Source: Apoderus coryli
Lineage: Eukaryota; Arthropoda; Insecta; Coleoptera; Attelabidae
DNA: 64,000 nt
Direction: 5' to 3'
Assembly: GCA_911728435.2 (NCBI GenBank)
Contig: OU452201.1
Location: 10,664,001-10,728,000 of the forward strand
Shown here: positions 1 to 64,000 of the stretch, piece by piece
Layout of the letters: the number at the start of each line of letters is the position of its first letter
Numbering within the stretch: position 1 is the first letter of the stretch
The notes under the pieces: model-generated
Seen by the model: the letters and a program-made list of their open reading frames with translations, nothing else
Databases searched by the model: none
Told to the model about the DNA's origin: nothing
Program-made: the position numbers and the translations under genes

Positions 1-411
1 GAACAGTCAAAAAAGATTACATTAATTTGGGGTAGGTACAGGATTTAGCTTGAACGACACGCGATATAAATTTACTATACATAGAGCGTTTATAAAAGGG
101 TTACAAATGGCAAAATTATAAAAAGTTGGCAACTGTCAAAAGTGACAGTATTTTTTTCTTGAAGTAGGTAGTTATACCTAATGTTCAGAATCTACAAATA
201 GCTAAAATAATATAGCATTCCATCTAAAAAAAATATGTTTTGTCGCCCCAAAACTTTCCCGACAATATATAATATAATCAGAAATATATGACCTGCGTAA
301 CGAAACATATTTTGGTAATAATTAATATTATTATTGTATTATTTTCATTATTTCCAATAAACTAACATAAGAAACTAAGTACTCCATTCAAAAATTAGAA
401 AAAAAATATTG

Positions 412-475
412 TCAGAGCTGGCTTTCGAACCCAGAACCCTCCGCATGCGAAGCGCACGCTCTATCAATGACGCCA
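412..475 (-). repeat. tRNA-Ala-like relic, probably a SINE head
   Basis: Read on the minus strand, this has a box A-like start (TGGCGTCATTGATAGAGCG), a loop with CGC in the anticodon position (TTCGCAT) and a box B (GGGTTCGAAAGCC), followed by an A/T-rich tail. The 5' half of the acceptor stem is not recognisable and the anticodon and T stems each have a mismatch, so it is probably not a working tRNA gene. A tRNA-derived SINE or tRNA pseudogene fits best. Confidence 0.6.
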
Positions 476-652
476 AAAACCCTTTATCAAATTAAGTACT
501 TTCTTATATTCTCATAATATGAATTATAGGTTCCAACTAGTTAACTGGTGAAATATTAAACGCAATTTTCTCGAGAATTATATGGGGGCAAATATCGAAA
601 GTAACCTATCGCTGTAAAGCAGATAAAAAATGCTTTAAAATAATGTATCACT

Positions 653-712
653 CGTACCTCAATTTTTTTAGCGCGTTCACAATATTTTGCTTGTGCGGGA
701 AAGTAAAATACG
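653..712 (-). repeat. Dispersed repeat A, partial inverted copy
   Basis: This is the reverse complement, with few differences, of the left end of the repeat at 12069-12345. It shares the blocks TTTTTTTAGCGCGTTCACAA and GCGGGAAAGTAAA. Only the terminal 60 bp or so is present. Confidence 0.7.
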
Positions 713-1421
713 AGTTTCATCGTTTCGTTTCATAAGTACTTCTTTCTAAAAAATTCAACAGTTTGACCACAATTTCTGGATCAAATAATGTAAATAACCC
801 TATAAAATAAAATTAGTAATTGATCAGTGGCACCTTGTAATGTCTTTCTTTAGGATTTGTTTACGTGAAAAATTATCATTTTCGCCTATATATGTATGGA
901 GGCGGTCTCTTCGCCGAGGAGGTAGTTATACCAAATTTGGGTAAAAGGCTTGTCATCTAAAACTGGAAGGTCACTACAAAAGAACTCTTTAGAACAGCAT
1001 CCGCTCACTCTATGTTAATATTCGTAGGCCTTTTATTTAAACATAAAAATGAGTAGGTTTTGAAATGTATTTAACAAATACATAGGTAATTATTACATAG
1101 AATTAATATTTTACATTGGTTTAATTGCTCTTCGGCTAGCTAGTTAACATGTTGTTTGTAATCTTAGAATACTTAGATAATTCTGTAATTAATATTGTAT
1201 CTACAAACATAATTAATTTAATTTATAATAATAATAGTTAATAAACTGCTTAGAGACCCCTGTTTGTGCTGAACATGCAGCTGTTTCTCAGTTATCCCTT
1301 GTTCATAAGTGAAAAAATAAAATTAAACCAGAGAACATGCGCACTCATCGAAACTCATTCTCCCTTCTCTATATCTCTGAATGAAACTGAGGCTAATATC
1401 ACAGCTAACATATATGTGTAT

Positions 1422-1860
1422 AGGGTTATTCTTTCGTAGTGATTGATCTGAACAACTGAATGTGATTATACTGAACTGAATATTTGACGAAACCGAAAGA
1501 TCATCTTTTTTGTGATTGTCTTTCACTTAACCTCGAAAACTTGTGAAAACCAAATCTGCTCTGAAAACTGGAAAATTATTTCTTCCATGATATTATTATC
1601 CATGTTTTAAACTTTTACAATTTATTGGTTTGATTCGAAATCATATTCCAATTATTATCTCTCAATATTCAATACTTTTAGAGGTTAACTGTCAACTGAA
1701 CGAACTAACCGGTACCTAGAGGTTGATCAGTTAGCGGGAAGGGGGGTAGGAATTTTAATCAGTTTGGTAGAAGTGACCGATGTCGAAAGAATACGCACAA
1801 TCGTGAATGAACTGACAATTTTCAGATTGTTCACGTAGTTCAGTACGAAAGAATAACCCT
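1422..1860. mobile_element. MITE with 17-bp TIRs (439 bp)
   Basis: AGGGTTATTCTTTCGTA at 1422-1438 is repeated inverted at 1844-1860. Both ends are flanked by TAT (1419-1421 and 1861-1863), a possible 3-bp target duplication. There is no transposase reading frame inside, so this is a non-autonomous DNA transposon of uncertain superfamily. Confidence 0.75.
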
Positions 1861-1958
1861 TATGTTACCTATCCCACATAATTTCAACTCAGTGATGTAG
1901 TAACTCATACTTCGCCGGGTTTATACAACATATACATAAGGTGATGCAGGTAACAAGC

Positions 1959-2499
1959 GTCTAGAGTCTGACCACAGGTCTGACTATGGACTTTTCAACC
2001 GATCAATCATACGCCACCATGAAAGTATTTTTGCAGTCAAAGAGGTTTTAATTGCAAAGCCGGTGGTATGTTTTTGAATTTAAATTCGAAAATAAAGTGG
2101 TTGTGCTATTACAGCTATTTATTAATATTGGTATTATTGTTATTAAAGTGTTATTATTAATTATTTTTTCTTCAAATGGCAGTAGTAAATAAAATTCTCA
2201 AACTCACGTTAAACAAAGCACTAATGCTTTAGAGTTTAGGCGTAAAAGTATTTTGTTATACTGTTTATACGGCAGTCAAATATTTTTAAAGCCTTGGCAT
2301 TAAATCTAAACCTGTAAAAGTAAATTAAGCCGGGTTTAGTCAAACATAATTGTTACACTTTGGATTCATTTTTTACTTTTACATAAAAACTTCCGCATTA
2401 TGTGCGCATTCTATTTCTAACTCATTTATTTTTAAATTTTCCGCGCTTAAAAGCGCACGTAGATTTGCCGGTTGAAAAGTCCACAGCCGGACTCTAGAC
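1959..2499. mobile_element. TIR element (541 bp), imperfect ends
   Basis: GTCTAGAGTC at 1959 is matched by GACTCTAGAC ending at 2499. A second matched inner block, GGACTTTTCAACCG, lies near 1990 and is inverted at about 2469-2482. I see no clear target duplication and no coding capacity. It is probably an old MITE, lying between two other TIR elements. Confidence 0.6.
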
Positions 2500-2530
2500 A
2501 ATTATATTCAGAATTCAGACATTCACGTTT

Positions 2531-4193
2531 TTTCTTATGCTCGTGGGCTCGTACCATAGAAATCTTATATTATATATGTACTCTAGAATGCTAAGTAAAT
2601 CCAGCCGAATACCAAAAAGTGTAACGGGTATGCAGAGTTTTCTCGAACTACGCATGCTCCTCAGTCACTTATTTTCAGTACAGAGCTGCCATATTTAAAA
2701 CTATTTTGTCGTTCGCCTTACAGAATTTATGCGACATATCTGTTTTATAAATAAATCCATATGTTGCGTCATACGAAACTGCTTGACAAAATCAAATAAT
2801 TCAATGTTATCGGTAAAATTGTAATACTGTTTAGTTTTCAGCAATATGAACGAAACATTTTTTTCCAAATCTTATTAAATTTAGGAGATTTCGCAACAGC
2901 GTCTATTTTCGCAAATGACATTTCTCGTAGTGGGAATATCTGTCAGAGTCGGCTTCACAACAATTCAGATAGGTTTTATAATTGAATTATGGGTTTATGC
3001 GTGGTATATTTTAATTGTTGATAGATATACCTATTTGTGATTAAAATTGTTTTTAATATTTGTTATTTTGGTTTGGTAGTTTGTTTATTTAACAAACAAT
3101 GAGGTGTATAGTGTTGTGGTGTAAAAATGAAAGTATCATTCCTGGTGTTAAATATTTTCAGTAAGTTATTGTTTCGGGTTTCTAACAGTCTCAGTTTGAG
3201 TCAATATGATACCATTGACATGATACTCATTTTTAGCTTGACAAAAAAAAGACATGATGTTTGGATGCGGGCATTGGGATCCTAGTACAGAAAATGTATG
3301 TGATGGGAATGTCATATGCAGTAAGCATTTCGCTGCAGAAGATATCATTTGTAGAGAAGACGGCAAGAGGATCACCCTCGTACCCGATGCAGTTCCCAAA
3401 CTTTTGTTGAAAAGAAGAGATTATGTAAATGAGAGTGGAAGTTAAATTCTTAATCGTTTGATATCAAGACACTGTTTACTTAAAAGCAGTCAGTCAAAAA
3501 TGCATGATATGTATGTCAAGAATATATTTCCTACGTTGTGTAGGTATACAAAGTTCGTTTGAATTCTGTTGTTAAACTGGAATATACTTAATTATAGAAT
3601 CCTCCATGAAATTGCTGAGAATAAAAGTTCTACCAACCATGTTTTGTCACAAAATACTATTGCGAGTAGTACGGATGATATGGAAGTGGTTTACATGGAC
3701 ACGGAAAATATTCGTGAAATCACTGTTTCTTGCACCCCTTCTTTGAAGGCTGCAGAGAGGTAAGAGGCCTAAGGTGGTTGTATAAACAAACAAATATTAT
3801 ATAATAATAAAATAAATAATTAGAATGCTCAAGTCCTTACGATATTTTCCAATATTAGAATTTTTACTTATTTCTCGTTTCTGCTTAGATTTATTATTAT
3901 TGGGTTGTACCTGTTAGACAATAAAGTATTTATATATTTAATGTAATTTTTTATTTCTTAAATTCCTTTATTCCATTTTTTTATTTGAATTACCAAATGG
4001 TAAAATTTAATTTTAAATATACCTATAACAGTAATATTACATTTAATCAAAGCCGGTCCTGTTGAAAAATAAGTGACTGGTGATCATGCGCATTATGGAC
4101 AGCTCTACACTTTTGGTTACATTTTTGTACTACGGGATTATCATTCTAGAGTATATATATAATATAAGATTTCTGTGGCTCGTACGTACTAAC
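2531..4193 (+). mobile_element. THAP-bearing DNA transposon, P-element-like, with ~150-bp TIRs
   Basis: Sequence at about 2531-2690 is repeated inverted at about 4050-4193. The best block is 33 bp with one mismatch, starting AGAAATCTTATATTATATA, and there is a second block around CAGTCACTTATTTT. The 9-bp repeat TTCACGTTT sits outside both ends (2522-2530 and 4194-4202) and can include an 8-bp target duplication of P-element size. Inside lies a broken THAP-domain gene in two exons. P-element transposases carry an N-terminal THAP domain, so this is probably an internally deleted P-like element. The outermost 20 bp of the ends match poorly. Confidence 0.7.
3100..3445 (+). pseudogene. THAP domain (C2CH zinc finger) gene, frameshifted
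   Basis: Exon 1 starts with ATG at 3100 and encodes MRCIVLWCKN, the first zinc pair (C-x4-C). It ends at a GTAAGT donor near 3159. Exon 2 begins after TTTTTAG at 3237 with KKRHDVWMRALG, the conserved Trp block of THAP domains. The frame must then shift by one base near 3278 to read DPSTENVCDGNVICSKHF, which holds the second zinc pair (C-x2-H). The domain ends with the typical AVP motif (LVPDAVPKLL). THAP domains bind DNA. A single missing base breaks this one. A possible GTAAAT donor lies at 3423, and a third exon may follow within 3569-3763, unproven. It lies inside the TIR element and is probably transposase-derived. Confidence 0.7.
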
Positions 4194-4202
4194 TTCACGT
4201 TT

Positions 4203-4831
4203 GAGTTTGCTGTTTGCTGAAGCGTTGAAGAATAATGGCCAAATGGCCATAATAATATAATAATCTCACAGGTGTTTATTTTTATTTACATTAATTATGT
4301 TATTGATTTACCGTCATTAAGTTTTAAATTACAAAATACCGAACGTTTTTTTGTAGGGAAATAGGTATGTGCGTTTTTCTAATATTGATCGTATTTTACT
4401 ACGATAAGTACGCAGTATAAATGTAAAGAACATCTGAAACAGAAGAAATTACTGGTTGAAATCTTGTAAGCCCAACAAAAGTATTAATGTCTTCTCTCTT
4501 CTCTGGATCGTATTAAATAAATATACTTAATAAAAACAGAAAAAATTATCTACACAAAATAAGGTACTATTCTGATTCTCAGAATTTCGATCGGTATTTT
4601 TTCGAATTAACACTTTTTTTAAGGAAAACAAAAAAATATACAAATATGTAATATCAAATATTCAACCCATGTGGGATAATTTAAATGATAACCTTATTGC
4701 TCAGGATTTGTTTTTATTGACTCTTGCGATAAGAAATTATAATTGTTCACTATATTTTATTACATTGATCATTGATACGTAGTTTTATTTAAGTATCTGT
4801 TCTTTTTTCAGTGTGAATTAATATCGTAGAA
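4203..4831 (+). promoter_or_regulatory. Upstream region and 5' UTR acceptor of Pfas
   Basis: AT-rich sequence with no coding exon. A pyrimidine-rich acceptor (TTTTTTCAG) ends at 4811, so an untranslated exon probably begins at 4812, twenty bases before the Pfas start codon. The upstream non-coding exon and the promoter were not located. Confidence 0.5.
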
Positions 4832-7800
4832 ATGGAAGAAGAAAGGTCTATACTAAAATTTTTTAAAACACCAGGATGCACATCTGCAAAAAAAGCTGAA
4901 ATTTTGTTTAAACTTCAACAAAAATGTACAAGTTTAATAGATTTGGAAACGGAGATTTGCTTTTTTGTGGAGCTAACTCAAACATTAACCAAAACTGAAA
5001 AAGATATGTTAAAATGGGTATTACAGGATCCATTGTATCCCGGAAATTTATTCGAGCAAGAACAACTGAAATCGGTTAACAACAAGATATTGGTTGAAGT
5101 AGGTCCAAGATTTAACTTTTCCACAGCAAATTCTACAAATGCAGTGTCAATTTGTCAAAATATAGGACTGAAGAAAATTGTTAGACTAGAGACATCGAGA
5201 AGGTATTTGCTGGTATTTAAAAATAAAACAAATATAACAGCCGATATTGAGAATGATCTGGTTGGTTTGTTACACGACCGCATGACTGAATGCAGATATA
5301 CCTCAGAAAACATTCCTAAAACTAGTTTTAATGAGAAACTGGTTAAGAGAGAAAATATTAGGGAAGTCGATATTTTAAGAAAAGGTGAAGATGCTTTAAA
5401 AGAGATTGATGCTGAGTTGGGTCTCGCTTTTGATGAATCGGACTTGAAATACTATACGAATTTATTTAAAAATGTCATGAAACGTAATCCAACTAATATA
5501 GAATGCTTTGATTTGGCCCAATCAAATAGTGAACACAGCCGGCATTGGTTTTTCAAAGGAAAAATGGTTATCGATGGAGTGGAGCACAAGCAGTCTCTTA
5601 TTGATATGATCATAGATACACAGAAAAATTCGAATCCCAACAATGTGATCAAATTTAGTGATAATAGCAGGTGAGTTGTTATTTATATCCCGGTATTAAT
5701 TAGGTTTTTAAGTTTAAAGCATGTGTGCTTAATCCACCAATATCAAATTTTCATAAGTGTCCAACTTCTACTTTCTGAGAAATTAACATTGGGTATAGGC
5801 ATGTTATATATATTTTTTATTATTTTGTTAGCAACAAATAGTATGAAAATCACTTGAGAAAAGATTGTCAACTATAGTCGATAACCTAATTATTTAATTC
5901 CATGCTCAGAAAATTAATTTGTAATATGAGGCTGTCAAAGTCTTGGTGACATAGACACAGTGATAGAAATTCCTGAGTTAAATGTTGAAATGAGTTTGTG
6001 ATTTGTGCCATATGACAAACGTAATGATATTTGAATGCCTGATAGAACCGTCAAAAATTTGTCTTTTTAATTATTTTTTTTTTAAAGACAAAGTTTAAGC
6101 TTTTATCGAACATACAACAATATACAACAATCATATTTAGATAATTAAAAAAATATACTTATATTTGGTATATTTATGGTATTTGAAAATATTATTAGAA
6201 TTAATTATTGATTACGTCACTTGTTTAATTTTGAATGATAAAAATAAGTTAATAATAACAAATCTGAGTTACTATTGTGTCATAAAAGATGTCTGAATAA
6301 TTTGCAATATCGATGGATTGGTATAACGATTCACTCAGTTGAGAAATACAATTAGTAACATTGAACAAAATATTATTGATAACTTTACATAAATATAATA
6401 TATTGTTTTTAATTTATTTCATTAGAAAACAAAATAAATTTGCGTAAATTATTTTTGTGTACCACAGGCTGTTTCACGTGGTATTTTTCCTATATATGTA
6501 GCAATGAAAGTATATAAAATATCTTACATAATTACTCGAATTAATAACAGGGATAAATGTGATAATAGAAGTAGATTTATGAAATTGTATACAGAAAAAT
6601 AAAGGACACATAGAATTAGTAACTTCAATCAAAGAGTTAGAACTTTAAACCATTATTCTGCTCTTGTCAAGGAGAGTATAAGTAAGTACGAAGAAGAAAG
6701 ACGGTAAGATTATGCCTTACCTGCGAGTGGAAGACGTTGATCCTCCAGACATGAAGGATCGAGTGAATTAATTCTAAGTATGAGCCGGTAAAGATTTTTA
6801 CCGTCGTGAGTAATATTCTATTTTATTCTTGTGCGTAAATATTTACTAAAAATTAATAAAATGGGAGCAGTTTATATAGACAAATTGACTGGTTTTCACT
6901 CAGTTTACGCATTTTGACTTTTATTGAATTGTTTATTCGCGGTGTCTATTGACCGAACAAATGATAATATACCATCCATCCACGAAGGAATAAACAATAT
7001 TATCACAGTTTATATACAGTTACTTCACCTCGTGTCGGTACCTTTGTTACCTCTGTCCTAAAAGCAATTCGCCGAATTCGCCGCCGCTTATACTTATAAT
7101 ATAGTATCTTATAGTATATATTATAGTAGCGGGCCAGAAATGTGACTGGGATTGCGACGAGTCGATGCCGTTTTTAGCGCCTACTGACCCTTCTTATCTA
7201 TAGTTATTATTATGGTGAGAAATAAGAAACGGAGTTTAGAAACTTTGGTGCTATACACAAAAATACTTTTTCATGTATTAAAATATGTTTATATGGCTAA
7301 TAATATATAATAAGGTTATGGTCGAAGTCAGAACACCATGCCGTTACGGCGAGGGTGGAGATCTATCGAACTTTTTCACATAATTTTTTTTTAATTTGTC
7401 AATTAACAATTAACTCAGAAAACAATCCAATAAAGACACGTTTCTTTTAACTAAACCATAAATAAACACGCCGTTTCTTCTTTTTTTACCTTTTTATGTC
7501 AGACCTGAGCTTAAGTGATGTTCAAAAGTTTATTCAATATGAAAATTTGGTTGAAGGCTAACAGTTTTCAATTTCCTACAGGAGTCTGAAATCTGGATGT
7601 ATGGTAAACTTATTTATAAAATATTATCATGCATATGAAGTAATCGCCCTACAAATTTGATGAAATTATTCTACACCTTTTGTTACAACCAGTCAGCGCC
7701 GTAATCACTAAAACACAACTATTTATATTATAATTTTTCGCAGTGCAATAAAAGGATATATTCACAGAAGTTTACGGCCAGCTGCTGCTGGTTCAGTATG

Positions 7801-10800
7801 CGAACTCCGGCAAGTCAACACCGAATCCCACTTAATCTTTACAGCAGAAACGCACAACTTCCCAACTGGGGTCGCACCCTTTAGTGGCGCTACCACTGGA
7901 ACTGGTGGTAGAATTAGGGATGTGCAAAGTGTTGGAAGGGGCGGTTATTGTATAGCAGGAACTGCTGGCTACTCGGTTAGTAAAATTCTCTAATAAGAAT
8001 AAACATTAGTTGTTAATTAAAATTACTCTGAATTCAAGAACATGTAAGGTGTGCCACAATGTTTCTTACATTGTTGGATTATAATATATATAAATATTTT
8101 TTGTAATGTTAATTTCTTACATACATCTATTTCACTTAAGGAATAAAAATTGGCTATCAGATTAAATTTTTGTTTATACCACTTATCTCAAAATGTGTAT
8201 AATCATTCACACCTCAATTTAGTTTTGTTCTCACTGGGTGGGATTAATTTTGAGTTCTATAACGATCGTGGTCCGCTAATGTCAGCGCGACAAAGAAAAG
8301 TGAGACTTGTAACGAGAAAATTTCACCTAGTACAATATAGGACTAATGTAATATTCCCGACAACAAACGTTTTTACTACTTTCAGTTAGGGAGCTGCTGC
8401 TCATAATAACAAATAGTAAATATAACAGTGACCTTTAGTACTGATTATTTGGCATTTTAGGTAGGAAACCTTCAAATACCTGGATATACATTGCCATGGG
8501 AAAACGAAACGTTTAAATATCCAAATAACTTTGCTTCGCCAGTAGAAATACTAGTAGAAGCTAGTAATGGTGCATCAGATTATGGTAACAAATTCGGTGA
8601 ACCTTTAATCGCAGGTTTCGTGAGGTCGTTTGGTCTGATAGATGGTAATGGAGAAAGAAAGGAGTGGATAAAGCCTATAATGTTTAGTGGAGGTAAGCTA
8701 TATTTCAATAATATATTATATCACACTTTCTAGTTTTAAAACTTCAGCTTATATAATTGTTGTACCATTTACGAACTGCTTTTTAGGTATTGGTACTATG
8801 GAAGCTGATATGACAGAAAAACTAAAACCAGAAGTAGGGCAACAAATTGTTAAAGTTGGTGGTCCGGTATACCGAATAGGTGTTGGAGGTGGTTCTGCTA
8901 GTTCAGTTGAAGTCCAGGGTGACAATAAAGAAGAATTGGATTTCAATGCCGTTCAAAGAGGTAAATAAATCAATCTGTTTTTGTTATATAAGTCAAAAGA
9001 AAATTATCTTGATAAATTTTTTCTTGCTATAGGTGATGCTGAGATGGAAAACAAATTAAATCGTGTTGTACGAGCCTGTTTAGAACTCGGTAAAAGGAAT
9101 CCAATTTTAAGTATCCATGATCAAGGTGCTGGTGGTAATGGCAACGTTCTAAAAGAATTAGTTGAACCAGTTGGAGGTGTAATCTATGCTAATCGATTTG
9201 AACTTGGAGATCCAACCATTAACGTTCTTGAATTATGGGGAGCTGAATATCAAGAAAACAATGCCTTGTTATGCAAAAAGGAAGATTTAGAACTGCTAAA
9301 AGCTATTTGTAAAAGAGAGAGGTAATTTTGCGACTTAATTAACCCTTAAAATTATTTGTCCTATCTTTAGTGTAAGTTTATAGTATTAATTGCATGAATT
9401 ATTTTGCAGATGCCCTATTAACGTGGTTGGGGAAGTAACTGGGTCCGGTTCCGTTGTGCTTGCAACTGACGAAAGTATGACCACGGTTCCATTTAATCTA
9501 AAGTTAGACCATGTTCTGGGTAAAATGCCACAGAAAGTATTCACATTAGAAAGAAAAACGCCAGTTCTGAAAGAATTATCTCTACCAGATGGAATATCAA
9601 TATTCAAATGTTTACAAAGAGTATTAAGACTGCCATCTGTAGCTAGTAAAAGGTATATATACAATTTTTTTCAGAGTCAGCTGATATTTATAAAGAACGG
9701 TAACAAGGCGTCAGGCAGAAAATTATATCCATCGAAGTTTAGAACTGGAATATAGACCTAAATGTCCATAAACGCTTCATAATTACAAAATTACAAAAAA
9801 AATCATATAATCGTCCTCTCCACGAGATTTATTTCAAAATATACATATAAAGGACATGTATGTTTTGAAATAAAACTTGTGAAGAGGATTTTATGTTTCC
9901 TTTATTTATTATATACCTATATACATGGGTTTTTTTTTTTTTTTTTGAAAGGGTCCGTACGACTTTAGTCCCCGGTTTCACTGCAGCCTCATGGGCTTAT
10001 TGTGAAAATCCCCGTATATTATGCCACCCAATCCAGCAGCCCTGTACCCTCCACTAACTTGTGGAGTTCAGTTATGTGTTGGGTGTCAATATCTGCTGGC
10101 GCAATCAGCGCATGCCCAAAAATAGCGTGTCGTCTTCCTATATACATGGGTTATTCACGCCATACAACACGGAATAGTGTGGCTAAACTATTTCATTACA
10201 ATGTATGTATATGAACTAACTTTAACTTTTTTTAATGTTGTAGGTATCTCACAAATAAAGTAGACAGATGTGTCACAGGGTTAGTAGCACAACAACAATG
10301 TGTTGGTCCTCTACATACACCATTAGCAGATGTTGCTGTTACTGCAATATCATATTTCGGTTATGTAAGTATTATTGGGGTCTTGAACGGTTAGAATGCG
10401 AACATATTTTTATTATATCGCCCAATTAACGCTATAATGCAAATAAAAGTCATTGTTCATTCGCTGGAGCCTATGCAAGACAGCAGTACAACAGTTGCTA
10501 TGGCACATCTAGTCTGGTCATAAGTATTAATTAATAAGAGATTCATGGGTTGAGTCACATTATTTCTTGATCCATATCGTAGTAAAAAAATGACCCTCTT
10601 TTCACGTAATTTTTTTTTTTTATTATTTTATTTATTTATTAGCAACATACAGATCTGACGATCCAATTACATGTTGAAATTTATCTAGTAACAATACACT
10701 AATAAAGCTAACATCAACAACATAAAGTAAACTAAAACAAAAAAAAAAAAAGAAATACAGAAAATCAAAAAGAGAAAAATACAATCAATAATAATTAATA

Positions 10801-13800
10801 TAGGTACAAAAAAAGTTCCAATTATTGATTAAACTTCAAATAGTTTACTATTAATTTCTTAAACTCAATCAGATTATCATTGAAAATATCACAATGATGT
10901 TGACATTGATTGTAGTTTCTTAACATCATTGAAATCGGGGAATTCTGCTGGTAGTTCGTTCTTGGTATTACTGTCATAAATGTTTTATTGTTGGTGGTAC
11001 GAGTTTTTATCGAGGGCACTAGTATATTAATTTTCTCTAGTATAGTTGGGTCATATACTTTATTATTAATTATTTTGAATAAATAACATACACCCTGTAA
11101 GAATCTTCTATTAAATAATGATAGTAAATTGTATCTTGTTAGATTGCGCTCATAGTCGGAGATGTGACAGTTAAACATTAAGAAATCTGTTTGTCTAATA
11201 AACTTTCTTTGCACCCTTTCAATCATTAGTATATACTTAGTATACATAGGCGACCAAACTATGGAGCAGTATTCGAGCTTGGAACGTACGAATGCGTTAT
11301 AAAGTAGAGATAGAGTGGTTTTATTTCGAAAATCTCTTGAGTTTCTTTCGATTGGTAGAATTTTCAGCTCAAGGCTGCTTCTTTAAATTTCAAGAGTATG
11401 ATATCCTTATTAAAAAATTACCATTACTTTTCCTTATATCTCAACATCTGAGATATTTTTGTAAAGTGTCTTGCTTTCCAATATTTTTCTGATATTCATA
11501 TTTTTATCTGATTCTCGATATTTCTATGCATATTAAATCCGTGAATTTATGTAGGCTGACGATCCTGTAAAAATCTGAATAAGAGCATACTGTTTACTTT
11601 TATATTGCAGGAAGGCATTGCATCGTCTATTGGTGAACAGCCAATTAAAGGCTTAATTAATCCAGAAATTGGTGCCAGAATGTCAGTTGTCGAAGCGATT
11701 ACTAATCTCGTGTTCGCACCCATCACTGATTTGAGAGATGTGAAATGCAGCGGTAACTGGATGTGGGCTGCAAAACTCCCAGGAGAGGGTGCAGCTCTAT
11801 ATGATGCTTGCAAAGCAATGTGCGAGCTAATGTCCGAACTTGGAGTAGCTGTAGACGGAGGTAAAGATTCACTTAGTATGGCTGCCAGAGTTGGAAAAAA
11901 TACTGTTAAAGCACCAGGCACCTTAGTTGTTTCGACGTATGCTCCGTGTCCTGATATCAGGTAAACAAATTTTCAATTTTCTTCAATGTAAAACTACAAA
12001 ATAGGTTTAGAAATGGAAATTTTATTTGTAAAATCTCAAAAAGGTGTCTAATGAAAATGTTAACTTAGTTTACTTTCCCGACCCTTAGGGAAAGTATTGT
12101 GAACGCGCTAAAAAAAATTTGAGATAAAGACGGATACAAAACCATTGTGACTTCCCTTGAGACGATTAAGACCATTTCCAGATGGAAGTCTGTGTGTATT
12201 CTTCCACGATAGCGCCTAAACGCTTCAACCAATTGAGTCAAATTTTGGTATATGAGTTTGGGGGAGTCCTAGGATGAACCCATTAGTTTTTGGTTGAAAT
12301 CGCTTTAGCCCTGTGATGGGACAGAAGCGCCAAATTTTCAAATAGCAGTAGGGATACAGATCATTTGAAAGCAGTTTTTATCAACCTGACGAGACTCAAA
12401 GTGTTATTTTCAAAAAATTTGTATTCTACGCGAAACTTACCTTAAAATATGTTTCGACAATATTTAAAATTTTCCTGAGAAAAATAATTCTTTATTGCAG
12501 GAAAGTGGTCACACCAGATTTCAAAGCACCATCCATCGGCAAAAAGGGAGTATTGTTGTTTATAGATCTTTCACATAATTCACATAGATTGGGCGGTACA
12601 GCACTTGCTCAAGCCTTCGAACAACTAGGAAAAGATGCTCCAGATCTACATTGCGCCAAAGACCTAGTGCGAGCGTTTGCTGCCACTCAGGAATTGATAA
12701 GAGATGGAGCTGTTTTGGCAGGCCATGATATCAGTGATGGTGGATTGGTGGTATGTTTAATAGAAATGGCTATAGGTGGTATTTCTGGTATGGAAGTTAA
12801 TATCAAACATAGACAAGGAAAACCGGTACCTATTTTATTCTCTGAAGAAGTTGGATGGGTGTTAGAAGTGCTCGAACAAGATTTAGCCCATTGCATGGCT
12901 GTTTTTAAGGTAAGAGCCCGATGGGAGGACATTGGAATTTTCTAAAACAGTTATAGTAACAGGATAATGATGTTGGCAATATATCTTATAGAAACACGAA
13001 GTACCAGTCTTTGATATTGGCAGAAGTACTAGTTACGGTGTCAAATCAAAAGTTATCATAGCTGTAGACAACGCAACCCTGGAAAGTAGTGTTCTCTCGT
13101 TTATGAAAATGTGGGAAGAAACCAGTTACCAATTGGAACTGCAGCAAACAATTAAAGAATGTGCCGATTCAGAATTTAATTCTTTAACTACTAGAAAAGG
13201 ACCACAATATCAGTTAACATTCGATCCAGATGCCGAATCACCAAAGGGAGAAGAGTCGATAGCTGTTGCTGTAATTAGAGAAGAAGGTATAGTGTATATT
13301 TATGTAATAATGATTGGTCCGCTAAATTATTTAATATTCTTTCTTTTTTCTTGTTCTTGAACAACTTTCTTTGGGTTTAAGGTTCTCGAAAAAAACTTTT
13401 TTTTATTAATTTTTAGGCTAGTTTACATTTCGCTTGGCTAATTTTATTATATTTTTCTTTTTACAACGTTCAACGTGTTTCAATTTCGCTTTTTTTCCTT
13501 GCAATTTGTTGTTGTTTTGTGATGAAAAATATTAGAATTAAACGAGCTAAATGTATACTTCGCTAAAAATTACTAAGAAAAAGTTTTTGCGATAACCTAA
13601 AACCCAAAAAAAGATACAAAAACAGTAATTAATATTATTAGGTAATATTTTTTACATGTGTAATGTTTTCTTAAACAGTTGCTCTAAAAAAAATAAATGA
13701 TTTTAACGGATTAAAACTTTTTTGGTTTGGTTTTTCTTATTTAAAATACTTATTCCATTTTTAGAAGGTATGAACTGTAATATAAATTTGTAGGTGTCAA

Positions 13801-14837
13801 TAGCGACAGGGAAATGGCCGCAGCACTACTTAGAGTTGGTTTTAAGGTATGGGATATCACAATGCAGGATATAATCAGTGGAAGTGCTAATTTAGATAGG
13901 TTTAGAGGATTAATCTTTCCTGGTGGTTTTAGTTATGCAGGTATGCAAATCACTTCTTTATGATTTACCTAGATAGCTGACTATTAACCTTTTTTTTTGT
14001 TGCATGCTCAAAATAAACGGCTGTATTGATATTAATAAAATAGAACTTAAAACTTAGTAAATCTTCGACGAAAAATTAAAAACAGTCCTATTACATTTAC
14101 AAAATATTTTTTTTTTACAATTTAGATGTTTTGGGTTCGGCCAAAGGCTGGGCAGCTAGTATATTATTAAGTACAACAGTTAAAGAACAATTTGCAAAAT
14201 TCTTCAATAGGCCGGATACATTCAGTTTAGGAGTGTGTAATGGTTGCCAACTGATGGCTTTAATAGGGTGGGTTGGATCCCCAGTCACAGCTAATACGAA
14301 ACCTGATATAATGCTGGAACACAATAAGTCAGAGAGGTTTGAGTGTCGCTGGACAACAGTGAAGATTGAAAATTCCAAAGCTATTATGCTTAAAGATATG
14401 GTTGGTTCCTCATTTGGAGTATGGGTGAGTTTAACAACAGAGAAAATTAAATATAAAAAGAGAAACTTGACTTAATTAAAAAAACATTGTTGTAGGTATC
14501 TCACGGCGAAGGCCGATTTACTTTTAAAGATAACACCATCTATCAAAAATTGGTAAAAGATCAGTGCGTAGCTCTACGTTATGTCGATGACGACAATTTT
14601 CCTACGGAAATATATCCGATGAATCCTAATGGAAGTATCGAAGGTTTAGCTGGTGTCTGCTCTACTGATGGTAGGCACTTAGCTCTTATGCCCCATCCAG
14701 AACGATGTGCACAACCATTCCAGTGGCCGTACATGCCCAGAGAATGGATCAATTACCAGAAGAGTCCATGGGAGAAAATGTTTAGAAATGCCTATGAATG
14801 GTGTACTGGTGTTAAGTTCCATCAAGTATACTATTAA
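4832..14837 (+). CDS. Pfas: Phosphoribosylformylglycinamidine synthase (FGAM synthase)
   Basis: This cytosolic enzyme converts FGAR, glutamine and ATP to FGAM in de novo purine synthesis. Thirteen coding exons join in frame: 4832-5670, 7744-7975, 8461-8692, 8787-8960, 9033-9321, 9410-9652, 10244-10364, 11611-11960, 12501-12909, 12992-13286, 13794-13940, 14126-14424, 14496-14837. The product is 1323 residues, close to the usual 1300-1350. The N-terminal part has the SEHSRHWFF motif (exon 1), and the synthetase core has TGTGGRIRDV (exon 2) and GNLQIPGYTLPWE (exon 3). The C-terminal glutaminase has nucleophile Cys about 1148 (GVCNGCQL) and His 1277 and Glu 1279 (MPHPERC). All key residues are present, so the gene looks functional. 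Introns carry a fold-back, a retroposon, a LINE relic and dispersed repeats. The Drosophila counterpart is ade2. Confidence 0.96.
7030..7215 (+). repeat. Dispersed repeat B, copy 1
   Basis: It lies in Pfas intron 1 and matches 32395-32565 in the same orientation. Shared blocks include GTATCTTATAGTATATAT, CGAGTCGATGCCGTTTT and CTTCTTATCTATAGTTA (CTTCTTGTCTATAGTTA in the other copy). No coding capacity and no obvious termini were found. Confidence 0.7.
9803..9896. repeat. Fold-back hairpin in Pfas intron 6
   Basis: The arms 9803-9845 and 9855-9896 are imperfect inverted repeats about 42 bp long, for example CGTCCTCTCCACGAGATTTA against TAAAACTTGTGAAGAGGATT. They leave a loop of about 10 bp. 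It could be a compact fold-back MITE. It is transcribed with the intron and could form a stem. Confidence 0.65.
9932..10136 (-). mobile_element. Poly(A)-tailed retroposon with 16-bp target duplication
   Basis: CCTATATACATGGGTT flanks it exactly at 9916-9931 and 10137-10152. The T-tract beginning at 9931 is the poly(A) tail of an element on the minus strand. About 190 bp of body follow, richer in GC than the intron around it. I see no tRNA boxes, so it is either a 5'-truncated LINE 3' end or a non-tRNA SINE. It is inserted in Pfas intron 6. Confidence 0.8.
10616..11330 (-). mobile_element. 5'-truncated non-LTR retrotransposon relic
   Basis: The minus strand encodes the end of a jockey/CR1-type reverse transcriptase ORF: VRSKLEYCSIVW, then IERVQRKFIRQ, down to a stop at 10822. 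It then runs into an (AAAT)n/poly(A)-like 3' tail at 10616-10650. The catalytic RT domain is missing. It sits in Pfas intron 7, antisense to the gene. Confidence 0.8.
12069..12345 (+). repeat. Dispersed repeat A, longest copy
   Basis: It lies in Pfas intron 8. It begins TTTACTTTCCCGACC and contains TTCCACGATAGCGCCTAAAC and GGAGTCCTAGGATGAAC, blocks shared with the copy at 35044-35270. Its first 60 bp also occur inverted at 653-712. No coding capacity was found. Confidence 0.75.
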
Positions 14838-15173
14838 GGTTTTTAGAAATGTACTCATAATATTAAGGCTTAAAAATAGTCTAAAGGAACAGAACAAACG
14901 CATTTAGAATTGAGCACAAAGTATCTAATATTATCTAGTGTTATTTACGGAGGTACATTTTAAAACGCTACTAACAATTTTAAAATGCCTTAACAGTGCC
15001 TACTTTTTTTTCTGTTTTATAAAGTTTATTAAACATACATAGTAAAATTTTATTGTTAATTGTTGTGTAGTTAAATATATTACACAATATTTTTTTACCT
15101 TTATCTAATGTACTGTTTTATTGGTATATTATACAATATTAAATTTTGTTTTCCTAAGATGTTTTTCATTCGT

Positions 15174-15179
15174 AATAAA
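15174..15179 (+). terminator. Candidate poly(A) signal of Pfas
   Basis: AATAAA lies about 340 bp after the Pfas stop codon in T-rich sequence. It is the first canonical hexamer I found in a plausible 3' UTR position; usage is inferred. Confidence 0.45.
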
Positions 15180-18041
15180 GACATAAAGTACCATGAGAAA
15201 TAAGAAAAGTGGAAAACAAAACACAAATCATTTTAGCAAAGAATATACAATATAATCAGGCCTTATGAGAGCTTTTAAACTCAAAATTACGCGTGTTAAA
15301 GAGACTCATGTCTGTTAAAGCCTTAGAACCGCAATGTATATTGAAACAGATTCCACTTCCACAACCGTGCATCGTAAATGTGCCATAAAACACGAAATAC
15401 AAACAATATTTGTTCTAGAACCGATTGATACATATTAGAATGTTGTTTTAACTTTGTTAAATAATTCTTTTGAATCGCATCCCGTATTTCCTGAATGTTG
15501 CAACATACAAATCGTATCTATAGAGACATCATGTTTAACAATGCAATTTACTTTGCGCCCTAGTGTGGAAAATATTTTGCGCACGTTGCCATAGGGAGCG
15601 TGAAAAAATAGTTTTCAATTAAAAAACTGGCAGTTCACACACTGACATTAGGATAAAAATATTGACATTTTTCGCCAGTTATAGAAAAAATATCAATTGG
15701 TCATACCCTGTACGCGACAGCTCAAAGCAGGCCAAAGAGAACAGAAAAATAAAAGATACTAAATAATTATCTAGTTCGCATTCCCTTCACTCCGCACCAC
15801 CTGTTTAAATGCCATTTGTGAGGAACGAAGAGCACTGATTATGGCACTATACATGCCATAAATGATTCTGATGTGTGTTTATCTTTTCAAGTGCGGCAGG
15901 AAATGCAAATGCTTGTTCATCCATCTATATCCAAATAGCAGCAGTTGAATGATCAAAAACCAGAGACAATATTGGCTGCTATTAATTTAATCGTGGAACA
16001 CACATATGTTATAGCTAGCGTAGGTTTTTCTACAGTAAAACTACTAAAAATTTATTACAAAATTATTTTAATTCATAGTTGCCTTCACTAAGCAGATATA
16101 GAAAGGACTTTCAAGCAGTCTTAATAGCTTTTCAAAATTCTGTACATAATCCAATTAATAACTAAACATTTTGTCAATTAATGTTCACAGTATGATTTAG
16201 GTGCTTCTTTATATAACGTATAAATTGCTGGAGTACAATGAATGCTTGGACCAAAGAGCTCTTATATAAATCAAAAAAAAATGTTCTACTGTATCTAAAC
16301 TAAACAATATATTGAAGAAAGAAGCATTATATTAATATTAAGCTATTTCGAGTATAAGATCGTTTTATTGAAGTAGTCTGGTGCAATGGTGCAGCTCCAT
16401 ATTTTCATAATTTATTTGCTCATTTTGACAATAAGCAACTATAACGATTTTTTTGTCTAATTATCAATGGCTATAACTATCATTCCGAAGTGAAAATATT
16501 CAAACAATCTTATGAATATAAAACAACTAATACAATACCAAGGTTTACATTTAAAAATATACAAAATATTCATATAACTTTGTATACAGACCTTCTGGCA
16601 ATTGTTTTACTAATATACATTTGTTTAATTTTGATATCTCCATAATGGCTCCCAATTATAGTTGCATAACTTTTATTAATTTACTTAATATTAAATTATC
16701 ATAAAGTACATTTCAAAATAAATAAAATGAAATTTTTTAAAGTCCTGCAAATATTAAAATGGGTTATGTTATGAAAAAATAATAAAATGACTTCCATAAA
16801 TACTAAGAATGTTAGCTCCTCTTAAGTAGTATTAAACTATGTTGTTATGTACGTTCATGTCTGAATTATTATTACAATAAATTATCCTTTAGTCGTGAAC
16901 AATGATATACTGCAGCTTTATTACACATTTTGGTGGAATATTTAGAAATATTGTCGGGGACACTCTATTAATTTAATGGTGTATTTCCTATATACATAAC
17001 GTAATTCCATTTATCGTCTTGTCGCGAGAAACGAACTCGAAATTAGCTTGCCGTAGGTAGTCCTATCCACAAAACTATTCATTAATTAATTCCCTAATTA
17101 TTGGAAATTATACTTTTTATTAATTTTCCTACCCAGGCCCATTTAACAAAACATAATAATTATATTTATATTATTTTTTAAAATAGAGAATAATATCGAG
17201 AGTTTCCACCCTGACAGGTTTTGCGATTTTATGATATTTAAACATACATTGCACAACCTCCAAATGGTAGATATACAAATTTTAATTTTTTGTGAAACTT
17301 ACCTGTGCCCTCAGAGTTTGTGTTGTGGCTTTAGTAGTGAAGTTTACGATCATGCCTGTCACCATTTTGATGTGTGCAACGCATTAACAATTTTATAAGA
17401 AAAGTATGAGTATGCTTGAAGCTGAAGATATACCAAAATAACATAAAGCAAAATACTGAAAAATACTTTACTTTGGAAATCAAACTTTAAAATATTGCAT
17501 ACAATTAGCTTAATATATAAGTCACTGTTTTATTTACGTCATATTTCAGTACTCTTAATTTTTGGTCACACAAAAAGCCATGTGACAATTTATTCATGAT
17601 TAGATATCCTTTGCTATTTAATAAGGCGCCATAAACATTCAGTGTAATTTTTTTTAATTGTAACACACTAAACGCTAGGCATTTGACATTCTTTAAGTAT
17701 CCTATATATTAATCGAAGCTTAATTATTCTTTATACTATAATCTGATACTTACTTAACACCCTGTATAAACAAACACACATCGTAAAAGTTCAATATGAA
17801 TTAGGAAAAAAACATTTATTTAAACCTTAAACATTACTTTGCATAAAGCTATCACCATCTATGAAATTGCAGAAGAGGCATTTTTAATTTTACTTATTGG
17901 TTTTCGTATTTGTTTTATTTTGGTATAGTTTGGACATAATATCTTGAACTATTATTATACACTTAATATTATTATCTGATAGAGTGTTAGGCAGTATTTA
18001 ACTAAACGCTCATACTAAGTGCTGAAGTAGATATTTCAAAT

Positions 18042-18699
18042 GAGCCCTATAGATGCAAAACTCGGTAAATGCAAAAATGGTGAAAATCGAGTTAAATACC
18101 CTACCTTATAGCAAATTTTCGTCTCTATCCAAATATGCTGACAAACATATACAAAACTTGCTTATTCACATACAATTTTCAATTCAAAAACAGCACCTAG
18201 ATGCATAACTCTCTCCTTATGCTTCATGCACATATGTGCAAAACTCGCTTTTTGCTCTTTGGCCAATGACAGGCTCTCAATTCCTTACGTGACTCCCGGT
18301 GTTTTCTGTTTAGATGTTTTTATTACGATTTACTATGTTATTATTATCGCAATATATATTATTATTACTGGTTCGTAAACATTTATTTCTTTTTTATATT
18401 TTTTCTTAATAAATTTTTTTTTCAATAACCTGCGAAATATATTTTCATTGAGAGAAGGTTGCAAAACTAGGTTTTTGCTAGCGTTAGGGTGCAAAACTTG
18501 GTGAATGAATTATTACTTGAATTTTCCGATATTTGTTACTGTATCGAGGTTTTGGTCTATTATAAATTAAATCATGACCACTATTGCCACCTAATATCAA
18601 AATATGAAAATGTTTTAACAAGAAATAACAAGAAAAACCGTTTTTTGTAATTCCCAAAATTCGGATGTCTGCATTTACCGAGTTTTGCATCTAGAGGGC
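18042..18699. mobile_element. MITE with ~30-bp TIRs and internal TGCAAAACT repeats
   Basis: GCCCTATAGATGCAAAACTC near 18043 is repeated inverted at 18680-18699 with a mismatch, and the TIR continues through GGTAAATGCA. TCAAAT flanks both ends (18036-18041 and 18700-18705). Further copies of TGCAAAACT lie inside near 18237, 18460 and 18490. There is no transposase frame. Confidence 0.75.
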
Positions 18700-21294
18700 T
18701 CAAATAGTTAAACATATCAATAAAATAAATGCTATATTATCACGTGATATTCACCTACTATGAGCGTTTAAAATGCAGAGAAAATACTGAGAAACAACCA
18801 ATGCAACGCCTATATCACTACAGTGCGTTAAAGCTCTCTTCGTAGAGCAATCAGACCCAATTCCAAACCGGCTGATGCATGCCGCATTTCATCTCAGTGC
18901 TCAAAAACATTAAATACACACGAAAGGTTTCGGACTCCTCTACGAACCAAGGCTATTAACTATAAACAATCGTATATTCAAGATACAAAAATATATTTGC
19001 AATAAAAAAATCAAGATTTTAATATCATTTCTTCCTTCAAATTTTAAGAATGAAAAATCTTACTGTTATCTAAATAAATTTCTTGAAATAAAAACTCTCA
19101 GTCTATCTACACTAATTGTGGTCCCCCAATCAAGAAAAAAAATTATACATTTTTGGACGACAATTATCTGGTAAAGTGAAGATAGACAGAGTGTTTATGA
19201 ATATTATTTTCTTCACCAGTAAGTATATGAGAATTAAATAAGTCTGACTCAGCAATAAAGTAATATCAGTTTTCTAATGACTTAGAGGGCTCAACGAATT
19301 CGTATTTTAGAATTAAGTGGTTATAGTTGCAAACAGTTTAATATCTAACAAAAAAAATTGAAAGAAAAGCATCGTAAGTATATGTAATTTGATTTTAGTA
19401 CATGTTATCGAAATTCCAACTCGGTTTTACAACTTCTATGGAAGAGTACCTATTGAGGAAAAAAAAGACGACAACGGAGTTTTGTCAAAGCAAAATTTGT
19501 GTATTGCTTTGCTAAAGTTGCGTGTTTATTGTTAGAGTTCTACAAAATCTAAAGAAATATTAAAACCAGCTAATAGAATTGATGTAAGTCGGTCATATCA
19601 AAGTAGTAATTTTAATTCTAGTTTAGAACGAATTCGTCGTTTACTTCTAAAAATGTCATCAGCTTTAAAAAACTCAGACTAAGGAAAGCCTGGTAATCTG
19701 TGAATGTCAATTTAATAGGCTTTAATAAGGCTAATTAAATTTCATTTTTTAGTATTTACATTTACACATTAATTATTTAGAAATTTACAGCAAAGTGAAG
19801 ATAAAAATGCACAGCCAATGAAAATTTCTTACAATATTTCTAAAAACAACAAATGAATTGCTTACCACGTTACGCGTTGTATAAATATCTTAGAATGTAG
19901 AGATTTTTATTAATAACTGTTCTATACAGAATGCTTTGCGATCTTGTTATTAGCGTCTAATACTATGAGTCAGCTACTTGTAATAGAACAGTCACTATAA
20001 TAAATAACCCATATTGAAAGCAGGCTGTTAGTATTCTTATCTTATAAGACATCATCCTAGCACATATTATTAGCTCAAATATTAGCTTATATCCCATATG
20101 CTCAGCTGGTTCTAATTTACTACTATCTTCTTGTTACTTAATTTGAATTACGCCATCTATTAGTATGCACAGCAGTATATTTTTGCTCCATAGTGGGAGA
20201 TAGCAATGAACGTATGTTAGATGTCGACTGAAGACTAGTTCTACTAAAATACTTTGGTGTGAGTGGTGATTGCAAGTGTTTGTGTCTGATCACTTCGACC
20301 TCCACAGGACCTACATCAATGTCCTAGATGAACAGAGAAAATTCAGTCTATAATAGTTGATATTATTATATGCTCTTGTTTTAAAGCTTCATTTCTATGC
20401 AGTTTAAGTTGAATTAATAGTGTGGTTGAAATGATTAACAACATAATTTGGTTTAAAGTGACGCTTATTAACCTCGGTCGTCTGTCAACAAATAATCAGA
20501 GGAATTGATTTGGTGTACTTCAAGTATCGGGTTGTTATATTGAGAATTGTTATGCGAAATGTTGACAGCTGTGAAATTAAAACGGTATTCATCTTATGAG
20601 TTTGGTGCCGCCCTAACAAACCATCTGTTTCGCAAATTGGTAAGAAGACCTTTCTCCAGATCAATCTCAAAATTACTGTATTCAGACTAATTATGCGTAG
20701 TCGTATATTAGCAACACACGCAGTGCACGTAGGTACTCTAATTAATTGTAAAGGAACAACCCGAAGAAAGTTCGACAAAGAATTTTTGGGTATTGAATTT
20801 AATTGTATTTGTAAGTGAGAAATCAAATAATATCTATTAATTATTACTTAAAATGTTCATTGGCATTTTAAGACATAATGCAAAACTCTATTATATCATA
20901 TATATGCAACTTGTATGTCTTTTTCTATAGCACAAACTTGTGCCATTATAGTAAAGTCTGAGATAAATTTATTTCCGACTGAATCATTTTCACTTGTTGT
21001 ATCAGGAGAGCTTTTTTTTCTTAAAAGAAGAAAATTTCCAGGAATAATTTTTTGTGCTCGTGTGGTATTCGGTATGAAAATTTCACAACAAAATTTGGAA
21101 TAAAATATAACTACGAAAAATTTGGTTAAGTAGCAAAAGGACTCTTCTTTTGGTGCAAACGTGATGTCGTGTAAGCTCTTCCCTGTAATTACAATGCTCC
21201 AAATTTTCCTCCTGTAAGTTCTTAGGATTTTTAATAGCTCAATGAAAATAGGTACCCAGTATTTTAGAATTTCCCGACAATGAGTATTATCAAC

Positions 21295-21300
21295 TTTATT
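21295..21300 (-). terminator. Candidate poly(A) signal of Fe65
   Basis: AATAAA on the minus strand, about 75 bp downstream of the Fe65 stop codon. Usage is inferred from position. Confidence 0.5.
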
Positions 21301-21375
21301 GCTTAATTAGATTCAACCACAATTGCAAAAAATGAAGCTTTAAAAATGACTCACCAGCAGAGTTAATGTTTCATT

Positions 21376-24300
21376 TCAAGAATCTGTACTCTTACTCTTT
21401 CGACCTCTCAGAGAACCAACAATGGACTTCAATGCTGCACCAATACTGCTGCTTGGAGTGTTTGCACTCATACTGCAACTGTTTAAGCTTTGTGGATGAG
21501 CGTCCAAGCACTTTTGATACCGTAACTAAAAAACAAGAGTTAAATAAAAAGATTTTCAGATCAAGAAATGTCAGTCTTTACCATATCTTAAATAAAAAAA
21601 AATATAGTTACCTTACAAGCAGCTTCAATAGTCTTGCACAATGCTCCGGATGACGGTTCGCAATAAAATACATGTGCCATAAATGTGTCTTGTGCGGTAT
21701 GCATTATAAACCCACAGTGTTTGATAATCTTGCCTATACCCAAAAAAGATAAATACCGTACTCGGCATTCCGCTAAAAGCCTGTCGTCCTGAAACAGAAA
21801 ATATTATCTTATACTATAAAAAACAGGGTCCACCATGAGTATGAGTGGAGCGATTATTTTGCGGAATTTGATGCCTCAAGCATAAGAACCAATCTACAAA
21901 AGCGCCGTTTATAAAACGTTGATCATATGCCCAAATTCTTCTTTTTGGATATTTTGACAATTCACAAGCTGGGTAAATGGCTAAATATTTTTAAATAAGT
22001 GAATTTTGCTAGGTACACTTATGATTAAATAGAAATCTTTTGGATCAGTTCCCAAATTTCTCATATTCTCATTTAATGCCGCACCACGTGCAAGTCCAGA
22101 AAGTAAACGAGTTGTATCCTTGTCTGCATAATGGAATTACTTCAGCATTCAAATAACTTAACCACCTTCGTGTAGCAATCGACTTATAATACGCCTCAAT
22201 CGATTATTATTGATACAAGGAAAGTGATTTTCAAAAATTTATTGATCAAAAAGAAAAGTGGAGTGTGTATCGTTAGATCTGCAGTTATGAACTTACCATT
22301 GGATGGTGTATTGATATCATAGATGGCGCTATAGAAATATTAACCGGCTGCCATTGATCTTGAGGTACCGTTGTAACTAGTTTGTTAATGGCATCATTCA
22401 GTACATCGATTCCAGAAGCATTCAAAACTTGGGTACATCCGAGATATTGTGCCCTAAGTACCTTTTTTGGTTCTTCCATGGGTGTAGGAAATGATTGTGC
22501 TACAAATAAATCGATTTATATTAAATTGTGTCAAGTTATTTATAAACAGTTATATGATTACCGAAACGTCGAGTAAAGATATATAATTAATTATAAATTT
22601 TGTTATTGTAGTTCAATGACAGTTAAGGCATTAGCTAGTGGAGTAATAGTTCTGCCTAGTTCCCTAAATGTAGAAATCTACTCACAAATAAATAACTGGC
22701 TATTTCTACTTGATCGTCTGTGTTCTGTGGGCAAGTTGTTTGGTCGCGTCGCTAAACTCCTCCCATTCACATCCACACTTTTTCCTAGATTTTGCTGTAA
22801 ACTCCGCTCAATCATGATTTTCTTACAAATGTCTCGTAAAGTATTGGCAATAGTTCTAGCAGGCATATCGCATCTGAATACATGACACATGTGTTTGCGT
22901 GTGATTCGATCGCGAGCAACGTATGCAAAATCCCTAGAAATTTGAATATAATTTCATAGTGCTCCACATTAAAGTTAAACAATAGCTAAAAATGATCAGT
23001 AATTTTACCTTTCTCTATAAGATCCATGAAAAGCATGAAATAAAAACACCTTGTAGAATACGATTTAAATTTTACATGTAAATAGAGACACATCAAGACA
23101 ATATATTTGTAGGACATTCGTTTTCCTTATTAACATGTGTGTCCGAAAAGCATGGATCGGGGCTCAGGCCTACTGATTACTGTAGATAGCCCTTCTTCTA
23201 ATAACATTTTGACATTCTTTGAACATCATTATATCGTTACAGAGAGGTACCTCCAGATACCTGGAAATGGGGGCTGTTATTTTTACGGACGGCGAACAGA
23301 ATTATGTATAAAGAACCAATTTTACATACTCATGAGCAAAATGGGTCATTACTGAAAGAAATGAATTGTTAAACTTTGGTGAAACTATCAGGGGCTAGTT
23401 CTGGACACATGTTCATAGGAAACAATATTTCACATTGTCTCACGCCAGAGTGGCTAAGCACTGAGGCCATGAATAAGGGCCAGTTGTAGTTTATTATGTT
23501 TCCCAATATAAGAGATTTTAAAGGGTTATATCCACGGGAGATTTATTATTCTTAAGAATTGCGTGGTCTAAGATGGAAAATGATCTTATAAAGCTCATAT
23601 TCTTTACAACAGATTAGCCTTTAATTGCCGACGCCTTGTATACAATGTTGAAAGTTCCAAAAACCGATATATTTTTAAGTTTCTCAATATCATTGGGATA
23701 TTAATATATTTGAGCTTACCTGCCATTATCACGTCCGACGCCCCACACTCTTATCGTATGTATAGGTTGTGTATTCAAAACTGTTAAATTTTCAGGGTCA
23801 AAAAGTTTTAAAGCCCCTTCATCCAAATCCATAAATAGATCTTTGCCCTATAAAAAAAAATTCAGATCTAGTTACTATTACGTCTCCAATACTTTAAATC
23901 CCAGAATCTAACACTTACATCACCCCATCTACCGACTACGTCCAAAAGATCATTTTTTCCTAACGATAGGTCAACAATACATTTATTCACAGCTTTACTA
24001 CTTCGCTCTGGTGTTAAATCTTCCTCAGCAATTTCTACCCAACCTAATGATCTCACAGCAAATCTAATTGGTCGTTCTTTGATTTCTGGCTCTGGTTTCG
24101 ATGGGTAACTTCTTCTTCTAATCGCCCAAAAAGAAAAAATATAACACTCGTATAAAAAATCTATATTACAAAAAATACACAACATACTTAAATGCCAATT
24201 CGTCTTTTCGTTTTCTATCATCAGCTTCTAAGTCGAGTGCTGAACTGGTGCTGCTTCTCGTTACTGTTAAATTGTCGAAGGAAGTTACAAAATCATTTTC

Positions 24301-27300
24301 TTTAAAGTTTGATTTACAATCTGTTTTTTCAGTCTCTGATTCAAATTGTGGTATTTCTCTTTGTATTGTACCACTTTTTATGTGCCAGTAATATGGTCCG
24401 TCATTATCTAGGAAATAAACAATATAAATAAATTTATTTTCAGGACCGTTTGAACTTTCATTTGGAGAAGAAGATGTTGTATATATCAGGAGATTTTTTT
24501 TAACTGCTTTTCTTCTAGGTGTAGTCGTTTTCTATTTCATTGCGTTTTCAAATATTATTTATATTATGTAAGTGCAACTCATTAATGATTTTCCCTCATA
24601 AAAAGGAAAAACGTTAATAGTACGAGGCACGTTTTTTTAGTAAGTACCGTTTTGCGATTCCGCCGCCGCAGCGCTACGGTCGGCGTTCCGCGCTGGTTAC
24701 CTATATCTCTTGTCTAAGCACTGACGCCATTACAGTCTGATTCCTCATTGTATACGTTGTTTACTGAGTGTTTAAGATACCTCCGACAATCGTGAGTCCC
24801 GCCCATTGTGAAGTACGGGCTGTTATACGATTTCTTAGTGCTAAAGGCGTAAAACCGATCGATATTCATCGTGAGATCTGTGAAGTTTACGGATAAAACA
24901 TTATGAGTGATGGAATGGTAAGGAAATGGGTGAGAGCATTTAAAGATGGCCGCACAAATGGGCATGATGAAGAACGGAGTGGGCGTCCTTCGGTCGTTAA
25001 TGAAGATTTAGTGCAGAAAGTGGAGGAAAAGGTGAGAGAAAACAGACGCTTTATAATTTCATCAATGTGCGACTGCTTTCCTCAATATTCTCGTAGTGTT
25101 TTGTATCGCATTGTGACCGAGAACATGAATTACCGGAAATTGTGTTCACGTTGGGTTCCAAAAATGTTGACGGATTTGCACAAAACCCAACGTTTAGGCA
25201 GTGCATTGACTTTCCTTGAGGGGTACCACAATGAAGGTGAAGATTTTTTAGACCAAATTGTTACTGGTGACGAAACATGGGTGGCCTACGTCACACCAGA
25301 ATCGAAACAACAATCCATGGAATGGCGACATTCATCATCACCCAAAAGAGTGAAGTTTAAGCAAACAATTTCTGCCCGGAAAATCATGTGCACAGTTTTT
25401 TGGGACAGAAAAGGAGTATTGCTAGTGGAGTTTCTGCCTCGTAATGAGACAATCAATGCAGCGTCTTATTGTGAGACATTGAACAATCTGCGTCGTGCAA
25501 TCCAGAACAAAAGACGTGGCAAGTTGAGTAAGGGTATCGTTTTGCTGCATGACAATGCCCGTCCACATGTGGCTAATCGGACCAAAAATCTCATCAAATC
25601 TTTTAAATGGCAAACTCTAGATCATCCTCCATACAGCCCTGATCTGGCGCCCAGCGACTACCATTTGTTCCTGCACTTGAAGAAACACCTGGGTGGTCAG
25701 CGTCTTCAAAACAATAACGAAGTCAAAACATTTGTGATACAGTGGTTAACAAGTCAGGCGGCAGAATTTTATGAGGAGGGTATTCAAAAACTGGTGCCAC
25801 GTTATGACAAGTGCGGAAATTATGTAGAAAAGTAGATTAAGGTACAGGCTTTCATGTAAAAATAAAATTATTGCGATATCTTTGCACGTCTTTTTTTAAT
25901 TCTAAAACGGAACTTACTTAAAAAACATGCCTCGTATATCGGACATGAAGATCATGATGAACTTGGCATGTATTTATTTCACAGGGTGAATCACCACTAA
26001 CCAGACGGATTATTACAAAAAAACACTTCGATGTTTTTTTAATCTTTCATCACTGAGGAATCTGTTTATTTTGGCGGATATCGCACGTATATCTAATTAC
26101 CGAAAATATCTCACCTTCATGTTTTTCCCATCCAGGAGGCAATTTTAATTCACTTTCCCATTCTTTTTCCGGTGTACTTGTTTTATCTATTAATTTTTCC
26201 GGAGGCTTTTGGTCATTTTTCTTAACTGGTATTGCATATAAATCATTTGTAATTTTGCCAACAATATGGGGGACGGAATCGTTATTGGTTATCCTTTCAC
26301 ATAAACTACAAAAAAACATAACATGAACATTGCAGCAGACGATAGCGTTTCCGGGAAACTAACCGTGTTCAGTACCAACAATTTTTTACTGTGAGTGTAC
26401 TTACGTGGCAGAATAAGGCTATTAGTATGCCTACTTGCTTGCACCACAAAAGTACATTCAAAGTAGCTACAAATCATATTGACAATTTTGTTAGCAAATA
26501 AATATTTGGTTCTATTATTATTATCATCATGCATCATTTTACTACTTGCTAAAATGGGTTCTATTGTAAAAATATATTCCTTACATGATGGAAAAGAGAG
26601 AACGCGCCCTATATTACTAGATTCTAATCAAAATTATATGTTGCTTTATTGTAAACGTATATGCATTATATACAATTTAAATTTAACATAAATTTAAAAA
26701 AAAAGTACATACTTGTCCCAAACAGATGTATTATCACTTTCAGCCTTCTCAGAAAACGCATCATTACCATTCCATTCTAAATCCCTATAACAGAATTATA
26801 TTCATAAAAATTTAGAGTTTTTAGAAGCCGATAGATACGGGCAACAGTCTAACTGATTAACAATAATTTAAAAATTAAAGATGCCCCAAGAACATTTGTT
26901 TAATATTATTTGCATATACAGGATTTTGAAAATTATCGGTAAAAACTTCAAGGGTATATTTTTAAGTCTTTTCCTATGAGCCGCAAATCATCTCCGTTGG
27001 ACCTATAGCTCCCGCCTCCCCACCATACTCCCCAAGGTGTAAAAAACGTATTAATTCCATAATTTGTAGCCCTGTTTATTCTAAAATTAACTAAATCGCT
27101 ATCACTATATGGTTTTTTACCCTAATATTTTAAGGAGATCCGGAACCCCTCTTCAACAACGATAATCAATAGATATTAAGTAATTAAAAATGACATTATT
27201 TCTCGTATCATTGGGTTACAAGCTTAAATCACCAACAAATGGAAATTGAGCTCCTTTACATCATGTTCTAATAGGATACTATTCTTAAGCCTCGATATCA

Positions 27301-30300
27301 AAAAAGTGCATATAGCATCATAGCCTTCAATACTTATGTTGTACATTCAAGGATTTCTGAACAAGACTAGCGGCTTTTTTATGGCCTAATCCTAATTATA
27401 TCGACTGTAATAGTTGTAAAAGTTACCACAAATTATGGAAAATTGTTTATTCATTATGTAAAACTCTCTTCATACCTATGGTCATATTTTGCAGTTAAAC
27501 TGCATACGTTTTTTTTAAATACAGTAACCTGGCGCTAGTGTGAACCTTCCAGTAGTATGAACAGCCTTATGAAATACATTATATATTCTGTAGTGTGAAC
27601 TTTTGAGAATCTCGATAGTATGAAGAATATAGTTTGACCCCGCATTCACCGTTTTCGCTGTAACTGTTTTTTCGTTGTAACTTTCTATGAGAAGTCAAAC
27701 AATCTAGAAATTACCAGCAAGATATAGCAAATTTAACTAAGAGATACGGAATTGCTAAGTCAACGATTTGTTTGATTATTAAAAAAAAGATAAAATAATG
27801 ACAGTTGTAAACCAAAGTAGTAGGATTAAAAAACGTACTCTAAAAAAGGCCGAATCCAGGCTTTAGTGAACTCAGTACTAAAAACTTGGGTACGCCTTTT
27901 CTTAACATTTTCGCTTTTTCAACACATCAAGTTCTTTATATATGCCGGACGTACGAAACCTACATTAAACAAATTATTAAGTGTCATTAAGTCTAGTATT
28001 CTAGATAACATAAGGCGGGTTTAGCCAACTAATAATGGATAGTGCATAATGCATAAAGAATAATGCTTAATACATAGTGCATAATCGATAATTCACAACA
28101 AAATATAGGTGTTTATACAACTCATAACTTTTATGCATAAAGCGAAAAGTGACAATTGACTAGACAGCAGGTTAACCTATTACCATTGTCTTTAAAGATA
28201 ATGCTTTTACTTTGTGTTGGACTTATTTATGTTTTAATAGCTTTAGATTAAAAATTCTGTTAATTATCACATTTTCAATTATTATTTAGTTTATTTTGTA
28301 AATTGAGGTTATGTAAGTGTTTATAATTTATTTGCGGCGCATGCGTAGTGATATTTTTTGCATAATTTAGTGCATAAAGTTGAAAGTTCCCAACCTTATG
28401 CATTATCAACGAAAATTATGAATTATACACTATTCGTTGTATAAACAGGTACATGTAAATGCCATGTTTTAAAAATTATCCATTATGCACTAAAATTATG
28501 CATTATGCATTATTAGTTGGCTAAACCCGCCAATAGTTAAATAAAGTATGCGCTCTCTAGTGAGCATATCATAAATTAAAAGTAAAGCCACTGAAACATA
28601 CCTATACATAATTACTGAAGCAGCACAATTTTTTGCCCATTCTAGATTTTTTTTAATCTAGCGAGCAACAACGGTTTATTTATATTAAAAAACTACTCGT
28701 AGTCAGTAAAATAAATAATTAATTTATAGTCAATTTAAAGTAGCATCGAGCATGGTACACCCCTTAATACAAGCAGTACTGACGACGCTACGGTTAGTTT
28801 ACCAGAAAGAATATTGCTTAAAGGCTTAAAGCAATGTTCATAAGTGTCCTTGTTCTTAAATTATATTTATAATATACCTCAAATCACTTTTACATAAACT
28901 AGTTAACATCAAACGAAAATTAAAAACTTTGGTGTTGATTTACTATAAACATAAATCCAAATTTATCAAAATTCCACCTACATCCTGAAATGATGCATGA
29001 TTGCAAGGGTTCATATTGCAATCATTCTATTAAACAATATTAAAATATCTCTAAAATAGATGAATTGTATAGATATCGCTTTCAAAATTACTGTTACAAA
29101 CTTCTAATTTATAATTTTGAGGTCTTCAGGTCAAAAAATCCATTTTTAAGTCCGTAGAAGCATATAAATATATCAAAATGTGTATATGTGCTAGACAATT
29201 TATACTTCTGTACCGCGAGAAACTCATAATAATGGGAAAAATGTCATATTTTGAGATATGCCTTAAAGATTGTATCAATTATTTTGAATCACCCTATATA
29301 TGTTTCCACGTAAATGTTTTTGACACGATATAGGATATATTGTATTTCTTTTTATCATTAATATGAACCAAAAACCAAAATGTTAAGAAAAGATTGGGCT
29401 ACATTTGCGATGTCATAAACAAACAAAACCAGGTTTTGCACATTTGAACATTTTGAATTCAACACAGAGCACATCACCATATTATTTACCTCCTATTATC
29501 AACGAGGTCAGTCTGTGTTAATGGACCAGTAGTTATATCCACACCCATCGATCCGATATCTAGTGTGGCGTATGCTTTTCGTGCTGAATTGCCTGTCGTC
29601 ACATTATTAACACTTTTCACACCACGGCCCATACTACAAATGTCATCTAATTGTTGATATATATCGTTATACAAATTATCCGTGTTGGAATTCAAGGCAT
29701 CATCCAATCTGTTATCGGATGGTCCTAGGCTGTAGTTGGGATTTTCGTAACTTAACAATCCATTTTCTATAAAAGAAAAAATATGGTTTAGGTAAAATAT
29801 TTGGTATGTATTTGATTTTCCACACTACGACATTATATTTAATGTTTTGTAAATGGCTTTAAGATAAATTCCTCCCATACAAATGAACCCGATTTTGAAG
29901 CGTTTTCCGACCCTTAAACATAAAATATATTTTTAGAAAGTAATATTTCTTCCATATTTCTCGTATTGTTTTCATTTTATTTGTTTAAGGATAATAACAG
30001 TAAATTCAAATAATAATAATAATGCAAATAATTGAATTAAATCAGTTCAGTACAACAGCTTTTTTCTATATTCAACTATTCTGTAAGAACATGATCATCT
30101 AACTAACTAAAAGATCACTTTTCTTTCGTTAACATGTTTAGAGAGTGTTAACATAAACAACTAAAGAAAGTGCAGTGCCCTCACTGCTTAGGAATCTTGC
30201 GTCATATATATAGTGATTGAAATATAACTAATAACACATTAACTATTATAGGAAGTGTGAAAATAAACAGTTGCAGGTAATCAAATAGTACAATGCCCTT

Positions 30301-32126
30301 TCTATATTAAAAATATTATAACATTTGTAAAATAAAAAAATTGTTTTAATTCAATTAAGCTGATAATGGATTAGCTCGAAACTTCCACATTACGCGTCCA
30401 TAAATTATCTAATAAAAACATTTTGAGAAGTTACTACGTGTAGATGTCTTGAAATTATTGAACCCGACACGTGTTTCAGGGTTTTTTAAAGTTCAACTTC
30501 CAGAGGTGACATGAACGTTCGGCAATCCAAGAATATACATTGAACCCTTGGCGGGCTTTGGCTTTCTAATATTCATCAGGCGCCCTCCCAATCGTCATTC
30601 AAGAGGACGCCGAATGGGCGAGACAGAGCGCAGTCGTAAACTAAAAACAAACGTTTATTTTACAATCCTTTATTTTGAAATTAGCACCATTATTTAATAT
30701 ATAAACCACAGAGAACACCAGAGACGAAGGCCGGCTGAATCCCTTTGAAGTTGTCTGGTGACCCTCATTTGCAAAACGCGTGCTGGTGGTGCCCTGTGCG
30801 CGTATTGATATTTTTATACAATGTAAATTTTTCGTGTGAGTCTTAACGGTTAAAATTACCGGGTAGCATATAATACATTCAATATAATGTAATACGTTCG
30901 TTGATATAAACTAGCTTTGCATTGAAAACATTTAATAACAAAAAATATACAAACATCTTAAGCAAAACTACAAAAAAAAATATTCAAAATAGGAAAGGTA
31001 ATTAATTTGCACATACTAAAAGAAGTAACAATAATTTCGCTGGGACGTTGATCCACCCTCAAGAGTAGGAAATATGGTTCAGACTGCGCTGAATAATATA
31101 TACTTTCGGTTTTCTGGATTGATATACATTTTTAATTCAAAGTGAAGAGCACATACGCGATAATTATTGTATATGGGTAGGCGTTTTAGAAAATAAATCT
31201 TCACGATGGCAGCCATTAATCACACTTGAGATCTGAAACCTATGATCTTGACTTTAAATTGCGCCGAAATTACTTACATAATAATTATAAGCTATTGATA
31301 CTTCCGGTTATACTGGAAGTAGGTGTCCACTTGCAATATTTCAAAAACCTAAACATTTTAGAAATATACAAACTTACCCTTATTTTTATTGCTTAATAAG
31401 ATAAAACTATAAAATATTGGTGTTACTATCTAAAAATATTGAGAGTTTTCTCATTTTCATGAGACTATTTTTGAGATACAAATAGTATCTAAATCAATTA
31501 ATGAATGTTTCCGTATAGGGAAATTTTATAATGATTTTACAACCCAAAACTGTAATAATATCTACGGTGTTCCATTTGAAATAACCAAGGTGACACCTGC
31601 TTCGGGTATAAGTGTCAAATAACTCATTTTACCTCATCTGCCCCCGTCAACATAGTTACAGTGCCAAATTTTCAAAATTCCTCTATGTATACTTAGTTTT
31701 CTATATACAGATCGATTTGGTTCCCGGTGGGACACCTGTATATTGAGTTTTCAATCTAACAATAACATCAACACAAGCAAGTGACATAGCGAGCACAAAA
31801 AAAGTGAGTTAAGTAGGTTTAGTCATGCAAATGAAAGTAGGATGATAAATCATGAATTTGTGTACTTGTATCTTTGAATTGTACGTTACCAAGAAAAATA
31901 TCGTCCTCGTCATGAACATTTTGAACTGTAATGGCAGCCATCCCACGTATTAAAGTCAACAATGACCAATAGGGACTATTGTATCCCGAACAGTAAGCGC
32001 CGTTATTTAAATGTAAACCTAAGGGTGTCCTGTGGAAGTCACCACACAACATTCCCACGCAATATTAACTTTTTTCCTACCTGTGGACAATAGAAACCAA
32101 GGATTATTTGTCGAAAATGTATCCAT
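21376..32126 (-). CDS. Apbb: Fe65/APBB family adaptor (WW and two PTB domains)
   Basis: Fe65 proteins are cytoplasmic/nuclear adaptors; their PTB2 domain binds the tail of amyloid precursor-like proteins. Eleven coding exons (minus strand) join in frame: 32081-32126, 29490-29766, 26713-26784, 26115-26305, 24188-24407, 23919-24117, 23720-23847, 22686-22933, 22297-22499, 21612-21788, 21376-21525, giving 636 residues. An N-terminal ENPNY motif lies in exon 2. The WW domain (about 187-215) is split between exons 4 and 5: LPPGWEKHE then YYWHIKSGTIQRE. PTB1 (about 280-460) has RFAVRSLGWVEI, IRVWGVGRDNGR and HVFRCDMPARTIANTLRDIC. PTB2 (about 470-600) has EPKKVLRAQYLG and ECRVRYLSFLGIGK. The second WW tryptophan is replaced by Arg212. 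A mariner sits in intron 4. The start codon is inferred from a short first exon whose GTAGGA donor fits the next exon's phase; 5' UTR exons are not located. Confidence 0.92.
24623..25934 (+). mobile_element. mariner element, TIR-complete but inactivated
   Basis: The 1312-bp element is flanked by TA (24621-24622 and 25935-25936). The imperfect TIRs begin CGAGGCACGTTTTTTTAG at left and, inverted, CGAGGCATGTTTTTTAAG at right. Size, TSD and encoded transposase all fit mariner. It lies in Fe65 intron 4, opposite in orientation to Fe65, between the two WW-domain exons. Confidence 0.95.
24801..25835 (+). pseudogene. mariner transposase (DD34D), nonsense-mutated
   Basis: The readable frame starts near EVRAVIRFLSAKGVKPIDIH (24810) with no in-frame ATG visible ahead of it. 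A TAA at 24894-24896 interrupts it just before NIMSDG. From 24903 the frame stays open for 310 codons to the stop. The helix-turn-helix region, the WVPKMLTDLHK linker and the catalytic triad are all there: TGDETW, HDNARPH, and YSPDLAPSDYHLF with 34 residues between the second and third Asp. Family length is about 345 residues. The stop and the missing start mean it probably makes no full transposase, although the catalytic core is unbroken. Confidence 0.92.
28014..28531. mobile_element. MITE rich in GCATAAT repeats (518 bp)
   Basis: GGCGGGTTTAGCCAACTAAT at 28014-28033 is repeated inverted at 28512-28531, and similarity continues inward through GCATAATGCATAA blocks on both sides. No convincing target duplication is seen (TAA at left, AAT at right). 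It is non-coding and lies in Fe65 intron 2. Confidence 0.75.
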
Positions 32127-32394
32127 TACAAACTATTATTAGGTATTGAAAATATTTAGCGTTTTCCCGATAATAGGTACTATATGGTAAGAGTTCAAAA
32201 ATATTGTGTAAATCTCGCAGCGTCACTTTCCAATCCAAACTGACAAATGGAGCGATCACAAGGTATCATCTACATTTAACATAAAACAGAATGTCCAAGA
32301 ATAAAGTGTATATATACATAGATCAACCACAGCTGTATGTATACCTTATTCATATCCACGTTGAGGTCCCCTGATTACAGTTAAAATAAGGAAC

Positions 32395-32565
32395 AGTTAG
32401 TTCTCTTCGTGTCGGCACGTCTGATGTACAAAGAATTCGCCGCGCTTATAGTATAGCATCTTATAGTATATATAGTTGCGGGATCAGAAAGTAGCTGGGA
32501 ATGCGGCGAGTCGATGCCGTTTTCAGCGTCAAGAGAACCTTCTTGTCTATAGTTAATAATCGATG
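32395..32565 (+). repeat. Dispersed repeat B, copy 2
   Basis: It matches 7030-7215 through GAATTCGCCG, CATCTTATAGTATATATA, GGCGAGTCGATGCCGTTTT and CTTCTTGTCTATAGTTAAT. It lies just upstream of the Fe65 start codon region. Confidence 0.7.
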
Positions 32566-35043
32566 CCCTGATAACGAATAGTTCTTTTCTCAATTTTATT
32601 GTTTTGTAATTCTATATTTCAATCAGTTTCTTGTGAGTATTTGTTTTCGAAGGAAAAGAAATAAAAATGATGTATCTTTTTATGGAAAACAATTATTGCA
32701 CAATGTGTCTAACATGTATAAATATTGAAATAGAGATTGTATACCTACTCAAAGTGTGTCTGAAGGTTCATGAGGATGCATATAAACGTTTTCTAAATTT
32801 TGTAGATAAAATACACCAGTCATACAAATATTTCTGACAAATGCCCGTAAAATATTAAGAAATTGTAGTTTAGTTTATATTTAATATTAGAAAAAGGGAC
32901 CTAAACTATATAATAAAACTAATCATTTATTTACTTTCGAAACTAAAAGCATTTGCTTTTTCACTTTATTCACGTACCTATAATGCTTCAACTTGATGCT
33001 TTTTAATAATTTATGTCGAGCATCGCGTGCGTTCGTTACAGAATCGAAGTCAGACTTTGTGGCGTCCGATTTGTATAATAATAAAACATTGATCCACACA
33101 ATAATAACATTTTAATTTATCATCACATGTTAATTTTGGAGAGTCTTTTCAAGAGGCCGTTATTTGTTTTGTTGATAGAGCATATCATGTTAATTAATCA
33201 GAAACAATTTAAGTAGAAGCCGAACTGACATTTAAAAGTTGAGTTGAGTATAGGTATACAGTATACATATCTATAGAAATCACAGATCAGGGAAATTTAA
33301 TAGAAATATAACTAAGAAATGAGTGTAAAATATCAATAAAAAATTATTAAATTTGCACTGTAATTTCTAGTATAAGTAGTGAATCGAGGATCCACGAAAT
33401 AAATGTGATCTGCAGTTACTACTCATGCGATGTGTGATTCCTGATATACACTTAACATAACAATTTTAATACATACAAAATGTGTCTCCGAAAATGGTGC
33501 CGATATAAAATTTTCACGATTGAAGAAAAAGAAAATGTTTAACATTTTGAATGCTATTGACATACAATCTTGGAAATAATGATGGTAACATCTGATGAAT
33601 CTTGAGTTTTCACTTATGAACTTGAAACTAAACTCCAATCCATGGATCACAAACTGCCAACTTCACCGAGAACTAAAACAACTCTAATAAGCAAATTCAA
33701 ATGATTATGATGATGGTTTTTTCGATATAAATGTGACTGGGTCAAACTATTAATCAAAATTACCATTTTAAGGTTCTGGCTCAACTCCTTGAATTAATAA
33801 GAAAACAAGCGACCTGAATTAGGTTCCCTATCAAGATAAAGCGCCGACTCATTCTGCATTCTATGTCGAAACGATTAAACAGTTTTTCAACCTCTGTTAC
33901 ATTGCCTGCTCAATGATATGTTTTCTCATTTTTTATAGAATATTCAACCACGTGTAAGCATAAATACTGTCTTCTGTCTGTCTCTTATAATAATAGATTG
34001 GACTTTCTTTTTTACTTAGTAAAGTCAAAGGATTTTTTCTTCAATACACGAAAAGTTTACGCATCTTTCAAAACGTGTTTTTATAAAAACTACATACCTC
34101 AACCTTCGTATGTCGTTCTCATGCTGGAGGATTCTTGAAGTGAATGAGTAGGTAGGTATACATATACTTAAAAGTTCGAAAAACATATTAAAAGCAAATT
34201 TTATTCATATTAAGTACTATTAAGTTATCATCAACAGTGTTTTCGAAAACCTCATGAGGATTAAATTTCTATATAGAAACTTAAGTTATGATATTCATTT
34301 ATCGCAACCGTCAGTATTATAGGTACGTTGCTGTTTATTTGACAATTATAAATTTTTGTTTTCGCTGCGTGAAAGTATTAATATGAAAAATGTGACTGTT
34401 CTTAATTGTTTTTTGACCTCTCAATAGAATTTTTATATATTTTTTTAATTAATTTTTGTTTTGAGTTTTTTGTCGTTATTATACTTCACAATGTATCACT
34501 ACGTATTATGGGCCACCTTTTATAAGATATACAACAATAAAAAAGAAAATATTTACGTTAATAATAATGAAATTTGCAAATGAAATGTTAACTCGTTCTT
34601 ATAGGTATTTAACAGATGCTATCTGAATTTTTATGCAAATTTAGGCTAGGTATATGAATTCATAATTAACCGCAATTTACATTTTTCCAAGTAATCCTTT
34701 TAGTGGGCGAATACATTAAAGGCTTACAAAGTTGTAACTTTCCAGGAGGGTGTATTATAAAAAGGAATGTCTCAAAACATTCGGCCGAGGTTAATAGTCT
34801 CCAACTTACTCACCCCATGGCCATCAAAGGATAAATAATAATGCAATAGAGTATACATCAATAAAGAGACTCGAGTTTCTGTGAAGAAAGATAAATGTCA
34901 TATAAATTTTGTTTGTTTTGAGCGGAGAGTAGGTATATTTGTGCCGCCCTCATTCTGCGTCATCTAGATAAAAGGAAAAACACGAACAGTTATTGTTACT
35001 GTATCCAATATAGCATATAGCTTGATTTTACTTTGATTTTTCT

Positions 35044-35270
35044 TTTACTTTCCCGACCATTTCCAGATGGAAGTCTGTCTGTCTGTGTGAGTCTGTCTGG
35101 ATTCTTCCACGATAGCGCCTAAACGCTTTAACCAATTGAGCTAATTTTGGTATTAGTTCTGGGGAGTCCTAGGATGAACTCATTAGTTTTTGGTTGAAAT
35201 CGAATTAGCCGTGTGATAGGGGTGCACACAATCCCCAAAATTTTAAATAGCAGTAGGGGTCGATTTGAAG
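35044..35270 (+). repeat. Dispersed repeat A, copy with internal deletion
   Basis: It is colinear with 12069-12345 but lacks about 85 bp between two GACC tetramers, and has gained a short TCTG microsatellite. The shared core is TTCCACGATAGCGCCTAAAC and GGAGTCCTAGGATGAAC. Confidence 0.75.
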
Positions 35271-35449
35271 CATTTTTAATCTGCTTTACAGCATTAGGTT
35301 AATGAATCGTAATCGCCATCCATAGCCAGATAAATTCTCATGAAGACCAGAGTGCGTTTTCGGCATATTATTTTATTCCGTCCCTGGCTCATTTACAAAC
35401 CAAAGCAATTATTATTACGCTGCATTGTAACCCGATATGTAAGGACTAA

Positions 35450-36768
35450 CGCTGTACAAGCCTAAAAGTCTAAACCTCTTCTCTCAATACGTGTCTGGGA
35501 CGTTGGATAACCGAGGTCAGGTTGACGTTGTATACACCGATTTTTGCAAGGCGTTTGATAGAATTGATCATACAATCCTTATACAAAAGCTTCCGCATTT
35601 TGGCTTTAGCGCTGATGCCGTCTGTCTTCTGCAATCTTATATTACTGATAGAGTTCAGTTTGTGTCATACAATGGATATACATCGACATATTATACAGCT
35701 CTATCTGGTGTACCTATTTTTATTATTCATTAATGATTTGGGAGAATTATTGAATTGTAGTAAACTGATTTATGCAGATGACTTAAAGATTTTTACAACT
35801 ATAAGTACGCCGCAGGATTGTATTTCGCTACAGGGCAGTATTCAATTGGTGAATGCTTGGTGTGAACAAAACAGACTTTCCCTCAATCCTAAGAAATGTA
35901 ATGTTGTTTCTTATACCCGCAAAACGTCCCCGACCATCTTTTATTATAATGTGAATGGAGTAATTCTTAATCGAAAGGAGTCTATTAAAGATCTTGGAGT
36001 TACTTTTGACATGCATTTCACTTTCAAGGAACATATTACAGATATGGTGGCTGGTGCGACCAAAGCTTATGGCTTTATTGTTAGAAACAGCAAATATTTC
36101 GAGAGTGTCGTTACTTTGAATACTCTATATTTTGCATATGTAAGATCCAAGCTTGAGTATTGCTCTTTGGTCTGGTACCCCTGCTATGACTGTGATATTC
36201 AAATGATTGAGAAAGTTCAGCGTAAATTTTTAAAATGTTTGTGCTTTAAGATTGATGGAACTTACCCGGATCGCGGAATACCTTACAAATATCTTATTGA
36301 CCGATTTCAATTTCAAAGTTTAAGTTTAAGGAGACATTTGTTTAGTATAAGCTTCCTATATAAGATATTCAATAGTGATGTAGTGTGCCCTGAGCTACTG
36401 GAAAAGGTATCTCTGTTGGTTCCGCGTATCAATGCTAGAAGGTCTATTGCATTTTATAATGAGCGAGCCAGAACAAATGTTATATTAAAATCTCCCATTT
36501 ATACTATGTACCGGCAATTTAATTTGGTTAATGATCAGTGTGATATATTTTTTGATTCTCTGAATGAAATATTGTCTTCCGCGGAATCAATACTAAAGGA
36601 ACTTGATCTTCATTAATACTTGTGTACTTTGGTTGATTTTCGTTGTTTATTGATGCACCTACTGTTATTTAATATAGTTAAGCTTTAGTTATAGTTGATT
36701 TTTGTATGCATTTCTCTGTAAATGGAACTTGTTTTGTTGAGTAATAAAGCTATTATTATTATTAAATC
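35450..36768 (+). mobile_element. Truncated non-LTR retrotransposon with (ATT)n tail
   Basis: The element enters inside the reverse transcriptase domain and runs to a short 3' UTR ending in an ATT microsatellite at about 36750-36768, as CR1/jockey-type LINEs often do. The 5' part of the ORF and all of ORF1 are missing. Confidence 0.85.
35455..36616 (+). pseudogene. Reverse transcriptase fragment, frameshifted in motif B
   Basis: Frame 1 reads VVYTDFCKAFDRIDHTIL, the first catalytic block, and ends after LSGVP near 35715. Motif B (normally QGS.LGPLLF) is deleted. A second frame resumes at LFINDLGELL with the catalytic YADDLKIF and continues to a stop at 36616. The downstream region has VRSKLEYCSLVWYPC and VQRKFLKCLCF, typical of LINE C-terminal connection sequence. 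The small deletion removes template-contact residues, so the enzyme is dead. Confidence 0.85.
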
Positions 36769-38843
36769 GTACTTACAGTACAAGCCCTAGGTTGAGTGAG
36801 TCACATATCAGTATCCAGAAAGTGTTAAAAATGTCCCATGATCTCGTGCTGTAAGATCGACTTGTGTCTAACATAGAAAGTAGAAATAATTTTGAGGCAT
36901 AGCGAATAAAATTTAGCGTACCGTAAATGTATCCGATCGCAAATATTTATATTTAGTTAAATATTTCTTAAGTCAGTATAAAATAAATCATGTCAAGTGC
37001 GAAAAAAGACGCTTCTTTAATTATATTTTAATATAAATTATTGTATCATTAGTTGTTTCATCGGCAATATTGAGGGTTTATTATTACTTGGAATATAGAG
37101 TTAATGTTCTCGGAATATCTGATTCTGCTTGTTCCTATCTGGTTTGTTAAAGATCAGTCATTTAAATAGGAAAATAGGTCAATTTCACCGTTTATCTTAC
37201 TGAAAAAATAATCCTATTTTTATTGTCAACCACAAGTCATTTGTGTGTATTATTTTCCCATAATTAGGACGAAATTTGTGGGGATACCATATAAGAACAA
37301 AAATCGAAGCACTCTTCGCTTCGCTGAAGTCTGCGGCCTACAGAATACTGACACGAATAACATCCCCAGCCTTTCTTTGAGAAACCCTACGCTCTACCAA
37401 CTCATCCACAACCGCCCATGAACATATTTATAAATGTAAAAAGCAATACTCGTATGGAATCTGGTCCTTCACGCTTTCTTCCCACAACTCTCGTAAGGTA
37501 TAAACTTTCCTACTTAAGAGAATTCATCATTCTGAGGAAACCCTAGAATTAGTACCTACCATAATGATGCAAAAATACTTAATTCAATGAGGCACATAAG
37601 TGCAAAATATTCTTCACAAATTCCAGATACAAAATTTGTATAATGTATACCGGCGGTTTATCCTCACACCGCAATGGTTGAATGGAGCAGGACAATTCCT
37701 TCCCGGACTTGCACGTGTTGCTGCACCAGATACAAACGGGAGAAGGCTGCTTCAATTCTCATGCAGGGGTAGAGATTACAGTTAGGGCATGATTTCATTG
37801 AGATAGTAAACATTTATTTACAAATTGCGTAAGATTGGGGTTTCTTATGTTTCTATATATCCCGATATAATTATCATAATATGTAACAAGTCTTGAATGA
37901 GCAAAAGCGAACTATCGTATAGATACGTTTTATCATTTTAATACGCATCTCACAAAAATTTTATTTCCTAGATCATGATTTGATATTACAATAAGAATTT
38001 TGTGTCTAGGAACTTTAATATCCTCATAATCCGATTTCGTAAAAACGAGCCATCGCGAAAAAAAAACAGAATTTAATCCCAGACATTGAGGGTTTAATTT
38101 CACATAACTACATGTACATATCACTATATATACCTAATTCTTATACCTACTACAATACAGCTACTTACCAAATCGGTATTGATTCCACATTAGAATGATA
38201 GAAGAAAGAATTCAAACAAGTCCGAATTTAGAATAATAATTACAAATAATAAATTTCACTTATACTAGATTAAATCGTATACTTTTCACTTTATCTAACA
38301 CTATCATAGAATATGTAATTTATTAGTTAAAATTGTCATGAACAAGATATTTTGGAATAATTCAAACACAATATAGCAAGGCAGAAGAAAACGGGTGGAC
38401 AGAACAGTGGATTTTCACGATATGCAATAGTGTCGGTTCGCGCAGATCCGAAACTCTGGCTATTGATTTTTACACTGCCTAGAAAAGAGAGCCGTGGAAA
38501 TGAGTTATGTTAGCAAATACCTTCGCCTAGCTTCGGCTAATACCTGGTAACAAACAGGTCTTACATGGAAAAATTAGGTGTTTTTCCCCGTACTTACAAG
38601 TTGTAACTTTTATTTTATTGATACTTGGCGAAATTGAATTTTTCCAAAAGGTGCTGTGGAACAGTCTATTAGATTTTATTACCAAATTGTTGACTAGGAG
38701 TTTAAATTTATGATGTCAAGACTTATTTGGATAGCAACTGAAAATATTTGCCTTGTTACAGTTTACGAGGAACGCATGTTACATTACAATCGGCGATCAA
38801 TGTTTCGGAAAGAGTATTTTTTTTTGAGAATTTAGTATACCTA

Positions 38844-39275
38844 CAGGGTGAGGTTTGTGTATAAGGACTTATAGAATATAATTTTTTAAGATGGAAATCT
38901 TATACAAACATATATCCTTGTTTTCTCCAACAGTTTTAGGAACAATGGATTATAATTTAGTTCATTTGTTACACGTCAAAAACTCAAGATCTGGGTTTAT
39001 TGAGAATTTTTCAAAATCTACAAGGTGCATGGTACAATTTTGAGCCTCTCGAACTTTTTTGTGCGCCGCCTCTGCTTTCTATTAATTCATTTAGAATCCC
39101 TGGTTAATTTAGACACTTTTTGGTCTCTTGTATGTTTTTCGAGAATTGTACCTACTGATTTGGAGAGAAATGAAATTTATTTGTAATCGAGCGGTATGTT
39201 TTAAAGATACTTTTGAAATTTAGGATTAGTTAAACGTAGAGACTACATTTTATTTTTACAACCTGACTCACCCTG
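38844..39275. mobile_element. Tc1/mariner-like MITE, CAGGGTGAG ends
   Basis: CAGGGTGAG at 38844 and CTCACCCTG ending at 39275 are perfect 9-bp TIRs, each flanked by TA (38842-38843 and 39276-39277). There is no reading frame inside the 432 bp. CAGGGTG ends and a TA duplication are common in Tc1/mariner non-autonomous elements. Confidence 0.7.
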
Positions 39276-39514
39276 TATAGAGTTGTAATTAAATTGTAAA
39301 AACAGAGCGAATAACGCAATAATGGCGAAACACGACTAAAATGCAATCGATTAGGACCAGATTTTCTTATACAATGTTTATTAGAAAGTGTCACGGAAAG
39401 TATTAAAACAAAATCCTAATCAATTAGATTTTTAAATTATTGATACTTACCTAATACATTTTTTCCCAAAAAACAGTCATTTTTGATTGATTTTGTAACC
39501 CACCACCACTGAAC

Positions 39515-39872
39515 CATAGTCTAATAAATAATATAATAGTCCCCGCACTGTAAGTAAATCCTTTGTCATATTGCCATCTAAAGCGTGCCGCCGATTTTAG
39601 GACTTGTAGGGCCAGCACAAATAAACTGTACGAATACAGGTGAGAGAAATGAGAAAAGGAGAGTAGCGAACGAGTGAAATCTTGCTTTGCTGTTGTTTAA
39701 ATTCCTACGCTACCTACTTGGTTGACTGTGTATTGTAGAGAACGAAGAGAAATTCTGGGCGACCGGTGCACCAGAATTCTAGACGAGAGAGGGTCGGGGA
39801 AGGGGCTAAATACCAACGGCAAAACGGCTGCATATGTTCAAGTGCGGGGACTAGATTATTTATTAGACTATG
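39515..39872. mobile_element. MITE with CATAGTCTAATAAATAAT termini (358 bp)
   Basis: CATAGTCTAATAAATAAT begins at 39515 and occurs inverted ending at 39872. An inner block, TAGTCCCCGCACT, is also inverted (near 39536 and 39841-39855). ACTGAA lies just outside both ends (39508-39513 and 39873-39878). The interior is GC-richer than its surroundings and non-coding. Confidence 0.75.
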
Positions 39873-42772
39873 ACTGAAATCTGTATTGTTTTGTAACTTG
39901 GTTTGCAGTTAAATACGTGGCACAAATATCGGCCATCTGTGAATTTCTCGTTACCAAATATCGAAAGTATTTACCGGGAGTCAAATTTCTGATTTTATTA
40001 GATTCTAACAACTGAAAATATAAAAAAATTGTACATTACATTCGGAAATTTTAAATTGGTTTAGCACACAAGGACACAGACAAAAATGAAGTGCTCCATA
40101 TGAGTAATGTGAATCTATACAAAAGATTTATGAGCAAAACAATCTTCTAATATCGCTCGATTCACCACTCGCATTTCAAATCTGAAAAACCAGCTTAATT
40201 TAGATGATTGTGTGCTGTCTAGCTTTTAACCAAATTATCAATTACATAATATATACCACATTTGATTAAGCTACAAGTCTTTGGCATGAATGAACACTTA
40301 ATTGTGAGGCGACCTGGTGGAAGTTTCCACTCATAGTGTGCGATTATAGATACTCAACTCTGATGATTTCAGTTTGTTTGTTTCATTATTTTTATTTCGA
40401 AAGCGGTAAATTAATCAAGCTGCCAGTTTTGTACCTGATCGTTATAAGTAAATCACCTTTCATTGTACTTAATTCCTACTTTAAAATTTAGTTTAAACTT
40501 AAAAGAAATTTGTCAATCTTTCAAAATTGTAACTAATTCAAATCATCATTCAAAAAAAAAACATGGTGAAGTATATAAGTAGCTTGTATCCTATTTTAAG
40601 CTGTATAAGATAAGGAGATCCGATAAATATCCCGACACGCCAAGACTGAGTATGGCGCCAAACGCAAACTTTGCAAATAAAATAAATTCTGTTTGGGACA
40701 TTTATTTACGCAAATGGCTTTCAACAAGAGTAAAAAAGGTTAACGCCATACAACTAGACCACAGTTACAATAAAATAAATGTGTCTGCTTTCTGGTCGGC
40801 TAATTTTCCTATTGAGGAGCCGTGTGAAGCGCGTTTTGTAATTATTTTATTTTCAACTTACAAGAACAATAGAAAAGTATTCATTATAACATTTTAAAAA
40901 ATATGCACCTGATCAACAAGAGGAAACTCACCCAATTCTCTTTAATAAAGGGTGGGTAACAAATAGTATCCCTACAGGATCCCGCCATTCTTACGATCGT
41001 CAAAGAGTCCAAACAAATTACTTTATTTTATTAACTAACATTTTATTCGGTATTGTAATTTGTAATGTAGAAATTTCATAATACTTAATCCGTTTAAAAG
41101 TCAGATCAATGCTTAATTTTAGTAGTAAATCAAACTAGGTATAGTAATTCGCAACCACCCTTTAACCCAATATGTTAATTCGCCTGCGAAGAAGGTTAAC
41201 AGACCTAAACCACTCCGTAGTCGATATTTTTCTGACTAGGACCATAATTGCGAACATTTCCGTATGATCGCAAATAGTAGTGTTCCAACAAGAACACTTT
41301 TTCTGCAGTCTTAGGAATAATTGTCAAGTCAATTGTAGCGTAACATTGATATTTCAATAACTACAATACACCTGCTTATTACGCAAACAACTCCATAACT
41401 CCCTAATTTTACACATTCTTCGACAAACTAGCTGGATGCTGGATCGTGAAACAGATGCAAAACGTATATTTAAAATGGGACATACCTAAATAATCAAATG
41501 TTTAATGTATAGGTATAAGCAATTTCGATTAAAAACATTTGTTGTAACTATAAGTACCTACAATTCGTTGATACTACTATGCTTTGGTTCAACCATACTT
41601 CTGATATGGACTAATAATTATTAACATGAGATCGTTGAAAAATGAAATCAATTAACATTAATCTCTTCAATGAAATTTTACTTATATTATTCCTGGATTT
41701 AAAAAAGAAAGCTGAACATAATATTAAATGCTTCAAACAAGTTCCGTGAATCAAAATAGTTTGCATATAAGTAGGTATGTATTATTTTCCTGCTTTTGCT
41801 ATGAGAAATACCTACTAGCATAATTAAGTAGAACAACATAAGTAATTAATTTATGTGTTCAGAGTACAGCTATTCCGCGTATCCACACAGTGAAATAAAC
41901 ATTTTCCACTTTCAGGGCAGCTGATTTACCAAACAAGCTATAGTGTCACCTAACGGACCTTCTCATTTCAAATATATCATCATCATACGGTACATATCAT
42001 TGAAATCTTGGATCTGAATTCAAATGGATCAAAGAATAAAGTTGAAAGGTGGACATTAGATCTCAATAAAGACCCAACTGATTCCAGACTACCTACCTAC
42101 TATAAAATACTTAAATATATTATCGAAAAAATATAGGTAGGTATATTGTTTTTACCTGACATGGCCATTTCTCCTTATGTAGCACTTCTGATCACGGTTT
42201 TAACTTCTATCATCTATTAAAGACACTTCAGTACTTATTTTAATAAACGCACGTTACCGAACACGACAACCGTACTAACAGTCTCTCACGGCAATTAACA
42301 ACTCTATTTAACTATTGCTGAAGTATTAAAAAATCTTCATAAGTAGGCACGACAAAAATTAAATATATTAATATAGCATAAATAAATGTATAACCAAATG
42401 TAAAGAATGACCGAAATTTTTTAATTTTTCTTTGGTGCTACAAACTACAAATAAATGAACCATTTAAATTTTTTTAAAACTTAGGTATTCCGCCCACATA
42501 ATATGAGAGTATCCAGTTGTTTACCTACTTAATCTAATATGAAGTAGAGAACAAATTAAAAACCATAACATCTGAAAATATAAAATGTATAATAATTAAA
42601 TAAGGAAGATGTTTATCATACCCCAATGATCTAATTATTATAAGGTCAATGAACATTGATCATGATCATACGAAATTAACAACAGAGATATTAGATATTA
42701 TGCTCTTTGCTCTTTTTCTCTATGATTAACAGTCAACAATTATCAAAAAAAATCTAAATACTAGTAGTTAAA

Positions 42773-42807
42773 ACGATATATCGATATTTTGATTATCGAT
42801 ATATCAT
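42773..42807. promoter_or_regulatory. Palindrome with two TATCGATA sites
   Basis: CGATATATCGATATTTTG is followed by an inverted ATCGATATATC, giving TATCGATA at 42779-42786 and 42794-42801. TATCGATA is the DREF-type element of insect proliferation-gene promoters. It lies about 780 bp upstream of the OFD1-like start, so a link to that gene is only possible. Confidence 0.4.
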
Positions 42808-43212
42808 TTTGAGGTTAATTTCTCACTTAACTTTCAAATTTATAAAGAGAAAGTGGCTTAAGGGATTGTACAACTGCCCCTAAGACAGGCGAGTAAAGAT
42901 ACTGGCATTGTCTTTATGAGACTGAGTAAGTAATTCTTGAAACCGAGGAGTAGAATGATCGAGTGAAGCGAGGCACAGTCTAATAAATTAGTACAGCATT
43001 GCCTCCTTCTATCAGTCGGTCGAGTCTCTGGTTTTCAAGATTAGACCTCGAGGTCTATCATATTCGGTTCGAATGCAATGCTATTATTACAATTAAATGT
43101 ACTTATAACAATGCCAAAAATTTAATCAGAATATCATTAACTACCTAATTTATAAAACTGAGATTGTGAATATATAAAGTGATTTTTCTTTAAATTAATT
43201 AGTACCGCCGAG

Positions 43213-43320
43213 GCTAGTACCATTGTTCCTTATAAAGAATGCTAGTACCTTCGTCTTTAGAAATACATTGCTAGTACATTGTCTTTACAAACCTTTTAAA
43301 GACAATGTAGTACTAGTAAC
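43213..43320 (+). repeat. Three ~28-bp tandem GCTAGTAC units plus an inverted copy
   Basis: GCTAGTAC starts at 43213, 43241 and 43270, a spacing of 28 and 29 bp. Each is followed by a variant of CATTGTCTTTA. The third unit forms a hairpin with AAAGACAATGTAGTACTAGT (43299-43318). The array lies 250-360 bp upstream of the OFD1-like start codon. Confidence 0.6.
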
Positions 43321-43570
43321 ATAAATGGCCTTTTGCTGCTTTAGTAGATACAGCCAGGTCCCGGTTTCTAAGAATTGCCCTGCACATAACCTAACATATT
43401 TGAATTTGACAACATTTTAGTTTTACATTGTACAAATACAACCCTAAACCCAATATTTTTTGTTGTATAAACAAATAGGCAATATTAAGAACTTTCTTTA
43501 AACGCTACTTACTCTTAGTTTTTCTGAATTGAATTAATACATTTGTATTCCATTTAATTGGAGTAATATT

Positions 43571-45835
43571 ATGGAGAATATTGTGCCTGCTATTCAGTCT
43601 AAGAATGATATTGAAAATTTGTCTAACGAGGATTTTCAAAAATTATTGAAAACTTGGTTTGAAGAAAATGGTTTAGTTAATGATCTAAGAGCTTATGTGA
43701 AATATCAAATGATAAATAGATTGCGTAATACAGTAGTTGGCAAAAATATTGTTAAAAATCAAAATAAGGATAAAACTCTATCAAAACAAGCGCATGATTT
43801 AATTATAGCTGAATATCTGTTGAAAAACCACTGCCATTTTACATTGTCTGTATTTAGTAATGAGGTCAACATTACAAATATTTTACCAGACTTGCCTTCA
43901 ATGACTACTAGTAATAATAAATGTGATACGAGGTTTAGCCGAAAAAATGTAGTTAATATATTGGACCTAATCGGATTATCAAGTTCCAGCGTTGTCTATA
44001 AAGAGTTATTGAATTTATATTTTAAACCAAATGAAGAAATTACTTTGCTGTCATGTTTGATTAACTCTGTTTCTGTTAAGAAAGATGAAATTTGTCATGA
44101 CGAATATATAGCTGATGTTGAAGGTAAGCTCATCAAATTGTGGCGACGTTCGAGCACGTATAAGTATTATACTTTAACTAAAATAAGTATTCTATGTTTT
44201 AAGCAAGATCGCATTTTTATTTTCGGTTGCATAGTTTTCGTAAATCTAACATTATTATATAATTATCTGGCATCAACGAATTGCAGCGTGAGATGCTCTG
44301 AAAGTAGATCTTAGATCATTTCAAAAATTGGATTGGTTAGTTAGGTTGGTTTTTGGAAAAGCGCCGGTCTACATTGAATCCAGACGGCGAAATATTGCGG
44401 AGGTAGTACAGTTTTTAGTGGGTAGTTACCTAGTAGGTAATTGAACGTTGTTTTTGCCATCGGGAATGATTATAGATCGGCGGGCCCTAACCACTAGTGG
44501 TTTTTGGTACTAAAATCAGAATAAAACAAATATTTTTATTTATTTCAAATGGAAACAGTATGTACGATCTTCGTCTCCCAACGAGTATCGTTTCTGAGAC
44601 AAATATCGCTGCAGTTCGTTGTAGGACACTGTGATATGTTATAATCAATAGTAATTGACATTTTTAGCTGAAATTTATAAGGACATCTTTTACAAGAAAA
44701 TTTCAGATCTACTAATAAACAAATTATGCACAAAAACATCTTACAAGATTTTGAAACTCTTTAAAGATAAAATAGAGTCAGAGAAGGACAGTATTACCCA
44801 GAATTATACACATATTCTATCGGACTTAAAGCAACAATTACTACACAAAGATCAACAATTAAAAGAATTTCATAGAAATAAACAACTTTTAGAATCTAAA
44901 TTGTTAGAATCAGTAAAAGATAATTATAAAATCAAACAAAAACTATCAAGGCTGAAACAGAAAAATGCAATAAAAGAGGAGAAACTAAAGACTGAACTTT
45001 CTAGAGTTGAATCACATGATTGCATTCTGAAACACTGTACGGATAATTGTCTTTGCAAATTACAACATTGTACAGATAAATGTCAGAAATGGTTTGAACA
45101 ACTAAACAACTACAAAATTGATAACGAACGATTAAGGAATATAATAGAAGACCAAAAGTGTGAAATTAATAAAGTCAATGTAAGATGTACTGAATTAATT
45201 AAAGAGTTCAGTTTGTGTCAGATGAAGATAAGAACGCTAAATTCCAAATTGGAGCAAGACAGCTGTAACATTTTAGGACCTTCTGCATTTGAAAATAAGG
45301 ATAGATGTAATAGCTGTTCACAATTCAATGAGGGTTTGTATTTTATATTTAAACTTTTTTTTTAACAAATTAGATTAGACTATTGATGAATGTTGTTGAA
45401 ACAAAATTATAAAATATCTTAGGTCAAAATGTTGTTTTTTCATACAGTTGAGACAGACTTCTTCCAACTCTTTGACGAATTGCTAGTAGCGACTTATACA
45501 CAAACTTTCGTTTGAGAAAAATGTTTAAAAAAATACTTTGAAACACGAAAAAACACACATATTGAAGGTATTAAAAAATATCTTAAAGCTGATTTATGCT
45601 GGAATTTTTTTGTTGGGAAACTGACATTAAATTTGCCGTTGCATGTTTTATGCATAACTTTAAATCATTGTACTTGCCTTTATTTTGAAAGTAATTCCAT
45701 GTTATTTTTTCAGATAATGAGTTTTCACAAAATGTTACCGATGAAGTTTTACAGGACGCAAAAATAAGACTTCAACAACTCGAAAAAGAAAGTATTCAAA
45801 TCGATGAAAATTTTAAAGATTATCTTATTACCTAG
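43571..45835 (+). CDS. Ofd1: OFD1-like LisH / coiled-coil protein
   Basis: OFD1 is a centriole and ciliary basal-body protein. Three exons join in frame: 43571-44123, 44668-45333, 45714-45835, giving 446 residues, under half of vertebrate OFD1 (about 1000). Residues 18-55 (LSNEDFQKLLKTWFEENGLV) resemble the OFD1 N-terminus. A LisH motif follows at about 74-106 (AHDLIIAEYLLKNH, then FTLSVF), in the same arrangement as OFD1. Exon 2 is mostly Lys/Glu-rich coiled coil (about 200-400) with a Cys-rich patch containing HCTDNC and HCTDKC. The last exon, AKIRLQQLEKESIQIDENF, resembles the conserved coiled segment of OFD1 (VKELQQEAERLEKAF). The C-terminal half of vertebrate OFD1 has no counterpart. Another LisH centrosomal family is possible. 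A LINE is inserted 147 bp after the stop. Confidence 0.78.
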
Positions 45836-45989
45836 CATATGTTGTTTATAGGCATAAAACTTAATAATTATTATAGATGTAAACGATTAAATTATTTTCA
45901 CTTAAATAATATGTTTTCATTTATATCAGAATCAATCAATCCTCTTGCATATATTAACTTTGAAAATTATTTATAAATTACTACTTACT

Positions 45990-47049
45990 ACGATTTCTCC
46001 AAAGCCTTCGATCGTGTAAATCATAAGATCTTATTGATGAGGTTGGCATCGGCGGACGCATGCTCGAATGGATGAGTAGCTACCTTGATAACAGGATTCA
46101 ATACGTTAAGGTCAAGAGCTTTGTTTATACTGAGATAAAAGTATCATCTGGCGTCCACCAGGGATCACACTTGGGACCACTGTTTTTTAATATTTTCGTT
46201 AATGACATCGCCAGATGTTTTACTTCGAGCGATTTTCTCTTGTTCGCTGATGACCTCAAACTATTTACGATAGTCAACAAAACTGAAGATTGCGAGAGAT
46301 TGCAGTCTGACCTCGGGGCTCTTCACGAGTGGTGTGTTGGGAATGATATGCATCTGAATGTTGATAAGTGTTGTTTTATGTCCTTTTCGAGATCAAGACT
46401 GACCACGCTTTTCGATTACTCACTGAACCAGACTTCCCTTAAATTGGTTACTAGTGGTTTGACCTTTATTCCACATATAACTTCAATGGTCTCAAGGTTT
46501 CTAAAGGTTCTTGGCTTCATTAAACGTTGCTCACGGGAGTTCACACATGTCGATTCTCTGAGGCTTCTTTACACAAGTTTGGTCAGACCGTGCCTTGAGT
46601 ATGCGTCGGCAGTCTGGTCTCCACATTATACTGTGCATCTAGTAAAAATTGAGCGGGTACAACACAAATTTCTTAGATACCTAGCCTACAAACTGCACAT
46701 AGACTTTATTTTTGAGAATCGTTTTGAATTATATGCCGACATAGAGTCCTACCTTGGCATTGACACGCTGGCTGATCGACGACAGAGACATGATTTGATT
46801 TTATTGTATGACCTTATAAATGGAAGGTTGAATTGTCCCGATCTTTTGGGCAAGATTGGAATTCATGTTCCATATCGTCCAACGCGTACGTGGAGTATGT
46901 TTCACCAGACACATTCCAGAACAAATTATGGTTGCAGTTCATTTTTGGCGCGCTCAATGCGTCTCGCCAATGACAGTGAAGAGACACTGGATTTTTTTGT
47001 CACGAGAAATACCTTTTTGGGTTCAGTGAGGCACCTCTTTGATAATTGA
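45990..47049 (+). pseudogene. Jockey-like reverse transcriptase fragment
   Basis: The first segment (to about 46040) reads DFSKAFDRVNHKILL, then shifts frame before MLEWMSSYLDNRIQYV. From 46060 the frame is open for 329 codons and includes SSGVHQGSHLGPLFF, LFADDLKLF, and the connection region VRPCLEYASAVWSP and IERVQHKFLRYLAYKL. The catalytic Asp pair and motif B are intact; only the N-terminal part is missing or shifted, so this copy is fairly young. Confidence 0.88.
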
Positions 47050-47065
47050 TACGTTGTGTTGTACC

Positions 47066-47094
47066 CACAGATCTAGGAAGTTTCTAGATCTGTG
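47066..47094. mobile_element. 29-bp palindromic micro-element, copy 1
   Basis: CACAGATCTAG, the spacer GAAGTTT, then CTAGATCTGTG. It is bounded by perfect 8-bp direct repeats GTTGTACC (47058-47065 and 47095-47102). The identical 29-mer occurs at 62960-62988 with a different 8-bp duplication. An 8-bp TSD is the size made by hAT and P-type transposases. Confidence 0.8.
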
Positions 47095-47288
47095 GTTGTA
47101 CCATATTGCTTTATAATAGTGAAGTATTGATCGTGTTGATTATTATTATCCATTTTATTTGTGATTGATTTTTATTTGACATTTTTCGATTGTCTAATTC
47201 TTTTGAAGTGTTTTATTGTAGAACTATTTATATGTATTGTAATTTTGTATAAAATGGGCGTTTGCCGGTAAATAAATAAATAAATTAC

Positions 47289-47996
47289 AGAAAATGTCAT
47301 ATATTATGCTACTTTTCAATTTTCGGCCCATTCGAAACATAAATAAATAAAATGCATCAAAAGCAGGCGCAGAAATTAATGCATGTAGCTAGCTATATTA
47401 ATTTGATAGAGAAATTAAAACAGGGTTGGTAATGTAATGTCTCGCAAGCTAATGATATGGGAATATATATTTGAATGCCAACCTCCTCTGAATTCGTCAC
47501 TGCAACTGTTTTATTTTGAAACGGACTGCAACAATGTTAAAACAAATGCGTTATGAACAAACTGTATGTCATTGTTAATACACTCTACCCTAATTTAAAC
47601 TCGACCAACTAAATAAAACAAATATTGAAAAAGGCTTCATGTAAAATTTATTTACTGTTACTCTGAGTACCTCAACAGGAATAAAAATTAAGAAAATATA
47701 GCAATATTCGTATTTTTAGATAGGCACCAACCAACATCATATTAAATTTGCGGACAACAATTTTTTTAAAATAAAAAATATTGGTACGTGTGGAAGTATA
47801 GGAAACTATTTCAATACAAATAACGAATACCATAATTTTAAAATTATTGTGTCTAATAAAAAAAATATATAAAAATATGCAAATTATTATATATAATTTG
47901 TAGTAAAACTTATCTTAAACTTTAAGTAATAAAATTTACAAATAAACAATTCATTTCTAAAACCTAATATATTTTTGTGGACCCCATAATGTGTTC
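47289..47996. other. Tail-to-tail gap, LINE to Ankle2
   Basis: AT-rich sequence containing the presumed Ankle2 3' UTR (minus strand). A minus-strand AATAAA candidate lies at about 47645. I see nothing else. Confidence 0.5.
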
Positions 47997-50900
47997 TCAT
48001 AAATGCGCATGGTATGTCTTAAATAGAGCTTTTGGAGAATTAGCTCCAGTTACCCTTAACCATGGTTTTGAAGGGGTACTAGTCAAGGTTTTTGGCGCAA
48101 CATCATTGTCAAACTTAGTTATAGGCGAGTCGATACGATTTACACTATTGTTTTTATGATTAGCTGCTGTCCATCTGCAATCAAAAAACATAAATTTCGT
48201 CATTTGGTATTTTATTTATTATTGGAGTAGTGGCCTTTATAAGTGAAAATTATAAAAACTAAAGAGTTTTCAGTATGTATATGAAATTATTCTATTGCGG
48301 TGGCAGTTATTATCCTGCCCTAAATGTTGTATTTCTTAAACCAACCGTCTTGTAGTCTGGTTTACAGACAATAGAATACCACTAAACATAGGCAAATGGG
48401 GGAGGAATATCTCTTAGATGAATTATAGGGGGGTGGCCTTGAAGAGATGCTAGGTTAGATAGATATAGATAGATAGATATATATATTTATTCACCATCTT
48501 ATGTTACATAACATGTATAGTACGTCATAAAAGAACAAAAATTAAACAATCCAAGTTACAGCAACAAAGAAAGGCTTACAAACAAATTAAAATAGCAACA
48601 ACAGAAAACAAACTAAAATCTCAAAAATCTTACAATATCGCTTCTGAAATAGTCCTCAAAGGTATAAAAAGCTTGAGATATCAAAAATGATTTAATACTT
48701 TTGGTAAATTGGACTTCACCAAGGTTCTTTATGTGAGACGGCAGCTTATTATAAAATTTAACACAATAATAGTCAGAACCTTTCCTAGTCCTCAATAGGC
48801 GGTGAAATTCAGGCAATATGTCATTGCGATTTCGCGTACCATAATTATGCATATCAGAGTGAAGAGTGAAATGCGAGGCATTGGTTCGAATGTAGCCAAG
48901 ACAGTTTAAGTTGTACAAGGAAGGCAAAGTAAGTAGTCCGTTTTCAACAAAATACTTTTTACAGCAGTCACGCCAACCGAGCCCCAACATTGTACGTAAA
49001 CATCTCCTCTGTAGCTTGAAGATTTTCATTGCATGGGAACTATGTCCCCAGTTCAAAATACCATACGACATACGGGAAACAACATAACCATGATATACCG
49101 TCAACAGACTGGCGATTGAAACACTCTGCGCAAGCCTTTTGATCAGATATATGACCCTGGACAGCGAGCACCCAAGTTCTCGAACATGACTCTCCCAGGT
49201 TAATTTAGGATCAAGATGAACCCCAAGGAACTTCACACGAACATCGCTCTGAAGATCGATAGGCGCAGAACGCAATGTAAAGTTCATGCTCTGAGTTTTA
49301 GCCTGATTCAAGCTCAGTTCATTTGCCAGAAACCAATTGCCTATGTCAGTCTCAACAGCATTAACCAACTCCCCTAAAGGGTCGTTTGGTCGATATCTAA
49401 TCAGACTAGTTGTGTCGTCAGCAAAGAGGATTATATTTGACTCTTCTTGAAATTTGTATAAATCATTTACGTATATTAAAAACAATAAAGGTCCCAAAAC
49501 CGACACCTGGGGCACACCCCGTCCAACCCTTCGTCTCTCCGAGTATCGTCCCCCATACAAAACGTGCTGATAACGATCGCTGAGATAAGAGCCAACCAAG
49601 GCAACACTGTCAACATCAAAGTTATAGTAAGAGAGTTTCTGAAGTATCTCGTGTGAGACACAGTCAAAAGCCTTAGTGAGGTCATGAAAGGAAGCAAAGG
49701 TGTCACAGCCCCGCTCCATGCCATCCGAAACATATTCCAAAAGGTTATTAATTGCAAGAGTAGTAGATCTCTTATTACGAAAGCCATATTGACCTTGCAT
49801 AAAGAGATTATTGCTTCAAAATATTCAGTTATTTGATTTTTAAAAATAGACTCAAAGGTTTTCGAAAAAATTGGCAAGATCGATATTGGTCGATAGTTAC
49901 TGTGATCATCAACCGATCCTTTATTTTTGTAGATTGGAATAACCCTTGCCTCCTTCAAGACCGCCGGAAATACAGCGTCACCAATACAATGGTGTATCAA
50001 CTTAGTCAACTTAGCCAGAGATCTTGGACTATCTATAAGCTACAATAAATTTACAGTGGTGAATTCCGCATATCCGAATTCCAGCTAGCATCTATTTGTG
50101 TTGTCTAAACAGCGCATTTTTGATATAATAAAGTTGAACGAAAAAATCATTAAAAAAAGTAGTGGATAAAAAGCCGATTTGTATTATATTACTATTAGAA
50201 ACAATGAATGTAAACTTACTTTTCTCTTTCTGTCTCTGTGAACAGGCTAATACTATGCTGCCATCTATATACTAACGGATATTTGTCCTTATCTATAGCA
50301 CAGATTGAAAGTTTAACAGCATTAAATACATCATTGTCAGTTTTTGTAGGGAATTCTCTGCAAAAAAAATTGAGCAATAAAAATGTTAACCATCAAAAAC
50401 ATGTAAATATATACGTAAAGCTTCATATACAATATGTTTTTTTTTTTGACTAATTAAGATTTATTCAAATTAATTGCCTAAACACCCTGTATAAATACTT
50501 AATGTATTACCCTTCCAAGTATGCGTCATATTTTGGCAGTTCAGCATCTTCAAATTCTTCATTATCAGACAGTATGCCACTAGGTGTAGATGGTGGGGTA
50601 TAAAAATCATCTTCGGAGCTACTGTCATCATTGCTACTACTACTTGTATCTAACAAACTGTTATTACTTCCATTCAAATCTAAAGTCATTGGTGAATCTG
50701 CAAACCAATACGTTTTCTGTTTTCATAATGTTCAATTGGAAATTGTCATATTTACGAGTTGTTGATAATTGATTAAGAATGAGGCCCAGTTGCTTGACTT
50801 GCTCAGATATCGGAAGCATTACATTATTGACAACTATAAATTGATTTCCGAGTAGCAATTAATAGTTTCTACCTCCAAAATCACAAAGCAGAGTCACTTT

Positions 50901-53900
50901 GTTGTTACTCAAAAATTTTATTAAAAGTAAAACTTACGAATTCACTTACTTATACTGGTGTTGTCACCTTCCTCGAAATTTAGCTTCTTTGATACGAATG
51001 TTCGCTCCATTATATTGTTAAATCTTGAGTTATTTTTAAAACTGCTGTTTCTAGACATACCTTTCTTTATCTTTCTAGTGAAATATACACACGAACAAAC
51101 TTCCGCAGTGTGCCAATAAGTTTTTACAAAATCTACCTCGTCATTCGATACTAATCTATTGTTGAATACTTCAGTCAATTCATTTAAAATTTTATGCACA
51201 AGACACTGCAACTGTTTTCTATGCGTAGTTGGCTTTACAAGTTGTCTTCCATTCTCTTGTTGATTGTGACCTTCGTCATCAGATGAAAAATAATCTAAGC
51301 TCCTTTTGGTAACTGTCTCCAACATACTCTCAATTTTTTTATAGAAAAACATTTCTTCAGAATTATCTTTAATGCTATTGTACAATTTTTGGCCAATTAA
51401 TGCTCCTAACCGGGGATGAACTTTTTGAAAATTTACCTCAGAAAATCTATAGTCTTCCATATAGCTATTTATCAACAATTCTAATTGTTTAATTTCATTT
51501 TCTAATATTTTAAATACATTTTCACCATTTTTGCATAAAATAATTAGAATGTTGTTCGAGATGCGATTTGCAAACACATGACATGCTTTGTCCGCCGCAA
51601 TTACAGGTTCAAATTCATTTTTCTGATCTCCTGAACCATTAAGTGAATTAGAATTGTTTAAGTGACATGCAGATAGTGCATTACAAAGATGTGAGATTGG
51701 ACTCAATTTGTCAGTCTTATTTTCTTTTTCAATGTTGTCATAAAGGTTTTCATATCGTTTCTTCAGATGATTCTCGAGTAGATTTAAACCCTCTTCTGAT
51801 GACATATCTACAAAACTATTTAAAAATGGCCAATACTCTTTCCAACTGACATCATAATATTTAGCCAGTTTTTTTCCGATTCTTTCTAAGCCCTTTGTAG
51901 GATCTTTAAATCGCAATGTCGACATACTGGCTACGGCTTCGGGTGGTTTTTTGCCATGGGGTGAATTGAAATTTAATAATCTAGGTGGAGTTTTCCAAAT
52001 TTTTCGAAACTGTTCAGCACCTTTTTTATCCATTGGACCAGCGTATGCATGAATTTCCATTTGAGGGCTCAACGGATCGTTATTTAATACCTGAAAATTT
52101 AGCATTAATATTAATTTTTGACCTTTCTTGTTGAAATCAATGGCGATAGAGCTGATAAAAAAAACAACGACAAATATACATATTTCAAAACATTTTATAA
52201 AAAATAACTAAATAATTCTGTACATATTACTAGAATTTGATTTCATTTGTCGCCAGCTACACTTTGTAAAGTAGGGAAAAATAATCTGATAACACAATAA
52301 AACGTGTACATATGAATTACGTATAACGAGAAAATCAAGAAGAAACATAAAATACCATTCTCGAACAAGAACGTATCAATCCAGAACATCGTCCAAAAGA
52401 ATTTTCATTTACTTAGCCTCATCTTACAACCATATAATATCACCATTAAAAAGACTACACTTTCCCAAACTACTGTTTTCCAGCTTTTAAACCCTGAGTT
52501 TCTCAAAAACTGAAAAGCCACCATTCTGCGTAACCAGTTATTTTTTTGTCTATATGCCTACTACACTCGATCCATAGCGGTTGATTCAGATTTCGTAACA
52601 AAATATCTACAGTATTTTCCTATCGGTCTCACCCTTTGACATACCTGGTGGATTAGTTTTTCTGTAAGACTCTCACTTGAATTACTTCTGGAAATTTTTA
52701 CTTGGTATTTGCCATTTTCGAAATATTTAAATAAATATCTTAAGTTTGTATATGAAAATATCATAGGGTTCACAAAAACACATGAACATAATTAAAACAG
52801 GTATCGAGGTATCAATTATTGATGGGGGGTAGATCGACCGAGACAAGTGGTGGTAACGCTATGCAAATTCAGTAGGCAGTGCCTCGCTTCTCTCAGATTA
52901 GTGATGCACGGTCCGAATATTACCATCAGAATTTCCAGTTATATTACGTAATATTACCTCTACCATCCGGTAACGTTACATTGTTACTGTAATATTTCCG
53001 AAAAATGTCGTTAATTTTCGGGGTAATATTCCCGGTAATATTCGCTTCAATATTACGTTAAAGTTGGTAGCTAACGGTCTTACTGCTTGTTTCAACATGC
53101 TGCAACACGTCTAGTGATAGCTGTTGCTTAAGTTCTTACGCCATCGCTATATGTGAAGCTCGTTTACATACGAACTAATCGGAAATTCTTACACAATAAC
53201 CGTGCCGAAATGAAAAATGTTGCATTAATGACCCCATCAACAGTTACAAATACTTTTAATGAAACTGAATCTGATTTATCCGAGGATTTGTCTGCGGATG
53301 AGGGTTTAGCAAATAATGACTAAATATTTATTTTTACCGACTGAAAACTATTTTTATCATATGTACCTATTCTTTGGCCTATCTAAGAATTGTGTGAACT
53401 ATATAGTTTCAGATTTCAGTTTATTTTGTGTTTTATTGAGTTTTTAGAGCCATATAGGTAATTGAGGCAATTATTGTTTAATTTGTTAAAGCTTCTTTGC
53501 ATATTGTAAAACCAGCTTTTTCTAAGTTGTTCAGCAATATTACCTAAAATTACGTAATATTTCCAATGTTCTTACCAAAAAATAAATTACCGGTAATTTT
53601 GCATCACTATCTCAGATTATGTTATGAAGGATAATTTGACTCGTTGACAAAGATTTCTGGGTACTTTTAATATTTTACAAGATGCTAAAGACATTCCGCT
53701 CAAATGAATATTTGTTGTTGTGTTAAGAAAACTCGTACATTAATTTATATCTTTTACAGTATATGAGACGATTAATATTATTTCAATTTCTCATTCATTC
53801 AAATGATATCAAGAATTTTTTTAATTCTCAACCTGTATTTATATTTCCCTCAAATAATAAAAATCATAACGGATATGTTTTAACAGGGTCGGAGAGAAAT

Positions 53901-55268
53901 GTCTCTAAAATATGAATTTTACTTACAGGAGGGCTAGTAGGGGAAAATGGTTCCCCAACACGTGGTGGTAAACTATTGTCTTCTGTTCTCAAAACAGGAA
54001 CATAATAATTATCATCTAAAAGCATTTCTATCTTCTTTTTTATTTCTTGCAGATTTGGCCCTTCACCTCTTTCACAGTTTAACTGAAAATAAGAATAAAA
54101 CGTAATTAAGAAAAGAAACTGCCATTGAGCGATATGAACCACATTGTTTTGTTGGGTTGCATAAAATCAAATTACATATTACTAGGTCTCAGTTCTTATA
54201 ATATGATATTGATATTATAGACATAGACTGGAAATAAAACCAAGATATTTTTCGGTCTAGACATGCTTTGTCATGACATCGAAACTTTGATCCGAAAAAA
54301 CATGACGCCTTTCACCCTAGATATCGTCACACATTGGTCAAACTGATTTTTATACAACAATATTATCTTAATATAGGATACATTTATATATAAGTAGAAC
54401 CTATAAAAAAATTTAAGTGTAACAGATAATTGTTTATACTAACCTCCCTAGCCGTAAAACCATACTTGTTCTGTTTTGTTCTATTACACTGAGAGTAGGA
54501 AACTAGAATTTCTACAACATCTGGAGCACCGTGTTTGGCAGCAAAATGTAATGGTGTTTCGTTCAAACCTTTATTTGGCGTATTTAAATATAAATCTAAT
54601 AGCATTCTACATCTGTCTTCAGCATTTTCCTGATTATCATCACCATAGAGTAATTTAACGAATTCTGGATCAGTTATTGTGTTTATGATCAGTTCTGTGA
54701 TTGCAGCATTTTTTGACTTAGCAGCAACGTGTAAGGCATTGTATCGTGAACCTTCCTACAAAAAATAAACTATATTACTGATCAAGATAACATAACTGAC
54801 ACGTCTACTATTTTAATAATATTCTTAGTTATAACGTCTTCTTATTACTTGTAATATGCTTGGTGTATCTCCACTGCTAACAAGAAATCTAGGATTTTGC
54901 CAAATAGTATTCTTAACATACGCATAATTTCCAGTTTCAATGGCTTTCCTTAATTCAACGAGTTCTTGTGGTTTAGGCCCTTTAAAAGGGCTAGCTTTTT
55001 CTGCTAAAGCTGACTGACCATTGTCACTGCTATTAGAATGTAAAGATCCATCTATGTTACTATTATTAGCAAAATTTTCACATCCATTCAAAGCAAATTC
55101 AGCAGCTTCATGATAAAATTGAAATGCTTTAAATCGTGATTTTTTATTCTTTTTGGTTAACTTTAGGGCTTCAGATTTATCTTGGAAAACATTAATAGAT
55201 CCATTATTGTTGTCATTGGATGTATAAACTCCATAATATACAGTATTACAACCATTTGTATAATTCAT
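47997..55268 (-). CDS. Ankle2: ANKLE2 (LEM-4) homologue, ankyrin-repeat protein without visible LEM
   Basis: ANKLE2 drives BAF dephosphorylation and nuclear-envelope reassembly after mitosis. Seven exons (minus strand) join in frame: 54849-55268, 54444-54755, 53927-54082, 50950-52090, 50511-50697, 50220-50357, 47997-48174, giving 843 residues. Residues 1-65 form the viroplasmin/RNase H-like fold segment typical of ANKLE2 (TVYYGVYTSN, KKSRFKAFQFYHEAAEFAL). Ankyrin repeats lie at about 105-245 (RYNALHVAAK, NETPLHFAAKHGAPDVVEIL). Then come YYVPVLRTED and the signature HAYAGPMDKKGAEQFRKIWK. The C-terminal RWQHSISLF segment also matches. The N-terminal transmembrane segment and LEM domain of vertebrate ANKLE2 are not seen. 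A CAG acceptor lies just before the start codon, so a non-coding first exon is likely. Introns hold a deleted hAT (intron 3) and a LINE (intron 6). Confidence 0.93.
48455..50045 (-). mobile_element. Jockey-like LINE in Ankle2 intron 6, (GATA)n tail
   Basis: The 3' end on the minus strand runs into a TATC/GATA microsatellite at 48455-48482. The element is 5'-truncated just upstream of the RT domain near 50045. It lies in the same orientation as Ankle2, between its last two exons, and is the longest LINE in the window. Confidence 0.88.
48613..50009 (-). pseudogene. LINE reverse transcriptase with one frameshift
   Basis: The first frame (50009 down to about 49800) reads VFPAVLKEARVIPIYKNKG and NYRPISILPIFSKTFE. 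One base is out of register near 49800. The second frame (49800-48613) continues QGQYGFRNKRSTTLAINNLL, HDLTKAFDCVSHEIL, GVPQVSVLGPLLFLIYVNDL and the catalytic LFADDTTSL. Motif B has Val where Gly is near-invariant (PQG to PQV). The rest is intact to the C-terminus, so it is a recently dead copy. Confidence 0.88.
52899..53609. mobile_element. Internally deleted hAT-like element (711 bp)
   Basis: TAGTGATGCA at 52899 is perfectly inverted at 53600-53609, flanked by the 8-bp duplication TCTCAGAT (52891-52898 and 53610-53617). The sub-terminal regions are full of AATATTAC/GTAATATT motifs. A short + strand frame inside ends ESDLSEDLSADEGLANND then stop (about 53240-53323); it may be a leftover transposase C-terminus. 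The element lies in Ankle2 intron 3. Confidence 0.88.
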
Positions 55269-56474
55269 GATTAGGTCTCTGAAAGTGATTGATAAATCAA
55301 CAGGTCAATTTGGGTTATTAAGGAAATATTACCTTTTTATTAATCAACACATGTCACAAAATAAAAATAGTATATTATAGGTTTTTAAATTCTATGCAAT
55401 TAAATTTCGCCAAAAGTGTTCTAAATCCAAAATCAAACTCCACTAACATTAACAAAACAAATCATCACTTTTTACTTTTTTCTACTTCTTATTCTTTAGT
55501 TTATTTTTTGACAAAATAGGAGAATACAATATAGACTCAGAGAATCAGCTTCATAGATGCGCGAACTGTCAATATAGTAGGCCGCCATGTTTCACCATTG
55601 ACAGTGGCGTATCGTTTTAAGGGGTACAAATTAAGTAGAAAAAAAAGTTTATATAAAAATTTTATGAACCGTGACTACCAGTTTTCAATATGCTTTTTGT
55701 TTTATTTAAAATAAAACAAATACTGATTTTTTAGTAATATTTTATTAAACTCATTTTGTCGACTTTCTTTTCAAACATTATTATTAAATTAATGTATTTG
55801 GAGGTAAAATTAGTGTCTTTTGAATCCGATGACCCAGATAAACAGGCCGATGACGCTACTATCAAAAAATCAATAACTTTCTTGTATATATTATTCCCTA
55901 ATTATGTATTTCTGATACCAAATTTGAAAAAGTATATTACTACCTAGTATTTACTTTCAATTTGTTATTTACTAAAAATACATTTTGTGTCCTTTACTAA
56001 AGCCGGCCATACACACTAGTGTACCGGAGAGGTCTACCGGCCTGCGCAGGTAGACCGGAACGTGGGAAAATCAATTCTTTCGAATAACACTGTGTGTGCA
56101 AGAACTGAAGACCGCTCCGGTACACCGGAACGTCCCAGCACATGTCGGCTGACCTGTGCAGGTCGTCTCTCCAGTACACCGTAGTATGTATGGCCGGCTT
56201 AATGCTCGTTAGTAAGTTCGTAAATGGAAAGTAGGTAATAGATCTTTATTTTTTGTGTTTCGGAATACTTTCTATATTCATAAAATGTCAATGTCATCTG
56301 TTATCCGTCATCATTAATAAATAAAAACATTTTAATTTTAACCATAGAAAATTGTATGAAATATTTTTGAACGAAACATTAAATCTAGTGTTATTGATAA
56401 AATAATACATTATAAAAATTAAAACATATTTCTGCTTTCCAATCTTTTTTTTTGATATTTATCACCAACTGATG
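55269..56474. promoter_or_regulatory. Divergent Ankle2/Mtmr6 intergenic region
   Basis: This 1.2-kb region separates two start codons on opposite strands and presumably holds both promoters. A 199-bp MITE occupies 56001-56199. I see no clear TATA or initiator motif and no coding exon. The 5' UTR of Ankle2 probably has an intron ending at the CAG near 55279. Confidence 0.5.
56001..56199. mobile_element. PIF/Harbinger-type MITE (199 bp)
   Basis: AGCCGGCCATAC at 56001 is matched inverted at 56188-56199, and similarity extends inward to about 35 bp (GTGTACCGGAGAG against GTGTACTGGAGAG). TAA flanks both ends (55998-56000 and 56200-56202), the 3-bp TWA duplication typical of PIF/Harbinger. It is much GC-richer than its surroundings. 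Confidence 0.8.
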
Positions 56475-59400
56475 ATGGAATTAATCCGTACACCAAAGGT
56501 TTGTTTGAAATAAATAATATCAGAATCACTATTAAAATAACGAATCTATACTTTTTTTACTGCAATAGATTGAAAATGTACGAATGCTAGACAGATATTC
56601 CAAGTCACCCTCACAAGGAACATTATATTTAACTGCAACACATCTGATTTTTGTTGATCCAGATGCAAAGAAGGAAACATGGGTGAGTTTTGTGATTGTT
56701 TTTAGTTATCCTATCCTATGTGAGTTTGAATTATTTCAAATAGGATTTTATTTATTTAAATGCGTAAGTACCTTGGAAATATTGGGACAGCTGAAATCTG
56801 TGATCAACTACCTACTGCTGTTGAAGATAAAGGCAGTTAGAAAAGTATAGCACTTGGACTAGCTACACTGATCCCAACCGTACAACGAAAGTTACCGCAG
56901 GCCCAGCTCGTAACACGATTGTCCTTTAAATAAAATTCATTTCAATTGCATGTAATATAATATGTCACAAACAGAACTGCTTTGTGCATTTATTTCTATT
57001 TACAAGTTGTTTCGTTAGTTTACACATTCCTTTCAATGTTGGAAGATAACTAGATACTTTTTGCTACTGCTATGAAAGGTTTGCATATACAGTGGAATTC
57101 AAATTAGAGTCGTAGCAGTGGGATCTCTTAAAGTGACATGAAAACACCTACATACCTACCTATAAGAAAAGAAAAAGAACATTGCAACTATCATTCATCC
57201 AAGAAAACCAATTTAAATTGTCACTTGAAGCCTATATATTTATAATTTATTGTAAAGACACGACGGATAAAGGTGGACGATGCGGAGGCACATTTCAATA
57301 CCTACTTTTATCCATTTCCGTTCTCAACTGGTTAATGTACCATAAATTATAAATATCTCTCAGACCGAAGAAAAGCATTGTGGAAATATCCAGAGGCTCA
57401 CACGCACTGGATTTTTATCTTGGATTTTCCTATTGTCTTTTTGCAGATACTGCGTTTTATTCACTGAAACCATATTGTTGGTAGAAAGAATAATATAAAC
57501 GAAAATTTAAAATCTCAGTTTTTTCAAGAAAATTTGAATTTCGAGTAATATTTGTATGGCAGAGTGTTTTATAAAATTATACAATTTTGCCAAATTAAAA
57601 CTACCCGAAAATATTTTTTACTGTGAAAAGAAGTGTACGATAGACAGCGCAGCACCTTAAAGCGTCAAATTTAAATTTTTAGTTAGGTTTTTTGTACCAT
57701 GGTTTATTGTAATACAAGTTTTTGTATATAGATGAATGTCGATAATATTGAATCATATTTCCCATTATACCAGAAACTCGCCACATTTTCGTAAAAAGAA
57801 ATTATAAGAAACAATAATTTATATACAGCCATGCTTTAATTTTCTCTTTACTTTTTACGTATTTTAGATTCTTCATATGCACATAGCCAATTTGGAAAAA
57901 TTGCCGTTATCAACTACTGGCTCTCCACTTCTAATACGCACAAAGACATTCCTATCGGTTACTTTCGTCATTCCAAAGGAGAGAGACTGTCATGATATAT
58001 ACCTTACTCTCCAGCAACTATCTCAGCCCAATAATATTCAAGAGCTTTATTGTTTTACTTACACGTCACCTGTAGATGATATTCCGAAGACAACTGGATG
58101 GAACTTTTTTGATTTACAGACTGAATTCCAAAGAATGGGTGTACCGAATGAGCAGTGGTGTTTGACAACATTAAATAAAGATTATGAGGTATTTGTTAAC
58201 TCTGTACAAAAATAGATATAGTTAATATTAATAAATTTAAAATTGACATTCCAACTGGATTTGGGTGGCCATCACCCACAATTTGCATTCTCCAATAATG
58301 TATTTTTACAATAATGAATCATCTTTTTTATTATATTTTTAACGAACTATCACAAATCAACTTTCTTGTACCAAAAATTTGAAATAGAATCAAAGGCTAT
58401 CGGAGCTTTGATACAATAATGCTTACTTGGGATATATGATTCAAGAGGTGATAAAAATGCTATGACAATTTGCAAAAATTGTTTAAGAAAATAATAAAAT
58501 TAACGATAGCCGCCCAAAGTCGAAATGTCAGATTTTAAATTTGACTGTTTGCTTTTGTCGAGGCTATAAAGTGAAATAATAAATTGTATTAATGATATTG
58601 GTTCCGTATGGGAAATATTGATAAATAATTCTGTTTGACATAAAATTTGTAATATACTAAAAAGGGTATAACTTGTAACCAGTACAATGCAGTGTGATAT
58701 TGTGCGGCAGAGCAATGTGTATTTGTAAGAGAAACCCACGTAGTAGACAAGTCGATGGCCATGGAGATTATCACAAAAATTGTTAACGAATCTTAGCTTT
58801 GATGGTGAATTAAACATGGAGAGTTCTTGACATTTTACTTCTAAAAATGGAGGTTATATTCTGATTATATTCTTTCAATTAAGAAGGAATTTCAAAGATG
58901 ACTTCGGAATAGGTCAGATTAACGCATTCACATGAAATTAGCCTTGTTCAAGATGAGGTATTTGTATTATCTCTCCTGACTTTAATTATTTGATTGCTTG
59001 TTATACATATTTTTTAATATTCGAAATTATTTTTCTCTATTCGAAATTATTTTTTTCTATTCGAAATTATTTTTTTAGCTTTGTGATACGTATCCAAGGC
59101 TTTTGTACGTTCCTGTAACAGCGAGTACAACGACTCTAATTGGAAGTTCTCGATTTCGTTCAAAAGGTCGACTTCCAGTGTTGACATATTTGCATTATAA
59201 TAAGGCTAGTATTAGCCGTTGCAGTCAACCGCTATCTGGGTTCAGTGCAAGATGTGTAGAAGACGAAAAAATGTTAAACCATGTTTTGAAAACGAATCCT
59301 AATGCAACATTTATGTATGTTGTGGATACCCGACCAAAGGTAATGTGAGGTGAGAGAGATCTCTTCTGACGGCTGAAAATTAAACATATTAAAGGAAAGT

Positions 59401-62116
59401 AAAAATAATTTTTAGAATTAAATTTAAAGTTTTTTTGTTGTTCGGTTATTTGGGTACCTATTTGAGCTCCATTTTTTCCTAGAAACTGTTTTGTTTGTGT
59501 AATGTTTTGTCTGTTTAAATGACGATTTAGGGATGCAACCAATATTAAGAGTTACTGTTAAATATTGATGATTTTGTGGTATAATGGATGGGTTAACGTG
59601 TTCCTTTCTTTGAGTTCTACTAAAAGACTAGTAGCTATTGTTTGCTAATTTTTTTTTTAAATTTAGATTAACGCAATGGCGAACAGAGCTGCTGGCAAAG
59701 GATATGAAAACGAAGCGTTTTACGAGAATATTAAGTTTCACTTCCTTGGAGTAGAGAATATCCACGTAATGAGAAATAGTCTTATTAAAGTAATCGAGAG
59801 TAAGTCATATTTCCCTTATTCAGTTTATTCATTTAAATCATTAACCTAGATTCAATCTGTTGTAATTAAATAATTATACGTCACCATATCTTTTTCTTAA
59901 AGGTTACAGGACAAACCACAATTTTCACTATAGCATTTTCCATTAATTTGTTTTACAGCTTGCGAACAGAAAAATCCAACCATGAACTCATTTTTGAGTG
60001 GGTTAGAATCTAGTGGTTGGTTGAGACATATCAAATCAATTTTGGATACATCACAATTTATAGCAGATGCTTTGGAAGAAGGGATTAGCGTAGTGGTGCA
60101 TTGTTCTGATGGTTGGGATAGAACAGCGCAAGTCTGCTCTCTAGCGTGTATATTACTAGAACCGTATTATAGGACCATTTCAGGTTTCCAAGTAAGTATA
60201 CATAATTGAAAATATAAAAAAAACAAGGTTTAATTAAAATAATTGTTTAATAATTATTCTTATATAAAATAATAATATAATAACTTATATTTTAGTATTA
60301 ACCAATAATATTTCTAAGACTCACCGTATATTTTTAGGCTTTAATAGAAAAAGACTGGTTGGCTTTTGGGCACAAGTTTTCCGAACGTTGTGGTCACATA
60401 CAAAGCGATGCCAAAGAGATATCACCAATATTTACACAATTGTTGGATACGACGTGGCAATTAATGCAACAATTTCCTAGTTCATTTCAGTTTAATGATA
60501 TGTTCCTATTAACTATACATGATCATATACATTCTTGTCAGTTTGGCACTTTTGTTGGAAATTGTGAGAAGGACCGAATAGATTTACGGTAAGAAAGCAT
60601 GATGCAATACTCGAACGTGACAGATTAGCATATAAACTCGTTCAGCATGATATTCTGGCCACGCTGATCCAGGTGACCTTTTGTGAGGGGTTTCTTTAAT
60701 CTGATGGTTTAAGACATATTCCTGCAGTATAGGGAAGGAAAATGATGCGTGTGTTACAGTAGTAACAAAATACATTACATAAAAGTTATTTTTCCGAAAT
60801 AATCATATATCCATGTGACGTTCTTCGGTACCCTCATAATTTATGCAAATTTAATAATTTCAGATTAAGTGAGAAAACATATTCATTGTGGGGTTATTTG
60901 GCCAATCATTTAGATGAATACATCAATCCTCTATACTCTTCAGATGAAACACCAGGTGTTTTAAAGCCAACATTAATCCCACAAAACATCAGGTATGTCA
61001 TTGAATGTAATATGTATGTTTTAAATTTGCCAATCCTCTATGATTAAAAATATGCATTTTAATTTCCAGATTTTGGCGAGGAATGTATTGTCGATTTGAA
61101 ACTGGTGTACATCCTAGAGAACCTACAGAAGAATTACTATTGGCGACATCTGATCATTCGTTTTCATTAGATGATCATATAAAATTTCTAACGAAGGTAA
61201 AATCTTCACACACAGCTCATGTCCCATCAAAAGGTTTTTAACCTATCCGCCCTGGCGAATGTTTTTCCATTTCATTTCACAATTTCCTTCGGAATTACAT
61301 AACTAGTTTGTAGTTGTAAATTTTAGTCTATTTTAAATTAATCCTTGAGTAAGTTGATTAATTTTTCATCTGTACTTTTAATGTTTTAGAAAATTTCATC
61401 AGTAAAAAATTTGCTATCCAGATCAGTCAACAAGCAGAAAAATAAATCAAATAAACATCAATTATGTAATAATGTGCATTTAGATAATAAACTTACGTAT
61501 GAAAAATCAACGTTGCGTGAATTAAAGTCTGCAGATCATGACCATCCCCTCAAGCTTGACGTAAAATCTTCTGAGGTTGCAACCGAAGAATTAGTGAAGA
61601 TTGACGATCTTTCCAGGGAATTTGATTCAGTGGCAGTGGATTGGAAAGCACTGAGAAATACAAATGAATGTAGTTGTTCGCTATCTTTTGATCATTTAAG
61701 TAAAAAGGTAATTTCATAAGCGTATATTCAGGTGGTTACCACGTGTTTCCGGAGAACAAAGTTTTCTTTTGTATATTTTAGATATATATTATCATGGCGT
61801 GTTGTTTTCTTAAGTATTATTTCAACGATGTGGACTGTATTTTTATCTATTAATCTGTCAACTCTAGTACTTTCAACACTCTATTTTATCAATTCAAAAA
61901 ACCTGTCATTAACCATCAAACATAATAATAATCAAAATACAGGCTATTACAAAATATGTATTATGTCATTTTCAGAGTCATTGCCGAAAATGCGGAGACC
62001 TCTTCTGTGTTAGATGTATTACTAAGCAAGTAGTACTTCCTGGACACAACACACAAAAAGCAGTACCAGTTTGTAAACCATGTTACGAACTGTTAGGAAA
62101 TTCATTTGAATCTTAA
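56475..62116 (+). CDS. Mtmr6: Myotubularin-related phosphatase, MTMR6/7/8 group, with FYVE-like tail
   Basis: MTMR6-type enzymes remove the 3-phosphate from PI3P and PI(3,5)P2 on endosomal membranes. Eleven exons join in frame: 56475-56498, 56569-56682, 57868-58188, 59079-59339, 59667-59799, 59959-60191, 60338-60588, 60864-60992, 61070-61196, 61390-61707, 61976-62116, giving 683 residues. The 8-codon first exon (MELIRTPK) matches the MTMR6 N-terminus. The PH-GRAM domain (about 1-105) has [14 protein letters not shown]. The phosphatase domain carries the P-loop [11 protein letters not shown] (Cys333, Arg339), and [13 protein letters not shown] and GHKFSERCG also match MTMR6. A Lys-rich linker (about 535-600) precedes a FYVE-like finger (about 605-680: [22 protein letters not shown]). 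The finger's first zinc pair is C-x-C instead of C-x2-C. Vertebrate MTMR6-8 lack FYVE; the nematode homologue has one. The catalytic domain looks active. Confidence 0.94.
59020..59078 (+). repeat. 20-bp tandem repeat forming a splice acceptor
   Basis: Three units starting TTCGAAATTATTTTT lie at about 59020, 59040 and 59060. The last runs straight into TTTTTTTAG, the acceptor of Mtmr6 exon 4 at 59079. The units differ by one or two bases, so the duplication is fairly recent. Confidence 0.8.
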
Positions 62117-62216
62117 GAAGTAGGATAGATATTTAATTGCACTGATAAAACTTGATTTTTTCTGTGGTTTAAATCTGTATTATAAAATCAAATTATGGCA
62201 CTAGTTGCAGATTAAT

Positions 62217-62226
62217 AATAAATAAA
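62217..62226 (+). terminator. Candidate poly(A) signal of Mtmr6
   Basis: Overlapping AATAAATAAA about 100 bp after the Mtmr6 stop codon; usage is inferred from position. Confidence 0.6.
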
Positions 62227-62532
62227 AAGGGATATCACTCTAAATATATCTTGAAAACTACGATAGGCATGTTTTTCATGTGGTATTAAAAACTTGCATT
62301 TATTGTGTTATTTCTTGCGAATGCTAATGCACCCGGCATTGTCAGTCTTTCAATGATCTACTGAGATTGAACTTGGTTCAGTAGTAAACGATGTTGGTAG
62401 AACGTATTGCGTATGTTGTACTCATTTTAAGCTTAAAGTTTAAGTTGTTCCAGGTTAGTAGTACAACCGGCCAGCCCCTAGTAATTGTTGCTCTATAGGT
62501 TAGTAAAAAAAAGATGTTATTAAAATTGTATA

Positions 62533-62538
62533 TTTATT
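62533..62538 (-). terminator. Candidate poly(A) signal of mRpL48
   Basis: AATAAA on the minus strand, about 80 bp downstream of the mRpL48 stop; usage is inferred from position. Confidence 0.55.
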
Positions 62539-62617
62539 ATTTCAATATTAAATTTAAAAAATCGTACATATATACAGAACTAGAAATAAACTATAACAGC
62601 ACAGTCTTCGTGTATTT

Positions 62618-63440
62618 TTACTTAGTTTTCCTAGGGCCTCCCATACCGTCAAGTTGTTGCTTAAGAGTTTTGAGGTCACTGTCAGGTATGTATCGGACTT
62701 CGTCGTGGGATTCTTCATGGGGTACAACTTGTACAGTAACTCCAGCTGGGGTACTAGCTTCCAATGCCCTTAGTACTACCGGTAGCTAAAAATATGTCGT
62801 TTAGTAGAAAATAACTGCAAAATCGCTTTTCACGGAATTTCTCCTATATGCATATATTTCCAATTATTTTGTGAGTACTACGAGATGACGATACTCAATA
62901 TTTGTAAAACCTCCCGGAGCAAAAAAGTTGAATACTTATATTATAAACTTGGTTATCAACACAGATCTAGGAAGTTTCTAGATCTGTGGTTATCAACGCA
63001 CTTTAAAATTACCTGTACTGATGCTACATCTGTTATTTGTATTGTTCTAGCATAAGTTTTCAGATTATAAGTTGCATTTACAATTTCACTTTTGGGCTGG
63101 TATGTAGTAATTTTTATCGTTTGTGGTGGTAAAGCCCAGCAATCTTCAACGTTTATATCCATATTTTTCAAAAGTTTATGCAGAAACTTTTGGTAATTTT
63201 CTAGTATTGGATAGTCGTGTCCTTTTAACTGTATATTTAACGTATCGTACAACGGGATTTTTGATTGCATTTCCTAAAACGATAGAAATTACATTCTCAA
63301 TATCAAATAAAGACTTGATATACCTTCAAATACTCTGGTTCATATATATTGCTGATTCTAGAGCTCTTTTGAATATTTCTGTTGCACACAATCACTCTAG
63401 TTAAAATCGAATTTGAAAAAAGCTGTTTTGCAGAATTCAT
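62618..63440 (-). CDS. mRpL48: Mitochondrial large-subunit ribosomal protein mL48
   Basis: This is a component of the mitochondrial 39S ribosomal subunit with an S10-like fold. Three exons (minus strand) join in frame: 63324-63440, 63013-63273, 62618-62785, giving 181 residues. The N-terminus (MNSAKQLFSNSILTRVIVCN) is basic and hydroxylated with few acids, as expected of a mitochondrial targeting peptide. The conserved core follows: YEPEYLK, then LYDTLNIQLKGHDYPILENY, WALPPQTIKI and TYARTIQI. The C-terminus has PDSDLKTLKQQL, matching the acidic-helical end of MRPL48. Length is slightly under the roughly 210 of vertebrates. Intron 2 carries a 29-bp palindromic insertion only 25 bp after the exon 2 donor. 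The gene looks functional. Confidence 0.92.
62960..62988. mobile_element. 29-bp palindromic micro-element, copy 2
   Basis: It is base-for-base identical to 47066-47094 (TIR CACAGATCTAG, spacer GAAGTTT). It is bounded by the perfect 8-bp repeats GTTATCAA (62952-62959 and 62989-62996). It lies in mRpL48 intron 2 near the donor site. Confidence 0.8.
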
Positions 63441-63744
63441 TTTTAGAGTTTGAGTTTTGCAAGGTTTTATTGTTTTCAGGAACACTAGGTAGCTAGGTAA
63501 GATGATAGATAAACATTCAGGTTATGTTATGTATGAAAATAAACATTGCCATTTATGCCACAGCCACAATGGTCTGATGTAATTCTTGTTTCGTTTTTGA
63601 CTTCTTGCTGCAAGCTAATCTTGATTATTTTACTATATAATATCCTACGCGAGATATCAGGAATTTTAGCTCCGTGTGTCATGCAAATTCGTTTTACGAA
63701 TTTCACAGTTCAGTTTTCAGTTAACTGAGAAATTAACCTCAAAA
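63441..63744. other. 5' flank of mRpL48
   Basis: Presumed promoter and 5' UTR of mRpL48, which is read leftward. No coding exon or clear core-promoter motif is visible. Confidence 0.45.
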
Positions 63745-63752
63745 TTCAAAAT

Positions 63753-63755
<3 letters not shown>

Positions 63756-63790
<35 letters not shown>

Positions 63791-63989
63791 GCCTTTGCAT
63801 CTATTAGGCAATTCAGCCATATTCTAATTGATTTTTCAATTTTCGTTCAGTCTTCTTTTATCTAAATAATTTTTCAATTTGCTTTGCAATGAGCAACTAC
63901 ATGTAGCCGGTCCGGGGTTCGAACCAACTACATACCGGGACAGTCTGCTCAAGTCTAGCGTGCTTAACCACTAGACCACCCGCCCCGGC
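63756..63989 (-). mobile_element. tRNA-derived SINE with poly(A) tail and target duplication
   Basis: On the minus strand it opens with a tRNA-like head at 63989 containing box A (TGGTCTAGTGG) and box B (GGTTCGAACCC), the pol III internal promoter. A tRNA-unrelated body follows and it ends in a poly(A) tract of about 35, seen as T's at 63755-63789. TTCAAAATGTT flanks both sides (63745-63755 and 63990-64000), and the right copy runs to the window edge. The long pure tail and matching duplications suggest a young insertion. Confidence 0.9.
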
Positions 63990-64000
63990 TTCAAAATGTT

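What the first reader, a model, noticed from the sequence alone, without database searches (positions are those of the whole stretch)
47066..47094. A 29-bp 'micro-transposon': two identical copies, each with its own 8-bp target duplication
The same 29-mer (11-bp inverted repeats CACAGATCTAG around the 7-bp spacer GAAGTTT) occurs at 47066-47094 in a LINE 3' UTR and at 62960-62988 in mRpL48 intron 2. The flanks differ (GTTGTACC twice; GTTATCAA twice), so these are two independent insertions, not one duplicated segment. Known hAT/P-type elements make 8-bp duplications, but MITEs are rarely below about 80 bp. An element that is almost only two termini would test how little sequence a transposase needs. 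Alternatives are end-joining or excision debris from a longer element, though an identical 29-mer at both sites makes that less likely. The AGATCT core is a BglII site, but the duplications argue against adapter contamination.
Basis: partly seen in the sequence, partly recalled or inferred. Interest (0 to 1): 0.85.

Follow-up and report, generated by a model that had tools for sequence, protein, structure and literature searches.

The report
P-element excision scars, not micro-transposons
The two identical 29-letter palindromes look like healed wounds where a P-type jumping gene once sat and was cut out, leaving short stubs of its two ends; the same genome holds many more such scars and a long relative that carries the transposase gene.

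Summary
In detail: the 29-mer lies at 47066-47094 and 62960-62988, each between perfect 8-bp duplications. The "micro-transposon" reading is not supported. The genome has 45 such N7 palindromes at 38 independent sites, 31 with perfect duplications, but they belong to a wider set of short remnants. Of 99 examined hits of the end sequence CACAGATCTAG on one contig, 59 lie in 40 short sites (11-37 bp, 35 sequences); the window's 29-mer is 2 of the 40, both in one amplified repeat. Long relatives share these ends and 8-bp duplications; a 6,228-bp one encodes P-transposase domains (THAP, P HTH, RNase H, GTP-binding insertion). Of 69 short remnants read, 52 are simply one end joined to the other, with at most 18-19 nt of either. 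This matches P excision in Drosophila, where a staggered cut leaves 17-nt tails that end joining seals. The 29-mer is a join of maximal microhomology ("AG"). The model predicted a common 30-mer with spacer AAAAGTTT (note); a later search found it in 35 of 50 listed 30-bp places. These are P-type excision footprints.

The parts
47058..47065 (+). left copy of the 8-bp target duplication GTTGTACC
47066..47080 (+). 15 nt left behind from the transposase-side ('right') element end, variant CACAGATCTAGGAAG(GGGG)
   Evidence: matches ends of L044, L049, L052, L055, L104; join enumeration
47079..47080 (+). shared microhomology AG at the join
47079..47094 (-). 16 nt left behind from the other ('left') element end, CACAGATCTAGAAACT(CGAG)
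   Evidence: matches ends of L045, L051, L053, L055
47095..47102 (+). right copy of the target duplication GTTGTACC
62952..62959 (+). left copy of the 8-bp target duplication GTTATCAA
62960..62974 (+). 15 nt from the transposase-side element end
62973..62988 (-). 16 nt from the other element end (AG 62973-62974 shared)
62989..62996 (+). right copy of the target duplication GTTATCAA
46060..47049 (+). host of scar 1: LINE reverse-transcriptase ORF (the scar lies just 3' of it)
   Evidence: PF00078 E 2.2e-11
63009..63273 (-). host of scar 2: mRpL48-like exon (boundary near 63009 inferred by eye from a GT donor); the scar lies just downstream in the intron
   Evidence: PF00338 E 1e-16

Best explanation
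Each 29-mer is an excision footprint of a P-superfamily DNA transposon. The element inserted with an 8-bp target duplication (consensus GTTATAAC). Its transposase later cut it out with a long stagger: at the junction on one strand and well inside the end on the other. Each flank was thereby left with a 3' tail of roughly 17-19 nt of terminal sequence. End joining paired the two tails at a short homology (AG), trimmed and sealed them, leaving TSD + 15 nt + 16 nt (2 shared) + TSD. Shown here: duplications, matching ends, a transposase gene in a long relative, diversity of joins, an upper limit on retained end sequence, recurrence of the high-microhomology joins. Inferred: the cut, the tails and the repair pathway (microhomology end joining, perhaps of the polymerase theta type).
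For: (1) 38 independent 29-bp sites, 31 with 8/8 duplications; the target consensus of those 31 is GTTATAAC, with 0.19-0.63 bits per position inside the 8 bp and at most 0.14 outside. (2) Long elements with these ends and perfect 8-bp duplications: L047 (2127 bp), L051 (1374), L052 (2391), L053 (1939), L055 (1947), L054 (3294 bp, both flanks TGAATAAC) and L104 (6228 bp, GTTGTAGT twice). L055 has exactly the end pair (GGAAGGGGG and AAACTCGAG) that the window's 29-mer needs. (3) L104 encodes THAP (2.3e-9), Tnp_P_element HTH (2.5e-19), RNaseH_N (6e-37), GTP-binding insertion (1.2e-43), RNaseH_C (2.3e-22); PDB hit 6p5a, P transposase, 3.5e-17. (4) Census on C1: 40 short sites, 35 sequences, 11-37 bp, 31 with perfect duplications. 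(5) Of 69 short remnants (after merging double listings and leaving out 4 copies of a fossil scar) 52 are pure end-to-end joins; the longest exact stub is 18 nt (right, 3 remnants) and 19 nt (left, 5 remnants). (6) Of 120 possible joins (summed over three right-end variants, stubs 11-17 nt) only 4 have 2-nt microhomology: the two common 29-mers, a 28-mer and a 30-mer. (7) That 30-mer was predicted in writing before the N8 search, which found it in 35 of 50 listed places; 16 of 20 fetched have 8/8 duplications. (8) Published P excision junctions have the same anatomy, and one 2-nt microhomology join makes 14 of 66 by my sum (PMC2895639).
Against: No site was seen occupied by a long element in one genome or paralogue and scarred in another. 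The longest stubs are 18-19 nt, not 17: five remnants carry exactly 19 nt of the left end (...CTCGA), which a plain 17-nt tail does not explain unless 2 nt were added. 17 of the 69 remnants leave bases that exact matching does not explain, 13 of them more than 3; by eye most of these are single base changes within a stub, but L065, L097 and L006:1576-1620 have real filler. Of 17 C1 scar sequences tested, 14 are pure joins and 7 of those 14 have no microhomology at all. The short remnants were picked with a limit of 60 bp and a TCTGTG-like end, so longer stubs would have been missed. L085 has a 62-nt left end followed by a repeat of its upstream 8-mer, though that 8-mer is also how the element normally continues (counted as a long-element end). 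L104 itself has GGAAGGGGG at both ends, so it is not the type that gives the 29-mer. In the C1 census no AAAAGTTT 30-mer occurs among 40 sites. Length counts other than N7 and N8 did not complete by the search machine.
Confidence: 0.95

Rival explanations
1. The 29-mer is a true micro-transposon (ultra-short MITE) mobilised in trans by the P transposase.
For: 18 independent sites carry the identical GAAGTTT form and 11 the AAAGTTT form; the 30-bp AAAAGTTT form recurs too; clean 8-bp duplications.
Against: The three recurrent forms are the maximal-microhomology joins of three existing end variants. Short remnants as a whole are diverse, 35 sequences at 40 sites, from 11 bp up. Half-scars of 11 bp have only one end. 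P elements of D. melanogaster need at least 138 bp and 216 bp of end sequence (passage of PMC1562414). A double 17-nt stagger cannot be cut out of 29 bp (inference).
Confidence: 0.03
2. Extreme internal deletions made by interrupted copying during gap repair, rather than direct joining of the tails.
For: Interrupted gap repair after P excision is described (PMC2895639 passages); shorter, internally deleted relatives exist here.
Against: Interrupted copying should leave a spread of end lengths. Here exact stubs stop at 18-19 nt per end, and opposed pairs of intact end sequences among the 100 hits listed show no length between 37 and 436 bp (one 45-bp remnant lies elsewhere, L006).
Confidence: 0.015
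3. A hAT element is the source.
For: 8-bp duplications with T at position 2 and A at position 7 fit hAT too (hAT preference recalled).
Against: The family's own transposase is P-type, with the GTP-binding insertion. hAT excision leaves little or no terminal sequence (recalled).
Confidence: 0.005

Closest known systems
Drosophila melanogaster P-element excision junctions (P{wa} repair products, PMC2895639 Table 1)
   Same: 8-bp duplication, stub of one end, stub of the other end, duplication; short microhomologies; one join recurs many times; some filler
   Different: Different element family and ends; natural scars in a genome assembly instead of laboratory events in Rad51-deficient flies; left stubs reach 19 nt instead of 17; the fly table also has many joins that remove most of both tails
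P superfamily transposons (Drosophila P, zebrafish Pdre2/THAP9, Anopheles P elements)
   Same: THAP domain, P-type HTH, RNase H with GTP-binding insertion, 8-bp duplications
   Different: A family with its own ends, CACAGATCTAG plus GGAAGGGGG (or AAAGGGGG, AAAAGGGGG) and AAACTCGAG; not compared with Repbase or other repeat libraries
Short Paramecium IESs (26-28 bp peak, PMC3464196)
   Same: Very short transposon-derived segments
   Different: IESs are excised as units with help of a domesticated PiggyBac transposase; the 29-mers are what is left after excision
Ultra-short MITEs
   Same: Inverted repeats and target duplications
   Different: No conserved unit size or interior; best explained by repair, not by transposition of the unit

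Membership tests
P-element superfamily (source element) | N-terminal THAP domain | tested here: met
   PF05485 in L052 and L054 and L104
P-element superfamily (source element) | P-type HTH and RNase H with a GTP-binding insertion | tested here: met
   PF12017, PF21787, PF21788, PF21789 in L104; 6p5a by sequence
P-element superfamily (source element) | 8-bp target duplication and terminal inverted repeats | tested here: met
   L047, L051, L052, L053, L055, L104; L045 has 6/8
P-element superfamily (source element) | Subterminal inverted repeats | not tested
   not looked for
P-element superfamily (source element) | GTP-dependent transposition | not testable with these tools
   biochemical
P-type excision footprint (the 29-mers) | Flanking 8-bp duplication | tested here: met
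   38 of 45 perfect, 31 of 38 independent sites; both window copies perfect
P-type excision footprint (the 29-mers) | Only terminal stubs of both ends retained, limited to the tail length (17 nt in D. melanogaster) | tested here: inconclusive
   Stubs limited, but to 18-19 nt, in remnants picked below 60 bp
P-type excision footprint (the 29-mers) | Varied joins, with recurrence of microhomology joins | tested here: met
   but 7 of 14 pure C1 joins tested lack microhomology
MITE / micro-transposon | Copies share one size and one interior | tested here: not met
   11-37 bp, 35 sequences at 40 sites
MITE / micro-transposon | Retains the end sequences needed for transposition | not testable with these tools
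   29 bp against 138+216 bp needed by D. melanogaster P (passage); the need of this family is unmeasured
hAT | hAT transposase in the long relative | tested here: not met
   only P-type domains found in the four L104 pieces scanned

The most novel reading that the evidence does not exclude
This genome holds several hundred inherited P-type excision scars that outnumber the surviving elements: a natural, genome-wide record of germline break repair. Its transposase cuts up to 19 nt inside the end, a different stagger from the 17 nt of the Drosophila P element.
Probability: 0.35. Interest if true: 0.6.

Novelty: new member of a known kind. Interest (0 to 1): 0.45.

Why it matters
It removes a candidate for the smallest known transposon. 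It shows how excision scars can mimic an ultra-short MITE family, duplications and all, because microhomology makes independent scars identical. Once recognised, such scars are a natural data set: they bound where the transposase cuts, show which joins the germline makes, and mark past insertion sites of a P family. Repeat annotation that counts such palindromes as elements would be wrong, and species in which P elements cannot be assayed could still be studied this way.

Tried and rejected
Adapter or BglII contamination: rejected, since 45 genomic copies lie between their own duplications. Viral contigs: no match to the N7 palindrome. Papers containing the 11-mer: 13 listed, none with a transposon in its title (listing only). 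My first version of the footprint model (17-nt tails with a 5-nt AACTT overlap, note) was wrong: the long elements have other bases there. It was replaced by the AG join. The Paramecium IES parallel (passages) was considered for a self-excising micro-element and dropped once long elements and varied joins appeared. Papers on natural genome-wide P excision scars: none recognised in the listings; these are three word searches of open-licence papers, no proof of absence.

Row handling: one search lists 80 rows; one search merges double listings to 73 and sets aside 4 copies of a fossil scar, leaving 69. These 69 include the N7 loci, which were chosen for being 29 bp, so they are not a fair length sample; the C1 census is fairer but needs one intact 11-mer. 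The census covers 99 of the 100 hits listed (the last was not fetched), out of 1,830 counted; its 40 sites are not all independent (four AATATACC half-scars, L002/L003, and L065/L069 share their duplications). In one search I fetched 20 of the 35 listed AAAAGTTT places. In one search only 17 of the 35 C1 sequences were typed in; 3 of the 17 (the 18-, one 32- and one 37-bp) were not found by the enumeration, which does not cover stubs under 11 nt. My notes gave L006's second remnant as 46 bp from 1575; it is 45 bp, 1576-1620. No N6 search was made, so the predicted 28-mer (seen once, L064) is untested genome-wide.

Full report
Observation. A scan of the window found no other clear scar and no long relative (one weak 51-bp match there looks like chance).

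Genome-wide N7 copies. The window is C10:10664001-10728000 of an unnamed 428-Mb assembly. It has 45 places of the form CACAGATCTAG-N7-CTAGATCTGTG and 0 in the reversed control. All 45 were read (loci). Eight share their flanks because they sit in an amplified repeat, so there are 38 independent sites: 31 have 8/8 duplications, 4 have 7/8, 2 have 6/8, 1 has 4/8. Spacers over the 38: GAAGTTT 18, AAAGTTT 11, AAAAGTT 3, six others once each. Over the 31 perfect sites the target consensus is the palindrome GTTATAAC, with 0.19-0.63 bits per position inside the 8 bp and at most 0.14 outside. These are products of independent transposition events.

They are not one element. The end sequence CACAGATCTAG alone occurs 903+927 times against 32+24 for the reversed control. 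I examined 99 of the 100 listed hits, covering the first 17 Mb of C1. 59 hits lie in 40 short sites bounded by duplications (0 mismatches 31, 1 mismatch 8, 2 mismatches 1); 25 are ends of long elements, at 17 places by my count; 7 belong to a fossil scar inside the element; 8 are other. The 40 short sites are 11-37 bp long and have 35 different sequences; 6 are 29 bp. The window's 29-mer accounts for 2 of the 40, both copies of the amplified repeat. Scaling 40 per 99 hits to 1,830 hits would give roughly 700 short sites, an extrapolation from one contig. A 45-bp remnant lies next to a 29-bp one in L006, a 33-bp one lies in L022.

The parent family. Long elements with these ends and perfect 8-bp duplications are L047 (2127 bp), L051 (1374), L052 (2391), L053 (1939), L055 (1947), L054 (3294 bp, with a mariner-type ORF inside) and L104 (6228 bp, GTTGTAGT twice). 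L045 (2356 bp) has 6/8. L046/L048 (436 bp, same flanks) and L050 (1503 bp) also have 8/8 but depart from the family ends after the first 11-17 nt on one or both sides. One end reads CACAGATCTAGAAACTCGAGAG; the transposase-side end reads CACAGATCTAG followed by GAAGGGGG, AAAGGGGG or AAAAGGGGG. L052 and L104 have GGAAGGGGG at both ends; L055 has the pair that the window's 29-mer needs. L052 and L054 keep a THAP exon. L104 carries THAP, the P-type HTH, both RNase H parts and the GTP-binding insertion, and matches the solved Drosophila P transposase 6p5a at 3.5e-17. Whether L104 is active was not tested.

How the 29-mers arise. P transposase cuts 17 nt inside the inverted repeat on one strand (PMC7776569, passages), leaving 17-nt 3' tails on the donor flanks (PMC2895639, passages and section 7). 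In that paper's Table 1, from Rad51-deficient flies, joined products read duplication, stub, stub, duplication in many isolates, and one 2-nt microhomology join accounts for 14 of 66 by my sum; another 14 use a long imperfect microhomology that removes most of both tails. Here the remnants are the same kind of object. Of 69 remnants, 52 are pure joins of the two ends, 4 leave 1-3 unexplained bases and 13 leave more; the longest exact stub is 18 nt on the right and 19 nt on the left. L067 is 34 bp, readable as 17+17. For stubs of 11-17 nt there are 120 products summed over the three right-end variants; 97 have no microhomology, 19 have 1 nt, 4 have 2 nt: the GAAGTTT 29-mer, the AAAGTTT 29-mer, a 28-mer and an AAAAGTTT 30-mer. 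The two 29-mers are the two commonest N7 classes. Microhomology is not obligatory: of 14 C1 scars that are pure joins, 3 have 2 nt, 4 have 1 nt and 7 have none.

A prediction. Before the N8 search I noted that the third end variant (AAAAGGG) must give a common 30-mer with spacer AAAAGTTT. The search found 51 places, 0 in the control; of the 50 listed, 35 have exactly this spacer (recounted). I fetched 20 of the 35: 16 have 8/8 duplications, 3 have 7/8, 1 has 4/8; L108, L109 and L111 share flanks and L110 shares one of them, so about 17 are independent. In the C1 census this 30-mer does not occur among the 40 sites, and the predicted 28-mer occurs once (L064).

Open points. Five remnants (L022, L056, L059, L061, L087) retain exactly 19 nt of the left end, so the stagger may be 18-19 nt here, or two bases may be added during repair. 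No occupied counterpart of a scarred site was found. The species was not identified. Filler in L065/L069, L097 and L006:1576-1620 would fit templated insertion but was not analysed. L085, with a 62-nt left end followed by its own upstream 8-mer, is ambiguous.

Verdict. The micro-transposon is an excision footprint of a P-superfamily element, made identical at many sites by microhomology. The kind of event is known from laboratory flies; what is new to me is its abundance as natural scars in a genome assembly, for which I recognised no report in the listings.

Noticed in passing
52899-53609: 711-bp segment with inverted ends TAGTGATGCA and a perfect 8-bp duplication TCTCAGAT; could be a non-autonomous hAT-type element.
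   Followed up: partly
43275-43309: 13-bp-arm hairpin flanked by TAGTAC on both sides, in a stretch with several CTAGTAC motifs.
   Followed up: no
24903-25835: ORF of 310 aa matching mariner-type transposase (PF01359, E 1.2e-21).
   Followed up: no
L052:1396-1420; also L044, L047, L049, L053, L054, L055, L079, L103: A 25-bp excision scar (CACAGATCTAGAATCTAGATGTGTG, a variant in L053), in most copies between GTAAATAC-like duplications, carried as part of the P family downstream of the THAP exon: apparently a scar that spread with its host element.
   Followed up: partly
L063:301-332 and 1459-1776: A 32-bp scar whose downstream flank is repeated exactly (300 of 300 bases) 1.1 kb on, the second copy beginning inside a right element end; looks like a duplication from aberrant transposition or repair.
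   Followed up: partly
L072:2491-2501, L092:121-131, L101:121-131, L083:301-311, L095:121-131: Half-scars: a single 11-bp end CACAGATCTAG between 8-bp duplications (GGCCTAAT in L072; AATATACC in the other four, with 1 mismatch in L083 and L095).
   Followed up: partly
L110:21-50: AAAAGTTT 30-mer with GTTTGACC on the left and its reverse complement GGTCAAAC on the right, unlike L108, L109, L111 with the same left flank; possibly a local inversion.
   Followed up: no
L002, L003, L005, L007, L011, L014, L018, L026: Eight copies of one 29-bp scar with the same near flanks: left flanks of five agree over 1,500 bp (0-3 mismatches to L003), the other three pass 15% mismatches at about 800 bp; the repeat seems to have spread after the excision.
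   Followed up: partly
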